64,000 bases of DNA, taken from the NCBI GenBank assembly GCA_017962375.1, contig JAGCVJ010000011.1, positions 1-64,000 on the forward strand. The letters are read 5' to 3'. Below the pieces are notes generated by a model that was not told the DNA's origin, searched no databases, and saw only the letters and a program-made list of their open reading frames with translations. Source of the DNA: Bacteroidales bacterium (GTDB taxonomy: Bacteria; Bacteroidota; Bacteroidia; Bacteroidales; UBA932). Position numbers and translations under genes: made by a program. Shown here piece after piece: positions 1 through 64,000 of the stretch. Numbering within the stretch: the first letter of the stretch is position 1; the number at the start of each line of letters is the position of its first letter.

Positions 1-89
1 AATCGCCCCAAGACTTCTATACAGAGACGTTTTTCTGGCCATTATTGTCTTTCTCTCGAGCCATACGCGGGAACCCGCGATCGATATAT

Positions 90-204
90 ATTCAGGTGGC
101 AACAGCAACGGGGATCCACCTCTTCCCATCCCGAACAGAGAAGTTAAGCCCGTTCACACCTATGATACTGCTATACCAAGTGGGAAAGTGGGTAGCCGCC
201 AACT
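90..204 (+). rRNA. rrf: 5S ribosomal RNA
   Basis: The segment has the conserved 5S core: a GGGGATCCACCTC block, then CCGAACAGAGAAGTTAAGCC, then GGGAAAGTGGGTAGCCGCC. The first bases (AGGTGGC) pair with the last (GCCGCC) to close the terminal stem. It is followed at once by a Rho-independent terminator, so it is the last gene of an rRNA operon whose 16S and 23S genes would lie to the left of the window. Bases 1-89 are a spacer in which I recognise nothing. The exact ends are uncertain by a few bases. Confidence 0.95.
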
Positions 205-208
205 TCAA

Positions 209-241
209 AAGGCCTCAGGACAAGTCCTGGGGCCTTTTTTT
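209..241 (+). terminator. Rho-independent terminator of the rRNA operon
   Basis: A stem of about 12 bp with one mismatch (AGGCCTCAGGAC pairing with GTCCTGGGGCCT) is followed by a run of T. It sits five bases after the 5S gene. Bases 242-340 beyond it contain further short GC-rich inverted repeats (for example CGCCGCTAAAGCGGCG) with no open frame of note. Confidence 0.85.
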
Positions 242-344
242 ACGCCGCTAAAGCGGCGGGAAGCTCCCTCCGGTCGCGGCGCTTTGCGCCTTGTTAACTC
301 CGTGCCGGCCTTCGGCTTATTAACTATAGAATACAGCTTTTTAG

Positions 345-352
345 TATATTTG
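345..352 (+). promoter_or_regulatory. Bacteroidota -7 box, TATATTTG
   Basis: Exact match to TAnnTTTG. It ends only 4 nt before the ATG at 357, so transcription would start at or next to the start codon and the mRNA would be leaderless or nearly so. Confidence 0.65.
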
Positions 353-356
353 TGTT

Positions 357-1256
357 ATGGGAGTCAGGGAAAGGGAAATATACAAGGTTACTCTTGTGGG
401 CAGCGTGGGCAACGCCGCCTTGCTGGCATTCAAGTTTGTTGCTGGAATCGTGGGGCACAGCTCCGCCATGATTGCGGATGCAGTGCATTCTCTTTCGGAT
501 TTTCTCACCGATATTGTGGTGCTGATATTCGTAGGCATCAGTTCCAAGCCTCAGGACGAAACTCACGATTACGGCCACGGCAAGTTTGAGACGGTGGCTT
601 CGTTTCTCATAGGCCTGGCTCTTCTGGGAGCGGCTGCGGGAATTGTGGTGTCTGGTGCGCTGAAGTTTGCCCGATGGCTATCGGGAGAGACTCTGGAAAT
701 GCCGGGCAAGCTTGCTTTGTGGGCAGCTCTTGTTTCTATTGTGGTGAAAGAAGCTCTTTACCGCTATACTGCCGCCAAGGGCAAAAGGCTCGATTCTCAG
801 GCTGTTGTGGCCAATGCCTGGCATCACCGCAGCGATGCCTTGTCTTCAATAGCAGCCGCCCTGGGCATTGGCGGAGCCATAATCCTCGGGGGAAGGTGGA
901 CGGTTCTCGATCCGCTGGCTTCTATAGTTGTAGGAATAATGCTGGCCATCGTATCGCTGAAGCTTTTGAAAATCAGCATCGGTGAACTTACAGACAAGTC
1001 TCTGCTTCCGGAGGATGAAGAAGATATTGAGAGAATCATCAGTTCTGTGCCCGGTGTAAGTGAACCTCATCATTTGAGGACCAGGAAGTTAGGCAACAGG
1101 ATATCTATCGAGGCCCATGTCAGGATGGATGGCGGTATCTCTCTTGAGGATGCTCACGACCGGGCTACGGATATCGAGCACAGGCTTAAGGAAAAGTTCG
1201 GGAAAGACACTCACGTGACTTTGCATATGGAACCCAAGAAGGCGGAAAAGGCCTGA
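357..1256 (+). CDS. Cation diffusion facilitator (CDF) family metal efflux transporter
   Basis: Inner-membrane antiporter of the FieF/CDF family that exports divalent metals such as Zn, Fe, Co or Mn in exchange for protons. The 299-residue length is usual. Metal-site motifs are visible: HxxxD in TM2 (H44, D48, in HSLSDFLTD) and HxxxD in TM5 (H156, D160, in WHHRSD), plus the loop motif HDYGHGKFE at 70-78. After the membrane part, residues from about 215 form the cytoplasmic dimerisation domain ending in a His-containing strand (THVTLHMEP). The metal is not certain: an HxxxD site in TM2 is more typical of Zn/Cd transporters than the DxxxD of FieF. The gene stands alone after the rRNA operon and has its own promoter 4 nt before the ATG. 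Confidence 0.92.
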   Translation: MGVREREIYKVTLVGSVGNAALLAFKFVAGIVGHSSAMIADAVHSLSDFLTDIVVLIFVGISSKPQDETHDYGHGKFETVASFLIGLALLGAAAGIVVSGALKFARWLSGETLEMPGKLALWAALVSIVVKEALYRYTAAKGKRLDSQAVVANAWHHRSDALSSIAAALGIGGAIILGGRWTVLDPLASIVVGIMLAIVSLKLLKISIGELTDKSLLPEDEEDIERIISSVPGVSEPHHLRTRKLGNRISIEAHVRMDGGISLEDAHDRATDIEHRLKEKFGKDTHVTLHMEPKKAEKA

Positions 1257-1294
1257 AAAAACAATTCAGCGATATTATCATAGGGAAATAATGC

Positions 1295-1302
1295 TATCTT
1301 TA
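1295..1302 (+). promoter_or_regulatory. -7 box variant TATCTTTA
   Basis: One mismatch from TAnnTTTG, about 36 nt before the ATG at 1339. It would drive the outer-membrane protein gene and possibly the BIG2 gene behind it. Confidence 0.45.
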
Positions 1303-1338
1303 CGCGACCAAAAGACCAGATAATTAGACGAATCAAAT

Positions 1339-1932
1339 ATGAAAAAGTTGTTTTTGACCATCAGCGTACTGTTTTTTGCCTTTGCAGCATCAGCCCAGGG
1401 CAATATGAACCAGACAGGCTTCCACGATATTTCAATTTCCGGCGGCTATGGTTCAAACATGCAGTTCATCGACAGTTATACCAAGATAATCAGCGGATAT
1501 CCTAGCTATGAGGCAAAGGATTTCAAGTTCCTGCCAATTGTAAACGCCGAGTACGGCTACAGGATTTCCGAGAAATTTGCCATCGGAGCCATTCTCTCTT
1601 TCCAGGTGGCCGATTCCCATATCCTCAACGAGGGTAAAGACAACACCAAGGCAAGAGACACCTGGTATTCACTGATGCCTCAGGCAAGATATTTCTGGTA
1701 CACAACCCCTCGCACCAACATTTATTCAAAGGTTGCGGCTGGTCTTACAGCCAGAAGGAACAAGTACACTAACAACAACGGCATCATCGAGAAGTTCAGG
1801 GATTTCGGTGTGGCCTGGCAGGTTTCTGCAATCGGCGTGGAGTTCGGAAATGTGGTGTGCGGCTTTGCAGAAGCGGGCTTCGGAACCCAGGGCTTTATCC
1901 AGGCCGGCTTGAGAATAAAATTCGCCTTTTAG
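1339..1932 (+). CDS. Small outer-membrane beta-barrel protein
   Basis: The 197-residue protein has a clear signal peptide (MKKLFLTISVLFFAFAASAQG, cleavage near residue 19). The mature part alternates hydrophobic and polar residues as in beta strands: GGYGSNMQF, EYGYRISEKFAIGAILSFQ, YSLMPQARYFWY, NIYSKVAAGLTA. It ends in a strand closing with a terminal Phe (LRIKFAF), the usual C-terminal signature of proteins inserted by BAM. The spacing of strands suggests a small 8-stranded barrel of the OmpA/OmpW type. I cannot assign a substrate. It lies 26 nt before the BIG2 lipoprotein gene and may be co-transcribed with it. Confidence 0.75.
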   Translation: MKKLFLTISVLFFAFAASAQGNMNQTGFHDISISGGYGSNMQFIDSYTKIISGYPSYEAKDFKFLPIVNAEYGYRISEKFAIGAILSFQVADSHILNEGKDNTKARDTWYSLMPQARYFWYTTPRTNIYSKVAAGLTARRNKYTNNNGIIEKFRDFGVAWQVSAIGVEFGNVVCGFAEAGFGTQGFIQAGLRIKFAF

Positions 1933-1958
1933 CTAACTACTAAAGACAAAACTATACT

Positions 1959-3929
1959 ATGAAACGATTTTCTGCTCTAAAGAGACTATGTCTCTTCTCA
2001 GCGATGCTTTTGTTTGGCATGGCTATCACGACATCCTGTGACAGCGATTCCGATGTTCCGGTTACCGGAGTTACCCTGTCCGAGACAACGATTTCAATTG
2101 TAAAAGGCTCCACCAAAACCCTGACGGCAAATGTAATGCCTTCAAACGCGTCTAACCAGGCCGTTATCTGGTATACTACAGATCCTTCTGTTGTCACCGT
2201 TGAAGATGGTCAGGTACATGGAGTAGGTGTAGGAGGAGCCTACATTATTGTGTTTACGGCGGAAGGAAAAAAGAAAGCCGAATGCAAGGTCTTTGTTACT
2301 CCGGATTTCATTAAGGTTAAATCTGTAAAACTTGACAAGACTAGTCTTGAGCTGGTGGAAGAGGAAACTGCTACCTTGACAGCTACAGTAGAGCCAGACA
2401 ATGCTACGGACCCGAGTGTTATCTGGACCTCCAGCAACTCTTCAGTTGCAAAGGTATCTGACGGAACGGTTACTGCGGTTGCTGCCGGAGAGGCAACAAT
2501 CACTGTCACCACCAATAACGGCGGCTATTCAGCCAGCTGCAACGTAACTGTTGAGCCAAAGGTTATCCACGTTGAAAGTGTTACCCTGCTTGAGACTTCT
2601 GCTGAAGGGTATGTCGGACAAACAATAGATCTTCATGCTGTTGTATCTCCTGGTGATGCTACGGACAAGTCTATTACCTGGGAAAGCAGCGCACCTGAAA
2701 TTGCTTCAGTAGAAGCCACCAGTGAAACTGATGCAACAGTCAATCTTCTTGCGGAAGGAGAGGCAACGATAACAGTTAAGAGTGTGGACGGGGAACACAC
2801 TGATACCTGCCCGATTACAGTTAAGCCAAAGCCGGGTGTTGAATATCGCAAGATCTCTCTGGTCAAACGTCCTGATATGCTGGAGCCAAAGAGCGACTTC
2901 TCAATGTTTTGGGCAAATAACGAGCTTGTAGTTGCGGGAGGGCATACTACAGGATTCAAAATTTCAAAAGAAGCCGAGTACTGGGGCACCGACGGTGTAT
3001 GGCGCAGCATGACAATGAATTATGCTCATGACTTCCCGTTCGGCCTTATGCTGTCTGACGGCAAGTTTATGATAGGCGGCGGCGCCAGCAGCGATTCCGG
3101 CGTGGGCCAGAGTGCTGGTGTGGAAACATACGATCCATCTACCCACACTTTTACCAAAATTAATGATATGACCACTGCACGTCTTATGGCTCGTGCCATT
3201 CAGCTTGAAAACGGAAACGTGGTGGTTGCAGGAAACTGGTATGGTCTGCCTAACCTGGAGATTTTCAACGCATCAACCAACGTTTGGCAGAACGTTCGCG
3301 CTTTGTCCACCAGCTATTATATGCCATACGTTTTCAGGACCGGAAAGAACGAGGCAATAATTTTCAACAATCAGGCTGCCCAGATAGAAGTGTTCAACGG
3401 AGAGGATGTATATACCGAGAATCCAAGCATTTTGAACACTTGGAAGCCTATCTTCCCTGGATCCAACCTGACAATGCCTGATTTTCTGATCGGCGATTTT
3501 GCAACGGATGACTACACATATCTGATAGCAGCTGAAAATTCCGAGGGAAAGATAGGACTTCTCCTTGTCAACGGAAGGAATTTCTCTTTGGTTGATACCG
3601 ATAATGATTTTCCTGCCGAATTCAATTCAGAGAAACTGACTTTCACTGGCCCTATCGTTGACAGAAACAGGAATATGGCCTATCTGGTGGCCTCCAATAC
3701 CGGGAGCGAAGTATTTTATGTTTTCTACCTCATAGATCTTTCTGAAGTGAAAACTACTGGAAAGGCCCCAGTGCTGGTGGCCTACTATACAGATCCTATG
3801 ACCGACTGCGCTCCGGCAGCAAGTGCATCCATGGCCCTGAGCCCGACCGGAATGTTAGCGATTGCCGGTGGTATCTACAACAGCAACTACGCTCCGTTCA
3901 AGACTGTTTACACTCTTAAGATATATTAG
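1959..3929 (+). CDS. Lipoprotein with three BIG2 (Ig-like) domains and a C-terminal beta-propeller-like region
   Basis: The signal peptide ends in a lipobox with Cys27 (MAITTSC), followed by DSDSD, an acidic stretch consistent with surface export of Bacteroidota lipoproteins. Three bacterial Ig-like group 2 domains follow at about 36-115, 121-198 and 203-290, each with the VTLxxT/S...G...TLTA...VxPxNA...W.SS...VA.V...G.V.A...G.ATI.V pattern. Residues from about 295 to 656 have repeated GG and W/Y motifs (VVAGGHTTGF, MIGGGASSDS, VETYDPSTHTFTKI, NVVVAGNWYG), as in kelch-type propellers. A role in adhesion or glycan binding at the cell surface is inference. The gene ends at a shared bidirectional terminator facing the serine operon. 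Confidence 0.82.
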   Translation: MKRFSALKRLCLFSAMLLFGMAITTSCDSDSDVPVTGVTLSETTISIVKGSTKTLTANVMPSNASNQAVIWYTTDPSVVTVEDGQVHGVGVGGAYIIVFTAEGKKKAECKVFVTPDFIKVKSVKLDKTSLELVEEETATLTATVEPDNATDPSVIWTSSNSSVAKVSDGTVTAVAAGEATITVTTNNGGYSASCNVTVEPKVIHVESVTLLETSAEGYVGQTIDLHAVVSPGDATDKSITWESSAPEIASVEATSETDATVNLLAEGEATITVKSVDGEHTDTCPITVKPKPGVEYRKISLVKRPDMLEPKSDFSMFWANNELVVAGGHTTGFKISKEAEYWGTDGVWRSMTMNYAHDFPFGLMLSDGKFMIGGGASSDSGVGQSAGVETYDPSTHTFTKINDMTTARLMARAIQLENGNVVVAGNWYGLPNLEIFNASTNVWQNVRALSTSYYMPYVFRTGKNEAIIFNNQAAQIEVFNGEDVYTENPSILNTWKPIFPGSNLTMPDFLIGDFATDDYTYLIAAENSEGKIGLLLVNGRNFSLVDTDNDFPAEFNSEKLTFTGPIVDRNRNMAYLVASNTGSEVFYVFYLIDLSEVKTTGKAPVLVAYYTDPMTDCAPAASASMALSPTGMLAIAGGIYNSNYAPFKTVYTLKIY

Positions 3930-3963
3930 GATACTGCGCCGGATTTAAGCCGGTGAAAACAAA

Positions 3964-3997
3964 ACGGGATGCCAAATATTTTGGCATCCCGTTTTTC
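3964..3997. terminator. Bidirectional terminator
   Basis: A perfect inverted repeat, ACGGGATGCCAAA / TTTGGCATCCCGT apart from the central bases, with A-tract on the left and T-tract on the right. It serves both the BIG2 gene (plus) and the serine operon (minus). Confidence 0.88.
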
Positions 3998-4014
3998 TTG
4001 TTTGGCAATCAGGC

Positions 4015-5268
4015 TTACTTCTTGAAGTCAGAGAGGGAGTGGATGGTGATTCCGCTTCTTAGCTTAGGCTCGAACCAGGTAGTCTTAGGAGGCATGATAT
4101 TGCCTGTGTCAGCGATGGTTATGAGCTGGCGCATAGAAACAGGATAGAGGGCGAAAGCCGCAGCCATCTCTCCTGAGTCAACTCTCTTCTTGAGCTCGCC
4201 GAGGCCTCTGATTCCGCCAACGAAATCTATCCTCTTGGAGGTCCTGAGGTCTTTGATGTCCAAAAGCTTGTCGGCGATAAAGTCTGAGAACACAGAAACG
4301 TCCAGAACCTTGATAGGGTCGTTGTCGTCGTATGTTCCGGCTTTTGCGGTAAGAGAGTACCAATCTCCGCCGATGTACATTGAGAAGTTGTGGAGCCCGG
4401 AAGGATGATAGATTTCCTTTCCCTTCTTCTCAACGGTGAAGAATTCGCCGAGCTTTGAGATGAACTCATCCTGGCTCATTCCGTTCAGATCCTTTACAAC
4501 GCGGTTGTAGTCTATGATCTTGAGCTGGCTTTCAGGGAATACAACAGCCATGAAGTAGTTGTACTCCTCCTTTCCGGTATGGTTAGGGTTCTGGGCTTTC
4601 TTCTCTGCTCCCACTCTTCCTGCGGCGGCTGTACGGTGGTGTCCGTCAGCTACATAGAAAGCAGGGATTGTGGAGAAGATTTCCGTGATGCGCTCGATGG
4701 TTGCATCGTCGTCGATGATCCACATCGTGTGGCCGAATCCGTCTTCTGCCACGAAGTCATACTCAGGAGCCTTGGTCTTTACAACGTTTTCAACGATGGC
4801 GTTGATTTCAGCGTTGTCTGGATAGGCGAAGAATACGGGCTCGATGTTGGCGTTCTGGATCCTTACGTGAATCATTCGGTCATCTTCCTTCTCCTTGCGG
4901 GTAAGCTCGTGCTTCTTGATGGCGCCGCTGGTGTAGTCGTCTGTGTTGGCGCACACTACAAGGCCGTACTGGGTTCTTCCGTCCATAGTCTGGGCGTAAA
5001 CATAGTACTGCTCTTTGTTGTCCTGTACCAGCCAGCCTTTCTCCTGCCATTTCTTGAAGTTCTCCACGGCCTTGTCGTAGGTCTTCTGCTCGTGCTCGTC
5101 AGCGATAGGATCGAAGTCGATCTCAGGCTTGATTATGTGAAGCAGAGACTTTTCTCCGGCCTCGGCCTTGGCTTCCTTGGAGTTGAGTACGTCGTAAGGG
5201 CGAGAAGCCACTTCCTTCACGATTTCTTTTGGCGGACGTATTGCCGCAAACGGTTTAACTTTTACCAT
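4015..5268 (-). CDS. DUF1015 family protein of the serine operon
   Basis: A 417-residue cytoplasmic protein of the DUF1015 family, recognised from SRPYDV at 22-27, the KHELTR..KEDDR block at 120-131 and the invariant DGHHR at 208-212 (VADGHHRTAAAGR). It is the third gene of serC-serA-DUF1015 on the minus strand, only 3 nt after serA. Its biochemical role is not settled as far as I know. The DGHHR block resembles the nucleotide-binding motif of ParB/sulfiredoxin-fold proteins, a fold that includes the archaeal free-serine kinase SerK. With the gene context, this suggests an activity in serine or phosphoserine metabolism, which is inference. No serB phosphoserine phosphatase gene is seen in the window. 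Confidence 0.85.
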   Translation of the reverse strand: MVKVKPFAAIRPPKEIVKEVASRPYDVLNSKEAKAEAGEKSLLHIIKPEIDFDPIADEHEQKTYDKAVENFKKWQEKGWLVQDNKEQYYVYAQTMDGRTQYGLVVCANTDDYTSGAIKKHELTRKEKEDDRMIHVRIQNANIEPVFFAYPDNAEINAIVENVVKTKAPEYDFVAEDGFGHTMWIIDDDATIERITEIFSTIPAFYVADGHHRTAAAGRVGAEKKAQNPNHTGKEEYNYFMAVVFPESQLKIIDYNRVVKDLNGMSQDEFISKLGEFFTVEKKGKEIYHPSGLHNFSMYIGGDWYSLTAKAGTYDDNDPIKVLDVSVFSDFIADKLLDIKDLRTSKRIDFVGGIRGLGELKKRVDSGEMAAAFALYPVSMRQLITIADTGNIMPPKTTWFEPKLRSGITIHSLSDFKK

Positions 5269-5271
5269 AGC

Positions 5272-6195
5272 TTAGAATTTGTTAACCTGGAAACGGGTGC
5301 ATCCGTCCTTGAAGAATCCAACAATCTGGTTTGCAGCGGCAAGACCTGCATTGAGGTTGGCCTCGGCGGTCTCTGCGCCCTGCTTTTTAGGGGTGGCGAA
5401 AACTCTCTTTCCGAATTTCTCCTTCAAAACCTCGATGTTTGCAGGAGCGATGTCGGTGATGTACTTGAGGTCTTCCCTTTCTTCCAGAATCTTCTCGAGT
5501 TCAGGCTCGTTGATGACTTCCTTGCGTGCGGTGTTGACCAGGCAGCCTCCCTTAGGCATCTTGCTCAGCAGAGCGTAGCCGATGGAACCCTTGGTCTGCT
5601 CGTTTGCAGGAATGTGAAGAGAAATGAAGTTGCTGTTGGAGTAGAGGTCATCCAGATCCTTGGCAACGATAACTCCCTCAGCTTCCATCTTTTCAGCTGG
5701 AACGAACGGGTCAAAAGCCATAATCTTCATTCCAAAGCTCTTGGCGTGCTCTGCAACCAGACGTCCTACGTTTCCGTAAGCCTGGATACCCAGAGTCTTG
5801 CCCTTGAGCTCGCTTCCGGTTCCAGGAGTGAACTGGTTGCGGGAGATGTAGATCATCATTCCGATAGCCAGCTCAGCAACTGCGTTGGAGTTCTGGCCAG
5901 GAGTGTTCATAGCAACAATCTTCCTCTCGGAAAGAGCGGCCAGGTCCAGATTGTCGAATCCGGCGCCGGCCCTTACCACAATCTTGAGGTTCTTGGCTGC
6001 ATCAACAACTTCCTTTGTAACCTTGTCTGAACGAACGATCAGGGCGTCTGCGTCTGCAACTGCCTCCAGCAGCTTGTCCTGAGTGCCGTATTTTTCCAGA
6101 GCGGCAAAGGTGTGGCCTGCACTCTCAACGATATTCTTTATGCCTTCTACAGCCTTGCTGGAGAAAGGTTTTTCTGTCGCGATAAGTACTTTCAT
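5272..6195 (-). CDS. serA: D-3-phosphoglycerate dehydrogenase, short form
   Basis: Catalyses the first step of serine synthesis, NAD-dependent oxidation of 3-phosphoglycerate to 3-phosphohydroxypyruvate. The 307-residue protein has the two-domain D-2-hydroxyacid dehydrogenase layout and no C-terminal ACT domain, so no serine feedback of the E. coli type is expected. Substrate Arg lies in NTARKEV (R224). Two features are unusual. The catalytic His of the family (TPHxGxxT) is replaced by Lys (TPKKQGAET, K270-K271). The Rossmann glycine motif is degenerate (GIQAYGNVG, 136-144). I recall both from other Bacteroidota and from Entamoeba short-type enzymes. It sits between serC and the DUF1015 gene. 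Confidence 0.93.
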   Translation of the reverse strand: MKVLIATEKPFSSKAVEGIKNIVESAGHTFAALEKYGTQDKLLEAVADADALIVRSDKVTKEVVDAAKNLKIVVRAGAGFDNLDLAALSERKIVAMNTPGQNSNAVAELAIGMMIYISRNQFTPGTGSELKGKTLGIQAYGNVGRLVAEHAKSFGMKIMAFDPFVPAEKMEAEGVIVAKDLDDLYSNSNFISLHIPANEQTKGSIGYALLSKMPKGGCLVNTARKEVINEPELEKILEEREDLKYITDIAPANIEVLKEKFGKRVFATPKKQGAETAEANLNAGLAAANQIVGFFKDGCTRFQVNKF

Positions 6196-6204
6196 ATCAG
6201 TTAA

Positions 6205-7302
6205 TTATTTAACATTCTGTCTTTCGAAATCCTGCATGCACTTGATCAGAGCCTGAACGCTCTCAACAGGGCAGGCGTTGTAGATGGAAGCCCTGAAGCC
6301 GCCAACTGAACGGTGACCCTTCACGCCCATCATTCCGTTTGCCTTTGCATAGTCCAGGAAGCTGGCCTCCAGATCCTTGTACTCAGGATTCATCACGAAG
6401 CAAACATTCATGATTGAACGGTCCTCAGGATTTGCAGTGCCTACGAACAGCTTGTTTCTCTCGATTTCCTCATAGAGCATATTGGCTTTCTGAGTGTTGA
6501 TCTTGTTGATTGCCTCAACTCCGCCGATGCCCTTGAGCCACTTCAGAGTCTGAGTCATAACGTAAATTGCGAATACAGGAGGAGTGTTGAACATGCTCTC
6601 TTTCTCGATATGGGTTCTGTAGTCCAGCATAGTAGGGATGTAGCTTGAAACCTTGCCAAGAACATCGTCGCGGATGATGGCGAAAATTACGCCTGCAGGG
6701 CCTACGTTCTTCTGCGCTCCGCCGTAGATCAAACCATACTTGGAAACGTCAACAGGACGGCTCATAATGTCTGAAGACATATCTGCAACCAAGGTTACAG
6801 GGCAGTCCATATCGTACTTGATTTCAGTTCCGTAGATGGTGTTGTTGGTGGTGATGTGGAAGTAGTCCAGGTCGGTTGGAATCTCGTATCCCTTAGGGAT
6901 GTAGCAGTAAGTCTTGTCAGCAGAAGATGCAACTGCGAAAGCTGCGCCTTCTTTGCCGCGGCTCTTTGCAATTCCCTGAGCCTCCTTGAGGGCTTTCTTT
7001 GCCCATACTCCGGTCTCCAGGTAACCTGCCTTGTTCTCGAACAGGTTCATAGCCACATACAGGAACTGGAGGCTTGCGCCGCCGCCCAGAAATACTATGT
7101 GGTAGTTGTCAGGAATCTGGAGAAGTTCTTTCCACAGAGCCCTGCACTCGTTCATTACGCCTTCCCACTCCTTGCTTCTGTGGGAGATGGAAATCAATGG
7201 AATACCGGTGCCTGCAAAGTCCTTCAAAGCATCGATTGTAGAGTTGATTGCCTCCTCAGGAAGGACACAAGGGCCGGCAAAGAAATTATAAGCTTTTTTC
7301 AT
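6205..7302 (-). CDS. serC: Phosphoserine aminotransferase
   Basis: PLP-dependent enzyme that converts 3-phosphohydroxypyruvate and glutamate to phosphoserine; the same enzyme class also acts in pyridoxal phosphate synthesis. The 365-residue length is typical. The PLP-binding Lys is K198 in [11 protein letters not shown]. The N-terminal [13 protein letters not shown], the GGGASLQF phosphate loop at 73-80 and [11 protein letters not shown] before the Lys are all classic for SerC. It is the first gene of the serC-serA-DUF1015 operon, 9 nt before serA, with a promoter about 42 nt upstream. Confidence 0.96.
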
Positions 7303-7343
7303 GATGTATTTTAATATTAATAGTTCATTATTGATTCAATCTT

Positions 7344-7351
7344 CAAATATA
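7344..7351 (-). promoter_or_regulatory. -7 box TATATTTG of the serine operon
   Basis: Exact TAnnTTTG on the minus strand, 41 nt before the serC ATG at 7302. Confidence 0.7.
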
Positions 7352-7365
7352 TAAATTTTTAAGCA

Positions 7366-7989
7366 TCAGTCTATTCTTACATCCTCAATTTTAAGCAGAA
7401 TTTCCTTCAGCGATTCAGTCATGCTCAGCGGCACGTGAGCTGTAAGGGAGCATTCTTCCTCAAATTTCTTGTCGGAGTCTTCTATGTTTCTTTTCCTGAG
7501 TTCCCTGAGGACTTTGTCTGTCTGCTGGTAGGAAAAATATATGCGGACGGGAACTGTGGCAGTCTTGACTATGGTTTCGGCTGCGTCCAGGGCTTCTTGG
7601 GTGGCGGCCTTGTAGGCGCGGATAAGGCCCGGAACTCCCAGTTTCACTCCGCCGAACCAGCGGACCACAACCACCATTACATCGCTGAGGTTTCTGGAAA
7701 GAATTTCTCCCAGAATTGGCCTTCCCGCCGTTCCGGATGGCTCGCCGTCGTCGTTGATTCTCCAGGTGTCTCCCTTGAGGCCGATGCGGTAGGCGTAGCA
7801 ATGATGAGTGGCGTTGTAATGCTCCTTGCGGAGAGCCTTAACTATATCCTCCGCTTCCTCGGCGCTTTTGACAGGGTAGGCCAAGGAAAGGAAACGGCTG
7901 CCGTTATCCTTGTACAGGCCTTCAGAAGAGGCCTTTATGCTTAGATATTCGTCAGGGCTCAGAGCCGGTTTTGGATTGCCTTTTTCCAT
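7366..7989 (-). CDS. IMPACT/YigZ family protein
   Basis: Member of the YigZ/IMPACT (UPF0029) family, 207 residues from the start chosen here. The N-terminal domain contains the signature AYRIG..GDTWRINDDGEPSGTAGRPIL followed by VVVVRWFGGVKLGVPGLIRAY. The C-terminal alpha/beta domain has TVPVRIYFSYQQTDKVLREL. Family members are linked to translation or Gcn2 regulation in eukaryotes; the bacterial role is unclear. A longer frame reaches 8049 but would run through its own promoter and into the divergent gene. The Met at 7989 sits 5 nt after a TACCTTTA box and begins the conserved part, so I use it. Confidence 0.88.
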   Translation of the reverse strand: MEKGNPKPALSPDEYLSIKASSEGLYKDNGSRFLSLAYPVKSAEEAEDIVKALRKEHYNATHHCYAYRIGLKGDTWRINDDGEPSGTAGRPILGEILSRNLSDVMVVVVRWFGGVKLGVPGLIRAYKAATQEALDAAETIVKTATVPVRIYFSYQQTDKVLRELRKRNIEDSDKKFEEECSLTAHVPLSMTESLKEILLKIEDVRID

Positions 7990-7994
7990 TGTTG

Positions 7995-8002
7995 TAAAGG
8001 TA
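7995..8002 (-). promoter_or_regulatory. -7 box TACCTTTA, leaderless promoter
   Basis: Minus-strand box one mismatch from TAnnTTTG, 5 nt before the ATG at 7989. It is separated by only 12 bp from the plus-strand box at 8015-8022, making a tight divergent promoter pair. Confidence 0.6.
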
Positions 8003-8014
8003 GGCCCTTTTTGG

Positions 8015-8022
8015 TAAATTTG
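8015..8022 (+). promoter_or_regulatory. -7 box TAAATTTG, leaderless promoter
   Basis: Exact TAnnTTTG, 4 nt before the ATG at 8027. It implies a leaderless mRNA for the acyl-CoA reductase gene. Confidence 0.65.
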
Positions 8023-8026
8023 CAAT

Positions 8027-9055
8027 ATGTTCTCAAGAAAGGAATTCATACGCGCTATGTCTGGTCTGGGCAGCTCTCTGCCCGGCTTTTGGGTTGAGCA
8101 GGCTCATTCGGAGAATCCTTTCTTCACGCCCTATATGCAGGCGGCCGCCATGAAAAGCATCGCCGAGAAATATCTGACAGAAGAGGCTCTGGAAAAGCTG
8201 CTTTCATATTCGGACGGCCCTCAAGGGGAGGAAAACCTTTTCCGTAAAAGGATGGAGGACAAAACCGTGGACATAATTATGGCGGGCAACATTCCTGCTG
8301 TGGGGTTCCACGATCTTCTCTGCGTTCTTTCCACGGGCGCGAAAGCCAGAGTCAAGACTTCTTCCAAAGACCGCGTGCTGATTCCTGCCATGGTGGAGAT
8401 TTTGAGAAAAATTTCCCCGGACTTGGCTTCCCGCGTTTTATTTGAGGACAAGACATTTCTCAGCGATTATAAGGGCCGGCTGGACTTTCTCCTTTTTGCA
8501 GGATCTGACGCCACACGGGCCATGCTGAAAGATGAGTTCCCTTTGGTTCCTATGCTCGCAAGAGGCTCCCGCTTTTCGCTCGGAGTGTTGAGCGGGAAAG
8601 AGACGGATGAACAGTTGAGTCTTCTGGCAAAGGACATGTTCCTGTTCTGCGGGCTGGGATGCCGCAGCATTTCCTATCTGTTCCTGCCGGAAGGGTTTGA
8701 TATTCAGGCAATAGTACGGGCCGCTTCCTGTATGGAGAAGCCCATGGCAGAGATTCCTCCTTTCAGGTCGGGATATCTCAGGCAAAGGGCTATAGACATA
8801 ATGGAGGGAGTGCCTTTTGCCGACGGCGGATTCTTTGTCCTGGAAAAATCCGAGGCTCCTTTCCCGCCTTTGGGATGCGTCCGCTACGCCTTTTATCGCC
8901 GCAAGGAGGAAATTGACGCTTTCTGCAGTTTCCATCGCGATGAAATACAGAAAAAATATACTAACTTTGGTAATGCGCAGAGTCCTCAGACAGACGACTG
9001 GATGGACGGGGTGAATACCGTCAGGTCTGTGATTGAGGGCAGCGGGGTTGTTTAA
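8027..9055 (+). CDS. LuxC-like acyl-CoA/acyl-protein reductase family protein
   Basis: A 342-residue protein of the acyl-CoA reductase (LuxC) group as found in Bacteroidota. Visible family blocks are GNIPAVGFHDLLCVL, RLDFLLFAGSDATRAML, RGSRFSLGVLSG and the active-site segment LFCGLGCRSISYLFLPEG with the likely nucleophile Cys. The C-terminus has FGNAQSPQTDDWMDGVNT, also usual for the group. The enzyme would reduce an activated acyl group to an aldehyde with NADPH; the substrate in gut bacteria is not known to me. It is divergent from the IMPACT gene and runs toward the pRiA4b-like gene and miaA. An internal Met at residue 11 is an alternative start, but the promoter position favours the first ATG. 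Confidence 0.82.
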   Translation: MFSRKEFIRAMSGLGSSLPGFWVEQAHSENPFFTPYMQAAAMKSIAEKYLTEEALEKLLSYSDGPQGEENLFRKRMEDKTVDIIMAGNIPAVGFHDLLCVLSTGAKARVKTSSKDRVLIPAMVEILRKISPDLASRVLFEDKTFLSDYKGRLDFLLFAGSDATRAMLKDEFPLVPMLARGSRFSLGVLSGKETDEQLSLLAKDMFLFCGLGCRSISYLFLPEGFDIQAIVRAASCMEKPMAEIPPFRSGYLRQRAIDIMEGVPFADGGFFVLEKSEAPFPPLGCVRYAFYRRKEEIDAFCSFHRDEIQKKYTNFGNAQSPQTDDWMDGVNTVRSVIEGSGVV

Positions 9056-9073
9056 CTGATAATTGGTATTGCG

Positions 9074-9562
9074 ATGGCTAAGATTCTGAGATACAAGATA
9101 ACCTTTCCTCTGAACAAGGTTTTTTTCCGCGAGTATGAGCTGAACGATAACATTACTCTGTTTTCTCTCAACAAGTTTCTTGTCAACGACCTGGATTTTG
9201 CCCCGGACCAGATGATAGCTTTCCGCGGCTACGACAAAGACGGCAAGCTGAAGGCTATGTGGGGCCTGTTTGACTTCGGTAGCGGCACTATAGACGGGGT
9301 AAGCCTGGAGAGGACTCTTGAGTGCGGAGCTGTCACATTGCATTACGTGTTTGATATCAATGCCAACAAGTATATGGTGCTCAGCCTTGTAGGCGAAGTG
9401 GAACAGATTCCTCACATATCTTATCCGCGGCTTGTGGCCGAAAAGGGCCGGATACCAGGGCAGTTTGACAGCAAGTTTGACACTCTCGACAACCTGACTC
9501 CTGAGCTGGGAGAAGACATAGAAGATGACGACGATTCAGAAGACGGATCAGACGACGAGTAA
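9074..9562 (+). CDS. Plasmid pRiA4b ORF-3-like (IS1096 TnpR-like) family protein
   Basis: A 162-residue protein with the fold signature of the pRiA4b/IS1096-passenger family: a strand beginning YKITFPLNKVFFREYEL, then FSLNKFLVNDLDFAPDQMIAFRGY, then LHYVFDINANKYMVLSLVGE. This is a common domain in Bacteroidota chromosomes and does not by itself mean a mobile element. The tail from about 146 is very acidic (EDIEDDDDSEDGSDDE). The 3' end overlaps the 5' end of miaA by 38 nt in another frame, so the two are translationally linked. The function is not known. Confidence 0.78.
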   Translation: MAKILRYKITFPLNKVFFREYELNDNITLFSLNKFLVNDLDFAPDQMIAFRGYDKDGKLKAMWGLFDFGSGTIDGVSLERTLECGAVTLHYVFDINANKYMVLSLVGEVEQIPHISYPRLVAEKGRIPGQFDSKFDTLDNLTPELGEDIEDDDDSEDGSDDE

Positions 9563-10451
9563 AGAAAAGCTCCTGACCATTGTTCTCGGCCCCACGGCGG
9601 TGGGCAAAACAGCCTTTGCCATAGATCTGGCAAAGCAGATAGGCTCTCCGGTAATTAACTGCGACTCCCGCCAGATTTTCAAGGAGATGACCATTGGAAC
9701 GGCTGTGCCTTCAAATGAGCAGCTGGATCAGGTCAAGCATTATTTCATCCAGACCAAATCCATTACGGAACACTATGCAGCCGGACAGTATGAGATAGAC
9801 GCCCTCTGTCTTCTGGAAGAACTTTTCAAGACTCACGACCGCTTGGTTATGTGCGGAGGCAGCGGCCTTTACATAGATGCCGTGTGCAACGGGCTGGACG
9901 CTTTCCCTGAGCCGGATATGGAACTTAGGGCCTCTCTCAACGCCAAGATGAAGGAAGAGGGGCTGGAGGCTCTCCGTTACCAGCTCAGGCAGCTAGACCC
10001 CGAGTCGTACGAGCAGCTGGACATAGCCAATCCCCAGAGGATAATCCGCGCTCTGGAAGTTACGCTGCAGACCGGAAAGAAATTCTCCGAATGGAAAACA
10101 GAGCCGGCAAAGCCTCGCCCTTTCTCCATAGAGAAGACAGGGCTAAGGATGGATCGTGGCAAACTTTATGAACGAATCAACAAAAGGGTGGACCAGATGA
10201 TGGAGGACGGCCTTCTGGAGGAGGTGAAATCTCTTGACGGGTTCAGGTGGAAAGACGGAGTGTTCTGCCCTGACCTTATGCATATTCCGCCGCTGAGGAC
10301 GGTGGGCTACCGCGAGATTTTCGATTATCTGGACGGCAAGACAAGCCTCTGCGATGCAGTTGAGAAAATAAAGACCAATACCCGCCATTACGCCAAGCGG
10401 CAGATGTCTTATTGGGGGCGAGACAAGAGCATTACATGGAAAAATCTTTGA
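9525..10451 (+). CDS. miaA: tRNA dimethylallyltransferase
   Basis: Transfers the dimethylallyl group of DMAPP to N6 of A37 in tRNAs reading U-starting codons. The 308-residue protein starts its conserved region with the P-loop VLGPTAVGKTAFA (about 19-31), followed by INCDSRQIF, FIQTKSITEHYAAGQY, GGSGLYIDAV and NPQRIIRALEV. These are all diagnostic of MiaA. The N-terminal 17 residues before the P-loop overlap the preceding gene; an internal start is possible but the next Met is inside the domain, so the first ATG is kept. Downstream the transporter gene starts 6 nt after the stop. Confidence 0.95.
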   Translation: MTTIQKTDQTTSKEKLLTIVLGPTAVGKTAFAIDLAKQIGSPVINCDSRQIFKEMTIGTAVPSNEQLDQVKHYFIQTKSITEHYAAGQYEIDALCLLEELFKTHDRLVMCGGSGLYIDAVCNGLDAFPEPDMELRASLNAKMKEEGLEALRYQLRQLDPESYEQLDIANPQRIIRALEVTLQTGKKFSEWKTEPAKPRPFSIEKTGLRMDRGKLYERINKRVDQMMEDGLLEEVKSLDGFRWKDGVFCPDLMHIPPLRTVGYREIFDYLDGKTSLCDAVEKIKTNTRHYAKRQMSYWGRDKSITWKNL

Positions 10452-10457
10452 TTTGAT

Positions 10458-12245
10458 ATGGCGAATATAGTTTTTCTGGGTTTTAATTTGCACGCGTGGA
10501 TAACAATTGCAACCGTGCTGGGCGTATTTACCGTTCTGCTTTTTACCAAGCTCAGGGCAGATCTGGTTTTTGTCTGTGCAATGTTTATTCTGCTAGTTAC
10601 CGGAGTGCTCACTGAAGCAGAAGCTTTTTCGGGCTTCAGCTCTTCCTCTACGGTTGTTGTGGGAGTGTTGTTTGTGGTGGTTGCCGGCCTTATGCATACG
10701 GGGGTGCTTCACTGGATTGTCAAGAACCTCCTGGGCCTGCCAAAGAAATATTCCGGCTCAATTATTAGGCTTATGCTTCCAGTAGCCGGGCTAAGTTCAT
10801 TCTTAAGCAATACAACAGTGGTGGCTTTGTTCGTAGATATAGTTAAAATGTGGAGCAAGAAACTGGGCATTTCTCCTTCCAAGCTTCTTATACCGCTGAG
10901 CTATGCGTCCGGAATGGGTGGAATTTGCACTCTGATAGGAACTCCGCCCAACCTCATAATATCAGGACTGTATACTCAGAATACCGGCCATGTGATGAAT
11001 GTTTTGGCTCCGACTGTCCCGGGTCTTTTCTGCCTTGCTGTGGGAATACTTTCCGTAATTGCTATGAGAAAACTTCTGCCGGATAGGAAGGCTCCGGAAA
11101 GTGCTTTTGAAGACACCTCCAATTATACCGTGGAGTTCATTGTTCCTTCAGACAATCCCAACATAGGAAAGAGTGTACAGGAAGCTTCTCTTGTTGAGAT
11201 AAAGGGAGGATCGCTGATAGAAATCATAAGATCCGGACATGAAGTGATTTCTCCAGTGGCTCCTGACGAGACGTTGAAAGCAGGTGATCGCCTGATTTTT
11301 TCCGGACAGATAGAAGATTTGCTTGATCTTGGAAAAAGCCGTGCTTTTGTTACGGCAGATCACCAAGTCTTTTCAACTAGCCAGAAGGAGAAAAGGCGCA
11401 ATCTACAAACTGCGTACATTTCATTCGGAAGCAGCCTTATTGGCAAAACCATACATAATTCCGGCTTTGAAAGAAATAACCGCATGACTCTTGTAGCGGT
11501 TTCAAGGAAAGGGGAGAGAATAGCGGAATCGCCGAGAGATGTGATACTCCAGGCTGGAGACACGCTTTTGCTTGAATGTTCTCCTAAGGCAGATCTTAGA
11601 GCAGCCAAGCTCACAAGGCAGGTTCGCTTCTTCGATTCAGAGCAGATTGCCAACATAGGGCCAAAGACTTTGGTTTCGGCACTGATAATGATAGCTATGG
11701 TAGTTCTTAGCGCTGCCAATGTACTCCCGCTTATGAGTTGCGCTTTCCTTGCCGCTGTAGCAATGCTGGTATTTAGGTGCTGCAATGCGGAGCAGGCTAT
11801 GAAGGCTGTCAACTGGGAAATACTTATGGTGTTTGCCGGTAGCGTTGTTCTCGGGCTTGCGATACAAAAGACTGGGATTGCCGAGCGGTTGGCAAACGGA
11901 ATTCTGGAAATATGCGGCAAGAACCCAATAGTGGTTATGGCATCTGTCTGTCTGGTTGCTACATTCATTACTGAATTCATCAGCAATACTGCTGCTGGAG
12001 CCATTTTCTTCCCGATAATGTATCAGGCGGCAACAGCCATCGGGTGTGATCCTTTCCCGTTTATGATAGCCCTTATGATAGCAGTAAGTTCCAGTTTTGC
12101 AACTCCGATCGGTTCTCCAACTCATATGCTTGTCTATGGCCCCGGAGGGTACCGCTTCTCGGATTTCTTGAAGATTGGAGTGCTGATGAATATCATAATT
12201 CTTGCAGCAAACGTATTTATAGTTAGCGTGTTCTGTGGGATTTGA
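10458..12245 (+). CDS. SLC13/DASS-type anion transporter with two TrkA-C domains
   Basis: A 595-residue inner-membrane permease. Hydrophobic segments occupy residues 1-210 and 400-595 in the divided anion:sodium symporter layout. The characteristic repeats are LSSFLSNTTVVALF, GMGGICTLIGTPPNLIISG, FISNTAAGAIFFPI and SSFATPIGSPTHMLVYGPGGYRFSDF. Between them, about 215-380, lie two cytoplasmic TrkA-C (RCK_C) domains, each with GxxLxEI...G..I..P...LxAGDxLxF. Proteins with this layout move sulfate, dicarboxylates or related anions. The next gene is a TauE/SafE-type exporter, which makes a sulfur-compound substrate plausible but unproven. Confidence 0.88.
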   Translation: MANIVFLGFNLHAWITIATVLGVFTVLLFTKLRADLVFVCAMFILLVTGVLTEAEAFSGFSSSSTVVVGVLFVVVAGLMHTGVLHWIVKNLLGLPKKYSGSIIRLMLPVAGLSSFLSNTTVVALFVDIVKMWSKKLGISPSKLLIPLSYASGMGGICTLIGTPPNLIISGLYTQNTGHVMNVLAPTVPGLFCLAVGILSVIAMRKLLPDRKAPESAFEDTSNYTVEFIVPSDNPNIGKSVQEASLVEIKGGSLIEIIRSGHEVISPVAPDETLKAGDRLIFSGQIEDLLDLGKSRAFVTADHQVFSTSQKEKRRNLQTAYISFGSSLIGKTIHNSGFERNNRMTLVAVSRKGERIAESPRDVILQAGDTLLLECSPKADLRAAKLTRQVRFFDSEQIANIGPKTLVSALIMIAMVVLSAANVLPLMSCAFLAAVAMLVFRCCNAEQAMKAVNWEILMVFAGSVVLGLAIQKTGIAERLANGILEICGKNPIVVMASVCLVATFITEFISNTAAGAIFFPIMYQAATAIGCDPFPFMIALMIAVSSSFATPIGSPTHMLVYGPGGYRFSDFLKIGVLMNIIILAANVFIVSVFCGI

Positions 12246-12261
12246 CAATTATTGAAGATTG

Positions 12262-12987
12262 ATGCAGACAGGAATCTGGATATTGATTCTGGCCTTGTGT
12301 GCCAGCTTTGTGCAGCGGACCATAGGGTTCGGCTTCGGCATCTTCATTATGACGGCGCTTCCGCTGTTGATGCCTTCCTATGCCGAGGCTACAACCGTGT
12401 CCGGATTGCTGGCTATGCTCACGGCCCTAGTGGTTACCGTCAGGATGTGGAAGCACATAAACTGGAAGAGACTCCTGGTGTTGCTGATTGCTTTTTATGC
12501 GGTTTCTTCAGTATGCATATATCTTCTTGCCGGATTCCAAGACAGCAAGATAGAGACAGTTCTGGGAGTGGTGCTGATTCTGATCAGCCTGTACTTCCTT
12601 TTCCTTAGCGACAAGATCCACATAGGCAAGTCTCTGGGGTGGGAGATTGGAGCCGGAAGCGTGAGCGGGGTGATGGGAGGTTTCTTCGCCATGCAAGGGC
12701 CCCCGGCCGTGCTTTACCTGATTTCTTCAGAGCCATCGAAAGAGCAGTATATGGCCATGATATCGGCTTTTCTGCTCTTCGGCAACCTGGGGATGACCAT
12801 CGTTAGGGCCATGAACGGCTTTGTTACTGCTGAAGTAGGCTGGGCCAGCCTTTGGGGAGTGGCTGGCGTTGCCGCGGGAACCTCTCTCGGAGCCTGGGCT
12901 TTCAGGAAGATTCCGAGAGAAAAGTTCAAGTACCTTGTATATTCTTATATCGGCGTCAGTGGAATAATGATTCTTTTGTCGCGATAA
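12262..12987 (+). CDS. TauE/SafE family sulfite/organosulfonate exporter-like membrane protein
   Basis: A 241-residue protein with eight predicted membrane segments of the TauE/SafE (DUF81) family. The paired half-repeats each start with a glycine-rich motif: QRTIGFGFGIFIMTALPLLMP near the N-terminus and GAGSVSGVMGGFFAMQGPPAVLYLI in the middle. The ATG at 12262 is preferred to the TTG directly before it. The gene follows the DASS-type transporter by 16 nt and is likely in the same operon. It converges on rpoD, whose stop lies 8 nt beyond. Confidence 0.88.
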   Translation: MQTGIWILILALCASFVQRTIGFGFGIFIMTALPLLMPSYAEATTVSGLLAMLTALVVTVRMWKHINWKRLLVLLIAFYAVSSVCIYLLAGFQDSKIETVLGVVLILISLYFLFLSDKIHIGKSLGWEIGAGSVSGVMGGFFAMQGPPAVLYLISSEPSKEQYMAMISAFLLFGNLGMTIVRAMNGFVTAEVGWASLWGVAGVAAGTSLGAWAFRKIPREKFKYLVYSYIGVSGIMILLSR

Positions 12988-12994
12988 AAATCCT

Positions 12995-13849
12995 TTACAG
13001 ATACTGCGCCAGGCGTTTTTTGATTCTCGGGCTGGACAGGGTTCTAAGGGCTCTGGTCTTGATCTGGCGCACTCTTTCCCTTGTAAGGTCCATGTTCTCG
13101 CCGATTTCCTCCAGAGTCATCTGAGGGCATCCTATGCCGAAGCTTGAGACCAGAACCTGCCTTTCTCTCTCTCCGAGCACCTGCATCACTTCCTCCAGGT
13201 CTTTCAGGAGTGATTCCCTGATAAGCTTGCCGTCCACCTGGGGAGCCTGGGTGTCTGCCACCACATCTTCCAGAGTCTGGCTGTCGTCGTCTCCCAGGGG
13301 CTTGCTCAGAGAAACGGTGGCGTTCTGGGCAAGGGGCAGGTCGCTGATTTTGGAAATGTCCGTTTCCATAATGGCGGCCAGCTCCTCGTCCGTTGGCTCT
13401 CTCTCGTACTCCTGGATGAAGGCCTGCCTTTTCTTGCTGGCCTTTATCTGAAGACCCACCTGGTTCATAGGCAGGCGGATGGTGTTTGAGTCCTGGGAGA
13501 TTCCGCTCAGAATCTGCTGGCGGATCCACCATACGGCGTAGGATATAAATTTGAATCCTCTTGTGGGGTCGAATTTTTTTGCGGCCTTGATCAGGCCTAT
13601 GTTGCCTTCGCTGATCAGGTCCGTGAGCTCAAGCCCGCGGTTCTGGTACTGTTTTGCAACCGATACCACGAACCTTAGGTTTGCCTCGACAAGTGAGTTC
13701 AGCGCCTGGCCGTCTCCTTCCTTTATCCTCATTGCCAGCTCTGTCTCCTGGTCCGGTCCTATCATCTCAATTCGGCTGATGTCTCTCATATACTGTTCAA
13801 GTGTATGAGTCCTGACCGTTATGCACGGTGTAATTTTAATTTGTTCCAT
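12995..13849 (-). CDS. rpoD: Primary sigma factor RpoD (short Bacteroidota type)
   Basis: At 284 residues this is the short sigma-A typical of Bacteroidota, lacking the long non-conserved insert of proteobacterial RpoD. Regions in order: 1.2 (TLEQYMRDISRIEMIGPDQE), 2 (ANLRFVVSVAKQYQNRGLELTDLISEGNIGLIKAAKKFDPTRGFKFISYAVWWIRQQI split over region 2.1-2.4), 3 (about 130-200) and 4.2 (MTLEEIGENMDLTRERVRQIKTRALRTL). It directs RNA polymerase to the TTTG / TAnnTTTG promoters seen throughout this window. The gene is single and divergent from the AAA/MoxR/VWA cassette. Confidence 0.96.
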   Translation of the reverse strand: MEQIKITPCITVRTHTLEQYMRDISRIEMIGPDQETELAMRIKEGDGQALNSLVEANLRFVVSVAKQYQNRGLELTDLISEGNIGLIKAAKKFDPTRGFKFISYAVWWIRQQILSGISQDSNTIRLPMNQVGLQIKASKKRQAFIQEYEREPTDEELAAIMETDISKISDLPLAQNATVSLSKPLGDDDSQTLEDVVADTQAPQVDGKLIRESLLKDLEEVMQVLGERERQVLVSSFGIGCPQMTLEEIGENMDLTRERVRQIKTRALRTLSSPRIKKRLAQYL

Positions 13850-13999
13850 AAGTAAATATTGAATGTTGGTTCAATCACATATACGTTGATCTTTTGGTTT
13901 TATTTCACATCGCGATGAAAATTTTTCTGGCATCGGAGTGTAATATTCGACGAAAAAGGCAGTATATCTCTTCGCGAACAAGTCAAAACAGAAGAAAAT

Positions 14000-15733
14000 A
14001 TGACCAGAAGACCATTACGTAGATTGAGAACCAGACAAGACAGTTTTACCCCGGGAGAGGAAATAGACTCCATCAAGGAGTACGCTCCCGACAACGTGGA
14101 CACCGCATCCATGGCGTCCTGTTTTTCGCGTGTATATAACAAGGTAGACATTGCCGGGCTGAGTGCTGCAGTAAAGCAGGAGCTCAGGCAGGACCTGGAC
14201 TATCTTACAGAGCAGTTTTCATTGGACGACGAGTCCGTTATACTTCTTTCCGCCATTCTGGAAAGGAGCGGCTGCCACAGCAACGCATCTTACGAGGACC
14301 TTGCAGATTTTCTGGGGTGCTCAAACATAGAATTCATGGCATATCACGAGAAAGTCAGGAACATGGAGACAACCGGGCTTATCAGGAGCACCGGAGGTGG
14401 ACAGTACAAGGGTTTTTCCGTTAGCAAGGAACTTGTCAAGTCTCTTGCAAAGAACAGCAAGTTTGAGCCGGTCAAGATGTCCGGACTGAACGCTGAGGAG
14501 TTGTTCAACCGTTTTGACTCCCTTTATACCGACGCGTTCCGCGGGACTATGGACGAGGATGATTTGTCGGAGATTGTCGAGAAACTTATAGACTACAACC
14601 GCGACCTTGACTTCTGCAAAAGGGTTAAGGAAAGCATGCTCTACGCTAAGGAGTGTACAGACGACGAGAGGAGAATATTTTATGCCCTTTGCACCCACTA
14701 TGTAAGTCACGGCGGGGAGTCTCTGCAGATAGACAAGCTGATGGACATTGTCAGTTTCATGCGTTTCAACATCAAGAGAGAAATAGCATCAGGAGAGAAC
14801 TTCCTCCAGAAAAACGGGTTTGTGGAGTTTGCCGTCTGCGATGGACAGGCAGACGATACTTCTCTCTCCCTTTCTGACAAGGCAAGGGGCGAGTTTTTCA
14901 ACAATGTTACTGTATCAGTCAAGCAGGAAATCCAGCACAAGGACCTTGTAAAGGCATCCAGCATCACTGAAAAGAAACTTTTCTACAACCAGGAGGAAAA
15001 GGAGCAGGTGGACCGTCTTGAATCTCTTCTTGACGACGGCAACTTCTTCCTGATTCAGGAGAGACTCAAGGAGTGCAAAATGCGCCCTGGTTTCAACGTA
15101 ATATTCTACGGCGGACCCGGAACCGGCAAGACTGCAACAGCATACGAACTTGCGAGAAAGAGCGGCAGGGACATCTTCTGCATAGACATGTCCAAGATAA
15201 GGAGCAAGTGGGTGGGCGAGAGCGAGAAAAACATCAAGGCGGTTTTCCGTATCTACAGAGAGATGTGCCGCACATCCAAGGTTAAACCTATTCTGCTTTT
15301 CAACGAGGCGGATGCCGTATTCGGAAAGCGAATAGAGGTGGAGAGCAGCGTGGACCAGATGAACAACAGCATCCAGAATATCATCCTTCAGGAGATGGAG
15401 AATCTGGAGGGAGTGCTCATCGCAACCACCAACATGGAGAAAAACCTGGACGAGGCGTTTGCCAGGAGGTTCATCTACAAGATTGCCTTCAAGACTCCGG
15501 ATGCTCAGTCCAGGGCAAAGATTTGGAAAGAGATGATTCCTTCTCTTACCGATAAGGACGCGGAGGAACTCGCTTCTGGGTACGAGTTCAGCGGAGGAAA
15601 CATTGAGAACATCGCGAGAAAATACCAGGTGGAGTACATCCTCTCCGGAAACAGGCCTGATGTGGAATCGCTGAAGACTATCTGCAGTCAGGAACTACTT
15701 TCCAGAAAAAAGACTGCAAGAATCGGATATTGA
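14000..15733 (+). CDS. Classic-type AAA ATPase, first gene of the AAA-MoxR-VWA cassette
   Basis: A 577-residue cytoplasmic protein. The N-terminal 340 residues are helical, with a region at about 65-135 that looks like a winged-helix fold. They are followed by an AAA module: Walker A GGPGTGKT (about 371-378), pore-loop region RSKWVGESEKN, Walker B ILLFNEADA (about 430-438; Asn replaces the usual Asp), sensor-1 ATTN (about 474-477) and arginine finger ARRF. A C-terminal lid follows. The closest group is the FtsH/CDC48-like classic clade. It is the first of five co-directional genes and likely remodels a protein substrate; the substrate is unknown. Confidence 0.8.
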   Translation: MTRRPLRRLRTRQDSFTPGEEIDSIKEYAPDNVDTASMASCFSRVYNKVDIAGLSAAVKQELRQDLDYLTEQFSLDDESVILLSAILERSGCHSNASYEDLADFLGCSNIEFMAYHEKVRNMETTGLIRSTGGGQYKGFSVSKELVKSLAKNSKFEPVKMSGLNAEELFNRFDSLYTDAFRGTMDEDDLSEIVEKLIDYNRDLDFCKRVKESMLYAKECTDDERRIFYALCTHYVSHGGESLQIDKLMDIVSFMRFNIKREIASGENFLQKNGFVEFAVCDGQADDTSLSLSDKARGEFFNNVTVSVKQEIQHKDLVKASSITEKKLFYNQEEKEQVDRLESLLDDGNFFLIQERLKECKMRPGFNVIFYGGPGTGKTATAYELARKSGRDIFCIDMSKIRSKWVGESEKNIKAVFRIYREMCRTSKVKPILLFNEADAVFGKRIEVESSVDQMNNSIQNIILQEMENLEGVLIATTNMEKNLDEAFARRFIYKIAFKTPDAQSRAKIWKEMIPSLTDKDAEELASGYEFSGGNIENIARKYQVEYILSGNRPDVESLKTICSQELLSRKKTARIGY

Positions 15734-15751
15734 AACAGTATATAGTAGCGT

Positions 15752-16834
15752 ATGGCAAATATCAACATAAACACGGTCGAGCTGATTCAGTTGCTCGACA
15801 TCACTCCTGCCTCGCATAATATAATGCTTGTAGGCAGACACGGAATCGGTAAATCGGAGATTCTGACAGACTATTTCAGGAACAAGGGGATGGACGTGGT
15901 GGCTCTTTTTCTGGGCCAGATGTCCGATCCGGGAGACTTGATAGGAATTCCTAACAAGAACGAGAAAACCGGCAAGACAGACTTCATGCCGCCTTACTGG
16001 TTCCCTTTGGACGGGAAACCTATAGTGCTTTTTCTGGACGAGCTGAACAGGGCGCGTCCCGAGATACTGCAGACTATTATGGACCTTGCGCTGAACCGCA
16101 AGCTGGCGGGGCGAAGCCTTCCGGAGGGCAGCCGCATCATCAGCGCCGTGAACGCGGGTGACCAGTACCAGCTGACGGATCTGGACCCTGCGCTTGTGAG
16201 CCGTTTCAACATAGTGAACTTCACTCCTACAACTCAGGAGTGGCTGCTCTGGGCCAGGAAAGCGGGCGTGGACAGCAGGGTGATAGACTTTATCCAGGAA
16301 AATCCGGTGTGGCTGGACAAGGATCCTGACTCCAGGGAGGGGGTGGACACAGGACTTGACAAGACTCCCGACCGCAGAGCCTGGAAAAGAGTTTCGGACA
16401 TCATTTCAGGAATGGAGAGGCTCCAAGACGCGGCAAAGGCCATTTCGTGCATTGTGGGCGCCAGGGCTGCAAGTGCTTTCCTCAGCAGCGCTTCTGCAAA
16501 CAAGTTGCTCTCCGCCAGGGAGATACTGATGAACTTCCCTAAGGTTAAGGAAAAGTTGGACAAGTACGAGCTGCACAACCTTTCTGTTATCAACGACAGC
16601 CTTTACCGCTTTCTTGAGATAGAGACTGTTCAGGAGAAAGACAAGGAGACTGTTGCCGGAAATCTGGAGGCATACTTCGATTATCTGGCAAAAGACAAGA
16701 AAGAGGCGGCAGCACACTTCGCGAATCTGTATATGCAGAAAACCTATCCTTCGGCAGTGAGCTTCATCGCCAGGGAGTGCAGGATGCTTACAATGTCGAT
16801 GATTATTTACGTTCAGGGCATTAACGCGGCATGA
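15752..16834 (+). CDS. MoxR-like AAA+ ATPase
   Basis: A 360-residue ATPase of the MoxR/CbbQ group. Walker A is GRHGIGKS (about 28-35) and Walker B LFLDELNRA (about 91-99). Sensor-1 lies in ISAVNAGDQYQL, followed by the arginine finger in LVSRFNIV. MoxR ATPases act as chaperones that insert metals or remodel partner complexes and are nearly always encoded beside a VWA protein. Here the VWA gene follows with a 4-nt overlap (ATGA), strong evidence of a functional pair. The C-terminal 100 residues are helical. Confidence 0.88.
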   Translation: MANININTVELIQLLDITPASHNIMLVGRHGIGKSEILTDYFRNKGMDVVALFLGQMSDPGDLIGIPNKNEKTGKTDFMPPYWFPLDGKPIVLFLDELNRARPEILQTIMDLALNRKLAGRSLPEGSRIISAVNAGDQYQLTDLDPALVSRFNIVNFTPTTQEWLLWARKAGVDSRVIDFIQENPVWLDKDPDSREGVDTGLDKTPDRRAWKRVSDIISGMERLQDAAKAISCIVGARAASAFLSSASANKLLSAREILMNFPKVKEKLDKYELHNLSVINDSLYRFLEIETVQEKDKETVAGNLEAYFDYLAKDKKEAAAHFANLYMQKTYPSAVSFIARECRMLTMSMIIYVQGINAA

Positions 16835-17970
16835 CAATAAAAGACAAGATAACCAAGATATTGCAGAAGTGGTATCTGCTTGAGCCTCCGATGTTCAGGG
16901 TGCTTTGCGTTCACGATATCTGCGAGAACAAGTCTATCCGCTGCCCCGTCAGGTGCGGCAGCGGGAGGCTTGAATACAATCCACAGCTTGTGGCCCAGAT
17001 GGAGGACCAGGGGCTGGAGCATGCCCTTAGGGCTGAGGCGGTGAGGATCCTGCTCAAGCATCCTTACCAGAGAAAGCCGGAGGGCTGTTCGCAGCAGGCG
17101 GTTTCTGTGGGCTCCAACCTGGTGATTTCGGACAACTACATTAACTCGGCCTTCCAACTGGACTCTCCCAAAGACTACGAGCTGCCGGGAGGGATGGCCT
17201 ACGAGTGGTATTCCAGGCAGATAGAATCCAGGCTGGACGGCCCGAAATCCGGCGGGGGAGGAGAGGGCGGAGGCTCAGACAAGCTTTCCTCAAAGGCGGA
17301 CAGCAACCGCGACCTTTCGGAGCTTTGGGGTGAGGACGAGCTTCAGGTGGCTGTGATAAACGGAATAATAAACGGCTGCGAATCCTGGGGAAGCCTGCCG
17401 GGCAACTTTGTGGAGAAACTCAAAGCCTCCACCAAGGCAAAAATCAACTGGAGGAATATCTTCAACGGCTTCAGGGCCAGCATCCTATCTTCAAAGCGCA
17501 AGTTGACCAGGATGAAGCCCAACCGCAGAACCGGTTTTGATAATATGGGCTCGATCCGCCGTTTCAACACCAAGGTGCTTGTGGCGGTGGACGTGAGCGG
17601 ATCCATAACTTCCCAGAGCCTGAGCTATTTCTACGGGGTGGTGAACAGCGCTTTCCGCTACGGCTTCGAGACTGTGGACCTGATTCAGTTCGACAGCGGA
17701 ATCAGGGTGGTGCAGAGCCTAAGGAAAGCGGTAAAGGAAACGGCGGTGCTGGGCAGAGGCGGCACCAATTTCCAGGAACCCATAGACTACGCCCACCAGA
17801 ACGGATACGACGGGCTTGTGATTCTGACCGACGGATACGCCCCTAGTCCTTCTATTCCGCAGGGGATGAGGTGCAAGATAATCTGGGTTTGCCAGGACAG
17901 GCAGTGCTACGAAAGGCACCACCAGTGGATGGAAAAGAGCGGAAGAGTCTGCACAATAGAATTGAAATAA
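16831..17970 (+). CDS. DUF2201-type protein with C-terminal VWA domain
   Basis: A 379-residue partner of the MoxR ATPase. The C-terminal von Willebrand A domain has a complete MIDAS site: DVSGS (about 252-256), Thr in GRGGTNFQEPI and Asp in ILTDGYAP. The N-terminal part resembles the putative metallopeptidase domain of DUF2201, but the expected HExxH helix reads RAEAVRILLKH (about 66-76). The zinc-binding histidines are therefore lost and a peptidase role is unlikely. A Gly/Ser-rich linker (about 131-151) joins the two. Metal-dependent ligand binding by the MIDAS is the best supported activity. Confidence 0.82.
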   Translation: MTIKDKITKILQKWYLLEPPMFRVLCVHDICENKSIRCPVRCGSGRLEYNPQLVAQMEDQGLEHALRAEAVRILLKHPYQRKPEGCSQQAVSVGSNLVISDNYINSAFQLDSPKDYELPGGMAYEWYSRQIESRLDGPKSGGGGEGGGSDKLSSKADSNRDLSELWGEDELQVAVINGIINGCESWGSLPGNFVEKLKASTKAKINWRNIFNGFRASILSSKRKLTRMKPNRRTGFDNMGSIRRFNTKVLVAVDVSGSITSQSLSYFYGVVNSAFRYGFETVDLIQFDSGIRVVQSLRKAVKETAVLGRGGTNFQEPIDYAHQNGYDGLVILTDGYAPSPSIPQGMRCKIIWVCQDRQCYERHHQWMEKSGRVCTIELK

Positions 17971-17975
17971 GCATT

Positions 17976-18560
17976 ATGGGAAAAGGATATTCAGACAACG
18001 AGATAGTTGTAAAGGCGGTTGCCACTATAGACGATTACGTGAAGAGTCTTTGGGGAGACCCTTTCGAGGTTTCCAAATGCCTGAAAGCCACTCTGGGCCA
18101 GGCCAAGCGTTACTGGAGAGAGGGGAAAGGCTACACCCTGGGCACGCCTCTCACTCCCGACGACGTGATGGAGCTGGCAGATCTTATAGACAGGATTGAG
18201 CCTCAGGTCAGGCAGAGCGTGGTCAAATGGTGGGAGAGAATCCAGGCTGCCGAAATCGAGAAGAAGAAAAGGGAGATGGTAAAGCAGATGCGGGTGATTA
18301 CTTTCAGGGAGCTGCTCTCAGCCTATATGAATCCTCGCGATGTGAAATACCAGGCAGTGTGGCAGGGGCACAGGGCCAAAATCGGCCTTCGCCTATCCAG
18401 CGGCAGCACGCTCACGTTTGTAATCAGGTACAAGCAGTTTGAAAGCGGAGAGTACAAGGATCTGATAGACAATGTGCTGACACTGGCAGACAATATCGTG
18501 AAAGCAAACGCTGAAATCCTGGTGTATTCCCCGAGGATGAAAACAGATTTTATATTTTAA
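17976..18560 (+). CDS. Uncharacterised protein, fourth gene of the AAA-MoxR-VWA cassette
   Basis: A 194-residue soluble protein I do not recognise. The start at 17976 (MGKGYSDNE) is chosen because it follows the VWA stop by 5 nt; the longer frame overlaps that gene. The central part is a charged helix (about 75-110, WERIQAAEIEKKKREMVKQ), likely coiled coil, and the C-terminal third is mixed beta (IGLRLSSGSTLTFVIRYKQF). The order ADLI-x(9)-V-helix-KKR-beta strands matches the next gene's protein, and the two may be distant paralogues. Its role is presumably tied to the ATPase/VWA pair. Confidence 0.7.
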   Translation: MGKGYSDNEIVVKAVATIDDYVKSLWGDPFEVSKCLKATLGQAKRYWREGKGYTLGTPLTPDDVMELADLIDRIEPQVRQSVVKWWERIQAAEIEKKKREMVKQMRVITFRELLSAYMNPRDVKYQAVWQGHRAKIGLRLSSGSTLTFVIRYKQFESGEYKDLIDNVLTLADNIVKANAEILVYSPRMKTDFIF

Positions 18561-18572
18561 CAGAGACTGAAT

Positions 18573-19397
18573 ATGGAAAGAACAGAGAGAATGCTGCAGA
18601 TAGCCCAGATTCCCGAGATGATAGAACACACTTTTAAGTCCTTGTGTGACGATATATTCTCCGAAATCAAAAGGGGCTCGCTGGAGGTGGCCAACAGAAA
18701 AATCGCCAGTTTTTACAACGAAATGATTTTCTATATCTGGGTGGACTTCTTCACCAAGTTCAACCCCGTGATGCCCGGGAAAGAACCTGCTGACAAACTG
18801 AATGTAGGAGCGTATTTCAGGTCAAATGCCAGGGAAAATGAAAAATGCTCTACATACAGGCGCAGGCTTTATATCCACATGCCCAATCTTGTGTACACGG
18901 TGAGCCCTACACTGGGCAATCATCATGTGGCGCGGCCGGATATAGCAGATGCCACCATCTCCGGCCGCCATCTGAGCGGGATAAATATGCCGGCAGACAA
19001 GCTGGCAGACCTGATAAGGGCTTTTGACTCCATCGTTCCGCAGATAAAGGCCAAGGCCGATTCTGCGGCAAGCAAGCTGGATGAATTGAGAGTTGAGGAG
19101 AACAAGAAACGCATTATCGCGATGATGCAAAAGCAGATGATTGATTCTCTGTCTGCAGAATTCCTGGTTCCAGAGGGGCTGGACCTGGCAAATTACAAGT
19201 TCAGCGAAGACGGGAACACCGTCCACGTCAGAATTGAGCAGCTGAAGGCCGTGGAAATGGAAATTCCGGTGACCCGCCTGGCGGAAACCTTGAAAGATAC
19301 GGAGAAGCTGAAAGAGGGGATGAAAGTCTGCAAGACACAAAAGAAGCCTGAAGGAATTCTTAAGGACTTCCTCGGCAATTTGCACGGAGTGTTTTAA
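18573..19397 (+). CDS. Uncharacterised protein, fifth gene of the AAA-MoxR-VWA cassette
   Basis: A 274-residue soluble protein of unknown family. The N-terminal part is helical with aromatic residues (YNEMIFYIWVDFFTKF at about 48-63). The middle holds a block LADLIRAFDSIVPQIKAKA followed by a charged helix with ENKKRIIAMMQKQ. The end has short strands (NTVHVRIEQLKAVEMEI). The ADLI-helix-KK(K)R order mirrors the preceding 194-residue protein. It ends 4 nt from the convergent recQ stop, so it closes the cassette. No signal peptide or membrane segment is seen. Confidence 0.7.
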   Translation: MERTERMLQIAQIPEMIEHTFKSLCDDIFSEIKRGSLEVANRKIASFYNEMIFYIWVDFFTKFNPVMPGKEPADKLNVGAYFRSNARENEKCSTYRRRLYIHMPNLVYTVSPTLGNHHVARPDIADATISGRHLSGINMPADKLADLIRAFDSIVPQIKAKADSAASKLDELRVEENKKRIIAMMQKQMIDSLSAEFLVPEGLDLANYKFSEDGNTVHVRIEQLKAVEMEIPVTRLAETLKDTEKLKEGMKVCKTQKKPEGILKDFLGNLHGVF

Positions 19398-19400
19398 AGG

Positions 19401-21614
19401 CTACCAGCCGTTGGCCACTTCAGTGAGGAACTTGATGCGGATAAGGCGGATCTCCTCTTCATCATAGTCCGGGCCGAGGGCTTTCATGGCATCTGTAAGA
19501 GAATCTGACTCAGCCTCTTCCTTGAAGTAGGCATAGATGTCTTCTATCTTGTCGTCATCCACCACCTGGCGGATGTAGTAGTCTATGTTGATGTAGTTTC
19601 CTACGGCCACTATGGCTTCTATCTTTTCCAGAAGCTCGTCCATGTCCAGGTCTTTCATCTTGGCTATCTCGTCCAGAGGAACGTGCATGTCCGTGTACTG
19701 GGCAATGAATTGGCCGATCTTCTGCTCGTCGTTGGTGCTCTTGATCTTGAAGTCGTCCGGGCGGATGATCTCGTTTTCCTCCACGTATTTCTGGATGAGC
19801 TCCACGAACTCCTTGCCGTATTTCTGGGCCTTTCCCTGTCCCACTCCCGTGCAGTGGGTGAGCTCTTCTATGGTGATAGGGTAGAAGATGGTCATGTCTT
19901 CCAGTGAAGGGTCTGTGAAGATAACGTATGGAGGCAGGTTGCGCTTGCGGCCTATGTCTCGGCGAAGGTCTTTGAGCATGGACAGCAGAGCCTGGTCTCC
20001 TCCTCCACCGCCTTTCTTTCCGCCGGCAGGCATATCGTCATCCACATCGTCTCCCTCTCCCGTGTCTTCAAAGTGGCGGTCTTCCGTGAGCATCACCGAA
20101 TAAGGCTTTGCCAAAAATTCCTTTCCCTTGTCCGTCAGCGATATGAGGCCGTACTGCTCAATGTCTTTCTTGAGGAACTGGGCCACGCAGGCCTGGCGGA
20201 TGACAGCCAGCCAGAACTTGTCGTCCTTTTCCTTGTCTATGCCGAAGAAGCGGCTGGTGTTGTGCTTGTAGGAGGTGATCATGGCGTTGATCACTCCTCC
20301 GAGTATGTTTGCCAGGTGGTCTGCCTTGAAGTTTTCCCTCATGGACCTTATCAGCTGGAAGAGGGTGACAAGATAATCCTTGCCCTCGAACTGAGGCTGG
20401 CTGTGCAGGCAGTTGTCGCAGCTTCCGCAGTCGTCTTCCGGATACACTTCGCCGAAATAGTTGAGCAGAGTCTTTCTGCGGCACTGGTTGCTCTCGGCGT
20501 AGGCCACGGTTTCGGTCAGCAGCTGTTTGCCTATCTCCTGCTCGGCCACAGGCTTGCTCTGCATGAATTTCTCCAGCTTGATAATATCGTTGAAACTGTA
20601 GAAGGCTATGCACTGGCCCTCTCCGCCGTCTCTTCCGGCCCTTCCGGTCTCCTGGTAGTAGCCCTCAAGAGACTTCGGCATGTTGTAGTGGATGACAAAC
20701 CTTACGTCCGGCTTGTCTATTCCCATTCCGAACGCTATTGTGGCCACGATCACGTCCACCTCCTCCATCAGGAACTTGTCCTGGTTGGTGGCTCTTGTGG
20801 CGGCGTCCAGCCCGGCGTGGTAAGGCAGGGCCTTGATTCCGTTCACGTTCAGCAGCTCGGCCATATCCTCCACCTTCTTTCTTGAAAGGCAGTAGATTAT
20901 GCCGCTCTTGCCCTCGTTCTGCTTGATGAATTTTATGATTTCCTTCTCCGGGTTTACCTTAGGGCGGATTTCATAGTAGAGGTTAGGGCGGTTGAACGAG
21001 GTCTTGAACACTTTGGCGTCCGGCATTCCCAGGTTCTTGAGGATGTCGCTCTGCACTTTAGGCGTGGCGGTTGCCGTCAGGGCTATGATTGGCGCCTTGC
21101 CTATTTCCTGCACAATAGGGAGTATCCTGCGGTATTCAGGACGGAAGTCGTGGCCCCACTCGGAAATGCAGTGGGCCTCGTCTATAGCGTAGAAAGATAT
21201 CTTTATCTGCCTGAGCAGCTGTATGTTGTCTTCTTTTGTCAGCGATTCCGGGGCTACGTAGAGCAGCTTGGTGATGCCCTTTAGCAGGTCTGCCTTCACC
21301 TCCTGCACCTGGGCCTTGTTCAGCGAAGAGTTCAAGAAATGAGCTATTCCTTCTTTCTCGGCCACGAACCCTCGTATTGCGTCCACCTGGTTCTTCATCA
21401 AGGCTATAAGAGGAGAAACCACAATGGCCGTGCCTTCCATAAGCAGAGCCGGAAGCTGGTAGCACAGGCTCTTTCCGCCGCCCGTAGGCATGAGCACGAA
21501 AGCGTTGTTTCCCCTTATCAGATGCTTGATAATGTCCTCCTGCAGCTCCTTGAAATTGGAGAATCCGAAGAATTCCTTAAGTTCCTGACGCAGTTTTTCG
21601 GTTGTTATGTTCAT
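19401..21614 (-). CDS. recQ: ATP-dependent DNA helicase RecQ
   Basis: A 3'-5' DNA helicase of recombination and repair, 737 residues. Motifs in order: MPTGGGKS (42-49), DEAH (145-148) in a typical AIDEAHCISEWGHDFRPEY, GRAGRDG in motif VI, then the zinc-binding Cys cluster (CRRKTLLNYF...CGSCDNC, about 375-405). An RQC winged-helix region and an HRDC domain (about 535-605, with ELTHCTGVGQGKAQKYG) follow. About 130 extra C-terminal residues follow the HRDC domain, which is usual in Bacteroidota RecQ. It is transcribed toward the ATPase cassette and divergent from kdsD. Confidence 0.95.
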   Translation of the reverse strand: MNITTEKLRQELKEFFGFSNFKELQEDIIKHLIRGNNAFVLMPTGGGKSLCYQLPALLMEGTAIVVSPLIALMKNQVDAIRGFVAEKEGIAHFLNSSLNKAQVQEVKADLLKGITKLLYVAPESLTKEDNIQLLRQIKISFYAIDEAHCISEWGHDFRPEYRRILPIVQEIGKAPIIALTATATPKVQSDILKNLGMPDAKVFKTSFNRPNLYYEIRPKVNPEKEIIKFIKQNEGKSGIIYCLSRKKVEDMAELLNVNGIKALPYHAGLDAATRATNQDKFLMEEVDVIVATIAFGMGIDKPDVRFVIHYNMPKSLEGYYQETGRAGRDGGEGQCIAFYSFNDIIKLEKFMQSKPVAEQEIGKQLLTETVAYAESNQCRRKTLLNYFGEVYPEDDCGSCDNCLHSQPQFEGKDYLVTLFQLIRSMRENFKADHLANILGGVINAMITSYKHNTSRFFGIDKEKDDKFWLAVIRQACVAQFLKKDIEQYGLISLTDKGKEFLAKPYSVMLTEDRHFEDTGEGDDVDDDMPAGGKKGGGGGDQALLSMLKDLRRDIGRKRNLPPYVIFTDPSLEDMTIFYPITIEELTHCTGVGQGKAQKYGKEFVELIQKYVEENEIIRPDDFKIKSTNDEQKIGQFIAQYTDMHVPLDEIAKMKDLDMDELLEKIEAIVAVGNYINIDYYIRQVVDDDKIEDIYAYFKEEAESDSLTDAMKALGPDYDEEEIRLIRIKFLTEVANGW

Positions 21615-21623
21615 TAAAATAGG

Positions 21624-21631
21624 TATATTTG
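21624..21631 (+). promoter_or_regulatory. -7 box TATATTTG upstream of kdsD
   Basis: Exact TAnnTTTG, 42 nt before the kdsD ATG at 21674, in the 59-bp gap between recQ and kdsD. Confidence 0.65.
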
Positions 21632-21673
21632 TGACTACAATGTACTCATAATTTCGAAGTTGTCAAAATTTTT

Positions 21674-22648
21674 ATGAAGAAATCTGACGGAAAAATTTTG
21701 GACCTTGCCCGCAAGGTTATTTCACAAGAGGCTGAAAGCGTGGCAAATCTCACTTCATACATAGATGAGAGCTTTCTGGAGGTGGTTGACCTGATCTACA
21801 ACAGCAAGGGAAGGCTGATAGTGACCGGCATAGGAAAGAGCGCCATCATCGGCACCAAGATAGTGGCCACCATGAATTCCACCGGAACCCCGGCCATTTT
21901 CATGCACGCGGCGGACGCCATCCACGGAGACCTGGGCATAATCCAGAAAGACGATGTGGTGCTGTGCATCTCCAAGAGCGGCAACACTCCTGAAATAAAA
22001 GTGCTTGTGCCGCTGATAGCCAGAATGGGGAACAAGATAATCGCGATGGTTTCCTCCGTGGACTCTTTCCTGGCCCAGCACGCGGACTACATAGTGAGGG
22101 CTACTGTTGACAAGGAAAGCGATCCTAACAACCTGGCTCCGACTTCTTCCACCACCACCCAGCTTGTTATGGGAGACGCCCTGGCTGTGTGCCTGCTTCA
22201 GATGAGGGGCTTTTCCCAGGAGCAGTTTGCAATGTACCACCCTGGCGGAAGCCTGGGCAAGAGGCTGTACCTGAGGGTAAGTGACGTTATGGACCTGAAC
22301 GTGAGGCCGGTTGTGGGAATGAACGAGAGCATACAGAACACTATAATCAACATTTCCCAGAACAGGCTTGGAGCAACGGTGGTGCTGGACGGCAAAGGAG
22401 ATCTTCAGGGCATAATCACAGACGGAGACGTGAGGCGAATGGTGGAAAAGGGAATCCACGAGGGAGACAACATAGTTGCCAAGGACATAATGAGCCGCAA
22501 CCCTAAGCAGATAGATATCAACGATATGGCTGTAAACGCCTTCAACATCATGCAGAAGAACAAGATCACTTCAGTTGTGGTGACGAAGGAAGGCCGCTAT
22601 GTTGGTCTGGTTCATATTCACGACATTCTCAGGGAGGGCATAGTTTAA
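21674..22648 (+). CDS. kdsD: Arabinose-5-phosphate isomerase (KpsF/GutQ family)
   Basis: Interconverts ribulose-5-phosphate and arabinose-5-phosphate, the first committed step to Kdo for lipopolysaccharide. The 324-residue protein has an N-terminal SIS domain (about 35-180, with VTGIGKSAIIGTKI and CISKSGNTPEI for sugar-phosphate binding) and two CBS domains (about 205-265 and 272-324). The motif HPGGSLGKRL joining them is diagnostic. The stop overlaps the start of the agmatinase-family gene (TAATG), so the two are translated together. Confidence 0.94.
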   Translation: MKKSDGKILDLARKVISQEAESVANLTSYIDESFLEVVDLIYNSKGRLIVTGIGKSAIIGTKIVATMNSTGTPAIFMHAADAIHGDLGIIQKDDVVLCISKSGNTPEIKVLVPLIARMGNKIIAMVSSVDSFLAQHADYIVRATVDKESDPNNLAPTSSTTTQLVMGDALAVCLLQMRGFSQEQFAMYHPGGSLGKRLYLRVSDVMDLNVRPVVGMNESIQNTIINISQNRLGATVVLDGKGDLQGIITDGDVRRMVEKGIHEGDNIVAKDIMSRNPKQIDINDMAVNAFNIMQKNKITSVVVTKEGRYVGLVHIHDILREGIV

Positions 22649-23736
22649 TGGCACAGGAAATAGAGAACATGGATTTTGACCCTTCCGGCGTGGGAGTGGC
22701 AAACGGAAAGTACTTCGGGATGCCTTTCCCGAATGACGAGTGCCCGGTGGTGCTGGTTTCCGTTCCGTGGGACGCAACGGTTTCATATTCAGCCGGAACG
22801 GCAAACGGGCCCGAGGCCATCATCAACGCTTCCATTCAGGTGGACCTTTACGACGAGAAGATCCCGGATTCTGATTCTTTCAAGATAGGCACAGACGAAA
22901 CTCTCATAGACCTTGGAGGCGAAAGCGGCCAGGTGAAGGCCAGTGAATACATCAAGGCCCTTAGCGTTGAATCGAGAGAAAAAGCCTGCGGCATAATTGA
23001 CTGCCTCTCAGAAGGCAAGGAACCGGACAAGAAGCTCAGGGAAGACCTCTCTGAGGTGAACCAGGCATCTGAAAGCGTGAACTATCTGGTAGAGCAGATT
23101 TGCTCCGGCTACCTCTCCCAGGGCAAGATTCCGGGAGTTGTTGGCGGAGAGCACAGCGTTACATTCGGGGCCGTGAAGGCCGCTGCGGCTTCCCGGCCCG
23201 AGGACAAGAAACTGGGAGTATTGCAGTTTGACGCTCACGCGGACTTGAGGAACGCATACGAGGGCTTTGAGCATTCCCATGCTTCCATCATGTTCAACGT
23301 GCTTTCAAAAATCAATAACATAGAACATCTTACGCAGGTTGGAATCAGAGACTTCTGCGCAGACGAGCACGATACCGTCCTGAGGGAGGGCCGCGTTTCA
23401 GCCTTCACAGACTGCGCCATAGAAGAGGCCCTGGCTGAGGGAGAAACCTGGAAGAGCCTCTGCCAGAAGATTGTGGACACTCTGCCGGAATATGTCTATA
23501 TCAGTTTCGACATAGACGGGCTGGATCCTTCGCTTTGCCCTAACACGGGCACTCCGGTTCCGGGCGGGCTGAGTTTCCAGAAGGCGGTTTATCTGCTGAG
23601 GATGGTGGCGTCGCAGAGGAGGATTGTGGCCTTTGACCTTTGCGAGGTGGCTCCCGGAGACACTGAGTGGGACGCCAATGTGGGAGCCAGGCTCCTTCAC
23701 AAGATGGCCTTGCTTGCAGCCCAAAGCCGCAAATAA
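22648..23736 (+). CDS. Agmatinase/arginase family (ureohydrolase) enzyme
   Basis: A 362-residue binuclear-manganese ureohydrolase. The metal ligands are visible in GGEHS (about 165-169), DAHADLR (about 194-200) and SFDIDGLDP (about 285-293). Family members hydrolyse agmatine, arginine or other guanidino compounds to release urea. This longer form (about 60 residues more than E. coli SpeB, inserted between about 70 and 150) is common in Bacteroidota and is usually called agmatinase family; the substrate cannot be read from the sequence. It overlaps the kdsD stop by 1 nt, although the two pathways have no obvious link. Confidence 0.88.
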   Translation: MAQEIENMDFDPSGVGVANGKYFGMPFPNDECPVVLVSVPWDATVSYSAGTANGPEAIINASIQVDLYDEKIPDSDSFKIGTDETLIDLGGESGQVKASEYIKALSVESREKACGIIDCLSEGKEPDKKLREDLSEVNQASESVNYLVEQICSGYLSQGKIPGVVGGEHSVTFGAVKAAAASRPEDKKLGVLQFDAHADLRNAYEGFEHSHASIMFNVLSKINNIEHLTQVGIRDFCADEHDTVLREGRVSAFTDCAIEEALAEGETWKSLCQKIVDTLPEYVYISFDIDGLDPSLCPNTGTPVPGGLSFQKAVYLLRMVASQRRIVAFDLCEVAPGDTEWDANVGARLLHKMALLAAQSRK

Positions 23737-23792
23737 TGTTTTGTTTTTGTGAAGATAAAGACGAGTGTTGGTTAATTGACAAATAAATTGAA

Positions 23793-23800
23793 TATATTTG
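23793..23800 (+). promoter_or_regulatory. -7 box TATATTTG of the FKBP lipoprotein gene
   Basis: Exact TAnnTTTG, 43 nt before the ATG at 23844. Confidence 0.7.
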
Positions 23801-23843
23801 CGTCTACCCTTTTTAGGATACATAAACATTAAAAAATAAGATT

Positions 23844-24566
23844 ATGAAGTTATTTAAGACTATTGCAGCCGGCGCTTTGAGCGCAATGTTTCTGGTTGCT
23901 TGCACCACAACAACTGTAAAGACTGTTCCTGGCATCACTCCGGGAGCTGTAGATTCAGCAAGTGTTGCAGTTGGCGTGGCTTTCGCTAACATGCTTAAGG
24001 GCTCCCAGATGGAGAACCTCAACCTGGAGAAGGTAAAGAACACTATCGTAGCTGTTCTCAAGGGCGACACCACCGTTATTTTCAACGAGCAGGAAGCTCC
24101 TATGTACATTCAGGGCTACATGATGAAGATGAACGAGGCCATGAGAACCGTAAAGAAGGACGAAGAGGCCAAGTTCTTTGAGGAAAACAGCAAGGTTGAA
24201 GGCGTTCAGCAGACCGACAACGGCCTCCAGTATCTGATCGAGGCTCCTGGAAACGAGATCAGGCCTACAGTTCAGGACACCGTAGAGGTTAACTACAAGG
24301 GCGCTCTTCTGAACGGCAAGGTATTCGACTCTTCTTTCGACAGAGGCGAGACCGCAAAGTTCTGCCTGGGCAACGTTATCCCTGGCTGGCAGGAAGGCAT
24401 GCAGCTGATCGGCGAAGGCGGAAAGATCAAGCTCTGGATACCTTTCGACCTGGCTTACGGCGGACAGGATATGGGACCACAGCTCCCGGCTTACTCAACC
24501 CTTGTATTTGACGTGGATCTTATCAAGGTTATGAAGTTCCAGCCAAAGGAGGAGAAGAAGAAATAA
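23844..24566 (+). CDS. FKBP-type peptidyl-prolyl isomerase lipoprotein
   Basis: A 240-residue envelope protein. The lipobox cysteine is C20 (MFLVAC), followed by Thr-rich residues. An N-terminal helical dimerisation region like that of FkpA/Mip covers about 30-130. The FKBP domain covers about 145-235, with DTVEVNYKGALLNGKVFDSSFDRGE, VIPGWQEGMQLIGEGGKIKLWIPFDLAYG and LVFDVDLIKV read across the conserved core. It assists folding of exported proteins. It is monocistronic, with its own promoter and a strong terminator. Confidence 0.92.
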   Translation: MKLFKTIAAGALSAMFLVACTTTTVKTVPGITPGAVDSASVAVGVAFANMLKGSQMENLNLEKVKNTIVAVLKGDTTVIFNEQEAPMYIQGYMMKMNEAMRTVKKDEEAKFFEENSKVEGVQQTDNGLQYLIEAPGNEIRPTVQDTVEVNYKGALLNGKVFDSSFDRGETAKFCLGNVIPGWQEGMQLIGEGGKIKLWIPFDLAYGGQDMGPQLPAYSTLVFDVDLIKVMKFQPKEEKKK

Positions 24567-24594
24567 ATCTTCTTTGAACAGCGTTCACAATTAG

Positions 24595-24625
24595 GAGGGC
24601 GGCCTTTTCGGGGCCGCCCTCTTTG
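24595..24625 (+). terminator. Rho-independent terminator after the FKBP gene
   Basis: A perfect 10-bp stem (GAGGGCGGCC with GGCCGCCCTC) around a TTTTCGG loop, followed by a short T run. Confidence 0.85.
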
Positions 24626-24657
24626 CGCTGTTTTAAACGTAATTCAATAAATTTTCG

Positions 24658-24665
24658 TAAATTTG
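24658..24665 (+). promoter_or_regulatory. -7 box TAAATTTG, short-leader promoter
   Basis: Exact TAnnTTTG, 7 nt before the ATG at 24673, so the mRNA would be leaderless or carry only a few leader bases. It starts a long co-directional run. Confidence 0.65.
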
Positions 24666-24672
24666 CTCGTCT

Positions 24673-26958
24673 ATGGATAAACGAAAGAGGAAAATAATTC
24701 TGCTTTTTGCTTTGTCTGTCCTGCTGTTGGGGGCTGTGCTGCTGGCATTGCTGCTCAGAAGGGGCCAGGAAGGCGAAGAGGAGGACCAGAAAGAGAAGAA
24801 GGAGCTTTCTCCCCAGACGGAGGAGGCTTACAAGGCAGTTCCAACGGATGCAGTCCTTATTCTGGACTTTGAGGCTCTGGAACACGTCCTGCCTATTCTG
24901 GAAGACACTTCCACCTTCGGCTACGGGCTGATAGACCCGGCTTCCCCTCTGGTGAGAATCCAGGGCTCCCTGAAAAGGGCGGGGGCGGGGAACTGCCACA
25001 GCCTGTTCTCCTTGCATTACTCGGCCATCAACGAGATCTCGCTGCTTCAGATTCTGGACCTTTCCGGATGCGGTAGTGGCGAGGTATCGCGATACATAGA
25101 CTCCCTTTCCACCTCTTCAAGGAATTTCAACACGTTCAAGATACTCAAGATGCCGAGCGGCCTGAATGTGGCCCTGGCGGGAAACCTGCTTCTGGCAAGC
25201 TCGTCTTCAATCTGCCTGGAAAGCTCTCTGAGGCATATTGCCGGTGGAACATCCATTCTGGACAACCAGGACTTCTACCCGGTTCTCCAGAGCACGGGCG
25301 GTAGCGAGTGCATGTATGTGAACCACAAGCAGATAGGTAAGCTCTTCTCAGGCAGCGTCACATATTCGTTCCTCAAATACTCTGACTTTGTGATGAGGAT
25401 GGCCACCTGGAGCGCCCTGGAAATCAACCCTAGGCAGCGCAACTACATATCGTTCGAGGGCTTTTTGACTCACAACTCGGATTTCATCAACTTCTCAGCC
25501 GTGCTCGGGGAGATGAAGACGTCTGTTTCCCAGGCCCAGGAGGTGCTTCCTGCAAGCACTATGTTTGCCGTGAGCCTGAATATCCCGTCGCTGAAGAGCT
25601 ATGTGAAAGACTACCAGAGATATCTTGACGCCAACAAGAAGATTTCTTCCAGAATGGCCGAGCTGGACAGGATCCAGCTGCCGGAGGCCCCGAGCCCTAT
25701 GGAATGGGTTTCCGACGAGGGCTTTACGGAGTTCGTGTCCGCGTTCTGCCTTGTGGGCAACAAATACGAGTGGGTGTCTTTCCTCTACCATAATTCCACG
25801 TCCTTCCTTGGGAAGCTGACAGGCATAAAGGGCAAGGGAGAAAGAACCGAGCCCGCCGATTTCCCTTTCAAGGGCTATCTGGCCAACCTGTTCGGCGAGG
25901 TGTTCTCACATAATCCGGAAGAGCAGTTCTGCAAAATAGGAGACTGGACCATAATCGGCTCCGCGGCGGCTGTGGGCGAGTTCTACAAAGGCAGGGCCAA
26001 TGCCGTGAACCTGGACAAGTACCTGAGCCATACCCCGGCATCAGGTTTCTTCGGCGAAAAGGGAGTGGCCAAGGTGATAGCCAACATAAAGGAAGGATCT
26101 GACACGCTTTTCACCGTGCTCAACAAGTATTACCGCAAGAGGTTTGAGTCTTCCATCAAGAAGAAGAACTTTGAGTACGCCACCGTGAACGTGGTTCCGA
26201 AAAAGGAGGGCACATATATGGCTATGGACTTTTATGCCGCCCTGCTGAACACTCCTCCTCAAATGTTTGACGCTGAGGATGAGGATGTTGTATTCATAGA
26301 CAGCACATTCAAGACCTTCTGGGGTCCGTTCCCTCTGGTGGACGAGAATTCAGACACCACCTGGTTTGAGCAGAGCAAGAAATACCTGTCCATCTCCTAT
26401 ATGGACAAGAACAAGAAGGGTATCTGGGGCATCCCGATGAAGGATACAATAAAGAACTACGCCGGACTGGTTACTATGGGCGAAAAGCCGCAGATTGTGT
26501 TCATCCTGGGCAACAAGCTCTATATGATGAGCCGCAGGGGCGCTCACTATACGGGATATCCTAGGGAGCTGGACTGCGGAGTGTCCATCGGCCCTAAGGT
26601 TATCAAAGAGAACGGCGAGCAGCATCTGCTCATTATCACGGACGAGAACATAATCACCAAGAGAAATCTGGACGGTTCTCTGTGCTCCGGATGGACAGAC
26701 ATCCACGCTCCGGAATTCACCCGCGAAATGCCAGAAGAGGCGGTGATTTTCGGCAAGCGCTACTATATTTTGCGCACGGTTTCCAAGCTCAGGATTTACA
26801 CTCCGGAAGGCGAGGAACTTACGGCAAAGAACATTAAGCGGCCTATTTCCAGGGACAGCGCCGTTACCGAAGACAAGGACGGCTATGTGAAGGTGATGGG
26901 TATAGACGGCAAGGAATTCCTCTTCAACTTGAAGACGGGCCGCGTAAAGAAACTTTAG
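24673..26958 (+). CDS. Large periplasmic/membrane-anchored protein of unknown function
   Basis: A 761-residue protein with one N-terminal membrane segment (about 9-28, rich in Leu, flanked by KRKRK), an acidic/Lys linker and a long exported domain. Residues 50-510 resemble DUF3352-like repeats seen beside transporters (VPTDAVLILDFEALEHVLPIL; PASTMFAVSLNIPSLKSYV). Residues 560-761 have short repeated strands such as NKLYMMSRRG, QHLLIITDENIITKRNLDG and KRYYILRTVSKLRIYTPEG, which look like blades of a beta propeller. It lies 2 nt before the lipid-type ABC exporter, so an envelope role with that exporter is likely but unproven. Confidence 0.65.
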   Translation: MDKRKRKIILLFALSVLLLGAVLLALLLRRGQEGEEEDQKEKKELSPQTEEAYKAVPTDAVLILDFEALEHVLPILEDTSTFGYGLIDPASPLVRIQGSLKRAGAGNCHSLFSLHYSAINEISLLQILDLSGCGSGEVSRYIDSLSTSSRNFNTFKILKMPSGLNVALAGNLLLASSSSICLESSLRHIAGGTSILDNQDFYPVLQSTGGSECMYVNHKQIGKLFSGSVTYSFLKYSDFVMRMATWSALEINPRQRNYISFEGFLTHNSDFINFSAVLGEMKTSVSQAQEVLPASTMFAVSLNIPSLKSYVKDYQRYLDANKKISSRMAELDRIQLPEAPSPMEWVSDEGFTEFVSAFCLVGNKYEWVSFLYHNSTSFLGKLTGIKGKGERTEPADFPFKGYLANLFGEVFSHNPEEQFCKIGDWTIIGSAAAVGEFYKGRANAVNLDKYLSHTPASGFFGEKGVAKVIANIKEGSDTLFTVLNKYYRKRFESSIKKKNFEYATVNVVPKKEGTYMAMDFYAALLNTPPQMFDAEDEDVVFIDSTFKTFWGPFPLVDENSDTTWFEQSKKYLSISYMDKNKKGIWGIPMKDTIKNYAGLVTMGEKPQIVFILGNKLYMMSRRGAHYTGYPRELDCGVSIGPKVIKENGEQHLLIITDENIITKRNLDGSLCSGWTDIHAPEFTREMPEEAVIFGKRYYILRTVSKLRIYTPEGEELTAKNIKRPISRDSAVTEDKDGYVKVMGIDGKEFLFNLKTGRVKKL

Positions 26959-26960
26959 AG

Positions 26961-28814
26961 ATGAAGAGCTTTTTAAGACTGCTGAACTATGCAAGGCCAT
27001 GGCGCAGGTTCTGGCCCGGATACATAATACTGGCTATTCTATCCGTGATATTCGGAATTGTGAACTATTCCCTGATATCGCCGGTTCTGAAGCTTCTGTT
27101 CGAGGCCCCGAGCAACGAGCAGGTGAGCGCTGAGATAGCCACCCTGGCCGGGAAGACGGAGCATTTCTCCATGTCTATGGACTGGTTCGAGAACACGTTC
27201 CAGTACTATATGGACAAGATATTCCTTGCCGCCGGTCCGCTGAAGGCTTTGCTTTTCGTCTGCGCCCTCCTTGTGGGAGCCAGCCTGCTTTCCAACATCA
27301 CAAGATACCTCTCGCAGACCATTCTGGTGAGGATGAGAACCCACATCATGAAGAAGCTGCGCACAGATCTGTTCCGCAAGATTTCCACTATGGACGTGGG
27401 CTTCTATCACACCCAGCAGAAAGGTGACATCATTTCCAGGATATCCAACGACGTTACAGAAGTCCAGAACGGAGTGGCCGACAGCTTCCACATGATTTTC
27501 AGGGAGCCGCTGCTGATTATAGGATTCATTTCCTACTGCTTCTACCTTTCGCCGAAGCTTACTCTGGTAACCTTGATTACCATTCCGCTTTCCGGACTGG
27601 CCATTGGGGCCCTGGCCAAGAGGCTTAGAAAGAAAGCCGTTGAGACGCAGAGCCTTATGGGAAGAATCGTGAGCCACTTTGACGAGGCCATTTCCGGCAT
27701 TAGGATAATCAAGGGCTTCAACGCCAAGAAATACGTTCAGGAGAATTTCGAGAAAACCAACGACGCCCACAAACGGTCCAGCCGCAAGATGCTTTACCGC
27801 CAGCAGCTGGCTCATCCTACCAGCGAGTTTCTGGGAATCACCATAGCCGCTGCCGTTCTGCTGTACGGAGGATGGCTGCAGATAAACGGCTCTCTTGGGC
27901 TTAGCATAGGCACTTTCACAGTTTACATTCTCTGCTACTGGAGAGTTCTGGAGCCGGCAAAGAATATCGCCAAGGCCTACGCCAGCATACAGAGAGGCCT
28001 GGTGAGCGGAGAAAGGCTTTTCGTAATCCTCGATGCCGAGAACCACATCAAGGAGAAGGAAGACGCCATCACCCTCAAGGAATTCAAGAACGGAATAGAG
28101 TACCGCAAAGTAGACTTCTCCTACACAGACGGCATTCCGGTTCTCAAGAACATAAACGCCAGCATACCAAAGGGCAAGATGGTGGCTTTGGTAGGGCCGA
28201 GCGGCGCGGGCAAGAGTACGTTTGCGGATCTGCTGCCGAGGTTCTACGACGTTACCGGCGGCGGAATATTCATAGACGGGAAAGACATCCGCGACTATAC
28301 CCTGGACTCGCTGACCTCCCAGATGGGAATTGTGACTCAGGAATCCATATTGTTCAACGATACGGTTTACAACAACATAACCTTCGGCATGGAGAATGTC
28401 TCCAGGGAGCAGGTTGTGGAGGCGGCTCGCATTGCCAACGCGCTGGAGTTCATCGAGCAGCTGCCTAAGAAGTTCGAGACCAATATCGGCGACAGGGGAG
28501 AGAACCTCTCCGGAGGCCAGAGACAGAGAATCGCCATTGCCAGGGCGGTGCTCAAGAACCCTCCAATACTGATTCTGGACGAGGCCACCAGCGCCCTGGA
28601 CACCGAAAGCGAGCGCCTGGTTCAGGACGCCCTTTACAAGCTGATGCAGAACCGCACCAGCATAGTGATAGCCCACCGCCTTTCAACCATACGCTATGCA
28701 GACGACATAATCGTGATGAAAGACGGAAAGATTGTGGAGGAGGGCAACCACGAGCAGCTTATAGAAAAGAACGGAATCTACGCAGGCCTGTGCGCCATGC
28801 AGGAATTCTCATAG
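26961..28814 (+). CDS. MsbA-like ABC exporter (fused permease and ATPase)
   Basis: A 617-residue half-transporter that would act as a homodimer in the inner membrane. Six membrane helices lie in residues 1-340 and a nucleotide-binding domain after 370. The ATPase motifs are Walker A GPSGAGKST (about 412-420), signature LSGGQRQR (about 515-522), Walker B ILILDEATSALD (about 534-545) and the H-loop in IVIAHRLST. The type is that of MsbA, which flips lipid A core. Neighbours (an acyl-CoA ligase downstream, an envelope protein upstream) suit lipid export, but other hydrophobic substrates are possible. Confidence 0.92.
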   Translation: MKSFLRLLNYARPWRRFWPGYIILAILSVIFGIVNYSLISPVLKLLFEAPSNEQVSAEIATLAGKTEHFSMSMDWFENTFQYYMDKIFLAAGPLKALLFVCALLVGASLLSNITRYLSQTILVRMRTHIMKKLRTDLFRKISTMDVGFYHTQQKGDIISRISNDVTEVQNGVADSFHMIFREPLLIIGFISYCFYLSPKLTLVTLITIPLSGLAIGALAKRLRKKAVETQSLMGRIVSHFDEAISGIRIIKGFNAKKYVQENFEKTNDAHKRSSRKMLYRQQLAHPTSEFLGITIAAAVLLYGGWLQINGSLGLSIGTFTVYILCYWRVLEPAKNIAKAYASIQRGLVSGERLFVILDAENHIKEKEDAITLKEFKNGIEYRKVDFSYTDGIPVLKNINASIPKGKMVALVGPSGAGKSTFADLLPRFYDVTGGGIFIDGKDIRDYTLDSLTSQMGIVTQESILFNDTVYNNITFGMENVSREQVVEAARIANALEFIEQLPKKFETNIGDRGENLSGGQRQRIAIARAVLKNPPILILDEATSALDTESERLVQDALYKLMQNRTSIVIAHRLSTIRYADDIIVMKDGKIVEEGNHEQLIEKNGIYAGLCAMQEFS

Positions 28815-28856
28815 ACTACAGAAAAACCTAAAGACCAAACCTATACCTCAAACATT

Positions 28857-30524
28857 ATGATGTACGTTTCTGAATCTTTGATAGAGATAATTGAAGAGAG
28901 CTTCAAGAGAAACTGGAACCGTCCGGCTCTGTCCGACTTCAAGGGAATCACTCTCTATTATCGCGATGTGGCAAGAAGGATAGCCAAGATGCACATCATC
29001 TTCCGCGAAGGCGGCGTTAAGGAAGGGGACAAGATAGCCATCTGCTCCCGCAACCACTCCAACTGGGCTGTGGTGTTCCTCTCCTGCCTGACTTACGGCG
29101 CCGTTCCCGTGCCTATTCTCCACGAGTTCAAGCCAAGCAACATAGAGCATATAGTCAACCATTCCGACAGCCGCATTCTGTTTGCCGGAAGTGTCATACT
29201 GGAGGGCTTGACGCTCAGCCACATGCAGAACCTGAACACGGTTATCTGCCTGGACGATTTCTCTCTGGTGCAGACCAAGAACACCGCGGTTTACATGGCT
29301 ATGGAGCATCTGAACGAGCTCTTCGGCAAAGCCTATCCAAAGATCTTCGGCCCGGACTGCATATCCTACCGCAGAGAAACCAGCCGCGAAGAGCTGGCTA
29401 TGATAAACTACACCAGCGGAACCAGCGGCTTCTCCAAGGGCGTTATGCTGCCTTACAGGGCTCTGCGCTCCAACGTGCTTTTCGCCTACGAGGTGCTGCC
29501 TTCCATAAACGAGACATCCAACGTGGTTTCCATACTGCCGTCTGCCCACATGTACGGGCTGATGTTCGAGCTGCTGTTTGAAATGACGGTGGGAGCGCAC
29601 GTGCACTTCCTTACCAGAGTGCCGTCTCCGAGCGTGATTGTCAAGGCGTTCGAGGAAATCAAGCCAAAGATCATCATCTCCGTTCCGCTTGTAATCGAGA
29701 AAATATACAAGAACCGCCTGCTGCCGTTCCTCTCCACTCCGGGCGTGAGGTTCCTGCTGAGGCTTCCTGTCACCGACCAGAGAATCAAGAAGCAGATCAA
29801 CGACACCCTCACCAGCTCCTTCGGCGGGGAGTTCGAGGAAGTGATCATTGGCGGGGCCGCCTTCAACAAGGAAGCGGACAACTTCTTCAACTCCATAGGC
29901 TTCAGATACACAGTGGGCTACGGAATGACCGAATGCGCGCCTATCATAGCATACGCTGACTGGAAGGAAAAGAGAGTGGGATCCTGCGGCTATGCAGCCC
30001 CGAGAATGAAGATCAGGATAGATTCCGACCATCCTAGAACCGTTCCGGGAGAAATCCAGGTGAAAGGCGACAACACCATGCTGGGCTATTACAAGAACGA
30101 GATAGCCACCCGCGACGCCTTCACCAAAGACGGCTGGATGCGTACCGGAGACCTCGGAATCCTGGACAAGGACGGTTTCCTCTACATCAAGGGCAGGAGC
30201 AAGAACATGATACTCGGCCCGAGCGGCCAGAACATCTATCCGGAAGAGATAGAGAGCATTATCAACAATATGCCGTATGTGGTTGAGAGTCTTGTGATTG
30301 AAGATGACGGCAAGATGGTGGCCCTGATCTACCCGGATCTGGAGGGCGCGTCCAGAGACGGCCTGACCACAGCCGAAATGATAGAGGCCAAGATGAACGA
30401 GAACATACGTATTGTCAACGAGGAGATGCCGAACTACTCCAAGATCTCTGCCGTGAAGATAATGCCGGAAGAGTTCGAGAAGACACCTAAGAGAAGCATC
30501 AAGAGATACATTTACCAGAACTAG
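28857..30524 (+). CDS. AMP-binding long-chain acyl-CoA synthetase family protein
   Basis: A 555-residue ANL-superfamily ligase that activates fatty acids through an acyl-AMP intermediate. The P-loop is YTSGTSGFSKG (about 186-196), the A5 motif is VGYGMTECAP (about 354-363), the A7 motif is TGDLGILDKDG (about 430-440) and the catalytic Lys near the end lies in KTPKRSIKRY. There are two adjacent Met codons at the start; either may be used. It follows the MsbA-like exporter by 42 nt and is followed 2 nt later by the dCMP deaminase gene. Confidence 0.92.
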   Translation: MMYVSESLIEIIEESFKRNWNRPALSDFKGITLYYRDVARRIAKMHIIFREGGVKEGDKIAICSRNHSNWAVVFLSCLTYGAVPVPILHEFKPSNIEHIVNHSDSRILFAGSVILEGLTLSHMQNLNTVICLDDFSLVQTKNTAVYMAMEHLNELFGKAYPKIFGPDCISYRRETSREELAMINYTSGTSGFSKGVMLPYRALRSNVLFAYEVLPSINETSNVVSILPSAHMYGLMFELLFEMTVGAHVHFLTRVPSPSVIVKAFEEIKPKIIISVPLVIEKIYKNRLLPFLSTPGVRFLLRLPVTDQRIKKQINDTLTSSFGGEFEEVIIGGAAFNKEADNFFNSIGFRYTVGYGMTECAPIIAYADWKEKRVGSCGYAAPRMKIRIDSDHPRTVPGEIQVKGDNTMLGYYKNEIATRDAFTKDGWMRTGDLGILDKDGFLYIKGRSKNMILGPSGQNIYPEEIESIINNMPYVVESLVIEDDGKMVALIYPDLEGASRDGLTTAEMIEAKMNENIRIVNEEMPNYSKISAVKIMPEEFEKTPKRSIKRYIYQN

Positions 30525-30526
30525 AA

Positions 30527-30985
30527 ATGGACAAGCAGCTACAATTTGACCTGAGCTACCTGCAGATGGCAGGCATCTGGGCCAAAAATTCATACAGCAA
30601 GCGTCTCCAGGTAGGGGCGCTGCTGGTTAAAGACAGGATGATAATTTCGGACGGCTACAACGGAACTCCTTCCGGATTCGAGAACGTGTGCGAAGACGAG
30701 AACGGGGTGACCAAGCCTTACGTGCTCCACGCCGAGGCAAACGCCATCACCAAGGTGGCCAAGAGCAACAACTCCTCCGAAGGGGCCACGCTCTACATCA
30801 CCGCCTCTCCTTGCATGGAGTGCGCCAAGCTCATCATCCAGAGCGGAATCAAGAGAGTTGTTTATCGCGATGCATATCGTCTGGATGACGGCATTAAGCT
30901 TCTTCAAAGGGCCGGAATACAGGTGGAGCAGCTCGACTCGGCCACAATAGAACTCCTTGCCAAGGAACGTGACAAAGAACAATAG
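30527..30985 (+). CDS. Deoxycytidylate (dCMP) deaminase
   Basis: A 152-residue zinc enzyme that converts dCMP to dUMP for thymidylate synthesis. The zinc site and catalytic Glu are HAEANAI (H68, E70) and SPCMECAK (C96, C99). The substrate region SDGYNGTPSGFENVCED is diagnostic for the dCMP group rather than cytidine or tRNA-adenosine deaminases. It is coupled to the acyl-CoA ligase gene (2 nt gap) and to the protease gene (11 nt gap, with an AGGAGG-like ribosome site before the latter). Confidence 0.93.
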   Translation: MDKQLQFDLSYLQMAGIWAKNSYSKRLQVGALLVKDRMIISDGYNGTPSGFENVCEDENGVTKPYVLHAEANAITKVAKSNNSSEGATLYITASPCMECAKLIIQSGIKRVVYRDAYRLDDGIKLLQRAGIQVEQLDSATIELLAKERDKEQ

Positions 30986-30996
30986 GAGGACAGACA

Positions 30997-32607
30997 ATGC
31001 CTGAGAAGCTGAAGGAACTGCTGGACAACAAATGGTTCTGGATTTTCATCCTGCTTATGTTCGCCGCCGTTACGGCGGGGAGAGTTACCCGCTGCTCAAG
31101 AGATAAGGGGAGAGTGCAGGCCGCCGCAGCAAGCCGCGCTCACTGGTCCAAGCTGCTGCTTATAATGGACTATATAGAAGACAACTATGTAGATTCCGTC
31201 AGCTGTGAAGACCTTACGGAAGACGCCATTTCTTCCGTTCTCCAGAATCTGGATCCTCATTCTGTGTATCTGCCTCCTATGGATCTGGAAAAGGCGGATG
31301 AAACCCTGGTGGGCAATTTCAGCGGCATAGGAATAGAGTTCAACGTGCCTAACGACACTGCCGTTATAGTAAATGTCATCCCCGGCGGCCCTAGCCAGAG
31401 GGCGGGCCTTATGAGCGGAGACAGGATTGTGAAGGTGGACGGCAGGAACGTGGCCGGAGTGCAGTTCCCACAGGATTCACTGATGAAAATTCTCCGCGGT
31501 CCGAAAGACAGCAAGGTCTGCGTGAGCGTGAAAAGGCGCGGCGAGAAGGAGCTTCTCCCATTTGACATAAAGAGGGGAATGATACCGGTCCACAGCCTGG
31601 ATGCGGCTATAATGCTCACTCCTACACTCGGTTACATAAAGCTCTCCACATTTTCCGCCACCACTTACCGAGAGTTTATGGAAGCTGCCGCTCGCCTAAA
31701 GCAGCAGGGAATGACATCCCTCCTTCTGGACTTGAGGGAGAACCCGGGGGGATTTCTGGACCAGGCCTACCGTCTGGCCAACGAGTTCCTCGAGAGGGGC
31801 GATATGGTTGTGTATATGGAAGGCCGCAGAAGGCCTAGAGAGGAGTTCCAGGCAACAGGCAGAGGAAATCTCAAAGACATAAAGCTCTATGTGGCCATAG
31901 ACGAGAACAGCGCATCTTCCAGCGAAATTATGGCAGGAGCCATCCAGGACAATGACCGCGGAACAATCATCGGCCGCCGCTCGTTTGGCAAGGGCCTTGT
32001 GCAGGAGCCGGTCTATTTCTCCGACAGCAGCGGAATCCGCCTTACCGTGGCCAGATACTACACGCCTTCAGGACGTTGCATACAGAAGCCTTATACCAGT
32101 GATTACCACTACGATATACTGGAACGTTACCAAAGGGGAGAGATGCAGAGCGCAGACAGCATAAGGGTGAACGACTCCCTCAAATACACCACCGTTCACG
32201 GCAACACCGTCTATGGCGGAGGAGGAATTATTCCTGACGTGTTCATCCCGATAGACACTACCGGCGTCACCGATTTTCTGGTGAAGGTTAATCGCCGGAG
32301 CCTGCAGATGAAGTTCAGCTCGATGTTTGCCGACAAGCATCGCGGCGAGCTTCAGGCTATTACCACCATAGAAGGGCTTGAAGAGCTTTACCGCAAGGAG
32401 GATATCGGGCGCCAGTTCCAGCTCTTCGCTGCTTCCGAGGGCGTCAGGGCCCTTCCTGGAGAGTGGGAGCAGAGCGGAAGCATCATAGTTCTCCAGATCA
32501 AGGGGCTGATAGGGCGTTATTCATCTATGAAAGACGACGCGTTCTACCCTTACGTGCTAAAAACCGACAGCCTTGCCGAGAAGGTCAAGGAACTTGAAAA
32601 TAACTAG
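30997..32607 (+). CDS. S41 family C-terminal processing protease with PDZ domain
   Basis: A 536-residue periplasmic protease (CtpA/Prc type) with an N-terminal membrane anchor (about 14-28). A PDZ domain lies at about 100-185 (FSGIGIEF...IVNVIPGGPSQRAGLMSGDRIVKVDG). The S41 core has LLDLRENPGGFLDQA, the catalytic Ser in ENSASSSEIMAGA (about 302-314) and the catalytic Lys in RSFGKGLVQ (about 328-336). About 150 extra C-terminal residues follow, usual in Bacteroidota. It degrades or trims envelope proteins from the C-terminus. An AGGAGG ribosome-binding site, rare in this phylum, lies before the ATG. Confidence 0.93.
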   Translation: MPEKLKELLDNKWFWIFILLMFAAVTAGRVTRCSRDKGRVQAAAASRAHWSKLLLIMDYIEDNYVDSVSCEDLTEDAISSVLQNLDPHSVYLPPMDLEKADETLVGNFSGIGIEFNVPNDTAVIVNVIPGGPSQRAGLMSGDRIVKVDGRNVAGVQFPQDSLMKILRGPKDSKVCVSVKRRGEKELLPFDIKRGMIPVHSLDAAIMLTPTLGYIKLSTFSATTYREFMEAAARLKQQGMTSLLLDLRENPGGFLDQAYRLANEFLERGDMVVYMEGRRRPREEFQATGRGNLKDIKLYVAIDENSASSSEIMAGAIQDNDRGTIIGRRSFGKGLVQEPVYFSDSSGIRLTVARYYTPSGRCIQKPYTSDYHYDILERYQRGEMQSADSIRVNDSLKYTTVHGNTVYGGGGIIPDVFIPIDTTGVTDFLVKVNRRSLQMKFSSMFADKHRGELQAITTIEGLEELYRKEDIGRQFQLFAASEGVRALPGEWEQSGSIIVLQIKGLIGRYSSMKDDAFYPYVLKTDSLAEKVKELENN

Positions 32608-32612
32608 AAATT

Positions 32613-33047
32613 ATGGCAAAGAAAGTAGGAATGGCATCAGACCACGCAGGTTTCCAGATGAAGGAATATCTGAAGAGCCTTCTCCACGACACAGGTTACG
32701 AGGTTGTGGATTTTGGAGCGTTCTCTTCCGAGAGCATGGATTATCCCGATACCGCCCACCCTCTGGCCGAGGCCGTGGAAAAAGGCGAGGTGGATTTCGG
32801 AATAGGAATCTGTGGCAGCGGAAACGGCATCAGCATGACCTTGAACAAGCATCAGGGCATCAGGGCCGCCTTGTGCTGGACTCCTGAGCTGGGCGCTCTG
32901 GCCAAGCAGCACAACAACGCCAACATCCTCACTCTTCCGGCCCGCTTCATCACCGAAGAAATGGCCAGAGACATAGTCAAGGCCTACATAACGGCGGAAT
33001 TCGAGGGCGGACGCCACCAGAGGAGAATCGAGAAGATACCTGTATGA
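32613..33047 (+). CDS. rpiB: Ribose-5-phosphate isomerase B
   Basis: Interconverts ribose-5-phosphate and ribulose-5-phosphate in the pentose phosphate pathway. The 144-residue length is typical. Active-site features are SDHAGFQMKEYL at the N-terminus, the catalytic Cys in GIGICGSGNGISM and the phosphate-binding Arg/His at the C-terminal ARFI region. The stop overlaps the truB start by 4 nt, and the gene is 5 nt from the protease gene before it. Confidence 0.94.
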   Translation: MAKKVGMASDHAGFQMKEYLKSLLHDTGYEVVDFGAFSSESMDYPDTAHPLAEAVEKGEVDFGIGICGSGNGISMTLNKHQGIRAALCWTPELGALAKQHNNANILTLPARFITEEMARDIVKAYITAEFEGGRHQRRIEKIPV

Positions 33048-33928
33048 TCCATCCTCTTGTAATAGACCGGAGGAACCCCATCCCCCTGGAGAAATCTCTG
33101 GAGGCATATCCGGAAGGAATCATCTTTCCGGTGGACAAGCCCTACAGATGGACCAGCTCGGACGTGGTGCGCAAGATAAAGTTCATTCTCCGCAATCACT
33201 TCAACACCAAGAACATAAAGATTGGTCATGCCGGCACCCTGGACCCTCTGGCCACAGGCCTTCTCATAGTGTGCCTGGGCAAGGCCTGCAAGATTTCCGA
33301 GGCACTTCAGGCAGAGAAAAAAGAATACATCGCCGAGTTCACTCTAGGCGCCACCACTCCTTCTTTCGACAGGGAGCATCCGGTGGACAGCCTCTATCCT
33401 GCGGAACATATAACTAAGGAAGATATGCGGAAGGCCGCTGAGGCTTTCGTGAGCCAGACAGAGCAGATGCCGCCGGCCTATTCCGCAAAATACGTGAACG
33501 GCACCCGCAGCTACTACCTGGCCAGAAACGGCGAGCAGTCTGACCTGAAGCCCGCTGCAATAAAAATCTATTCTTCCTGCCTGCTGGCGGAAGACGATCC
33601 ACTGGCCCAGACTCTGACTCGCCCTTCTTACGGTGAGGACGCTCTCCACAACACTTTTGTGGTGAAAAAGAGGATTGCCTCGGAAGAAAACAACCCGGTG
33701 GTCCGCTACACGGAGAATTCCCTTCTGGACCCTTCTCAGCTGCGAAGCCTGCCTAGGGCGGTTCTCAAGATAGAGTGCAGCAAGGGCACCTACATCCGCT
33801 CCATGGCCCGCGACTTTGGGGCCACACTTTCTTCGGGGGCTTTTATGTCTGCCCTAAGGCGTACTGCCTCAGGCGGTTTCAGGGTGGAAGACGCTCTGGA
33901 CGTGAAAGATTATTTCGACAAGTTGTAA
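33044..33928 (+). CDS. truB: tRNA pseudouridine-55 synthase
   Basis: Isomerises U55 to pseudouridine in the T-loop of tRNAs. The 294-residue protein has the catalytic Asp in GHAGTLDPLATGLL (about 60-73). It also has the family blocks DKPYRWTSSDVVRKIK, QMPPAYSAKYVNG and KGTYIRSMARDFG. An insert rich in charged residues (about 180-230) separates the last two, as in other Bacteroidota TruB. It starts within the last codon of rpiB (ATGA overlap) and precedes queA. Confidence 0.95.
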   Translation: MIHPLVIDRRNPIPLEKSLEAYPEGIIFPVDKPYRWTSSDVVRKIKFILRNHFNTKNIKIGHAGTLDPLATGLLIVCLGKACKISEALQAEKKEYIAEFTLGATTPSFDREHPVDSLYPAEHITKEDMRKAAEAFVSQTEQMPPAYSAKYVNGTRSYYLARNGEQSDLKPAAIKIYSSCLLAEDDPLAQTLTRPSYGEDALHNTFVVKKRIASEENNPVVRYTENSLLDPSQLRSLPRAVLKIECSKGTYIRSMARDFGATLSSGAFMSALRRTASGGFRVEDALDVKDYFDKL

Positions 33929-33989
33929 CCTTTTTCAATTACTTGCGTATAATATTTTGCCTATCGTGTATGGGCCAAATAGCTATTTT

Positions 33990-35054
33990 ATGAAATTATC
34001 ACAATTCAAATTTCCTTTCAGGAGCGACTTGATCGCCAAGGAACCTACCCGTTTCAGGGATGACTGCAAGCTGATGGTTATGCGCCGCAGCTCAGGCAAA
34101 ATAGAAAACAGACTTTTCAAGGATATTCTGGACTATGCCCGCGAGGGTGACATCTTTGTCCTCAACGACACCAAAGTCTTTCCGGCCCGCCTTCTGGGCA
34201 ACAAGGAGAAGACTGGCGCCGAGATTGAAGTTTCCCTTCTGAGGGAGCTCAACCGCGAGCAGAGGCTCTGGGACGTGCTGGTTGACCCGGCCCGCAAGAT
34301 CAGAATCGGCAACAAGCTGTATTTCGGCGAGAACGATTCTCTTGTGGCTGAGGTAATAGACAACACCACATCCAGAGGCAGGACTCTCCGTTTCCTTTTC
34401 GACGGCAGCTATGAAGATTTCCGCCAAACGCTTTTCAGCGTAGGCGAACTTCCTGTTCCAAAGGAAATCAGAGAGCATCCTAACGAAGATGACACAGAGA
34501 ACTTCAACACCATCTTCGCAGATAAAGAGGGAGCCATAGCAACTCCGGCAGCCGGCCTGCATTTCAGCCGCGAACTGTTCACCCGTATGGAAATCAAGGG
34601 AGTGGAGCACACCTTCATTACCTCCCACGTGGGCTTGAGCAACTTCGGCGGAGTGGATGTGGAAGACCTCTCCAAGCACAAGATGGGAAGCGAAAGAGTC
34701 ATCATCTCCGAAGAGTCTGCGGAAAAAATCAACAAGGCCAAGGCAGACGGCCACAAGGTGTTTGCAATAGGAGTTACTGTTGCAAGGGCTCTGGAAACCC
34801 CGGTTACCACAACCTGCAGGGTGAAGCCTCTGGACGGATGGACAAACAAGTTCATCTTCCCTCCTTACGACTTCAAGATCCTGGACGCTCTGGTAACTAA
34901 TTTCCATTACCCGCTTTCAACCATGCTGATGTGCCAGTGCGCCTTTGGCGGTTACAACAAGGTAATGGCAGCCTACAAGCAGGCAATGCATGCCAAGGAT
35001 CCATCCGACATGTACCGTTTCGGAATTTATGGAGACGCAATGCTAATCGTGTAA
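33990..35054 (+). CDS. queA: S-adenosylmethionine:tRNA ribosyltransferase-isomerase
   Basis: Adds the epoxycyclopentanediol moiety during queuosine synthesis in tRNA. The start at 33990 (MKLSQFKFPF) fits the usual N-terminus; an upstream in-frame extension is not conserved. The 354-residue protein has FVLNDTKVFPARLLGNK, ATPAAGLHFS, THVGLSNFGGV and NFHYPLSTMLMCQCAFGG, all diagnostic. It lies after truB in a tRNA-modification pair and ends before a terminator. Confidence 0.95.
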   Translation: MKLSQFKFPFRSDLIAKEPTRFRDDCKLMVMRRSSGKIENRLFKDILDYAREGDIFVLNDTKVFPARLLGNKEKTGAEIEVSLLRELNREQRLWDVLVDPARKIRIGNKLYFGENDSLVAEVIDNTTSRGRTLRFLFDGSYEDFRQTLFSVGELPVPKEIREHPNEDDTENFNTIFADKEGAIATPAAGLHFSRELFTRMEIKGVEHTFITSHVGLSNFGGVDVEDLSKHKMGSERVIISEESAEKINKAKADGHKVFAIGVTVARALETPVTTTCRVKPLDGWTNKFIFPPYDFKILDALVTNFHYPLSTMLMCQCAFGGYNKVMAAYKQAMHAKDPSDMYRFGIYGDAMLIV

Positions 35055-35098
35055 AAAATTGCGAACGGGTACATTTTACCTTTTGGCAACCGAAATCG

Positions 35099-35131
35099 GC
35101 GGCAGATTCATATCTTGCCGCTGGTTTTTTT
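35099..35131 (+). terminator. Probable Rho-independent terminator after queA
   Basis: A short stem GCGGCA / TGCCGC around 11 nt, followed by a run of seven T. A weak promoter-like TACCTTTT at 35077-35084 lies just upstream of it, so the hairpin could instead sit in a dprA leader. Confidence 0.6.
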
Positions 35132-35142
35132 ATTGAATCGCG

Positions 35143-36282
35143 ATGGAAGAAATTGAGACTGGAATGAAGGAAGAGGCTCTGCTGTGCGCAATGAGCCGAG
35201 TGCTGATCAACCATCCGGCCTCCGGCAGAAAGCTGCTGGAGGAGGCGGGGAGCGTGAAGGCCCTTTTAGAGGGCGGAAGCAAATTGGCCTCAGCCATTCT
35301 CGGGGCTGAGGATGCGGGAGAAGTTCTGTTTTCAGAGGAAATGCTGAGTTGGGGAAAGGAAGAGGCGCTTTGGATGCGGTCCAAGGGCGTAAGGCTGCTG
35401 GATATACTTTCTCCTGATTATCCGCCCAAGCTAAGGGAAAGCCCGTTTGCCCCGTTTTTGCTTTATTGGCGGGGGTCTGCAGACCTGGGGACGGACTGCC
35501 GCAGCGTGAGCGTTGTGGGAACCAGGATGGCATCCCCGTACGGCAGGGAATGCTGTACGGCGATAGTCTCAGGGCTGGCAGAAAAATGCCCCGGAGTGAG
35601 GATCGTGAGCGGCCTTGCCGTGGGAATAGACGGGTGCGCCCATCTTTCGGCAATGGATAATTCTCTGGAAACCATAGCCGTTCTGCCTTGCGGCATAGAC
35701 ATGATTTACCCGTCCAGCCACAGAGACATGGCGGTCAGGATCCTTGGCCATGGAGGAATACTCACCGAATACCCCAGGGGCACAAAGCCCGTAAAGTACA
35801 ATTTCCTGCAGCGCAACAGGATAATCGCTGCCCTTAGCGATGCCACCCTAGTGGTGGAAAGCCGCATCAGGGGCGGCTCAATGAGCACGGTGGAGTTCGC
35901 CTCGTCCTACAACCGGGACGTGTTTGCGGTGCCGGGCAGAATGACAGACGCCAACTCTTACGGGTGCAATTATCTGATAAACAAGAATGTAGCCCAGCTG
36001 TGCCTGAACGCCTCCACCATAATCTCCTCAATGGGCTGGACTGACATGCACCTTAGCGACATTGCCGCCCAGCCGAACCTGTTTTCCCAAGCGGGTACAT
36101 TGAAGGAGAAAATATTGCTATCTTTATCATCTGTTAGAGGAAAAAGCCTGGACGCTCTGGTAGCCGAAACAGGCTCTGACGTGCAGTCGGTTAGCCTGGC
36201 TCTGCTCCAGATGGACCTGGAGGGCACGGCCAGAAACAACGGCTCCGGCCTCTGGCTTAAAAAACGGCAATGCAGTTTGTAG
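35143..36282 (+). CDS. dprA: DNA-processing protein DprA
   Basis: Loads RecA onto incoming single-stranded DNA during transformation. The 379-residue protein has an N-terminal helical region, then the extended Rossmann fold with SVVGTRMASPYGRECC, VSGLAVGIDGCAHLSAM, VLPCGIDMIYPSSHRDMA, ERNRIIAALSDATLVVE-like (here QRNRIIAALSDATLVVE) and GGSMSTVEFASSYNRDVFAVPG. A C-terminal winged-helix domain begins at about 310. Its ATG lies inside an ATCGCGAT palindrome. The 3' end overlaps the TatD gene by 13 nt. Confidence 0.94.
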   Translation: MEEIETGMKEEALLCAMSRVLINHPASGRKLLEEAGSVKALLEGGSKLASAILGAEDAGEVLFSEEMLSWGKEEALWMRSKGVRLLDILSPDYPPKLRESPFAPFLLYWRGSADLGTDCRSVSVVGTRMASPYGRECCTAIVSGLAEKCPGVRIVSGLAVGIDGCAHLSAMDNSLETIAVLPCGIDMIYPSSHRDMAVRILGHGGILTEYPRGTKPVKYNFLQRNRIIAALSDATLVVESRIRGGSMSTVEFASSYNRDVFAVPGRMTDANSYGCNYLINKNVAQLCLNASTIISSMGWTDMHLSDIAAQPNLFSQAGTLKEKILLSLSSVRGKSLDALVAETGSDVQSVSLALLQMDLEGTARNNGSGLWLKKRQCSL

Positions 36283-37064
36283 ATACACATACCCATCCTT
36301 ACGACGAGGCTTTTGACCTGGACAGAGACCAGGCCATGCAGCGGGCTGTGTCCAATGGGGTTGAAAGATGGATATTCCCGGCCATAGACTCCAAGTCTTT
36401 CGCCGCCCAGATCTCGCTTTGGGAGCGGTACAAGGGCAGGGCCTTTATGGGAATGGGGCTTCATCCCACTTCCGTTGGAGAAGACTGGAAGGATGAGCTG
36501 GACTTTGCCCTCTCCGAGCTGGAGAAAAATCCCGGCAGGTATGTGGCCGTTGGAGAAATAGGGCTGGACGCTTACTGGAGCAGGGATTTCATCGCTGAGC
36601 AGAAAGAAGTTCTGAGAATTCAGCTGGAATATGCCTCAAAGAAGAATCTGCCTGTGATCATCCACGAAAGAAGCGCCACGGAGGAAATGCTGGAGATTGC
36701 CAATGACTTCAAGGGAAGGCTCACGGGAGTGTTCCACGCCTTTACCGGAAGCGTGGAGACTTACCGCAGAATTGCCTCTCTGGGAGGCTTCATGGTGGGA
36801 ATAGGGGGAGTGGTCACCTTCAAGAATGCAGGCATTGCCAAGACGGTGGCCGAGATTCCTCTGGAGGAAATACTGCTTGAAACGGACTCCCCGTACCTGA
36901 CTCCGGCCCCGTATCGCGGAAAGAGGAACGAAAGCTCCTACATACCTTTCATAGCAGCCAAGATAGCCGAGATTAAAGGCATTGGCATAGAGGAAGTTGC
37001 AACTCAGACTACAAAGAACGCGGAAGAGCTGTTCGGCCTTCCCGCAAAAAATACACAGATATGA
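36270..37064 (+). CDS. tatD: TatD family metal-dependent DNase
   Basis: A 264-residue TIM-barrel hydrolase of the TatD/YcfH family. Metal ligands are visible in FVDTHTHPYDEAF, VAVGEIGLDAYW, VIIHERSA, GVFHAFTGS and LLETDSPYLTPAPYRGKRNE. Family enzymes act on DNA and on D-Tyr-tRNA as deacylases. It overlaps dprA (13 nt) and ansA (4 nt), so the three are translationally coupled. Confidence 0.93.
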   Translation: MQFVDTHTHPYDEAFDLDRDQAMQRAVSNGVERWIFPAIDSKSFAAQISLWERYKGRAFMGMGLHPTSVGEDWKDELDFALSELEKNPGRYVAVGEIGLDAYWSRDFIAEQKEVLRIQLEYASKKNLPVIIHERSATEEMLEIANDFKGRLTGVFHAFTGSVETYRRIASLGGFMVGIGGVVTFKNAGIAKTVAEIPLEEILLETDSPYLTPAPYRGKRNESSYIPFIAAKIAEIKGIGIEEVATQTTKNAEELFGLPAKNTQI

Positions 37065-38095
37065 AAAGTTCTATTTTGATGATCTATACCGGCGGAACGA
37101 TCGGTATGAAACAGGACGAGAAGACAATGGCCCTTGTTCCCGTGGATATCAGCCAGATAGAGACAGAGGTTCCGGAACTCAGGAAGTTCGGCTACAAGAT
37201 AGACACCTGCTCGTTCGACCCGGTGATAGACTCTTCCGATATCACTCCCGATTTCTGGATAGCGCTTTGCAGCGTGATAAAGGCTAACTATCTCAAATAC
37301 GACGGGTTTGTAGTGCTGCACGGAACTGATACCATGTCATATACGGCATCGGCCCTGAGCTTCATGCTGGAGGATCTGGCAAAGCCGGTGATTCTGACGG
37401 GAAGCCAGCTTCCGGTTGGAATGCTCCGCACGGACGGCAAGGAAAACATCATATCCTCCATAGAAATAGCCGCAGCCAAGGATGACGAAGGCCACCCTAT
37501 GGTGCCGGAAGTTTGCATCTACTTTGAGAGCCAGCTCTACAGGGGCAACCGCACCACCAAGTACAACGCGGAGAACTTCAGGGCTTTCCGCTCGGCCAAC
37601 TATCCCGTTCTGGCAGATGTGGGCATTCACATCAAGTACAACCGCCATCTTATCCGTTATCCCGACAGATGGGACAAGCCTCTGAAAGTCAGGTATCATC
37701 TGGACACCAACGTGGCCATCCTGAAGATTTTCCCGGGCATCACCCGCCAGGCCGTGGAGGCCGTGATGGAAACCAAAGGCTGCAGGGCCGTGGTGCTGGA
37801 GTCTTTCGGCAGCGGAAACGCTCCAACTTCGGAATGGTTCCTTTCCACAATGAGAAAATATGTTGACAAGGGCATCGTGATAGTTAATGTAACCCAGTGC
37901 CAGGCCGGCAAGGTGGATATGGGAGCATACGCTACCGGTATGGGACTCAGGGGAATAGGAGTTATAAGCGGGTATGACGCCACCACCGAGGCAACCCTCT
38001 GCAAGCTGTTTATGCTTCTGGGACGCTATTCTTCCCCGGAGAAGGTGAAAAAGGAGATGCAGAAAGCCCTTCGCGGAGAAATATCCTGCGGTTAG
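37061..38095 (+). CDS. ansA: Type I (cytoplasmic) L-asparaginase
   Basis: Hydrolyses asparagine to aspartate and ammonia. The 344-residue length and the absence of a signal peptide fit the cytoplasmic type I enzyme. The first catalytic Thr lies in YTGGTIGMKQ (about 7-16). The second catalytic triad includes VLHGTDTMSYTASAL (about 86-100), and a Lys follows in the SQLPVG..RTDGKEN region. The start overlaps the TatD stop (ATGA). It closes the long run that began at 24673. Confidence 0.93.
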   Translation: MKSSILMIYTGGTIGMKQDEKTMALVPVDISQIETEVPELRKFGYKIDTCSFDPVIDSSDITPDFWIALCSVIKANYLKYDGFVVLHGTDTMSYTASALSFMLEDLAKPVILTGSQLPVGMLRTDGKENIISSIEIAAAKDDEGHPMVPEVCIYFESQLYRGNRTTKYNAENFRAFRSANYPVLADVGIHIKYNRHLIRYPDRWDKPLKVRYHLDTNVAILKIFPGITRQAVEAVMETKGCRAVVLESFGSGNAPTSEWFLSTMRKYVDKGIVIVNVTQCQAGKVDMGAYATGMGLRGIGVISGYDATTEATLCKLFMLLGRYSSPEKVKKEMQKALRGEISCG

Positions 38096-38241
38096 GGCGG
38101 TTTGCTAACTTTTTTGTTACTGATTCTAACCTTTTAAAGAAAAAAATTCTTAACTTGCACATCGTTTCACGCGAAGCACTAAAAGTGAATACAAATAATA
38201 ACTGATAAACATTGTTTAATACTTTAATCACAACAAAATTT

Positions 38242-39048
38242 ATGAAAAAACTTTTCATGTTTTTGGCAGTTGCAGGTCTGATGGCTATAACTGCCCAGAA
38301 CGCAGTAGCTCAGGATCAGAAAACTGAGGAGAATGCAACTGAGCAGGTAGCTCCAGCTCAGGAACAGGCAGCTCCAGCTCCTGCAGACGAGAACATTTTC
38401 AACCAGAAGTCTGACAAGCCTCTTTATCAGCAGATCAAGACCAAGTTCATAGAAGGTGGTCCTGCATTCATGGTATGGGTTGTTCTCTGCCTTATCCTCG
38501 GTTTGGCAATCGCTATCGAGAGACTTATCTATCTGTTCAGCGCAACAACTAACACCAAGAAACTTCTTGGCAAGGTTGAGGACGCTCTCAATGAAGGCGG
38601 AATTGAGAAGGCAAAGGAAGTTTGCCGCGACACCAAGGGTCCGGTTGCTTCTATCTTCTATCAGGGTCTCCTTCACGCAGATGAGGGTCTTGAGGCAGTA
38701 GAGAAGAACGTTACTGCTTACGGTGGAGTTCAGATGGGACAGCTTGAGAGCGGACTTTCCTGGATTGCTCTGTTCATCGCCATCGCTCCTATGTTGGGAT
38801 TCTTGGGAACAGTAGTTGGTATGGTTGGCGCATTCGACGCTATCGAGGCTGCTGGTGATATTTCTCCAACCGTTGTTGCAGGAGGTATCAAAGTGGCTTT
38901 GATCACAACCATCGCCGGTTTGATCGTTGCTATCATCCTTCAGATTTTCTACAACATCATCGTTGCAAAGATCGACTCTCTTGTCAACTCTATGGAAGAC
39001 GCTTCCATCAGCTTCGTTGACATCCTCACCAAATACAACAAGAAATAA
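38242..39048 (+). CDS. exbB: MotA/TolQ/ExbB proton channel family protein
   Basis: Proton-channel subunit of a TonB-type energising complex. The start at 38242 (MKKLFMFLAV) is chosen because it opens a signal peptide cleaved near QNAVAQ. It is followed by an Ala/Pro/Gln-rich periplasmic stretch (about 30-60) typical of Bacteroidota ExbB. Three membrane segments follow: about 75-97, about 175-200 with LSWIALFIAIAPMLGFLGTVVGMVGAF, and about 215-245. It leads an operon with a small membrane protein and two ExbD genes. Confidence 0.9.
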   Translation: MKKLFMFLAVAGLMAITAQNAVAQDQKTEENATEQVAPAQEQAAPAPADENIFNQKSDKPLYQQIKTKFIEGGPAFMVWVVLCLILGLAIAIERLIYLFSATTNTKKLLGKVEDALNEGGIEKAKEVCRDTKGPVASIFYQGLLHADEGLEAVEKNVTAYGGVQMGQLESGLSWIALFIAIAPMLGFLGTVVGMVGAFDAIEAAGDISPTVVAGGIKVALITTIAGLIVAIILQIFYNIIVAKIDSLVNSMEDASISFVDILTKYNKK

Positions 39049-39062
39049 TCAATCAACGCGAA

Positions 39063-39479
39063 ATGAAAAACAAAGCGAAAATAATTCTTTATGTACTCCT
39101 CGCCATATCAGTAGTTATCGGCGTGATCTTCCTTCTCTCCAACAAGGGTGAGGGAGACGGCACAATGGTATCTCCACTGCTTAACTGGGCGTACATCCTC
39201 TTGGCTATAGGCATACTGCTGGCTATATTCCTGCCGTTGCTCTATCCAAGCGGAAAGGGAGGCAAGAAGACACTGATCAACATCGGTCTCTTCGTTGCTG
39301 CGCTTGTAGTTTCTTACCTGCTCGCTTCAGGAAACGAAGTTGCTATTTCACAGAGCGTTGAGAAGCCTACGCACGCAGTCCTCAAGATGACGGACACTGT
39401 CCTCATCATGGCAATAATTCTGCTGGTTGTGGCTATCCTTGTTACAATCTTCGGAAGTTTTATAAAGAAAAGATCTTAA
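39063..39479 (+). CDS. Small membrane protein of the exbB-exbD operon
   Basis: A 138-residue inner-membrane protein with four hydrophobic segments at about 4-23, 39-59, 72-88 and 107-130, and no recognised domain. It sits 14 nt after exbB and 12 nt before the first exbD, an arrangement I recall from other Bacteroidota TonB operons. Its function is not known; a structural or assembly role in the channel complex is inference. Confidence 0.75.
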   Translation: MKNKAKIILYVLLAISVVIGVIFLLSNKGEGDGTMVSPLLNWAYILLAIGILLAIFLPLLYPSGKGGKKTLINIGLFVAALVVSYLLASGNEVAISQSVEKPTHAVLKMTDTVLIMAIILLVVAILVTIFGSFIKKRS

Positions 39480-39491
39480 TCACAAATCAGA

Positions 39492-40070
39492 ATGGCTAGA
39501 AAAACACCCGACATCAACGCTTCCAGTCAGGCCGATATAGCCTTCCTGCTTTTGGTGTTCTTCCTGATTACCACAACTATGGATGTGGACAAGGGTATTC
39601 CGAGGAAGCTTCCTCCTATGCCGGAAGACCAGCAGCAGCAAGAAGACATAAAGATCAACCGTAGAAACATTGTCGTTGTGAAGATCAATTCACAGGACAG
39701 GATCATGGTTGGTTCTACACCGGTTGACGTAAGCCAGATTAAGGATATGATAGTAGAGTTCCTGACTAACCCTAACGATGATCCTACCAAGCCTGAGAAG
39801 GAGGTAAAGAACATCCAGGGATTGGGAAGTTATCCGGTATCCAAAGGTGTGGTTTCTCTGCAGAATGACAAGGGAACTTTGTACAACACGTACATCCAGG
39901 TTCAGAACGAGATCGTGAGAGCAATCAACGAGATCAGAGACCAGTTCTCTACCCAGCGTTACGGCAAGAAATACGCACAGTTGGATGACGCTCAACAAAA
40001 AATTGTCAAAGAGGCTATACCTCAGAATATTTCCGAGGCAGAGCCTAAGGACGTAAAAGGCAAAAAGTAA
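39492..40070 (+). CDS. exbD: Biopolymer transport protein ExbD (first copy)
   Basis: A 192-residue ExbD/TolR protein. One N-terminal membrane segment (about 15-32, ADIAFLLLVFFLITTTM) carries the functional Asp at its start (QADIAFLL). The periplasmic domain follows, with RNIVVVKINSQDRIMVG and a C-terminal charged tail (about 150-192) longer than in E. coli. It works with ExbB to transmit the proton gradient to TonB. A second exbD follows 11 nt later. Confidence 0.9.
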   Translation: MARKTPDINASSQADIAFLLLVFFLITTTMDVDKGIPRKLPPMPEDQQQQEDIKINRRNIVVVKINSQDRIMVGSTPVDVSQIKDMIVEFLTNPNDDPTKPEKEVKNIQGLGSYPVSKGVVSLQNDKGTLYNTYIQVQNEIVRAINEIRDQFSTQRYGKKYAQLDDAQQKIVKEAIPQNISEAEPKDVKGKK

Positions 40071-40081
40071 GGAGGTATCAA

Positions 40082-40555
40082 ATGGGAAGATTTAGAAAAA
40101 GCGGCAAAAAGGCTGCACCAGCAATCAGCACGGCATCCCTTCCGGATATCGTGTTCATGCTCCTGTTCTTCTTTATGATATCCACCTCTTTCCGCCAGAC
40201 GGACAAGCTGGTTCAGGTAAAATTGCCTGGAGCAACTGAGAACGTCAAGCTTGAGAGAAAGGACCTGACATCCTACATCTATGTAGGTTCTCCTATTCCT
40301 TCAAAGCAGGCTCAGTACGGTACCGATTCACGTATCCAGTTGAATGACTCCTACAAGACCATCAACGAGATCCGCGACTTTGTGGCTGCCGAGAGAGAGA
40401 GTCTGCAGGAAGGCGACAAGGAGCAGATGACCATCGCCATCAAGGCTGACGAAAACGTCCGCATGGGTATCATCACCGATATCAAACAGGAACTTAGACG
40501 TTGTTCCGCCCTCAAGATTATGTATGTAGCCCGTCAAAGGGAAGCTGCAAACTAG
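40082..40555 (+). CDS. exbD: Biopolymer transport protein ExbD (second copy)
   Basis: A 157-residue second ExbD. The membrane segment is at about 20-38, with LPDIVFMLLFFFMIST carrying the conserved Asp, and the periplasmic domain ends in the usual GIITDIKQELRRC...LKIMYVARQRE. The two ExbD proteins differ clearly in sequence, so they are likely two components of one complex and not a recent duplication. The operon ends at the terminator just after. Confidence 0.9.
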   Translation: MGRFRKSGKKAAPAISTASLPDIVFMLLFFFMISTSFRQTDKLVQVKLPGATENVKLERKDLTSYIYVGSPIPSKQAQYGTDSRIQLNDSYKTINEIRDFVAAERESLQEGDKEQMTIAIKADENVRMGIITDIKQELRRCSALKIMYVARQREAAN

Positions 40556-40573
40556 TCTTAGGTAGTTTGGGTT

Positions 40574-40607
40574 GAAAGGGATGGCCAATCGGTCATCCCT
40601 TTTTTTG
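40574..40607 (+). terminator. Rho-independent terminator of the exbB operon
   Basis: Stem AAGGGATGGCC / GGTCATCCCTTT with one mismatch, followed by seven T. Confidence 0.85.
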
Positions 40608-40639
40608 TCTTAAAAGACACCCCTTTGCGGAATTTTTAG

Positions 40640-40647
40640 TAACTTTC
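40640..40647 (+). promoter_or_regulatory. -7 box variant TAACTTTC
   Basis: One mismatch from TAnnTTTG, 20 nt before the ATG at 40668. Confidence 0.5.
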
Positions 40648-40667
40648 GCAGTTAAATGTGCACTAAT

Positions 40668-42581
40668 ATGAAAAGCAGATTCTCTTTCTTTAAGGCGGGC
40701 TTATGCCTTATAGCCGCAATCCTTTTAGTCTCAGCGTCTTTTGCTCAGGAAAAAGAGGCTCCCAAGCCGGAGAAGGCCAAATACGTGTTCCTTTTCATCG
40801 GCGACGGAATGGGCTTTGCCCACATAGGCCTTACAGAAGCTTACCAGGCCTACAAGAAAGGGAAGATGGGAAGCGAGCCGCTGCAGTTCACGCAGTTTCC
40901 TGTAATGGGAATGGCCACCAACTACTCCGCTTCCAACATCATTACCTGCTCTTCAGCATCCGCCACGGCTCTTGCATCGGGAATCAAGACCAACAACAGC
41001 ACAGTTGGCGTTTATCCTGACAGCATTCCGGTTTACCAGATAACCTACAAGCTCAGGGACCTGGGCTACAAGATAGGCATAATGACCAGCGTTACCATAG
41101 ACCACGCCACCCCGGCGGGCTTCTTCGGCCACAACATCAGCCGCAAGAACTATTTCCAGCTGGCTATGGAGCTTCCTGAGAGCGGATTCGAATTCTTCGG
41201 CGGCGGCGGATTCCAGGGCGCAACAGACAAGAACATCGCCGATGCAGAAAGCCAGGTCTACGGCAAGTTGGCTGAAAAGGGCTACACAGTGGCATACGGC
41301 CTAGATGAGTACAAGGCAAAGAAAGCTTCTTCAGAGAAGATGATTCTCCTGCAGAAAGGCGACAAGAAAAACAAGGTCTTGCCATACGTAATTGGCCGCA
41401 AGGCAGACGACCTGACTCTTGCGCAGGTAGTTGGCTCGGCGATAGACTATCTGTACGAACCGGGCGGCAAGGGATTCTTCATTATGGCTGAGGGCGGCAA
41501 GATAGACTGGGCCGCTCACGTGAACGACGCTGCCGGAACCATTATGGAGGTCATAGACATGGACAACGCCATAAAGGTGGCATACGAGTTCTACAAGGCT
41601 CATCCGGACGAAACCCTCATAGTTGTGACTGCCGACCACGAGACCGGCGGCCTGACTCTCGGCCAGAAGAGCGGCTACAAATATTATCCGGCCGTTCTGG
41701 ACGAGGCCATGAAGAAATTCGCCGATGAGGAGACCACCCCTGAAAACTACATGACCAGGGAGGTTCTGGACACCCTCAGCAAGAAGGCCCGCATCGGATG
41801 GACCACCCGCGGACACACCGGGCTGTATGTGCCTGTATTTGCAGTGGGAGCGGGTTCCAAGCTGTTTGCCGGAAGGATAGACAACACAGACATTCCTAAG
41901 AACATTCTCAAGGCGATGGACGCCGTTGTCCCTTACACAGACCACTACTACAAGAGAAAGGCGATATTCGACAAGGAAAGGCCGATAGGCCCGAACGACA
42001 TAGTGTTCCTGGGCAACTCCCTTACCGAGGGCGGAAACTGGGCTTCCTACTATCCTGAGGTTGAGGCCAAACTCGAGAAAAAAGGCGGCGCCATCCGCAA
42101 CAGAGGAATTGTGGGCGATACCTTCGGCGGCATAGACGCCCGTCTGGACCAGATTCTTCCGGGCCACCCTAAGACCATCTTCTTCCTTACCGGAGCCAAC
42201 GACGTGAGCCACAATCTCACCGCCGACTCCATTGCCAACGGCATCATAAATGTTGTCCGCAGAATCAAGAGAGAGAGCCCGAATACCAAGATCTATCTCC
42301 AGAGCCTTCTGCCTATCAACGAGAGCTTCAAGCGCTACCGCCTTCTCAACGGCAAGACCGCCATGTTCTCCGAGATCAATGCCAAGCTGGAGAAGATGGC
42401 AAAAGAGGAGAAAGTCACTTTCATCAACCTCTATCCGCTTTTCCTGACCAACGGTCCGGCAGACCTCGCTCTTCCTGCAGAAGAGCAAGTCCTCAATCCG
42501 AACATCACAAAAGACGGTCTGCACGTTACCAAGGAAGGCTACAAGATATGGTCTGAGGCAATCAGGAAATATGTCAAATAA
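40668..42581 (+). CDS. Alkaline phosphatase fused to an SGNH/GDSL hydrolase
   Basis: A 637-residue exported protein starting with a signal peptide (cleavage near SASFAQ, residue 27). The first part (about 38-425) is an alkaline phosphatase: FIGDGMGFAH metal site, catalytic Ser in CSSASATALASG, VTADHETGG and GHTGLYVPVFAVG. The second part (about 440-637) is a SGNH hydrolase: block I FLGNSLTEGGNW (catalytic Ser), block III TGANDV, and block V DGLHVTKEGYKIW (Asp and His). It probably removes phosphate and an ester or acetyl group from the same extracellular substrate. The start at 40668 is chosen over an in-frame ATG 12 nt upstream because it opens the signal peptide. Confidence 0.88.
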   Translation: MKSRFSFFKAGLCLIAAILLVSASFAQEKEAPKPEKAKYVFLFIGDGMGFAHIGLTEAYQAYKKGKMGSEPLQFTQFPVMGMATNYSASNIITCSSASATALASGIKTNNSTVGVYPDSIPVYQITYKLRDLGYKIGIMTSVTIDHATPAGFFGHNISRKNYFQLAMELPESGFEFFGGGGFQGATDKNIADAESQVYGKLAEKGYTVAYGLDEYKAKKASSEKMILLQKGDKKNKVLPYVIGRKADDLTLAQVVGSAIDYLYEPGGKGFFIMAEGGKIDWAAHVNDAAGTIMEVIDMDNAIKVAYEFYKAHPDETLIVVTADHETGGLTLGQKSGYKYYPAVLDEAMKKFADEETTPENYMTREVLDTLSKKARIGWTTRGHTGLYVPVFAVGAGSKLFAGRIDNTDIPKNILKAMDAVVPYTDHYYKRKAIFDKERPIGPNDIVFLGNSLTEGGNWASYYPEVEAKLEKKGGAIRNRGIVGDTFGGIDARLDQILPGHPKTIFFLTGANDVSHNLTADSIANGIINVVRRIKRESPNTKIYLQSLLPINESFKRYRLLNGKTAMFSEINAKLEKMAKEEKVTFINLYPLFLTNGPADLALPAEEQVLNPNITKDGLHVTKEGYKIWSEAIRKYVK

Positions 42582-42624
42582 TCGCGATAACAATAATAAA
42601 GACTGAATATTAGGAGATTATACT

Positions 42625-44022
42625 ATGGGTGAATTCACACGCAAAAACATCCTCCAGCTTTTTTCAGAGCAGCCGGGATGTGAAGTTACAGTTAAAGGAT
42701 GGGTAAGGACAAAGAGAGGAAACAAGAATGTCAGTTTCATAGCCCTGAACGACGGATCTACCATCCGCAACATGCAGATAGTGTGCGACGGGCAGAAGTT
42801 TTCCGAGGACCAGATGAAGGACATCACCACCGGAGCCTGCCTCTGCGTAAAAGGAAAGCTCGTGGAGAGCATGGGCAAGGGACAGAGCGTTGAAGTGCAG
42901 GCAGACAGCATAGAGATTTACGGAAAGGCAGACCCTGCCGACTATCCTCTGCAGAAGAAGGGCCATTCAATGGAGTTCCTCCGCGAGATAGCTCATATCA
43001 GGATGAGAACCAACACCTTCGGATGCGTGATGAGAATCCGCAACGCCATGGCCTTCGCCATCCACAAGTACTTCAACGAGCACGGCTTCTTCTACCTGCA
43101 TACTCCGCTCATCACCGAGAGCGACTGCGAGGGCGCGGGCGAGATGTTCCAGGTTACAACAATGGACCTGAAGAACATTCCGATAAACAAGGAGACCGGC
43201 GAGGTGGACTTCACCACAGACTTCTTCGGCAAGCAGACCGCCCTCACTGTAAGCGGCCAGCTGGAAGGCGAATTGGGAGCCACCGCACTGGGCAAGATCT
43301 ACACCTTCGGGCCTACCTTCAGGGCCGAGAACTCCAACACTCCTCGCCACCTGGCAGAGTTCTGGATGATCGAGCCTGAGATGGCCTTCTATGACAATTT
43401 CGACAACATGGAACTTGCCGAGGACTTCATAAAGTATCTGGTCCAGTACGCTCTCGACAACTGCGCCGAAGACCTCCAGTTCCTCAACGACATGTTCGAC
43501 AAGGGCCTCATCGAGAGACTGAAGAGCGTAGTAGGAATATCCTTCCAGAGAGTCACTTACACCGAGGCAGTGGACATTCTGGAGAAGAGCGGCGAGAAGT
43601 TCGAGTTCCCTGTTCACTGGGGCACAGACCTTCAGAGCGAGCACGAGAGATACCTGGTTGAGAAGCATTTCGGCAAGCCGGTTATCCTCACCGATTTCCC
43701 TAAGGAGATCAAGGCCTTCTACATGAAGCAGAACGAAGACGGCAAGACCGTCCGCGGAATGGACGTGCTCTTCCCTAAGATCGGAGAGATCATCGGCGGA
43801 AGCGAAAGAGAGTCTTCTTACGAGAAGATCATGGCCCGCATCAAGGAACTGGGAATGGACACCACCAACCTCTGGTGGTACCTGGATACCAGAAGATGGG
43901 GAACCTGCCCTCACGCCGGCTTCGGCCTAGGCTTCGAGCGCCTGCTGCTGTTTGTTACCGGAATGCAGAACATACGCGACGTGATACCGTTCCCAAGAAC
44001 CCCTAAGAACGCTGAGTTCTAA
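42625..44022 (+). CDS. asnS: Asparaginyl-tRNA synthetase
   Basis: Class IIb synthetase, 465 residues. An N-terminal OB-fold anticodon-binding domain (about 15-105, [19 protein letters not shown]) is followed by the class II core. Motif 2 reads [20 protein letters not shown] and motif 3 [12 protein letters not shown]. The presence of AsnRS means Asn-tRNA is made directly. A short insertion rich in acidic residues lies in the core, as usual for the bacterial enzyme. The gene is preceded by an AGGAG-like ribosome site and followed by udk. Confidence 0.95.
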
Positions 44023-44050
44023 AACAGACAATTATAAAAACAACATAGAT

Positions 44051-44674
44051 ATGCTGATAATAGGAATAGCCGGCGGAACAGGTTCCGGCAAAACAACGGT
44101 CGTAAGGAAAATCAAGAACCTCCTCAAGGATGAAGACGTTGCCGTCATCTCCCAGGACTCTTACTACAAAGACAGCAGCCATCTGACCCCGGAGCAGAAG
44201 GCCGCCAACAACTTCGACCACCCGAACTCCATAGACTGGGATCTTCTGGTGTCGGATCTTCAGAAGCTCCGCGCCGGACAGGCCATAGAGTCTCCGGTAT
44301 ATTCCTACATAACCTGCTCAAGGTCAAAGACCGAGACCGTTCACGTGGAGCCTGCCACCATCATCATAGTGGAGGGCATCCTGGTGTTCACCAACGAGGA
44401 GCTGAGAAAGCTGTTCGACATCTCCATCTTTGTTGACGCCGATGCCGACGACCGCCTGGGCCGAGTAATCCAGAGAGACATTGAAGAGCGAGGCAAGACC
44501 ATTCAGCAGGTACTCAAGCGCTACCAGGAAACCGTCAAGCCGATGCACCTGCAGTTCATCGAGCCGAGCAAACGCTATGCAGACATCATCGTGCCTCAGG
44601 GCGGACACAACAGGGTTGCTATCAGCATCATTATCGCGACAATAGAAAAAGCCCTGCTCACTCGCGGAGAATAA
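44051..44674 (+). CDS. udk: Uridine kinase
   Basis: Phosphorylates uridine and cytidine in pyrimidine salvage. The 207-residue protein has the P-loop GIAGGTGSGKTTV (about 5-17), the substrate region SQDSYYKD, FDHPNSIDWDLL and a lid segment with VQRDIEERGKT (here IQRDIEERGKT). It lies 28 nt after asnS and one base before the TonB-like gene. Confidence 0.95.
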   Translation: MLIIGIAGGTGSGKTTVVRKIKNLLKDEDVAVISQDSYYKDSSHLTPEQKAANNFDHPNSIDWDLLVSDLQKLRAGQAIESPVYSYITCSRSKTETVHVEPATIIIVEGILVFTNEELRKLFDISIFVDADADDRLGRVIQRDIEERGKTIQQVLKRYQETVKPMHLQFIEPSKRYADIIVPQGGHNRVAISIIIATIEKALLTRGE

Positions 44675-44675
44675 A

Positions 44676-45449
44676 GTGGAAGACAAAAAGATGATAACGG
44701 ACGACGACCTGGACCGGTTTGCCAAAAGTGACCGGCTCAGCCGCCGTGCGGGCATCTATCTGACCATCATCTTCCATCTGCTTCTGATAATTGTCCTTCT
44801 GATTTTCTCCATCTCCACCGTAACCCGTGGAGAGGTTTCTTTCGTCACCGATTCCGAAGGCCAGACTCACAAGACGCTCCAGGAGGAAGAGGAAAGGCGC
44901 CAGGAAGAAATCAAGGCCCTGGCCAAGGCCCAGCTCGAAGACCAGCTGGCAGGCCGCCCGGTAACCACCTACAGGGCTGTTGCCGTGAACCGCAGCTCCT
45001 CTCAGCTCAAGGACGACCGCAACACAGACGCCGACAAGCTCTACAAAGACGCCGCAGACCTCCAGGAACGCATAAAAGAGGCCGCCAAGATCTCTACCGA
45101 CACTCCGGACGACGTTCCTTCTTCAGAGACCAAAACCGAGGAAAAAAAGGCCGATGTGCCCGCCTACAAGGGCCCTTCGGTGCTTTATTGGATACTTGAC
45201 GGCAGAAGGGCCTTTTCGCTGCCTATTCCGGTTTATAAATGCCGTGGCGGCGGAGATGTAACTATCCAGATTTACGTGGGAAGAAACGGCTATGTGCAGA
45301 AGGCTCTTGTGCTCTCAGATGTTTCCGTTCCTGACGAGTGTATCAGAAACGCCGCCCTGAACGCCGCCAAGCGTTCCCGTTTCTCCAAGAGCGACACTGC
45401 TGATGACCCTCAGATAGGTCAGATAACTTACAGATTTATTGCTCAGTGA
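44676..45449 (+). CDS. TonB-family energy-transducer-like protein
   Basis: A 257-residue inner-membrane protein with one N-terminal anchor (about 25-48, AGIYLTIIFHLLLIIVLLIFSI). A long charged linker rich in Glu/Gln/Lys (about 65-165) spans the periplasm, and a C-terminal TonB-like fold (about 185-257) has VTIQIYVGRNGYVQKALV and CIRNAALNAAKRSRF. The start is GTG at 44676, one base after the udk stop; ATG at 44691 is the alternative. It ends directly against the convergent galE stop with no gap. Confidence 0.82.
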   Translation: MEDKKMITDDDLDRFAKSDRLSRRAGIYLTIIFHLLLIIVLLIFSISTVTRGEVSFVTDSEGQTHKTLQEEEERRQEEIKALAKAQLEDQLAGRPVTTYRAVAVNRSSSQLKDDRNTDADKLYKDAADLQERIKEAAKISTDTPDDVPSSETKTEEKKADVPAYKGPSVLYWILDGRRAFSLPIPVYKCRGGGDVTIQIYVGRNGYVQKALVLSDVSVPDECIRNAALNAAKRSRFSKSDTADDPQIGQITYRFIAQ

Positions 45450-46529
45450 TTATAAAGTTTTCTGCCATTCCCAGGCGGAGCGCAGCACGTCTTCGATAGG
45501 GGTGTCCGCCTTCCAGCCTAGTTCCTTTTCGGCCTTCTTAGGGTCTGCCCAAACTTGCTCGATATCGCCGTGCCTTCGCGGAGCAATCTCGTATGGCAGA
45601 TTCACTCCCGTGGCTTTCATGAAGCCGTTCACCAGCTCAAGCACGCTCAGTCCGCGGCCCGTTCCCAGGTTGTAGATATACCACCTGCCGGTCTTTGCGG
45701 CCTCCACGTACGTAGGCTCGTCGGTCTGCTCAACCGGGTGAACCTCAGTCTCTCCCACCAGCTTGTCTATAGCCTTCACGTGGGCCTTTGCAAGATCCAC
45801 CACATAGATGTAGTCTCTTATGCAGCTTCCGTCAGGAGTGTTGTAGTCATCGCCGAATACATTCAGATGATCTCTGATTCCGGCGGCAGTCTGAGTCACG
45901 AACGGCACCAGGTTCTGCGGCACTCCGCGAGGCAGTTCACCGATAAGTGCAGAAGGATGCGCCCCGATAGGGTTGAAATACCTCAACGCGCATACCTTCA
46001 GTTCCGGATAGGCAATAACGCTGTCCGACAGAATCTCCTCGGCCATCTGCTTGCTCTTTCCGTAAGGCGACAGGCTCCTTTTCAGAGGAGCGTCCTCAGC
46101 TATAGGCAGGTGATCCTTGTCCGGCTGGCCGTAAACGGTGCAGGAAGACGAGAACACTATGTTGGCCCTCTTTCCTTTCTCCTTCATCAGAGTTATCAGG
46201 TTCAAAAGAGATGTCAGGTTGTTCCTGTAGTAGTCGAGAGGCTTTTCTATGCTTTCTCCAACCGCCTTGTACGCAGCAAAATGCACAGCCCCCACAATGT
46301 CCGGATTCTTCTCGAAAACCTTCTTGAACGATTCTATGTTTGAGCAGTCCGCCTCTTCAAAGTTCACCGGTTTCCCGATTATCTTCCCGATACGCTCAAT
46401 CACGTCTCTTTCCGAGTTGTAGAAGTTGTCCACTCCCACCACATCGTATCCTGCCTGACAGAGTTCCACCCAAGTATGCGAAGCTATGTAACCTGCTGCG
46501 CCTGTAAGAAGTATCTTGCCCTTGCTCAT
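45450..46529 (-). CDS. galE: UDP-glucose 4-epimerase
   Basis: Interconverts UDP-glucose and UDP-galactose with bound NAD. The start at 46529 (MSKGKILLTGAAGYIAS) gives 359 residues; a longer frame to 46610 crosses the promoter. The Rossmann motif is TGAAGYIASHT, the catalytic Ser/Tyr/Lys are in FSSSCTVYG and YGKSKQMAEE, and RYFNPIGAHPSALIGE and the C-terminal GTGRGLSVLEL are typical of GalE. Confidence 0.94.
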   Translation of the reverse strand: MSKGKILLTGAAGYIASHTWVELCQAGYDVVGVDNFYNSERDVIERIGKIIGKPVNFEEADCSNIESFKKVFEKNPDIVGAVHFAAYKAVGESIEKPLDYYRNNLTSLLNLITLMKEKGKRANIVFSSSCTVYGQPDKDHLPIAEDAPLKRSLSPYGKSKQMAEEILSDSVIAYPELKVCALRYFNPIGAHPSALIGELPRGVPQNLVPFVTQTAAGIRDHLNVFGDDYNTPDGSCIRDYIYVVDLAKAHVKAIDKLVGETEVHPVEQTDEPTYVEAAKTGRWYIYNLGTGRGLSVLELVNGFMKATGVNLPYEIAPRRHGDIEQVWADPKKAEKELGWKADTPIEDVLRSAWEWQKTL

Positions 46530-46562
46530 AGTATTGTGTTTCAAAAAAATTAAGTTTCTACG

Positions 46563-46570
46563 CAAATTTA
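46563..46570 (-). promoter_or_regulatory. -7 box TAAATTTG of galE
   Basis: Exact TAnnTTTG on the minus strand, 33 nt before the galE ATG at 46529. Confidence 0.7.
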
Positions 46571-46623
46571 ACCATTTCAGCCGATTTTCCCCAACCTCAG
46601 TCACAATCATTTTTCAAAACCTG

Positions 46624-46631
46624 TACTTTTA
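46624..46631 (+). promoter_or_regulatory. -7 box variant TACTTTTA
   Basis: Two differences from the full consensus, 47 nt before the ATG at 46679. Confidence 0.45.
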
Positions 46632-46678
46632 CGCCACCAGAATCGGACATTAATATTACAATTATAAATTTTCGAATC

Positions 46679-47572
46679 ATGAAAAAGAACATTATCCTTT
46701 CAATGGCAGGAGCACTTGCAGCAGGTCTGCTGATTGCTTCTTGCTCAGCAAAGCCTGAGAGCGTTACCGCAGTTGTAGCTGGTCCGGACGGACAGCCTGC
46801 AGCCGTAGTAGTAAAGTATGCAAAGGCAGTTTCAGCCGAGAGCGTTACAGCTGACGCTTTCCAGATCGAAGGTCAGGAAATCGAGTGTGTTTTCGTAACA
46901 GACAAAGACATCACCACCCCTCCAGCAAAACCTGAGTGCGACAAGGCTAAGGCCGAGTGTGACTCCACCAAGGCTTGCCCGGAAGCAAAAGCCGAGTGTG
47001 ACAAAGCCAAAGCAGAGTGCGACGGTCAGCATAAGGACTGTGCAAAAGAGGCTGGAAAAGCCCACGACTGCGGAATGGATCCTAAGGAGTGCGAGGCTAA
47101 CAACCACGAGTGCTGCCCGGAGGAAAAGGCACAGTGCGATTCCACAAAGACCGAGTGCCCTGAGGCTAAGGCAGACTGCAAAGGTCCTAAGAGCGTAGAC
47201 GGCCAGTTCGTAGTTATCGTTCTGAAGAAAGCTTGCCCTGAAAAGCCAGCTTGCGACAAGGCAAAGGCAGAGTGCGATTCCACCAAAGCCGCTTGCCCAG
47301 AAGGAAAGCCTGAGAAGCCGGCATGTCCTGAAATCGCTGTTCCAAAGATCAACGTAAAGCAGGTCAAGGAAATCAAGGCCGCTGACGGTTCTGCAATGAA
47401 GGCTTGGAGCAAGGCATTCCCTGCAACCAAGGCCGTTCCTTGCTTTGGACCTAAGGGCCCTAAGCATCATCACGGAGAGGCTTGTCCAGAGGCAAAGGCC
47501 GAGTGTGACAAGGCAAAGGCTGAATGCGATGGTCAGCACAAGGACTGCCCAAAAGCTGAGGAGGCTAAATAG
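46679..47572 (+). CDS. Cysteine-rich repeat lipoprotein with a split Ig-like domain
   Basis: A 297-residue lipoprotein; the lipobox Cys is about C22 (GLLIASCSA). Two low-complexity blocks (about 80-180 and 185-225, with a third at 265-297) are built from units like CDKAKAECDSTKA and CPEAKAECDKA, giving a Cys every 4 to 8 residues. The unit CDKAKAECDGQHKDC occurs twice. The segments between the blocks (TAVVAGPDGQPAAVVVKYAK..AFQIEGQEIECVFV, SVDGQFVVIVLKKA, VKQVKEIKAADGSAMKAWSKAF) look like the N-terminal Ig-like domain of secreted Bacteroidota esterases. The Cys-rich DNA therefore appears inserted into loops of that domain. Metal or thiol chemistry is a guess. Confidence 0.75.
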   Translation: MKKNIILSMAGALAAGLLIASCSAKPESVTAVVAGPDGQPAAVVVKYAKAVSAESVTADAFQIEGQEIECVFVTDKDITTPPAKPECDKAKAECDSTKACPEAKAECDKAKAECDGQHKDCAKEAGKAHDCGMDPKECEANNHECCPEEKAQCDSTKTECPEAKADCKGPKSVDGQFVVIVLKKACPEKPACDKAKAECDSTKAACPEGKPEKPACPEIAVPKINVKQVKEIKAADGSAMKAWSKAFPATKAVPCFGPKGPKHHHGEACPEAKAECDKAKAECDGQHKDCPKAEEAK

Positions 47573-47616
47573 TCTCAGCGATGTAGATGAAGTTTCAGCT
47601 TATATACGGAATGCCT

Positions 47617-47738
47617 GGGGCTATGGTGTCTCGTAACTAGCTGAACATCTGTCAATTCCTAAAAGCACCCCTGCGTTTTCGCGGGGGTGCTTTTTGTATA
47701 TCGTTGAGAAGTAGCGACTTGCAAGGCACCATAGCCCC
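47617..47738. repeat. 120-bp MITE-like palindromic element, copy A
   Basis: Begins GGGGCTATGGTGTCTCGTAAC and ends TTGCAAGGCACCATAGCCCC, so the ends are inverted repeats of about 20 bp. The centre of this copy is a strong terminator hairpin (AGCACCCC..GGGGTGCT then T run, 47662-47696), which ends the Cys-rich lipoprotein gene. The right end stops 2 bp before the stop codon of the radical-SAM gene. Confidence 0.8.
47662..47697 (+). terminator. Rho-independent terminator inside repeat copy A
   Basis: Stem AGCACCCCTGCG / CGCGGGGGTGCT followed by five T. It lies at the centre of the repeat copy and appears to replace the TAATATTACCC hairpin found in the other copies. Confidence 0.85.
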
Positions 47739-47740
47739 TG

Positions 47741-48880
47741 CTAACGTCCGCCGGTACGGTGATAGTGACAGCTAAGAGGGTTGCTTAATTCGTCGATTGT
47801 GGTTTTGCCGTCTGGACTGGAGTGCCAGTTGTGCATTCCTCCGCCGAGGCAGTTTCTGAATTGAGGGCATTTGGCGCAGATGCCTTTGCGGGCCCAGTCA
47901 CGCTTGCGGAAGGCCTGGAACTTGTTCTCCCAGACTTCAAAGAGATTGTCTGTGTAGATGTTGCCTTGGGAGAAGACGTCGCGGTCTATGTTAGGGCAGG
48001 CGCAGATTCTTCCGTCTATAAGCACGGAAGCTATGTTGATTCCCGCATGGCAGAAATGCCTTACCGGGCGTACTTTCTCTTCGTAGCGGCCAAGATATCC
48101 TTCACAGCTGAAGGACACGTTCAAAGGAGTTTTCTGAAGGCGCTTGTCGGCGATAAAGTCCATCAGGCGAACCATCTCCTCGTTCGTCAGATGCATCTGA
48201 GGATCGTCTTTTGCCCTGCCTATCGGGATGATGGTGAACAGCCTCCATTTCCTGACTCCCAAAGACATGAGCGTCTGGTATATTTCTTCCAGCTGGCCTA
48301 TGCTGCGGCGGTTGATGCAGCTGACCACATCCAGGTCCAGGAGTTTTTCCTTGGCAGCAATTTCTATGGCTTTGATGGTGTGGTCGTAACTCTTGGGGTT
48401 TCCCCTCATCCAGTTATGGTTTTCTCCGATTCCGTCCAGGCTGAAAGTTATGGCTTTAAGGCCGGCGGCCATGAGTTTGCGGTGCATCTCTTCTGTGTAG
48501 AAGAAGCCGTTGGAGACCATGCTCCAGTAGTATCCTCTCTTGGCAATCTCTTTTCCAACCTGCTCTATGTCAGGTCTGAGGAGAGGCTCTCCGCCGGTAA
48601 GGACAACTATCAGGCGGTCTATGTTGTCTTTGCGAGAGGAGTTCTTGGCTGAGGATTTGGACTTGGCTGCCTTGGATGCTTTGAAAGGGTTGGGGATGGT
48701 ATCCAGCGCCCTCAGGAAATCTTCCAGAGGCATGTCCTGGTCTTTGGCGGACGTAAAACAATCACTCCCGCAATGTCTGCAGGAGAGATTGCATCGCTGA
48801 GTACATTCCCAGAAAAGATAATTCAGCTCGTGAACATTAGTCTCGAGCCTTCGGAATTGCCTGAAGAGAAAGGGGTTCAT
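47741..48880 (-). CDS. Radical SAM/SPASM maturase of the rSAM/lipoprotein pair
   Basis: A 379-residue radical SAM enzyme. The 4Fe-4S cluster motif is CTQRCNLSC RHC type, CxxxCxxxCxxC (about 27-38), and the GGEP motif lies at about 105-108 (VVLTGGEPLLRP). A C-terminal SPASM domain binds extra clusters (FCHAGINIASVLIDGRICACPN, then CAKCPQFRNCLGG...LSCHYH). A Lys/Ser-rich insert lies at about 66-92 (KASKAAKSKSSAKNSSRKDN). It starts 4 nt inside the small lipoprotein gene. I recall this pairing as the TIGR04133 rSAM with TIGR04134 lipoprotein of Bacteroidota; the modification made is not known to me. Confidence 0.88.
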   Translation of the reverse strand: MNPFLFRQFRRLETNVHELNYLFWECTQRCNLSCRHCGSDCFTSAKDQDMPLEDFLRALDTIPNPFKASKAAKSKSSAKNSSRKDNIDRLIVVLTGGEPLLRPDIEQVGKEIAKRGYYWSMVSNGFFYTEEMHRKLMAAGLKAITFSLDGIGENHNWMRGNPKSYDHTIKAIEIAAKEKLLDLDVVSCINRRSIGQLEEIYQTLMSLGVRKWRLFTIIPIGRAKDDPQMHLTNEEMVRLMDFIADKRLQKTPLNVSFSCEGYLGRYEEKVRPVRHFCHAGINIASVLIDGRICACPNIDRDVFSQGNIYTDNLFEVWENKFQAFRKRDWARKGICAKCPQFRNCLGGGMHNWHSSPDGKTTIDELSNPLSCHYHRTGGR

Positions 48881-49104
48881 TCTCCTTTAGCCTCTTCATC
48901 CTCGGTAAGTGCAGCATCTGTGTTCAGAGCCTCGTTCTGGACAACGGTGGTATCCTGCTCAAGTGCTTCTGAAACAATTTCATCTCCCTCTACCGGCTGC
49001 TCCATCTTGTAGCCCTGAGGTGTGCCGTAGCAAGCCGTGAACACGAACAGCGCGGTGGTAACGGAGAATCCTTTAAGGAGATTTCTTAGCCATCTGTATT
49101 TCAT
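48877..49104 (-). CDS. Small lipoprotein, putative substrate of the adjacent radical SAM enzyme
   Basis: A 75-residue protein with a signal peptide whose lipobox is VFTAC (C25), followed by YGTPQGY, the CYG-type start typical of lipoproteins paired with this radical SAM family. The remaining 45 residues are acidic and disordered (EDEEAKGE at the end), without Cys, Trp or His to suggest a modification site. The tail is shorter than I would expect for the family. It is upstream of, and overlaps by 4 nt, the maturase gene, and has its own promoter. Confidence 0.82.
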   Translation of the reverse strand: MKYRWLRNLLKGFSVTTALFVFTACYGTPQGYKMEQPVEGDEIVSEALEQDTTVVQNEALNTDAALTEDEEAKGE

Positions 49105-49139
49105 AACAGTCGGTTTTAGATTTGTGACTTTGTTGCTAT

Positions 49140-49147
49140 CAAAGATA
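49140..49147 (-). promoter_or_regulatory. -7 box TATCTTTG of the lipoprotein/rSAM operon
   Basis: Exact TAnnTTTG on the minus strand, 35 nt before the ATG at 49104. A divergent box lies 30 bp away at 49178-49185. Confidence 0.7.
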
Positions 49148-49177
49148 ATAAGTTTTTTCGTAATTAGGAAACTTGAG

Positions 49178-49185
49178 TAAATTTG
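49178..49185 (+). promoter_or_regulatory. -7 box TAAATTTG of the AI-2E-type permease gene
   Basis: Exact TAnnTTTG, 24 nt before the ATG at 49210. Confidence 0.7.
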
Positions 49186-49209
49186 CAGTAGTATTTGTTA
49201 TTCCGCGAT

Positions 49210-50406
49210 ATGGACATCAAGGACAGATGGAACAGGACGATAACGTTTGACAGCTTCATCAAGGGCTGCCTGATAGTTCTTTTGGTTGTAGGACTGATAA
49301 TGCTTCTGAGAAGGCTCAGCAGCGTTTTGCTGCCATTTTTCATCGGCTGGCTGATTGCCTACCTGATGAATCCTCTGGTGAATTTCTTCCAGAAGAAGTG
49401 CCGCCTCAAGTACAGGATACTGGGAATAGTGGCGGCGTTCATAGTGGTGGGCGGCGTCTTGTACGGAGCTTTCCTCATGATATTCCCACCGATGTGGCAG
49501 GAGATCCTCAAGGTGAAGGACATGCTGGTGAACTACCTGATGAACAACTATGAGACAGGCGGCTTCTCAGCGATGGTCCACGATTTTCTGGCAGAATTGC
49601 TGAGTGTGGACAAGCTCAAGAGCGTCTTTACCATAGATGGTCTTGTGAACGTGCTCAAGGAATCCATGCCGAGGATCTGGGAGTTCCTGACAGGTTCGTT
49701 CAAGGCCTTCTCCGGCATCGTGACAATTGCAATGGTGCTGCTTTACACTTTGTTCATACTCATAGACTATGACCGTCTGGCAAGAGGCTACAAGGAACTT
49801 CTTCCGGAGAGGATCAGAAAGCCGTTCACCCAGCTGATGAACGACCTGGAGTCCGGCATGAACAAGTACTTCAAGGGCCAGGCGCTGATAGCCCTCTGCG
49901 TAGGCATTCTCTTTAGCATAGGATTCCTGATAATAGACTTTCCGCTTGCGGTAGCCCTGGGCCTTTTCATAGGACTTTTGAATATGGTGCCTTACCTGCA
50001 GCTGGTGGGCTTCATACCAACTATAGCCCTGGCCGCCGTAAAGGCCGCCAACACGGGCGAGAGCTTCTGGCTGATAATGCTATCGGCCCTGGCGGTGTTT
50101 GCCGTGGTGCAGACAATCCAGGACGTGGTGCTCACGCCTAAGATCATGGGCAAGGTAAGCGGCCTCAACTCTGCCATCATCCTCCTCTCCCTCTCCATCT
50201 GGGGCAGTCTTCTGGGTATAATGGGAATGATTATCGCCATACCTATGACCACGCTGCTGATTACTTATTATCAGCGATATGTGGTAAAGATCCCGAACAA
50301 CCCGACCGCCCAGGCGGGGCCTCCATCCTATACCCCGGAGAGAGAAGACCCGCTGGACAGCCAGAATCCTGAAGACGACGACTCTTCTCCTATGGACGCG
50401 AGATAG
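49210..50406 (+). CDS. AI-2E family (PerM-like) transporter
   Basis: A 398-residue inner-membrane protein with seven or eight membrane segments in the AI-2E/PerM pattern: two near the N-terminus (about 18-35 and 38-56), one at about 67-92, then a soluble part (95-160). A C-terminal bundle follows, with the family motif GLLNMVPYLQLVGFIPTI and SIWGSLLGIMGMIIAIPMTT. The ATG at 49210 (MDIKDRW) is preferred to an upstream TTG. The C-terminal 35 residues are acidic and Pro-rich. Members export small molecules or act as Na+/H+ antiporters; the substrate is not inferable. Confidence 0.9.
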   Translation: MDIKDRWNRTITFDSFIKGCLIVLLVVGLIMLLRRLSSVLLPFFIGWLIAYLMNPLVNFFQKKCRLKYRILGIVAAFIVVGGVLYGAFLMIFPPMWQEILKVKDMLVNYLMNNYETGGFSAMVHDFLAELLSVDKLKSVFTIDGLVNVLKESMPRIWEFLTGSFKAFSGIVTIAMVLLYTLFILIDYDRLARGYKELLPERIRKPFTQLMNDLESGMNKYFKGQALIALCVGILFSIGFLIIDFPLAVALGLFIGLLNMVPYLQLVGFIPTIALAAVKAANTGESFWLIMLSALAVFAVVQTIQDVVLTPKIMGKVSGLNSAIILLSLSIWGSLLGIMGMIIAIPMTTLLITYYQRYVVKIPNNPTAQAGPPSYTPEREDPLDSQNPEDDDSSPMDAR

Positions 50407-50458
50407 TCCGCTCTGTATTGTCAGAGTTTTTTCGTATATTGCAACTGAAACGGACCAA

Positions 50459-50510
50459 GCCGGTCTTACTTCACAGCTAGAAGCCTTCGGGTTTCATTTT
50501 TCAGACCGGC
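50459..50510 (+). promoter_or_regulatory. Structured 5' leader of the RING/TerD-like gene
   Basis: A perfect 8-bp outer stem (GCCGGTCT with AGACCGGC) encloses an inner hairpin (GAAGCC-TTCG-GGTTTC). It ends 21 nt before the ATG at 50532. A weak -7-like TATATTGC lies at 50435-50442. It may be a structured leader or a small attenuator; no riboswitch class is recognised. Confidence 0.45.
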
Positions 50511-50531
50511 AATTTCCGTTTCTTTTTAACT

Positions 50532-52994
50532 ATGAACGACAATACATTACAGCCACACGCCTCGGCTTCAGGCAAGTCGGGCGCCTTAGCCTCGGAGCAA
50601 AGGAAATCTCTCTTAGCCGTAGCGCTCCGCTACAACGCCTTGTTTGTTGACATTCTCCGCAAAGACATACTCCCGGACGCTCCTGTTACAAAGGAAGTTT
50701 CAGCCTTTTTGCTGGAGCTTTCAGACAAGGGCTATGTAGTTGAGGAAGAGCTTCTCAGGGCTTTATGCACCTTGCAAACTGCAAAGGCGGAAAATGCCGG
50801 CGAAGAAGAAAGCAATATCCTTGAAGACATAACGCAGGTAATAGACACGGCCCTGGGCGTGAACCTCAACTGGGCTCCGCTGGTCAAGGGATGGAACGTT
50901 CCTACGGGAGAATCTTTCATAGACCACTACATAACCCTTTACGCCAACTACTACAGAGAACTCTCTCACGGCAAGTTTCCTCAGGGAGCGCTAGATGTTC
51001 CGCTGCAAGATCCGAAAGAGCAAGCTTCTCAGCGAGAGACCTTTATGGGAATGACCGGCACCGTTCTTCCGTGCGGGCATTTCATCCCGGACGGCACCTT
51101 CCCGCTGGAGAGGTACAACGGCTGCCCGTTCTGCGGCACTCCGTTCAAGACAGCCAATTTCATCTACAAGGGCCAGGGTTCCAAGAAGAAATCGCTGAGG
51201 CTGATGACGGCCCAGGACCTGAATAGCCTGAAGGACTCCCTGCTTTCTTCCACCGTTCCTCTGGACGCCACTCAGATAGAGAGCCTAAAGGCCCTGATAA
51301 ACATCTTCGGGGTTGAGGATGTTTCTGTTGTCGCGATGAAGGAAACGGCCATTGTTGTGGCGGATGCCCTGATGGAAAATGACTGCATAGAAAAGGCCGG
51401 GAAGTGTTTTTCTTCCCCGAACGACATACTCCGCTACCTGTGGTACAAGAAAACGGGCAAGCTGCAGATTCTTCAGCCAAAGACGCTCATAGCCCACGCC
51501 GGAAAGCTCAACGCCCACATGTGGGGGCCTCTGGACAAAAGCCAGGAAGCTTCTGCGGTCATGAAGCAGAACCTGAAACTCAAGTACGACAGGCGCACAT
51601 GCCGCGCCGTAGCCCTCTGGCTCAACGGCCTGGACATGGACGCTGACGCCGCCTGCGAGATAATGCATCCCAAGAGGGGAATGTGGGTAAGAATGATCCG
51701 CGCCCTCCGCCTGGGCGAATATTCCCGCAAACCGGGCTTTGAAATGCTTGCAAAACTGCTGGACGTATTCTACAAAGACAACTATTCCGTATGGAAGGGC
51801 GAGCTTGACAAATGCCTTGGCATAAACTGCGGCTGCGTGGATTACGGCCGCGCCCTGGAGCTTTTGAAGCAGAGGCCGGGCTCGTTTGCAAGGAGCCTGT
51901 TTGCCGTAATGCTCCGCCTGGGGCAACAGCCCGCCCTGGACGCTTTCCGCCAGGTTATGGACAAGGTTCCGCCTAGGCTGATTCTCTCCCTTGGCAACGC
52001 CGCCGAGCTGTTCTTCGACACCAGCTCCACCCGCATTGCCCGTCCTCTTACGGGAGTCACCAAGACCATCCCTTACAACAAGAAGCTGGACAACTTCACT
52101 CCTGAGCAGAGAGAAAGCATGACAAAAGCCGTCAGCGACCTATACAAGGAAACCATGCTCCGCCACTTTGCCAAGGACACTTCCACAATAGGAAAAAAGA
52201 TATTCATCGATCCGGCCCTGTTCGACATTCCTGTAAGCGTGGGCGACCGTTCTTCCACCATTCAGGACACCTCCGCCGCCCTTCAGGGCACTCGCTTCAA
52301 GGTTGAGGGAGACTCTGTCCGCCTGTTCATGCAGTGGGGCAAGGGCCTTCCTGCCCAGCACCTGGACATGGACCTTAGCGCTGCCGTCTGCTATGAGGAC
52401 GGAAAGAAGGAATACTGCGCCTACTTCAACCTCACCCTCCCTGGTGCCAAGCATTCCGGCGATATCCGCAACATTCCGGACCAGATTGGCACAGCCGAGT
52501 ACGTTGAACTCAACATCCCTGAACTAAAAGACTCCGGCGCCAAGTACGTGCTCTTCTCCTGCAACGCCTACTCTCGCGGAGCCATCTCCCCGAACCTCAT
52601 GGTGGGCTGGATGAACTCCGCCAACCCTATGCAGATTTCAGACGAGACTGGCGTTGCCTACGATCCTTCCACCGTGCAGCACATCGTGAGAATATCGGAG
52701 AGCAACCTCTCCAAAGGCCTGGTATTCGGCCTTCTGGACATAGACCAGAGAGAAATCACCTGGCTCGAGATGTCTTTCACCGCCCAGTGGATAGCTCAGC
52801 TAAACGTGGATGCCGTGGAGGCCCTCCTCAAGCGCTTGAAGAACAAGCTTTCAGTAGGGGAGCTCCTTAAGATCAAGGCCCAGGCCCAGCAATTAACCCT
52901 GGCCTCATCGCCCGAGGAAGCCGACCCGGACCTCTGCTACACCTACCAGTGGGCCCTGGACGCCTCTGCTGTAAGCAAACTCCTGTTCCATTAA
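50532..52994 (+). CDS. Large protein with RING-like zinc module and TerD-like domain (MXAN_6230/SCO0854-like)
   Basis: An 820-residue cytoplasmic protein. A RING-like treble-clef at about 177-203 has the spacing CGHF...CPFCGTPF (C, H, C, C). The middle (about 210-580) is helical. The C-terminal part (about 595-730) matches the TerD/CABP fold of tellurite-resistance and stress proteins: LFMQWGKGLPAQHLDMDLSAAV, AYFNLTLPGAKHSGDI, AEYVELNIPELKDSGAKYVLFSC and LVFGLLDIDQREITWLE. I recall this architecture as the MXAN_6230/SCO0854 RING-domain family. Its role is unknown; a calcium or stress response link is inference. No other ter genes are adjacent. Confidence 0.7.
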   Translation: MNDNTLQPHASASGKSGALASEQRKSLLAVALRYNALFVDILRKDILPDAPVTKEVSAFLLELSDKGYVVEEELLRALCTLQTAKAENAGEEESNILEDITQVIDTALGVNLNWAPLVKGWNVPTGESFIDHYITLYANYYRELSHGKFPQGALDVPLQDPKEQASQRETFMGMTGTVLPCGHFIPDGTFPLERYNGCPFCGTPFKTANFIYKGQGSKKKSLRLMTAQDLNSLKDSLLSSTVPLDATQIESLKALINIFGVEDVSVVAMKETAIVVADALMENDCIEKAGKCFSSPNDILRYLWYKKTGKLQILQPKTLIAHAGKLNAHMWGPLDKSQEASAVMKQNLKLKYDRRTCRAVALWLNGLDMDADAACEIMHPKRGMWVRMIRALRLGEYSRKPGFEMLAKLLDVFYKDNYSVWKGELDKCLGINCGCVDYGRALELLKQRPGSFARSLFAVMLRLGQQPALDAFRQVMDKVPPRLILSLGNAAELFFDTSSTRIARPLTGVTKTIPYNKKLDNFTPEQRESMTKAVSDLYKETMLRHFAKDTSTIGKKIFIDPALFDIPVSVGDRSSTIQDTSAALQGTRFKVEGDSVRLFMQWGKGLPAQHLDMDLSAAVCYEDGKKEYCAYFNLTLPGAKHSGDIRNIPDQIGTAEYVELNIPELKDSGAKYVLFSCNAYSRGAISPNLMVGWMNSANPMQISDETGVAYDPSTVQHIVRISESNLSKGLVFGLLDIDQREITWLEMSFTAQWIAQLNVDAVEALLKRLKNKLSVGELLKIKAQAQQLTLASSPEEADPDLCYTYQWALDASAVSKLLFH

Positions 52995-53130
52995 CTCACC
53001 TAAACCCCCAACCGCCACACTCAACCCACAAACACCCAATACCTAACAACCACAACAAGCTAACATACCAACCCATAACCCACACGCAAACAATAAACAT
53101 CAAAATAACAACACACAAAAGCCCCCGATT
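52995..53130 (+). other. A/C-rich, almost G-free intergenic leader
   Basis: The 136 bases between the RING/TerD-like gene and the next lipoprotein gene contain only about five G and few T on the plus strand. They are made of CAACAA-, ACCCA- and ACACA-like words. No -7 box, hairpin or open frame with a start is clear in it. An RNA from this strand would be unstructured. Confidence 0.7.
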
Positions 53131-53661
53131 ATGAAAAAACTACTTCTTTTCTCAGCCACGCTTCTGCTTGCAGTCCTTTTCGTCAGCTGCAAGAACAAGA
53201 AAACCACCCCAAGCATCAACGCAGACTATGTTGATGACATGAAAGAAATCCTCTGCCTTGAAGAGGCTCCTATGATAGAAGAACAGCCGGTAGAGCAGAT
53301 AGATGCATTTGAAGGCATAGACGTATCTAACTTCCTGATTTACACCGGAACTATGGGCGAGGAAACGGTTACCCTCTGCTGGTCCCCTTGGAACAACCGT
53401 ACCGACGAAGACCAGGCAAACGGCATCTGCGGATACCTTGCACTTGACTCAAACCCTCGTTTCCGCTACACCCTCAAGGAAGTTTCTGATGAGCCAAATC
53501 CGGAAGGCTACAACAAGCTGGTTATTGACATCTACCAGGGAGAAGAAAAGAAAGCCACTATGGAAGGCATCCTGGAAGGCCGCGGCGACGGCTTCAACGG
53601 CACCGTTACCTTTGCCGAAACCGGCCAGAAGCAGGAATTCAACCTGATGCGGCAGTACTAG
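53131..53661 (+). CDS. Small lipoprotein of unknown function
   Basis: A 176-residue envelope lipoprotein with lipobox Cys20 (LFVSCKNK). After a short acidic linker (about 30-60), the rest is beta-rich with GTMGEETVTLCWSPW, GICGYLALDS, RFRYTLKEVSD, NKLVIDIYQG, ATMEGILEGRGDGFNGTVTF, a strand-turn pattern that could form a small barrel or lipocalin-like fold. I do not recognise the family. It follows the A/C-rich leader and is ended by repeat copy B. Confidence 0.7.
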   Translation: MKKLLLFSATLLLAVLFVSCKNKKTTPSINADYVDDMKEILCLEEAPMIEEQPVEQIDAFEGIDVSNFLIYTGTMGEETVTLCWSPWNNRTDEDQANGICGYLALDSNPRFRYTLKEVSDEPNPEGYNKLVIDIYQGEEKKATMEGILEGRGDGFNGTVTFAETGQKQEFNLMRQY

Positions 53662-53670
53662 CCGGGAACA

Positions 53671-53790
53671 AGGCTATGGTGCCTTGTAACTCATTGATTT
53701 ACAGACCGCCCCTGATATTACCCACCCTTAATCGCTGGGTAATATTTGGGGCATCTTGATACTCAGCCACTTACAAAGCACCATAGCCCC
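53671..53790. repeat. 120-bp MITE-like palindromic element, copy B
   Basis: Starts AGGCTATGGTGCCTTGTAAC, contains the central hairpin GATATTACCCA / TGGGTAATATT and ends CTTACAAAGCACCATAGCCCC. It lies between the lipoprotein gene and the convergent antitoxin gene, where it may also act as a terminator for both. Confidence 0.85.
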
Positions 53791-53812
53791 TCGCCTTTTT
53801 GATTTTTCATTG

Positions 53813-54079
53813 CTATAACACCTTTATGATGTCTTCTTTCAGGGCGCACGAAATCTTGCTTATAGTTGCAATTGTCATGTTATGTGTCCCGGATAACCAT
53901 CTGCTTACTTCTGTTTCCGTTTTTCCAATCAGCCGGGCAAAATCTTTCTGGGACATTCCTTTTTTCTCAAGAATGTCGTAGACCTTGTTTGCAATAGCAA
54001 CAGACAGTTCCATTTGCAGTTTCATTTCAGGGGAGATACCCTCTCGTATTTCATCTAATATCTTGTTGCTCTTTTTCAT
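53813..54079 (-). CDS. XRE-family helix-turn-helix antitoxin
   Basis: An 88-residue DNA-binding protein with a helix-turn-helix at about 43-80 (KKGMSQKDFARLIGKTETEVSRWLSGTHNMTIATISKIS), of the Cro/C1 type found in HigA-like antitoxins. It starts 9 nt after the toxin-like gene, in toxin-first order as in higBA operons. It would bind and repress its own promoter and neutralise the toxin. The codon composition is AT-rich relative to the core genes. Confidence 0.85.
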   Translation of the reverse strand: MKKSNKILDEIREGISPEMKLQMELSVAIANKVYDILEKKGMSQKDFARLIGKTETEVSRWLSGTHNMTIATISKISCALKEDIIKVL

Positions 54080-54088
54080 ATATTAAAA

Positions 54089-54571
54089 TCAGTCTTCTTC
54101 TATTGTAAAAGACAATTCTCCAAGCAATTCTGTTCCTTTTATCACGATTACTTTTTGTTGTTCTCTCTGTTTAAGTTCAATATCGATCTTTTGAAGAGTC
54201 TTTACTTGCCTATGAAGGATTACATCCTCTTCGTATGTTGCTGTTTCTTTAAGCCCGCCGTTCCCGATTATAAGAATCTTTGCTTCAATATTAAGCAAAT
54301 ACAATCTCAGCGATGTTGTTTCTAAATGCGAGGGAAGAGCCATTACTCTATCTTTTCTAGTTCCTTCGTATCGAAAGTGTCTATCTTTGGCTCCATCTCT
54401 TTTTATTATGTCTAATCTATAGACAATTTGCTTTACATCTTCTGGATATAAGTCCTTGTACTTTAGCAAGAAATTCTCAAATTCAGAATATTGTTCTCCT
54501 TCAAAATGAGGAGAATAAAGGCTGACCTTTTCCCCGCTTTCCAGCAATTCAATAAACAGATTTCTTTCCAT
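54089..54571 (-). CDS. HigB/RelE-like toxin of a type II toxin-antitoxin pair
   Basis: A 160-residue protein from the Met at 54571. Residues 60-115 carry a RelE/ParE-like core (IVYRLDIIKRDGAKDRHFRYEGTRKDRVMALPS, then SLRLYLLNIEAKILIIGNGGLK), with the basic and aromatic residues of ribosome-dependent RNases. The flanking parts are longer than in simple RelE toxins. The longer start at 54586 would lie inside the -7 box, so the second Met is used. It precedes the antitoxin gene by 9 nt. The assignment is by motif and context. Confidence 0.75.
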   Translation of the reverse strand: MERNLFIELLESGEKVSLYSPHFEGEQYSEFENFLLKYKDLYPEDVKQIVYRLDIIKRDGAKDRHFRYEGTRKDRVMALPSHLETTSLRLYLLNIEAKILIIGNGGLKETATYEEDVILHRQVKTLQKIDIELKQREQQKVIVIKGTELLGELSFTIEED

Positions 54572-54583
54572 AAATCTTCTTTG

Positions 54584-54591
54584 CAAAAATA
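54584..54591 (-). promoter_or_regulatory. -7 box TATTTTTG of the toxin-antitoxin operon
   Basis: Exact TAnnTTTG on the minus strand, 12 nt before the ATG at 54571; it decides the toxin start. Confidence 0.65.
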
Positions 54592-54684
54592 AACATAAAA
54601 GTTAATAATTCAAACTCTTTTCTCTCAAATATACATGTCGAAATGCATGAATCTAATGCTCAGGATAACTTTCCCCATCACTTT

Positions 54685-54706
54685 TTTACGATCGTACGAT
54701 TGTAAA
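54685..54706. repeat. Palindromic motif TTTACrATCGTACGATTGTAAA, site 1
   Basis: A 22-bp imperfect palindrome preceded by CACTTT. Related sites lie at 56436-56454 and 56697-56718. It lies between the divergent toxin promoter and the promoter at 54773. Confidence 0.65.
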
Positions 54707-54744
54707 TGAATGCGTAAAACACAATTTTTGCGGACAGTCGCTTC

Positions 54745-54763
54745 TTTGACAAAACCTGTCAAA
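54745..54763. promoter_or_regulatory. Inverted repeat TTTGACA-N5-TGTCAAA, possible operator
   Basis: A perfect 7-bp dyad with a 5-bp spacer. It overlaps the expected -33 region of the promoter whose -7 box is at 54773-54780. It could be a repressor site for that promoter. Confidence 0.55.
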
Positions 54764-54772
54764 ACGCCACCA

Positions 54773-54780
54773 TACCTTTG
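54773..54780 (+). promoter_or_regulatory. -7 box TACCTTTG upstream of the 24-codon gene
   Basis: Exact TAnnTTTG, with a TTTG 24 nt further upstream as a somewhat distant -33 element. It would give a leader of about 80 nt that contains the hairpin at 54816-54849. Confidence 0.75.
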
Positions 54781-54815
54781 CATCGTGTTACTTAATGTTA
54801 GTGTTAGTGGTAGAC

Positions 54816-54849
54816 GGCAGGCGGGGCTTCTTGTTCTGCCTGCCTTTTT
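54816..54849 (+). terminator. Leader terminator or attenuator hairpin
   Basis: GGCAGGC pairs with GCCTGCC across a 15-nt loop and is followed by five T. It lies between the promoter at 54773 and the 24-codon gene, so it either makes a short RNA or attenuates the gene. Confidence 0.7.
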
Positions 54850-54867
54850 GAAAAAAGGAGGTTTATT

Positions 54868-54942
54868 ATGAAACGTACTCTTAGAATGATTTTGGCCTTT
54901 ATGGGAATCGGCCTGATAGACTACATCGAGAACTACCGTTAG
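54868..54942 (+). CDS. Candidate 24-residue small protein
   Basis: The frame encodes 24 residues: a basic start (MKRTLRM), a hydrophobic middle (ILAFMGIGLI) and a charged end (DYIENYR), as in small membrane-associated peptides. Its ribosome-binding site, AAAGGAGG seven bases before the ATG, is a full Shine-Dalgarno, which is rare in Bacteroidota and strongly supports translation. It lies downstream of a strong promoter and a terminator-like hairpin. No family is recognised. Confidence 0.6.
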   Translation: MKRTLRMILAFMGIGLIDYIENYR

Positions 54943-54961
54943 GGATGGTAGATGGTGCTGT

Positions 54962-54973
54962 GGCTATGGTGTC
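54962..54973 (+). repeat. Solo end of the MITE-like element
   Basis: GGCTATGGTGTC matches the left end of the 120-bp element but is followed directly by the hairpin at 54985-55015 and not by the rest of the element. Confidence 0.55.
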
Positions 54974-54984
54974 ACCAATGGAAT

Positions 54985-55015
54985 GAAAATCGTCCACAAC
55001 TTGTGGATGATTTTC
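54985..55015. repeat. Hairpin AAAATCGTCCACAA.TTGTGGATGATTTT (ATCGTC palindrome)
   Basis: An inverted repeat of about 15 bp with one mismatch. The same family occurs at 56474-56500 and, inside the DUF1016 coding sequence, at 56029-56057. In both flanking copies it is followed by the spacer AATAGGG..GAAGTGCTA and then the 120-bp element. Confidence 0.8.
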
Positions 55016-55032
55016 AATAGGGCAGAAGTGCT

Positions 55033-55152
55033 AGGCTATGGTGTCTTGCAATCAGCTGATACTCAAGCCTTCCCTAATATTACTATCATCTTTTCGCAGG
55101 GTGATATTTGGGGCATCCTGATACTCAGTTACTTACAAAGCACCATAGCCCT
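55033..55152. repeat. 120-bp MITE-like palindromic element, copy C
   Basis: Starts AGGCTATGGTGTCTTGCAATC, contains GCTGATACTCA and CTGATACTCAG as internal arms and TAATATTAC / TGATATTTG around the centre, and ends TTACAAAGCACCATAGCCC. It abuts the truncated ORF6N remnant by 5 bp. Confidence 0.85.
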
Positions 55153-55157
55153 TATGT

Positions 55158-55307
55158 TCACCTTATGTTCCCCTTATCTGAACTTGATTGCCTGCATTTC
55201 GGATAAGCTGCGCGTGAAGGAAAGTAACGTGCTCCCATAATAATGGAATTGGATGTTGCAAATTGTGATATCCAATTATCAAATTCTTCTTTAGTTAGTT
55301 GAAACAT
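55158..55307 (-). pseudogene. Remnant of an ORF6N-domain gene
   Basis: The minus-strand frame reads MFQLTKEEFDNWISQF then ATSNSIIMGAR, which matches the middle of the ORF6N domain of Bacteroidota KilA-N/ORF6N regulators (usual form FMFQLTxEEFxxWxSQxxTSN..MGLRRPPYAFTEQG). After about 27 residues the similarity stops and the frame ends at codon 50. Both the start of the domain and the RxxPYAFTEQG part are missing. It is squeezed between the DUF1016 stop codon and repeat copy C, which suggests truncation by repeat insertion. Confidence 0.65.
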
Positions 55308-55311
55308 AAAG

Positions 55312-56358
55312 TTATAGTTTGGCTTTCATTTCTTCAATGGTTGGAATAGTTCCTTCGATTTTCTCAGGATACAGTTTTGCCAGCTCGTACTCAGATATTC
55401 CAATAGGTTGATTACTAGCTTCAAGAGCATATTGCGCTATCAGATTGTCTTTTTCTTTACATATCAGAAGACCTATCGTTGGATTATCCCTGCCTGACTT
55501 TCTAAGCAGGTGATTACATGCTACGACATATCCACCGAGTTGCCCAATATCTCCAAAATCCAGTTTTCCTATTTTGACTTCGATTACCACATAACAAGAC
55601 AACTTGAGGTTATAAAACAAAAGATCAAGAAATCTTTCATTGTCACCGATTTGGAGACGGTACTCTTTGCCCACATACGCAAATCCGGTACCCAGTTCAA
55701 CCAAGAACTGAGAGATGTTGTCTATCAGAGAGTTTTTAAGCTTACGTTCATTGTAGGGTTCAAGGATGCCTGTAAATGCAAAATTGTATGGATCTTTCAT
55801 TATCTCTGAAGCCAGATCGCTGTTTTCCTTGGGAAGAGTCCTTTCAAAATTCGTTAACGTATTTTGAGAACGTTTATATAAATCGGAATCAAGAAAGTTC
55901 AGCAGTGTATTCCTGCTCCAGCCATTCTCAATTATTTTCTTTACGAAAAAGATGGCTTTATTTACATCTCCATTTGTTTTATCTATTATTTGAGTATGGT
56001 GAGACCAAGGAATGTTAAATAATTGCTTAAAATCGTCAACAAGTTGTTGACGATTTTCAAAAGCCTGAGAATAAAGACAATAGAAATATTTTGCATACTT
56101 GAGGGTTGTTGGTGAAAACCCCTTGCTCAAACCTAACGATGCCTTCAAATCACGACTAAGTACATTAAAGAACCCGCTACCATATTTATTCTCGGCATCT
56201 CTTTGGACAATGTCTTTTCCGAGATCCCAATAATATCGCAGCATTTCCTGATTGACGTGGACAGCCGCTTTAATTTGTCCTCTGCGATAGCGCAAGCTTA
56301 GATCTTTGATCCACTGCAAATACTCCGGATCAACAATTCCCGTCTTCTCCATACACAT
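55312..56358 (-). CDS. DUF1016 (YhcG-like) PD-(D/E)xK nuclease family protein
   Basis: A 348-residue protein with an N-terminal DUF1016_N helical region (about 12-120, ending IPWSHHTQII) and a C-terminal PD-(D/E)xK nuclease domain. The likely catalytic residues are D245 (RFLDLLFYN), E260 and K262 (VVIEVKIG). Members are common accessory genes, often near repeats or restriction systems; their target is not known. Codons 101-110 (ENRQQLVDDF) are written as a perfect 29-bp palindrome (56029-56057) of the same family as the hairpins on both sides. A promoter lies at 56378-56385. The start may be the Met two codons later. The gene is AT-rich relative to core genes. Confidence 0.85.
   Translation of the reverse strand: MCMEKTGIVDPEYLQWIKDLSLRYRRGQIKAAVHVNQEMLRYYWDLGKDIVQRDAENKYGSGFFNVLSRDLKASLGLSKGFSPTTLKYAKYFYCLYSQAFENRQQLVDDFKQLFNIPWSHHTQIIDKTNGDVNKAIFFVKKIIENGWSRNTLLNFLDSDLYKRSQNTLTNFERTLPKENSDLASEIMKDPYNFAFTGILEPYNERKLKNSLIDNISQFLVELGTGFAYVGKEYRLQIGDNERFLDLLFYNLKLSCYVVIEVKIGKLDFGDIGQLGGYVVACNHLLRKSGRDNPTIGLLICKEKDNLIAQYALEASNQPIGISEYELAKLYPEKIEGTIPTIEEMKAKL
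56029..56057. repeat. Perfect 29-bp palindrome inside the DUF1016 gene
   Basis: Arms AAAATCGTCAACAA and TTGTTGACGATTTT around a single central base. It matches the flanking hairpins in the ATCGTCnnCAA / TTGnnGACGAT frame. It is coding and encodes NRQQLVDDFK. Confidence 0.9.
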
Positions 56359-56377
56359 CCTTCATTTTGATTTGTGG

Positions 56378-56385
56378 CAAATATA
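56378..56385 (-). promoter_or_regulatory. -7 box TATATTTG of the DUF1016 gene
   Basis: Exact TAnnTTTG on the minus strand, 19 nt before the first ATG at 56358. Confidence 0.7.
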
Positions 56386-56435
56386 ACCTCCGAAGATCTC
56401 GGCCAGCCGCCTGCTCAAACTTTACCCTTCACTTT

Positions 56436-56454
56436 TTTACAATCGTACGATTTT
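56436..56454. repeat. Palindromic motif TTTACAATCGTACGATTTT, site 2
   Basis: Second copy of the motif at 54685, again preceded by CACTTT. It lies about 50 bp upstream of the DUF1016 -7 box. Confidence 0.65.
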
Positions 56455-56473
56455 CAGGGAATATCTCAGGATC

Positions 56474-56500
56474 AAATCGTCCCCAACTTGGGGACGATTT
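56474..56500. repeat. Perfect palindrome AAATCGTCCCCAA-C-TTGGGGACGATTT
   Basis: Thirteen-base arms around one central base; the best-conserved copy of the ATCGTC palindrome family. It is followed by AATAGGGGTGAAGTGCTA and then by repeat copy D, the same order as at 54985-55152. Confidence 0.88.
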
Positions 56501-56518
56501 TAAATAGGGGTGAAGTGC

Positions 56519-56639
56519 TAGGCTATGGTGTCTTGCAACCGGCTGATACTCAGGCCCTCTCTAATATTACCCGCCCTTATTCGCGGGGTAATATTTTGGG
56601 CGCACTGATACACAGCTACTTACAAAGCACCATAGCCCC
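56519..56639. repeat. 120-bp MITE-like palindromic element, copy D
   Basis: Starts TAGGCTATGGTGTCTTGCAA, has GCTGATACTCAG and CTGATACACAGC as inner arms, a central TAATATTACCCG / CGGGGTAATATT hairpin, and ends CTTACAAAGCACCATAGCCCC. With copy C it brackets the DUF1016 gene in direct orientation. The 396 bp between the DUF1016 start and the next gene hold this, the two palindromes and promoters, and no gene. Confidence 0.88.
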
Positions 56640-56696
56640 TCGTAATTCAAGGTCACAATTTGCAACCTTAAAGACTTAAACGTTTCCCGTCCCTTT

Positions 56697-56718
56697 TTTA
56701 CAATCGTAGAATCGTAAA
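56697..56718. repeat. Palindromic motif TTTACAATCGTAGAATCGTAAA, site 3
   Basis: Third copy of the motif, lying 7 bp upstream of the -7 box at 56726 and so over the -33 region. This is the position expected of an operator. Confidence 0.65.
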
Positions 56719-56725
56719 TTTTTGC

Positions 56726-56733
56726 TAAATTTG
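56726..56733 (+). promoter_or_regulatory. -7 box TAAATTTG of the lipoprotein pair
   Basis: Exact TAnnTTTG, 20 nt before the ATG at 56754. Confidence 0.7.
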
Positions 56734-56753
56734 ATAATTGGAGTAGAATCGTC

Positions 56754-57491
56754 ATGAAAAAGCCGTTTATCATAGCAACAGTTGCAGTAGCAGCCCTGCT
56801 TTTATGCACGGCAGCCCAGTCGTGCCGTACCGTACGCAAAATCCGCGAAAGAAAGGAGCAGATCCAGAAAATCGCGGAGGAAAACAAAGAGTACATGCAT
56901 CTGGAGTTTATGGGCCTCCCGATGGCTGGCAGCAGCACTGCTTTTGCCCGTTCTCTAAAGGCCCGGGGCTTTGAGGAGATCAGCGACATCCAGAAGATGA
57001 CAGAAATGACCGGCACTGTTGACGGCCTTCCGGTTGAGATTTGTCTTATGCGCACCCCCAAGACCGGGCTTATCAGCCGCGTGGCCCTCTTCCGCCCCAA
57101 CCGCGGCACCTGGTCCGAGCTGGAAGCCGAATACCTCCACCTAAAGGACAGCCTTCTCGCCCTCTACCCATACCCCGCCATCGAGGAGGTCTTCGACTCT
57201 CCTTTCAAGAAGGGCGATGGCAAGGAAATCCAGGCCCTCCAGCAGCAGATGTGCACCTACGAATCCGACTTCTATGTAAATGATGACGATGTTACAATAG
57301 GCATTATTTCCGTGAGCATAGTTGGCACCGAAGAAGACAACTCCAGCCGTGTAATGCTCTTATACCTGGACATCTTCAACTATGACATTGAATGCCAGGA
57401 AAAGGGCATCAAGACCTTCAGCGATATAGATGAAGATGAGCCTGAAGCTGAACCAGATAGCACTGAATCAAACAATAAACCAATACAATGA
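56754..57491 (+). CDS. Exported protein of unknown function
   Basis: A 245-residue protein with a signal peptide ending near AAQSC (C24), a plausible lipobox, followed by a charged helix (about 25-45). The middle has LEFMGLPMAGSSTAFARSLKARGF, a phrase I recall from small Bacteroidota proteins often near stress genes, and a beta-rich part to about 215. The end is an acidic tail (DIDEDEPEAEPDS). I cannot name a family. The last codons overlap the next gene by 4 nt, so the two are co-translated. Confidence 0.7.
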   Translation: MKKPFIIATVAVAALLLCTAAQSCRTVRKIRERKEQIQKIAEENKEYMHLEFMGLPMAGSSTAFARSLKARGFEEISDIQKMTEMTGTVDGLPVEICLMRTPKTGLISRVALFRPNRGTWSELEAEYLHLKDSLLALYPYPAIEEVFDSPFKKGDGKEIQALQQQMCTYESDFYVNDDDVTIGIISVSIVGTEEDNSSRVMLLYLDIFNYDIECQEKGIKTFSDIDEDEPEAEPDSTESNNKPIQ

Positions 57492-58228
57492 AGAAACTGT
57501 TTTTTATCGCGATGGTCTTGATGGCTGCGATGATGAGTGCAAATGTTGAGTCGTTTGCGCAGACGAAGCAACCTCATTACCTTCTTGAGAGAACATATAA
57601 AGGCAACCCTGGCGGCTATTCTGTCTTGAAAGACGGAGACCGCGTTGCTTTCAGCATAGACTATTCTTCAGCGACAATTCGTGGCTTGTCTGAACAGGAC
57701 AATTCCGACCTGATGGGCAAGAAAGAATGGGAAGACGCTAAGTCTTCTCTCCGCAAACTTTTCCTTCTTGCTGTGGAGGAAAGCATGGGAAAGAAGAGCG
57801 TTTATCTTTTTGGTCCTGACGACACCAAGTCTCAATACCGCATCATCTTCAAGGTTAAATCGATAGAAAAGGACGGGGACATTGAAGGTACGTTCTTTTT
57901 GTTCGCGATGGACAAGGATAAACCTTTTGCTTCTGTTGAGCTTGACGGCAATGGCGGCAGGATAGGGGACTTTGTAAATCTTATGGGCGATGGCCATAAA
58001 TCCATCGGTAAGGACTTTGGCAAATTCCTAAAAAGCAACGTTTCCAAGAAGACTGCCAAGAGCATCGAGGAATATGAGAAGATAGAAGCTGAGAAAAAGG
58101 CAAATGAAGCAGCCAGACAAGAAATAAAGAATCAGACAAAGGCAGAAAAGCAAGCCGCCAAAGAAGAACGCCAAAGGGCCAAGGAAGCCAAGTGGAAAGA
58201 GAATATTGAAAAGTACAGCAAGGATTAA
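57488..58228 (+). CDS. Secreted protein with basic coiled-coil tail, unknown function
   Basis: A 246-residue protein with a signal peptide cleaved near SFAQ (residue 25). A globular domain (about 30-180, with YLLERTYKGNPGGYSVLKDGDRV and YLFGPDDTKSQYRIIFKVKSIEKDGDIEG) precedes a long charged helix (about 190-246) rich in Lys/Glu/Ala (EKKANEAARQEIKNQTKAEKQ), likely coiled coil. The family is not recognised. It starts inside the last codons of the preceding gene and stops 5 nt before the DUF2075 gene. Confidence 0.7.
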   Translation: MKKLFFIAMVLMAAMMSANVESFAQTKQPHYLLERTYKGNPGGYSVLKDGDRVAFSIDYSSATIRGLSEQDNSDLMGKKEWEDAKSSLRKLFLLAVEESMGKKSVYLFGPDDTKSQYRIIFKVKSIEKDGDIEGTFFLFAMDKDKPFASVELDGNGGRIGDFVNLMGDGHKSIGKDFGKFLKSNVSKKTAKSIEEYEKIEAEKKANEAARQEIKNQTKAEKQAAKEERQRAKEAKWKENIEKYSKD

Positions 58229-58233
58229 TCTCG

Positions 58234-60132
58234 ATGATTGTTTACAATAGCACCAAGCATCAATTTGTAGAAGATGTCAGGCATGATAAAATCGCGGACA
58301 TAATACTAGATCAAATACGTGTCCACGGTTTAAATGTCGGCAGTCCTCGTGAGTATAACGCATGGCGCAATTCTATGCAGTACATGCGTAATATCGTTGA
58401 TGACGAAGAGATTGACGATGAGGTTGAGATTGCTATTGAATACAATATTCCTCTGACATCCAAGCGAGTGGATTTCATTATTTCCGGGGCGGACATATAT
58501 GACAATAATCGTGTTGTGATTGTTGAACTCAAGCAATGGGAGAATGCTGAAGTCGTAGATGACGAAATGCATTATTGTGTGAGAACTTATGTTGCCAACG
58601 ATAATCGAATAGTTTGTCATCCTTCTTATCAGGCATACTCTTACGCAAGATTCATCAGAAACTATTCTCAGATCCTGGCGGATGAAAAGATAGACATAAT
58701 TCCTTGTGCGTATCTACACAATTATTTGCCGGAGTATCGGTCAACTCTTTCTAATTCTATCTACAAAGAATGGTACACGGAGGCTCCGTTCTTTATCAAA
58801 AATGAGATTAGCGAGTTTTCGGCTTTTATCAAGAAATTCATCACGAAGAAATCAAGTAGAGGAGATCTCCTATATTTGATTGATCATGGGCGAATTAAGC
58901 CGTCAAAATCTCTTCAGGATTCGTTAGTGTCTATGGTTAAAGGAAAAGATGAATTCCTTTTGCTTGACGAGCAGGTTGTTTGTTTCGACATGTGCTTGAA
59001 GATGATGTCTCAGTGTCAACGTGATAGAAAGAAGAGAACTATCATAATTCAGGGAGGGCCCGGCACGGGAAAATCAGTTCTTGCGGTTAATTTGCTAATG
59101 GAGTTTATAAAACTTGGATACAATTCAAGTTATGTCACGAAGAACAGTGCTCCGCGAAACGCTTTTTTGACACTTCTGGCAGATGGCAAGGCTAAGTCTT
59201 TGGTTGACATCAAGCATTTGTTCCGTTCTCCATTCGCCCTTTCCAAGTGTTCCAAGAATTTGTACGATTGCCTGATTGTGGATGAAGCTCATCGTCTTGT
59301 CAAGAAGATGTATGGAGACTGGTCTGGCGAGAATCAGGTTAAGGAGTGTATTGAATCGTCGTTGCTGACGATATTTATGTTGGATGAAGACCAGGCGGTA
59401 ACAACTAAGGATATAGGTTCTATTGGCGAGATAACGAAATGGTGTCAAAGCCTTGGCTCAAGACTCGTGCTTTCAAAGGAAACCAAATTGACGTCTCAAT
59501 TCAGATGCAACGGCAGTGATGCGTATATTCAGTTTGTAGACAATCTGTTGCAAAAAGGCGATGAAACGATTAACGTTTCCTTGTCGGAATTGAACTATGA
59601 ATTCAAGGTATTTGATGATCCTTCTGAAATGAGGGAAGCCCTCCGCGTCAAGAATAAGATTAACAACAAGGCTAGGATGGTTGCAGGGTACTGCTATGAC
59701 TGGGACGTGAAGCATCATCGAGGCTTGTATGATATTGTTATCGGGGAGAAATTTAAGGCAAAATGGAATCTGGAAAACGATAACATTTGGGCCATTAATC
59801 CTAACTCTTTTGAAGAGGTTGGCTGTATTCATACGGCTCAAGGTCTGGAGTTCGACTATGTCGGTGTCTTGATTGGAAAAGATCTGGTTTTTGACCAGGC
59901 GTCAGGAAGAGTTGTAATAGACAAAAATGCTATTTCAAGAGACGACAAATCTTCAGGCATAAAAACTTCTTCAGACGAGGAAGCTCACCGCTTGATACTC
60001 AACACATATAAAACCTTATTGACACGAGGTCAGAAGGGTTGCTATGTATATTGTGAGGATGAGGCTTTAAGGCGTTATTTCAAGTCTTTAATTTCGATGA
60101 AATTGAATAATATCGCTGAGGATAATGAATAA
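58234..60132 (+). CDS. DUF2075-type P-loop helicase with N-terminal nuclease motif
   Basis: A 632-residue protein. The N-terminal part has a PD-(D/E)xK-like motif: D80 in KRVDFIISG, then E98 and K100 in VVIVELKQW. The P-loop NTPase/helicase domain (DUF2075, Schlafen group 3-like) has Walker A IQGGPGTGKS (about 272-281), Walker B IVDEAHR (348-354), motif III LDEDQAV, an SQFRCNGSDAY motif and a C-terminal HTAQGLEFDYVGVLIG and LTRGQKGCYVY. It would act on DNA or RNA. Its codon usage is AT-richer than that of its neighbours, a sign of transfer. The 2H phosphoesterase gene follows with 8 nt overlap. Confidence 0.85.
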   Translation: MIVYNSTKHQFVEDVRHDKIADIILDQIRVHGLNVGSPREYNAWRNSMQYMRNIVDDEEIDDEVEIAIEYNIPLTSKRVDFIISGADIYDNNRVVIVELKQWENAEVVDDEMHYCVRTYVANDNRIVCHPSYQAYSYARFIRNYSQILADEKIDIIPCAYLHNYLPEYRSTLSNSIYKEWYTEAPFFIKNEISEFSAFIKKFITKKSSRGDLLYLIDHGRIKPSKSLQDSLVSMVKGKDEFLLLDEQVVCFDMCLKMMSQCQRDRKKRTIIIQGGPGTGKSVLAVNLLMEFIKLGYNSSYVTKNSAPRNAFLTLLADGKAKSLVDIKHLFRSPFALSKCSKNLYDCLIVDEAHRLVKKMYGDWSGENQVKECIESSLLTIFMLDEDQAVTTKDIGSIGEITKWCQSLGSRLVLSKETKLTSQFRCNGSDAYIQFVDNLLQKGDETINVSLSELNYEFKVFDDPSEMREALRVKNKINNKARMVAGYCYDWDVKHHRGLYDIVIGEKFKAKWNLENDNIWAINPNSFEEVGCIHTAQGLEFDYVGVLIGKDLVFDQASGRVVIDKNAISRDDKSSGIKTSSDEEAHRLILNTYKTLLTRGQKGCYVYCEDEALRRYFKSLISMKLNNIAEDNE

Positions 60133-60724
60133 CAATAGAAGTATGAACGGGAATGGACACAAGAAACGCGACAGTGGCGAGACGTATATAGAAATAGAGG
60201 TGCCCGTCAGGAAGAATGCCAGGTGGCTAGTAGAACTGAAGCAGGTGATGAGGGAGGGTTTTGTGCCGGTCGGATGGCAGAACGGTAACTATCACATCAC
60301 GCTGGCGTTTTTGAAGAAGGTGCCTTCAATAGAGGTGGTTATCGCGATAATGAACCGGCATCTTGCCTCGTTTGAGGCGCCGGAGCTTACGTTTGACAAG
60401 ATCGGATCCTTTTCAAAGAGTATGGGCGGAGTGGTGTTTCTGACGTGCTCGTATGTGCCGGATAGCCTTCTGCAGATGGTGGATGCTCTGCGACAGGATC
60501 TGGAAGCGGCAGGCTGCATGATAGAGTCGGACTTCAAGCTGCACGTGACGCTGGGGCGGGTGAACAAGGATGTCCATGTGGAAGCCGACCTGCTGCGGGA
60601 GCTGACGGAGAGCGTGGATGTGCCGGCCTTCTCGCTGAGGCTGAATGTGTGCAACTACAAGAATAAAGAAGATCACAAGACACTCCATTGCATACAGCTG
60701 AAGCCCCCGGTTCGCGGAAGATAA
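60125..60724 (+). CDS. 2'-5' RNA ligase/2H phosphoesterase family protein
   Basis: A 199-residue LigT-like protein with the two HxT motifs of the 2H phosphoesterase superfamily: HITLAFL (about 57-63) and HVTLGRV (about 139-145). These enzymes open cyclic phosphates or join RNA with 2'-5' links. It overlaps the DUF2075 helicase gene by 8 nt; a second in-frame Met at 60143 would avoid the overlap. The coupling suggests an RNA-repair or defence pair, which is inference. Base composition returns to GC-rich here, unlike the helicase gene. Confidence 0.82.
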   Translation: MNNNRSMNGNGHKKRDSGETYIEIEVPVRKNARWLVELKQVMREGFVPVGWQNGNYHITLAFLKKVPSIEVVIAIMNRHLASFEAPELTFDKIGSFSKSMGGVVFLTCSYVPDSLLQMVDALRQDLEAAGCMIESDFKLHVTLGRVNKDVHVEADLLRELTESVDVPAFSLRLNVCNYKNKEDHKTLHCIQLKPPVRGR

Positions 60725-60739
60725 TACAGTTTGAAAACT

Positions 60740-61276
60740 ATGATAGATCAGGTTCTTTTGTACAACAAGAAGTTTGTGGAGGAGCGGGGGTTTGAGCCCT
60801 ATGTGACGGACAAGTTCCCGGCCAAGAAACTAGCGGTGCTGACCTGCATGGACACTCGGCTTACAGAGCTGCTGCCAAAGGCGCTCGGGCTGAGGAACGG
60901 CGACGCCAAGATTATCAAGAACGCCGGAGGGCTGGTGCTTTCCCAGACGGATTCCGCCATACGCTCTCTGCTGGTGGCTATCTACGAGCTGGGCGTGGAG
61001 GAGGTAATGGTGGTGCATCACTCCACCTGCGGAGCGTGCCACATGAGTTACAAGGAGTTCCGTCCTCACATGCTGGAGCGGGGAGTGTCTCCTCAGACGC
61101 TTTCCGAGTGGGAAGGCCGCGGCATAGGGGAGTGGCTGGAGGGGTTCCACGATACTGAGGCTTCTGTTCGCAAGACCGTGTCAGCGATAGTCTCCCATCC
61201 GCTAATGCCGAAGGACGTGACTGTCCGCGGTTTCATCATCGATTCCGTTACCGGTGCCCTCACCGAGGTGCAATAG
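60740..61276 (+). CDS. Beta-class carbonic anhydrase
   Basis: A 178-residue zinc enzyme that interconverts CO2 and bicarbonate. Zinc ligands and the Asp-Arg dyad are in TCMDTRL (Cys, Asp, Arg, about 35-41) and HHSTCGAC (His, Cys, about 94-101). The type is that of the small clade D beta enzymes. The ATG at 60740 is preferred to a TTG at 60731. It follows the 2H gene by 15 nt. Confidence 0.9.
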   Translation: MIDQVLLYNKKFVEERGFEPYVTDKFPAKKLAVLTCMDTRLTELLPKALGLRNGDAKIIKNAGGLVLSQTDSAIRSLLVAIYELGVEEVMVVHHSTCGACHMSYKEFRPHMLERGVSPQTLSEWEGRGIGEWLEGFHDTEASVRKTVSAIVSHPLMPKDVTVRGFIIDSVTGALTEVQ

Positions 61277-61286
61277 CCGCCGGCGG

Positions 61287-61616
61287 TTAGATGTCGAGGT
61301 GAATGTGCTTGCTCTTGAGGAGAGCGTGGTCGATTAGGGGCTTCGTGCCGTGGCGGAGGTTGTCGCGGCAGCACATCAGCACCTTGCCCATAACATTCTT
61401 GCCCTCGAAGACTCCCGTGTCGCTGAGTTCGCCGAGCCTCTTCTCGTCCATAGCCTTCTTTATCTGGGCTTTTGTCTTGCCCTGAGCCTTGAGCTCCTTT
61501 TTGTAGGCTACCAGCTTCTTTTTCATCTCGATATTGCGGGTACCCCAGACTGTGGCTGTCCTGCCGGCCTGGAAGGTGCTGTCCTCTATGATGATGGCAT
61601 CGGCCGGGATGCTCAT
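61287..61616 (-). CDS. Uncharacterised 109-residue protein
   Basis: A soluble, basic 109-residue protein convergent with the carbonic anhydrase gene. It starts MSIPADAIIIEDSTFQAGRT, has a Lys-rich helix in the middle (MKKKLVAYKKELKAQGKTKAQ) and ends with KSKHIHLDI. An in-frame stop lies four codons before the Met, so it is not the tail of a longer gene. Repeat sequences begin 49 bp beyond its start. I do not recognise the family. Confidence 0.55.
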   Translation of the reverse strand: MSIPADAIIIEDSTFQAGRTATVWGTRNIEMKKKLVAYKKELKAQGKTKAQIKKAMDEKRLGELSDTGVFEGKNVMGKVLMCCRDNLRHGTKPLIDHALLKSKHIHLDI

Positions 61617-61664
61617 CAGCAGAAACTACAATGCCTTCAAAGCCGTCCTCGGCTAGCCAGGGAT

Positions 61665-61676
61665 GGGGCTATGGTG
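61665..61676 (+). repeat. Solo end of the MITE-like element
   Basis: GGGGCTATGGTG, the exact terminal repeat, lies 41 bp before the full copy E and without a matching right end. Confidence 0.6.
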
Positions 61677-61705
61677 GCCCGCTGCCCCTGGATGAAGAGC
61701 CATGC

Positions 61706-61825
61706 GGGGCTATGGTGTCCTGCAACTCGTTGATACTCAGCACTCTCCTAATATTACCCCTGCGAAAACAGAGGGTAATATTTCAGAGCCTCTGATACAC
61801 AGTAACTTACAAAGCACCATAGCCC
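61706..61825. repeat. 120-bp MITE-like palindromic element, copy E
   Basis: Starts GGGGCTATGGTGTCCTGCAAC, has TTGATACTCAG and CTGATACACAG arms, a central TAATATTACCCC / GGGTAATATTTC hairpin and ends CTTACAAAGCACCATAGCCC. It lies between the 109-residue gene and the small HigA-like gene. Confidence 0.88.
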
Positions 61826-61860
61826 GTGTCCTTTTTCCGAGCAAATCAAGGGAAAGTTCT

Positions 61861-61868
61861 TACCTTTA
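61861..61868 (+). promoter_or_regulatory. -7 box TACCTTTA
   Basis: One mismatch from TAnnTTTG, 21 nt before the ATG at 61890. Confidence 0.6.
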
Positions 61869-61889
61869 CATTGTATTAGAACTGTAACT

Positions 61890-62063
61890 ATGGCACGGAT
61901 AAAAAATGAACAGCAGTATGCTGCTATTATGAAAAGAATTGATTCTCTTTTCTTTGAGACAGGGGAGAATACTCCTTCAGATGATCCTCGTCTTGTTGAA
62001 CTTGACCTTCTGTCTGAACTTGTTGAAGAATACGAAAAGAGTAAGATAACCATCGCGATATGA
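61890..62063 (+). CDS. Small protein resembling the N-terminal part of HigA-type antitoxins
   Basis: A 57-residue frame that begins MARIKNEQQYAAIMKRIDSLF and continues with a short acidic loop (ETGENTPSDDPRLVE) and LDLLSELVEEYEKSK. This matches the leader helices found before the helix-turn-helix in HigA antitoxins (usual form IKTEKEYEAALARIEEL...ELELLSTLIEAYE). The DNA-binding domain is absent. It has its own promoter and its stop overlaps the next ATG (ATATGA), so it is a translated small gene, or a remnant now serving as a leader. No toxin gene is adjacent. Confidence 0.6.
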   Translation: MARIKNEQQYAAIMKRIDSLFFETGENTPSDDPRLVELDLLSELVEEYEKSKITIAI

Positions 62064-62596
62064 AAAAGTTTTTATTTATGGCAGCGGCGGTGCTGATGCT
62101 CTCTTCCTGCGGTCCGAAACGCGTGGCAGATGAAGGTCAGGAGGCTGTTGCCCAGACTCAAAACACTGAAGTTATGCAGCAGATTGAACCTAATCCCGAG
62201 AACGCCCTGAAGGCGCAGCAGTTTCTGAAAGACGCCGGCGTTTACTACCTGGCTACTGTTGAAGGCAACCAGCCGAGGGTAAGGCCGTTTGGCACGGCGG
62301 AAATCTTTGAAGGAAAGCTTTACATCCAGACGGGAAAGAAGAAGAACGTCTACAAGCAGATTGTGGCTAATCCGCTGGTGGAAATCTGCGCTTTCAAGGA
62401 TGGCAAGTGGATAAGAATCAGCGGAGAGCTGGTGCCGGACGAAAGGGTAGAGGCTAAAAAAGACATGCTGGACAAGAACGAGTCCTTGCGCAGCATGTAT
62501 AACGAGAATGACGACAATACAATCGTCCTTTACTTCCGCAATGCAACCGCTACTATAGCGTCATTCGGCGGAGAGCCTGAGACATTCAGCTTCTAG
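62060..62596 (+). CDS. Lipoprotein with a pyridoxamine 5'-phosphate oxidase-like (FMN-binding) domain
   Basis: A 178-residue protein with a lipobox Cys18 (MLSSCGPK), a Gln-rich linker and then a split-barrel PNPOx-like domain (about 48-165): AQQFLKDAGVYYLATVEGNQPRVRPFGTAEIFEGKLYI split over the first strands, TGKKKNVYKQIVANPLVEICAF and RISGELV. Such domains usually bind FMN or F420 in the cytoplasm; a lipid anchor would put this one in the envelope. The stop overlaps the convergent PepSY-like gene by 4 nt. The ATG overlaps the stop of the small HigA-like gene. Confidence 0.8.
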   Translation: MKKFLFMAAAVLMLSSCGPKRVADEGQEAVAQTQNTEVMQQIEPNPENALKAQQFLKDAGVYYLATVEGNQPRVRPFGTAEIFEGKLYIQTGKKKNVYKQIVANPLVEICAFKDGKWIRISGELVPDERVEAKKDMLDKNESLRSMYNENDDNTIVLYFRNATATIASFGGEPETFSF

Positions 62597-63021
62597 TCGT
62601 CGATGTCAAAGATGTTGAAGTTGCGGTCAAACTTGAGCTCCAGACTGTTGGACAGCTCAATTTCGTAGCCGTAACGCTCTTTGTCTATCTTGGTGATAAG
62701 AGCGCCTGGATGGTTGGCTGCTACATAGTTTTTGATCTGCTCCGGAACGATAGCCTCAGGAACGGCGGTGAACTTGCAGTCTACATTGTCCCAGTTGCCC
62801 TTGCGGTCGAACTCTACCTCGGCGCCGTCGTTGAACTTAACCTCGTACTTTGCTCCGTCCTGCTTTGCGTATGCAACGGTCTTGTCGGCAAAGTATGTCT
62901 TGATAAATGTCTGAGCCTGAGCCGGAAGCTGAGTTACAGGAATGATTCTGTCGTGAGCGCAGCTTACTGCTGTGAACAGCAGGCATACAGCTGCAACTGA
63001 AAGGAGTTTGATAAGTTTCAT
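62593..63021 (-). CDS. PepSY-like (putative beta-lactamase-inhibitor-like) periplasmic protein
   Basis: A 142-residue exported protein with a signal peptide ending near AVSC (C21, possible lipobox). Two PepSY-like repeats follow (about 30-82 and 86-142). Each has a helix (LPAQAQTFIKTYFADKTV; VPEQIKNYVAANHPGALI) and a strand pair with F/Y and EFDRKG or KFDRN (YEVKFNDGAEVEFDRKG; YEIELSNSLELKFDRN). The pattern fits the PF11396 family common in Bacteroidota. It is convergent with the PNPOx lipoprotein gene, sharing a CTAG at the stop codons. Confidence 0.85.
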   Translation of the reverse strand: MKLIKLLSVAAVCLLFTAVSCAHDRIIPVTQLPAQAQTFIKTYFADKTVAYAKQDGAKYEVKFNDGAEVEFDRKGNWDNVDCKFTAVPEAIVPEQIKNYVAANHPGALITKIDKERYGYEIELSNSLELKFDRNFNIFDIDD

Positions 63022-63069
63022 TGTCTTGTTGTGTTATATAATTTTTCCGAAATATAGCAAAAAGGTAAT

Positions 63070-63077
63070 TAACTTTA
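63070..63077 (+). promoter_or_regulatory. -7 box variant TAACTTTA
   Basis: One mismatch from TAnnTTTG, 23 nt before the ATG at 63101; an ATCGCGAT palindrome sits directly before that ATG. Confidence 0.5.
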
Positions 63078-63100
63078 CACCAAAAGAAACTAATCGCGAT

Positions 63101-63541
63101 ATGGATAGATCTGAATTGGCTCTGGAAAAAAAGCATGCATTGGGGCTGAATTGCTGCCAGGCGGTGCTGCTGGCTTTTGCGCCTGAGATACAAAACAGTA
63201 CTGAGGATTATTTGCTTGCCTTAGGTTCCGGCTTCGGAAGCGGAATGGGATGCGGCGACGCCACTTGCGGGGCTCTTGTGGGTGCGGGAATGGTGGCCGG
63301 TCTGTTGAACACTCCTGGCTCTTCTCCGGACGATGAGGAAACACGTAAAGTGCCTACAACGATGATTACCAGAGGCTTTTGCCAGAAGTTCAAGGAGCAG
63401 GCAGGGGCTCTGCGATGCTCTGACATCAAAGGCCTGCAGACCGATCCATCAACCGGCAAGGTCATCCGCGGGAAAGTTCTCTGCTCCTGCGACGACTGCG
63501 TCCGCCACGCCATCCACCTCGCCGAATCCCTCCTCCGGTGA
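63101..63541 (+). CDS. C_GCAxxG_C_C family protein (putative redox protein)
   Basis: A 146-residue protein of the C_GCAxxG_C_C family. The cysteine pattern is visible: NCCQAVLLAF, GSGMGCGDATCGALVGAGMVAG (the GC-xxx-CGA core), a single Cys in FCQKF, RCSDI and a C-terminal CSCDDC. Members are thought to bind a metal or iron-sulfur cluster and are linked to electron transfer in anaerobes. The longer frame upstream is not used because it covers the promoter; the ATG at 63101 begins the family homology. Confidence 0.88.
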   Translation: MDRSELALEKKHALGLNCCQAVLLAFAPEIQNSTEDYLLALGSGFGSGMGCGDATCGALVGAGMVAGLLNTPGSSPDDEETRKVPTTMITRGFCQKFKEQAGALRCSDIKGLQTDPSTGKVIRGKVLCSCDDCVRHAIHLAESLLR

Positions 63542-63547
63542 TTCTAC

Positions 63548-64000
63548 CTAGTCGTTTTTCTTGACGGCTTCTTTGATGCTCTGCCAGGCGTCTTTGGCGC
63601 CCTGGGCGGCGGCGTTGGCTATCTTCTTGGCTTTCTTGGAGACTTTAGTGGCTCCGTCGGCTATCTTCTCGGCTTTTTCTTCGGCTTTTTCCTTGATGTC
63701 TTTGCCTTTTTCGGAGGCTTTCTTGCCGGTTTCGGAGATTTTGTCGCCTACGTGTTCAACTTTGTCGCCTACGTTGTTGATGGTGGCATCCAGCGCAGTT
63801 TCTTTGTTGTCCAGAGAGGCAACTACGTAAGACAGATCTGCGGTAATCAGGGTTATGTGGTTCTTCTGAAGGTCTCTTTCGCCTTTATTGAAATCGCCCC
63901 AGTAGCAAGAGAAGTTGCTGTCCGCCATCTCCAGATCTTCAACTATTGGCTTGCCGTATTCTTCTACAAGCCAGCTCTTTATTACATCGTAGCGGGTTTT
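63548..64000 (-). CDS. Partial gene for a helical, Lys/Ala-rich protein (5' end outside the window)
   Basis: The frame is open to the right edge of the window, upstream of the Met at 63928, and reads RYDVIKSWLVEEYGKPIVED before that Met; the true start is therefore beyond 64000. The visible 150 residues contain a short folded part (NFSCYWGDFNKGERD, ITLITADLSYVVASLD). It is followed by 11-residue-like amphipathic repeats rich in Lys, Ala, Glu and Val (GDKVEHVGDKISETGKKASEKG), ending in AKDAWQSIKEAVKK. This resembles LEA- or apolipoprotein-like helical repeats. The function is unknown. Confidence 0.65.
   Translation of the reverse strand, partial: KTRYDVIKSWLVEEYGKPIVEDLEMADSNFSCYWGDFNKGERDLQKNHITLITADLSYVVASLDNKETALDATINNVGDKVEHVGDKISETGKKASEKGKDIKEKAEEKAEKIADGATKVSKKAKKIANAAAQGAKDAWQSIKEAVKKND

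Follow-up and report, generated by a model that had tools for sequence, protein, structure and literature searches.

The locus and its palindromes

The window, a stretch of 64,000 nucleotides from a Bacteroidales bacterium (contig JAGCVJ010000011.1, positions 1 to 64,000), carries the following features.

55312..56358, minus strand: DUF1016/YhcG gene, 348 aa, with DUF1016_N and YhcG_C (PD-(D/E)XK) domains
Residues 23-163 of its product: DUF1016_N domain, Pfam 113.1 bits against a cut-off of 32.8
Residues 185-338 of its product: YhcG_C (PD-(D/E)XK) domain, Pfam 189.3 bits against a cut-off of 32.5
56029..56057, minus strand: in-gene 29-bp perfect palindrome, proposed recognition site; codons 101-110, centred on the first base of codon 106
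56095..56109, minus strand: codons 84-88, with T84 tracking palindrome pair 7, K87 pair 8, and Y88 pair 5
55993..56004, minus strand: codons 119-122, with S119 tracking pair 3 and T122 pair 4
55909..55914, minus strand: codons 149-150, with R149 tracking pair 3 and N150, less strongly, pair 2
56474..56500, no strand: upstream (5') flanking palindrome, perfect, about 115 nt before the ATG
54984..55016, no strand: downstream (3') flanking palindrome, one mismatch, about 300 nt past the stop
56521..56639, no strand: 120-bp near-palindromic dispersed element beside the 5' palindrome, outside the DUF1016 system
55034..55151, no strand: 120-bp near-palindromic dispersed element beside the 3' palindrome, outside the DUF1016 system

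The original prediction of a DUF1016/PD-(D/E)xK gene was borne out, both domains scoring above their Pfam cut-offs. The catalytic residues of PD-(D/E)XK are D245, E260, and K262 in the window protein; among aligned genes ungapped at these positions, the D is conserved in 173 of 174, the acidic E/D position in all 174, and the K in all 173. By its domains and its match to the PDC-S02 models of PADLOC (best E 4.4e-141), the gene is a plain member of DUF1016/YhcG (Pfam PF17761 and PF06250; COG4804; PADLOC PDC-S02), which occurs in many bacterial phyla, archaea, plasmids, phage records, and E. coli K-12. In the available text of Kosinski 2005 (PMC1189080), the YhcG nuclease domain is placed near archaeal Holliday-junction resolvases and YraN. 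The portions of the literature on the family available to us give no known function and mention neither an in-gene recognition site nor a DNA specificity, and a literature search that covered few subscription journals found nothing on a palindrome in DUF1016/YhcG.

The palindrome expected inside the gene is present and free of mismatches, with 14-bp arms and one central base, and synonymous recoding of the window gene reached it in 0 of 300 trials. A pattern of this palindrome, searched with up to three mismatches, matched three times in the window and never in 100 shuffles. With up to one mismatch, a search of the own genome (2.17 Mb at 87% completeness) gave exactly the three window sites, and the reversed control gave 0. 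When up to two mismatches were allowed, 39 genomes of the genus yielded 7 sites (controls, 0), each of which either falls inside a DUF1016 gene or is no more than about 1 kb away from one. Palindrome sites of the types searched in the genus are thus confined to DUF1016 loci, in agreement with the proposed enrichment of the ATCGTC palindrome near such genes. Scanning of viral contigs for close relatives with the window protein gave no match. A pattern of the E. coli type found 12 sites on 11 viral contigs, 4 inside DUF1016 ORFs and 8 outside; by eye, the contig that holds two of these eight (L266) resembles DUF1016 relics.

The gene had also been described as bracketed by two copies of a compound module, a description that held in part. 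The repeats are real and lie in the same orientation, each palindrome being followed by a common spacer and the 120-bp element (84% identity between 54987-55151 and 56474-56638). The flanking palindromes, however, are unlike the in-gene one: the 56474 copy differs from it at pairs 4 and 5, and the 54984 copy at pairs 5 and 8. These distinguishing pairs (4, 5, and 8) are bases that co-vary with the protein; each flanking copy mismatches the protein's code at its two differing pairs, and under the residue-to-base code described below the in-gene site scored best of the three (LLR 3.88, versus 0.53 for the 56474 copy and -1.54 for the 54984 copy). The 120-bp element was found at 8 loci in its own genome (E <= 0.001), just 2 of which have the ATCGTC palindrome; since it is dispersed, it was rejected as a component of a DUF1016 unit. 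Flanking copies were likewise rejected as an essential feature, as only a minority of genes have a palindrome within 250 nt: downstream, 9 of 60 DUF1016 genes versus 13 of 290 control genes (p 0.006), and upstream, 5 of 60 versus 7 of 268 (p 0.05). Given the same downstream counts and the dispersed, unrelated 120-bp element, the repeat mobilisation that had been suggested did not gain support. We conclude that the bracketing copies are secondary, because they differ at bases that the window protein appears to read and because the 120-bp element is unrelated, and that the in-gene palindrome is the important part.

A palindrome in one loop and one frame across the family

Palindromes were counted in two sets of DUF1016/YhcG genes (104 and 73 genes), after near-identical genes, genes shorter than 200 aa, and frames with internal stops had been dropped. 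Set 2 comes exclusively from the phylum of the window, and its 73 members include a truncated duplicate of another member. A palindrome of varying sequence was found in one and the same protein loop in 155 of the 177 genes (94/104 in set 1, 61/73 in set 2), compared with 1-8% in equal-sized control zones of the same genes (8/104, 2/102, and 3/87 in set 1; 3/73, 1/73, and 1/59 in set 2). Odd-length palindromes lay in one shared frame in 172 of 179 cases, with the centre at codon position 1 in 94 of 101 (set 1) and 78 of 78 (set 2); this frame pairs second codon positions with wobble positions. The commonest form was AATT-N7-CA-N-TG-N7'-AATT. Synonymous shuffling abolished the loop palindrome, with p <= 0.05 in 90 of the 104 set 1 genes, and the retention against synonymous change that the original prediction had called for was thereby observed. 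A palindrome score of at least 13 was reached by 29 of 63 distinct DUF1016 genes versus 1 of 208 other long ORFs at the same loci. Chance or codon usage as the source of the palindrome was rejected on the basis of the shuffles, the control zones, and the comparison with other ORFs.

Among the palindrome-bearing loci are ones from E. coli, a cyanobacterial plasmid, and an archaeal genome recovered from a metagenome. Copies of the palindrome multiply within the loop, and in genes with several sites pairs 1-6 agreed at 5.41 of 6 positions within a gene versus 2.99 of 6 between genes (17 pairs, 15 genes). Core sharing within a gene might partly stem from recent duplication. The scored loop palindrome was absent from 22 of the 177 genes, four of which (L107, L212, L075, and L049) have a palindrome with a score of at least 10 within 350 nt upstream. 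That of L075 is poor, and the open frame of L049 is truncated. Possible promoter-side sites lie 83 nt before the annotated start in L107 and 122 nt before the open frame in L212, the latter misfitting its own residues at pairs 7 and 8 (LLR -0.59).

Residues of the protein co-vary with single bases of the palindrome

Covariation was examined in those genes whose palindrome was odd and 17 nt or longer (85/104 in set 1, 61/73 in set 2). DUF1016_N residues outside the palindrome tracked single bases within it: residue 84 followed pair 7, 87 pair 8, 88 pair 5, 149 pair 3, and 122 pair 4. These five associations, noted on set 1, all ranked within 1-6 of 2,781 in the 61 new genes. Nine associations fixed in advance ranked 1, 3, 4, 5, 6, 9, 19, 38, and 930 of 2,781 in set 2, the weak ones being pair 2 with residue 150 (rank 38) and pair 2 with residue 149, which failed (rank 930). 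The chemistry was that of Arg or Lys with G and Glu with C. G at pair 3 went with R/K149 in 59 of 59 cases, G at pair 4 with R/K122 in 40 of 42, and G at pair 5 with R/K88 in 29 of 34. On the left arm, G at pair 7 went with R84 (55/63), G at pair 8 with K/R87 (37/41), and C at pair 8 with E/Q87 (20/24).

A test on 69 sister pairs placed residue 84 best of 307 columns for pair 7 (p 6e-6) and residue 87 best for pair 8, with residues 119 and 149 at ranks 1 and 2 for pair 3. Residue 88 ranked 2 for pair 5 and residue 122 ranked 6 for pair 4, other columns beating both, and the sister-pair tests of pair 2 with residues 119 and 150 were not significant. In set 1, 15 of the top 20 and 34 of the top 50 hits fell in the N-domain. 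The advance prediction that top hits would lie there failed in set 2, where 11 of 20 and 24 of 50 did so, which is the chance level (152 of 309 columns); the evidence from covariation therefore rests on the named pairs. A signal between pair 9 and residue 115 (rank 1 or 2) was set aside, since the palindrome encodes residue 115 in short-loop genes. The sister pairs, the second gene set, and the low-identity genes reduce, without excluding entirely, a phylogenetic artefact.

When a code was trained on set 1 and applied to the 61 new genes, 47 of them had their own site among the top 5%, as did 25 of the 33 that were less than 60% identical to any training gene, none of these being below 45%. 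The median percentile of the own site was 0.026, versus 0.252 (mean) and 0.103 (best) over 200 draws of random columns. At pair 7, the second and third in-gene sites of E. coli fit the code poorly. For the genes examined, these computations demonstrate that the loop palindrome is constrained at the DNA level, is fixed in position and frame, and co-varies with the protein.

A proposed model of self-recognition

Because the residue-base covariation replicates and the code predicts own sites, a dimer of the DUF1016/YhcG protein very probably binds to the palindrome inside the gene that encodes it. Most DUF1016/YhcG genes examined appear to carry a site of the enzyme that they encode, through which the enzyme would recognise its own gene. 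The self-recognition put forward in the original prediction thus gained strong support from covariation that was replicated in a second gene set.

We propose that DUF1016/YhcG may be a homodimeric, sequence-specific DNA-binding nuclease whose site is a dyad of about 27 bp within its own gene. Each half-site would be read by DUF1016_N, with residue 84 reading pair 7, 87 pair 8, 88 pair 5, 122 pair 4, residues 149 and 119 pair 3, and residue 150 perhaps pair 2. Site and protein would diversify jointly, so that each lineage recognises its own gene. A dimer on the in-gene site or sites, and at some loci also just upstream or downstream, would block transcription without cutting. Such negative autoregulation would restrain a potentially harmful nuclease, and the gene would arrive in any host with its operator already inside it. 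What we infer is that the protein physically binds the site, dimerises, and represses the gene, as well as how cleavage is controlled; autoregulation at the DNA level is the outcome of the predicted binding that we favour. The model as a whole, in which a homodimeric nuclease binds a self-site that co-diversifies with the protein and probably regulates itself negatively, seems to us reasonably probable. A helix-turn-helix may be present, judging from the appearance of the sequence and a single sub-threshold ParB-HTH hit (E 0.13); PDB searches returned nothing significant (none up to E 1 in one, best E 0.04 in another).

Alternative explanations

The palindrome could instead act in the mRNA, as a hairpin bound by the protein or a host factor that tunes translation or decay. 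Any palindrome of this kind is able to fold when transcribed, with CA-N-TG at its centre as a potential loop. However, mismatches at pairs 3-9 comprised 26 A.C and 13 G.T of 53, with no preference for G.U. A hairpin whose loop was a single base would be unable to form the innermost pairs, 1 and 2, and these stay complementary in 79% and 92% of cases (58% and 54% when shuffled). The base code fits a DNA dyad. The RNA-level action allowed for in the original prediction is disfavoured on these grounds, and we consider it quite improbable. That the palindrome is a selfish repeat in coding sequence, similar to Rickettsia palindromic elements and with no function for the nuclease, is scarcely credible: copies do multiply in the loop, and in L131 a 53-nt coding piece around the palindrome is duplicated 0.7 kb downstream, but the palindrome keeps to a single gene family, protein position, and frame from archaeal to E. 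coli loci, its bases co-vary with residues, and it is not dispersed in its own genome.

If the gene spread by homing, the nuclease would cut a lone palindrome in gene-free chromosomes and the gene would be copied in by repair. The target palindrome is present in the two gene-free E. coli strains examined; yet it is absent from the syntenic gene-free locus L129, and the lone site may be a mere deletion product, because in K-12 a site stands on both sides of gltF-yhcG. Moreover, the own allele of a homing nuclease should be without an intact target, whereas the donor gene here holds an intact site, which a homing enzyme would cut. We regard homing as unlikely. The nuclease might also serve in defence: its own sites would keep it inactive, and infection would either release it or direct it against incoming DNA that has the same site. 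PADLOC lists the family as a phage-defence candidate (PDC-S02), the window-type site is limited to DUF1016 loci, and paralogs of one genome have no common core, since among 63 pairs from 26 genomes the one that matches at 6 or more of 7 positions is a single gene counted twice. The paralog result is, however, only suggestive (0/62 versus 128/2,863, p 0.06), and the literature search found no defence assay for DUF1016/YhcG; we give the guard role as little credence as homing. Negative autoregulation by a dimer on the in-gene DNA site remains the reading that we prefer.

Comparison with known systems

The predicted arrangement resembles I-TevI, a homing nuclease that binds a site at its own locus, cleaves that site some 100-fold less than the homing site, and lowers its own expression (available text of PMC2988022), although in DUF1016 recognition is predicted from covariation and repression would follow from it. 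I-TevI differs in being a GIY-YIG enzyme with an operator that lies upstream of the ORF, where it overlaps the promoter, and outside the coding sequence. The available text of PMC2988022 describes no family-wide site that co-diversifies. REP/RAYT systems and CGTC-tagged REPs likewise have palindromes that flank the gene of a DNA-cleaving enzyme (available text of PMC3733652), but REPs are dispersed and high-copy and RAYT is a Y1 tyrosine transposase, whereas the gene in the window encodes a PD-(D/E)XK enzyme and its genome of 2.17 Mb contains 3 sites, each of them at that gene. Rickettsia palindromic elements are also palindromic DNA read in frame inside protein (available text of PMC4316617); their insertion sites include intergenic regions, RNA genes, and a variety of coding sequences, while the DUF1016 palindromes keep to one family and one position and co-vary with the protein.

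Implications

DUF1016/YhcG hereby gains predictions of its DNA target and of its contact residues, together with a first recognition code, a residue-to-base code that can be read from sequence alone. We know of no other nuclease family with a recognition site inside its own coding sequence in which second codon positions pair with wobble positions. The novelty lies in this in-gene arrangement; simple autorepression as its outcome would have precedents such as I-TevI. More tentatively, these may be self-addressed nuclease genes, whose coding sequence would hold the address that the enzyme reads and which would have co-diversified into many mutually blind types, the action of each enzyme being limited to its own lineage. 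Self-repression, conversion or exclusion of alleles with the same address, and entry into lone addresses would then all be conceivable, and the gene itself might keep its enzyme inactive until that address disappears or turns up on invading DNA. The finding bears on how a portable nuclease gene spares each new host from harm.

Palindromes at the DUF1016 locus

The DUF1016/YhcG gene of the window has been proposed to lie between direct copies of a compound module, a palindrome followed by a 120-bp element, and to carry the same palindrome within its coding sequence. The features of this region are as follows.

Features of the DUF1016 locus in the window
55312-56358, minus strand: DUF1016/YhcG gene, both family domains present
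56029-56057: perfect 29-bp palindrome inside the DUF1016/YhcG gene
53671-53790: 120-bp near-palindromic dispersed element (GGGGCTATGGTG...CACCATAGCCCC)
55034-55151: copy of the 120-bp element
56521-56639: copy of the 120-bp element
61706-61825: copy of the 120-bp element

The bracketing was confirmed, a similar palindrome being present on both sides of the gene and followed each time by the element. The module itself stood only in part: the element does adjoin both flanking palindromes, but it is unrelated to the nuclease, being dispersed at 8 loci of the genome (GGGGCTATGGTG...CACCATAGCCCC, about 120 bp), and looks MITE-like. In its own genome (2.17 Mb, 87% complete) the palindrome family is confined to this locus: a search allowing at most one mismatch recovered these three sites and no others, and a reversed control pattern gave no matches. 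A second short repeat, a T run followed by a GATCGTACGATT-like inverted core, occurs in three copies around the gene (54667-54711, 56418-56462 and 56679-56723).

The in-gene palindrome across the family

DUF1016_N was present in 27 of 39 genomes in the genus search. In aligned DUF1016 genes the conserved W-x-H segment is preceded by a loop of variable length, whose DNA in nearly every gene holds one to three palindromes of differing sequence. With palindromes scored as matched pairs minus two per mismatch, 9 of 13 plasmid and phage loci had a loop palindrome of at least 9; carriers include Runella, Deinococcus, Leptolyngbya, Curtobacterium, Rhodococcus, Paraburkholderia, an Abditibacteriota bacterium and Wolbachia phage WO. 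Among the 13, the Sulfurimonas, Ilyobacter and Arthrobacter loci lacked one and that of Rhizobium was weak. A loop palindrome was also found in a Methanosarcinales metagenome genome, and E. coli K-12 yhcG has three.

We collected 104 non-redundant genes (set 1), drawn from the genus, the phylum, plasmids, phages and E. coli, and 73 further genes, one a truncated duplicate, from the window's phylum, Bacteroidota, alone (set 2). All results are sequence statistics, and many source genomes are draft or metagenome assemblies. With the loop zone defined as the 75 codons that precede the W column and a score of at least 8 required, thresholds of our own choosing, a palindrome was counted in 94/104 genes of set 1 (equal downstream zones, 8/104, 2/102 and 3/87) and 61/73 of set 2 (control zones, 3/73, 1/73 and 1/59). 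Scores of at least 13 were reached by 29 of 63 distinct DUF1016 genes versus 1 of 208 other long ORFs of the same loci. As the original prediction anticipated, the palindrome was lost on synonymous codon shuffling (p ≤0.05 in 90/104 genes of set 1). Odd palindromes were centred on codon position 1 in 94/101 cases (set 1) and 78/78 (set 2), a register in which second codon positions pair with third and which would be the cheapest one for a palindrome in coding DNA.

Contig stretch L073 carries two inverted DUF1016 ORFs about 12 kb apart (2924-4063, plus; 15886-17025, minus) that agree in length, score and loop sequence, either a real duplication or an assembly artefact. Three genomes of the phylum (G223, G251, G318) have 13-14 DUF1016_N matches each.

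The commonest centre-aligned form is AATT-N7-CA-N-TG-N7'-AATT. Counted outward from the centre, pairs 3-9 occur as several Watson-Crick types with complementarity kept, and pairs 10-13 hardly vary. Since the sites were picked as palindromic, their percent complementarity is by itself a circular measure; the control zones and residue associations are free of this circularity. The 53 mismatches at pairs 3-9 comprised 13 G.T and 26 A.C, and complementarity at pairs 1 and 2 was 79% and 92%, versus 58% and 54% after shuffling. Because G.U is not favoured and pairs 1 and 2 stay complementary, a DNA rather than an RNA site is indicated. Within multi-site genes, pairs 1-6 are alike (5.41/6 versus 2.99 between genes; 17 pairs, 15 genes), to which recent duplication may add.

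Protein residues that covary with the site

Palindrome positions were compared with protein columns by corrected mutual information. In set 1 the top matches outside the loop included residues 84, 87, 88, 119, 122, 149 and 150 (window protein numbering). Nine residue-pair associations were recorded before set 2 was collected, where they ranked, among 2,781 combinations of pair and residue, (7,84) 1, (5,88) 3, (3,149) 4, (4,122) 5, (8,87) 6, (3,119) 9, (2,119) 19, (2,150) 38 and (2,149) 930. The top matches of set 1 crowded in the N-domain (15/20, 34/50); the crowding predicted for set 2 was at chance level (11/20, 24/50), and therefore we place weight on the named associations. G is associated with Arg or Lys at pairs 3, 4 and 5 and also, for the left strand, at pairs 7 and 8; Glu or Gln goes with C at pair 8, and Val with T at pair 3 (31/36); such pairings are the chemistry of known protein-DNA contacts.

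Sister pairs (69 independent, 65 scorable for (7,84)) gave a partial phylogenetic correction. Residue 84 changed in 17/20 pairs where palindrome pair 7 had changed versus 11/45 where it had not (p 6e-6, best of 307 columns). Residue 87 was best for pair 8, and 119 and then 149 led for pair 3; residue 88 came second for pair 5 and 122 sixth for pair 4; (2,119) and (2,150) were not significant in this test. For 47/61 set-2 genes, and for 25/33 of those less than 60% identical to any training gene, a six-residue code trained on set 1 ranked the gene's own site within the top 5% among 59 sites; the median percentile was 0.026, versus 0.103 at best for 200 random-column draws. The suggestion of self-recognition was thus strengthened, and on these associations and own-site predictions, which carry the argument, the DUF1016/YhcG protein very probably recognises its own gene specifically. 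As a lead for the DUF1016_N fold, N-domain residues 126-170 at locus L074 gave a sub-threshold ParB HTH match (E 0.13).

Sites outside the gene

Flanking palindromes are enriched near DUF1016 genes, yet uncommon: within 250 nt, 9/60 genes versus 13/290 controls had one downstream (p 0.006) and 5/60 versus 7/268 upstream (p 0.05). Under the code, the window's in-gene site scored 3.88 and its flanking sites 0.53 and -1.54, the lower scores being due to pairs 4, 5 and 8. At the loci of two related species (L131 and L130), all four scored flanking sites likewise carry G at pair 5, where the genes carry T; two more palindromes of L131 were left out of the scoring. The flanking sites may be weaker sites, or they may be left over from an earlier specificity. 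In L131, 53 nt of the DUF1016 coding sequence, those surrounding the palindrome, recur 0.7 kb downstream of the gene (13834-13888), with arms changed in a compensated way and still matching. The syntenic gene-free locus L129 is without such a palindrome; it has two short ORFs, HicA/HicB-like by eye.

Scanning the genus for another type of site gave 10 sites: seven lie within DUF1016 ORFs or fragments of them, one just 3' of such an ORF or fragment, one at what resembles a remnant by eye, without an HMM match, and one is lone. At L162 (2982-3036), two different DUF1016-type palindromes stand side by side, adjoining the 3' end of a carbonic-anhydrase-like gene (by eye), and the 6-kb stretch has no DUF1016 match. 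Lone DUF1016-type palindromes outside DUF1016 ORFs were seen in the examined stretches of six viral contigs (L265, L267, L269, L270, L271, L272); in L265 two sites overlap through their AATT ends.

The K-12 yhcG locus has five sites: yhcG itself contains three, a fourth adjoins gltD and the fifth immediately follows the yhcG stop. The two gene-free E. coli strains examined retain one site only, lying between gltD and nanQ and identical over 27 bp to an in-gene site of other strains, and an O157:H7 strain has an in-frame 78-bp loss that removes two of the three in-gene sites. A 38-nt query built on the E. coli site matched 5,335 of 5,426 genomes at 1-6 places genome-wide (median 3), where one palindrome may count on both strands. 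A divergent RNA, G0-10703, is described as overlapping the yhcG 5' end by 128 bp, with an antisense role proposed (PMC7967276).

Possible roles of the proposed self-recognition

The catalytic residues are conserved in aligned, ungapped genes (D 173/174, E or D 174/174, K 173/173). The nuclease could possibly cleave a cruciform form of the site, in keeping with the placement of its domain near Holliday-junction resolvases (PMC1189080); homing and a role as a defence guard are also possible. Repression appears the most likely use, because the gene and its sites coexist without evident harm, as judged from the 3,307 E. coli genomes in which 80% or more of the K-12 yhcG query is present, and because, of the 22 genes that lack a scored in-gene site, two have a site 83-122 nt upstream. 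The upstream site at locus L212 fits its own residues poorly.

I-TevI, described as repressing itself through a site that it hardly cuts (PMC2988022), is a precedent for a self-repressing nuclease; repression by DUF1016 is proposed here from sequence. The site within the gene would serve as an operator through which the DUF1016 protein represses its own gene, a reading that fits a site that is long and confined to one locus.
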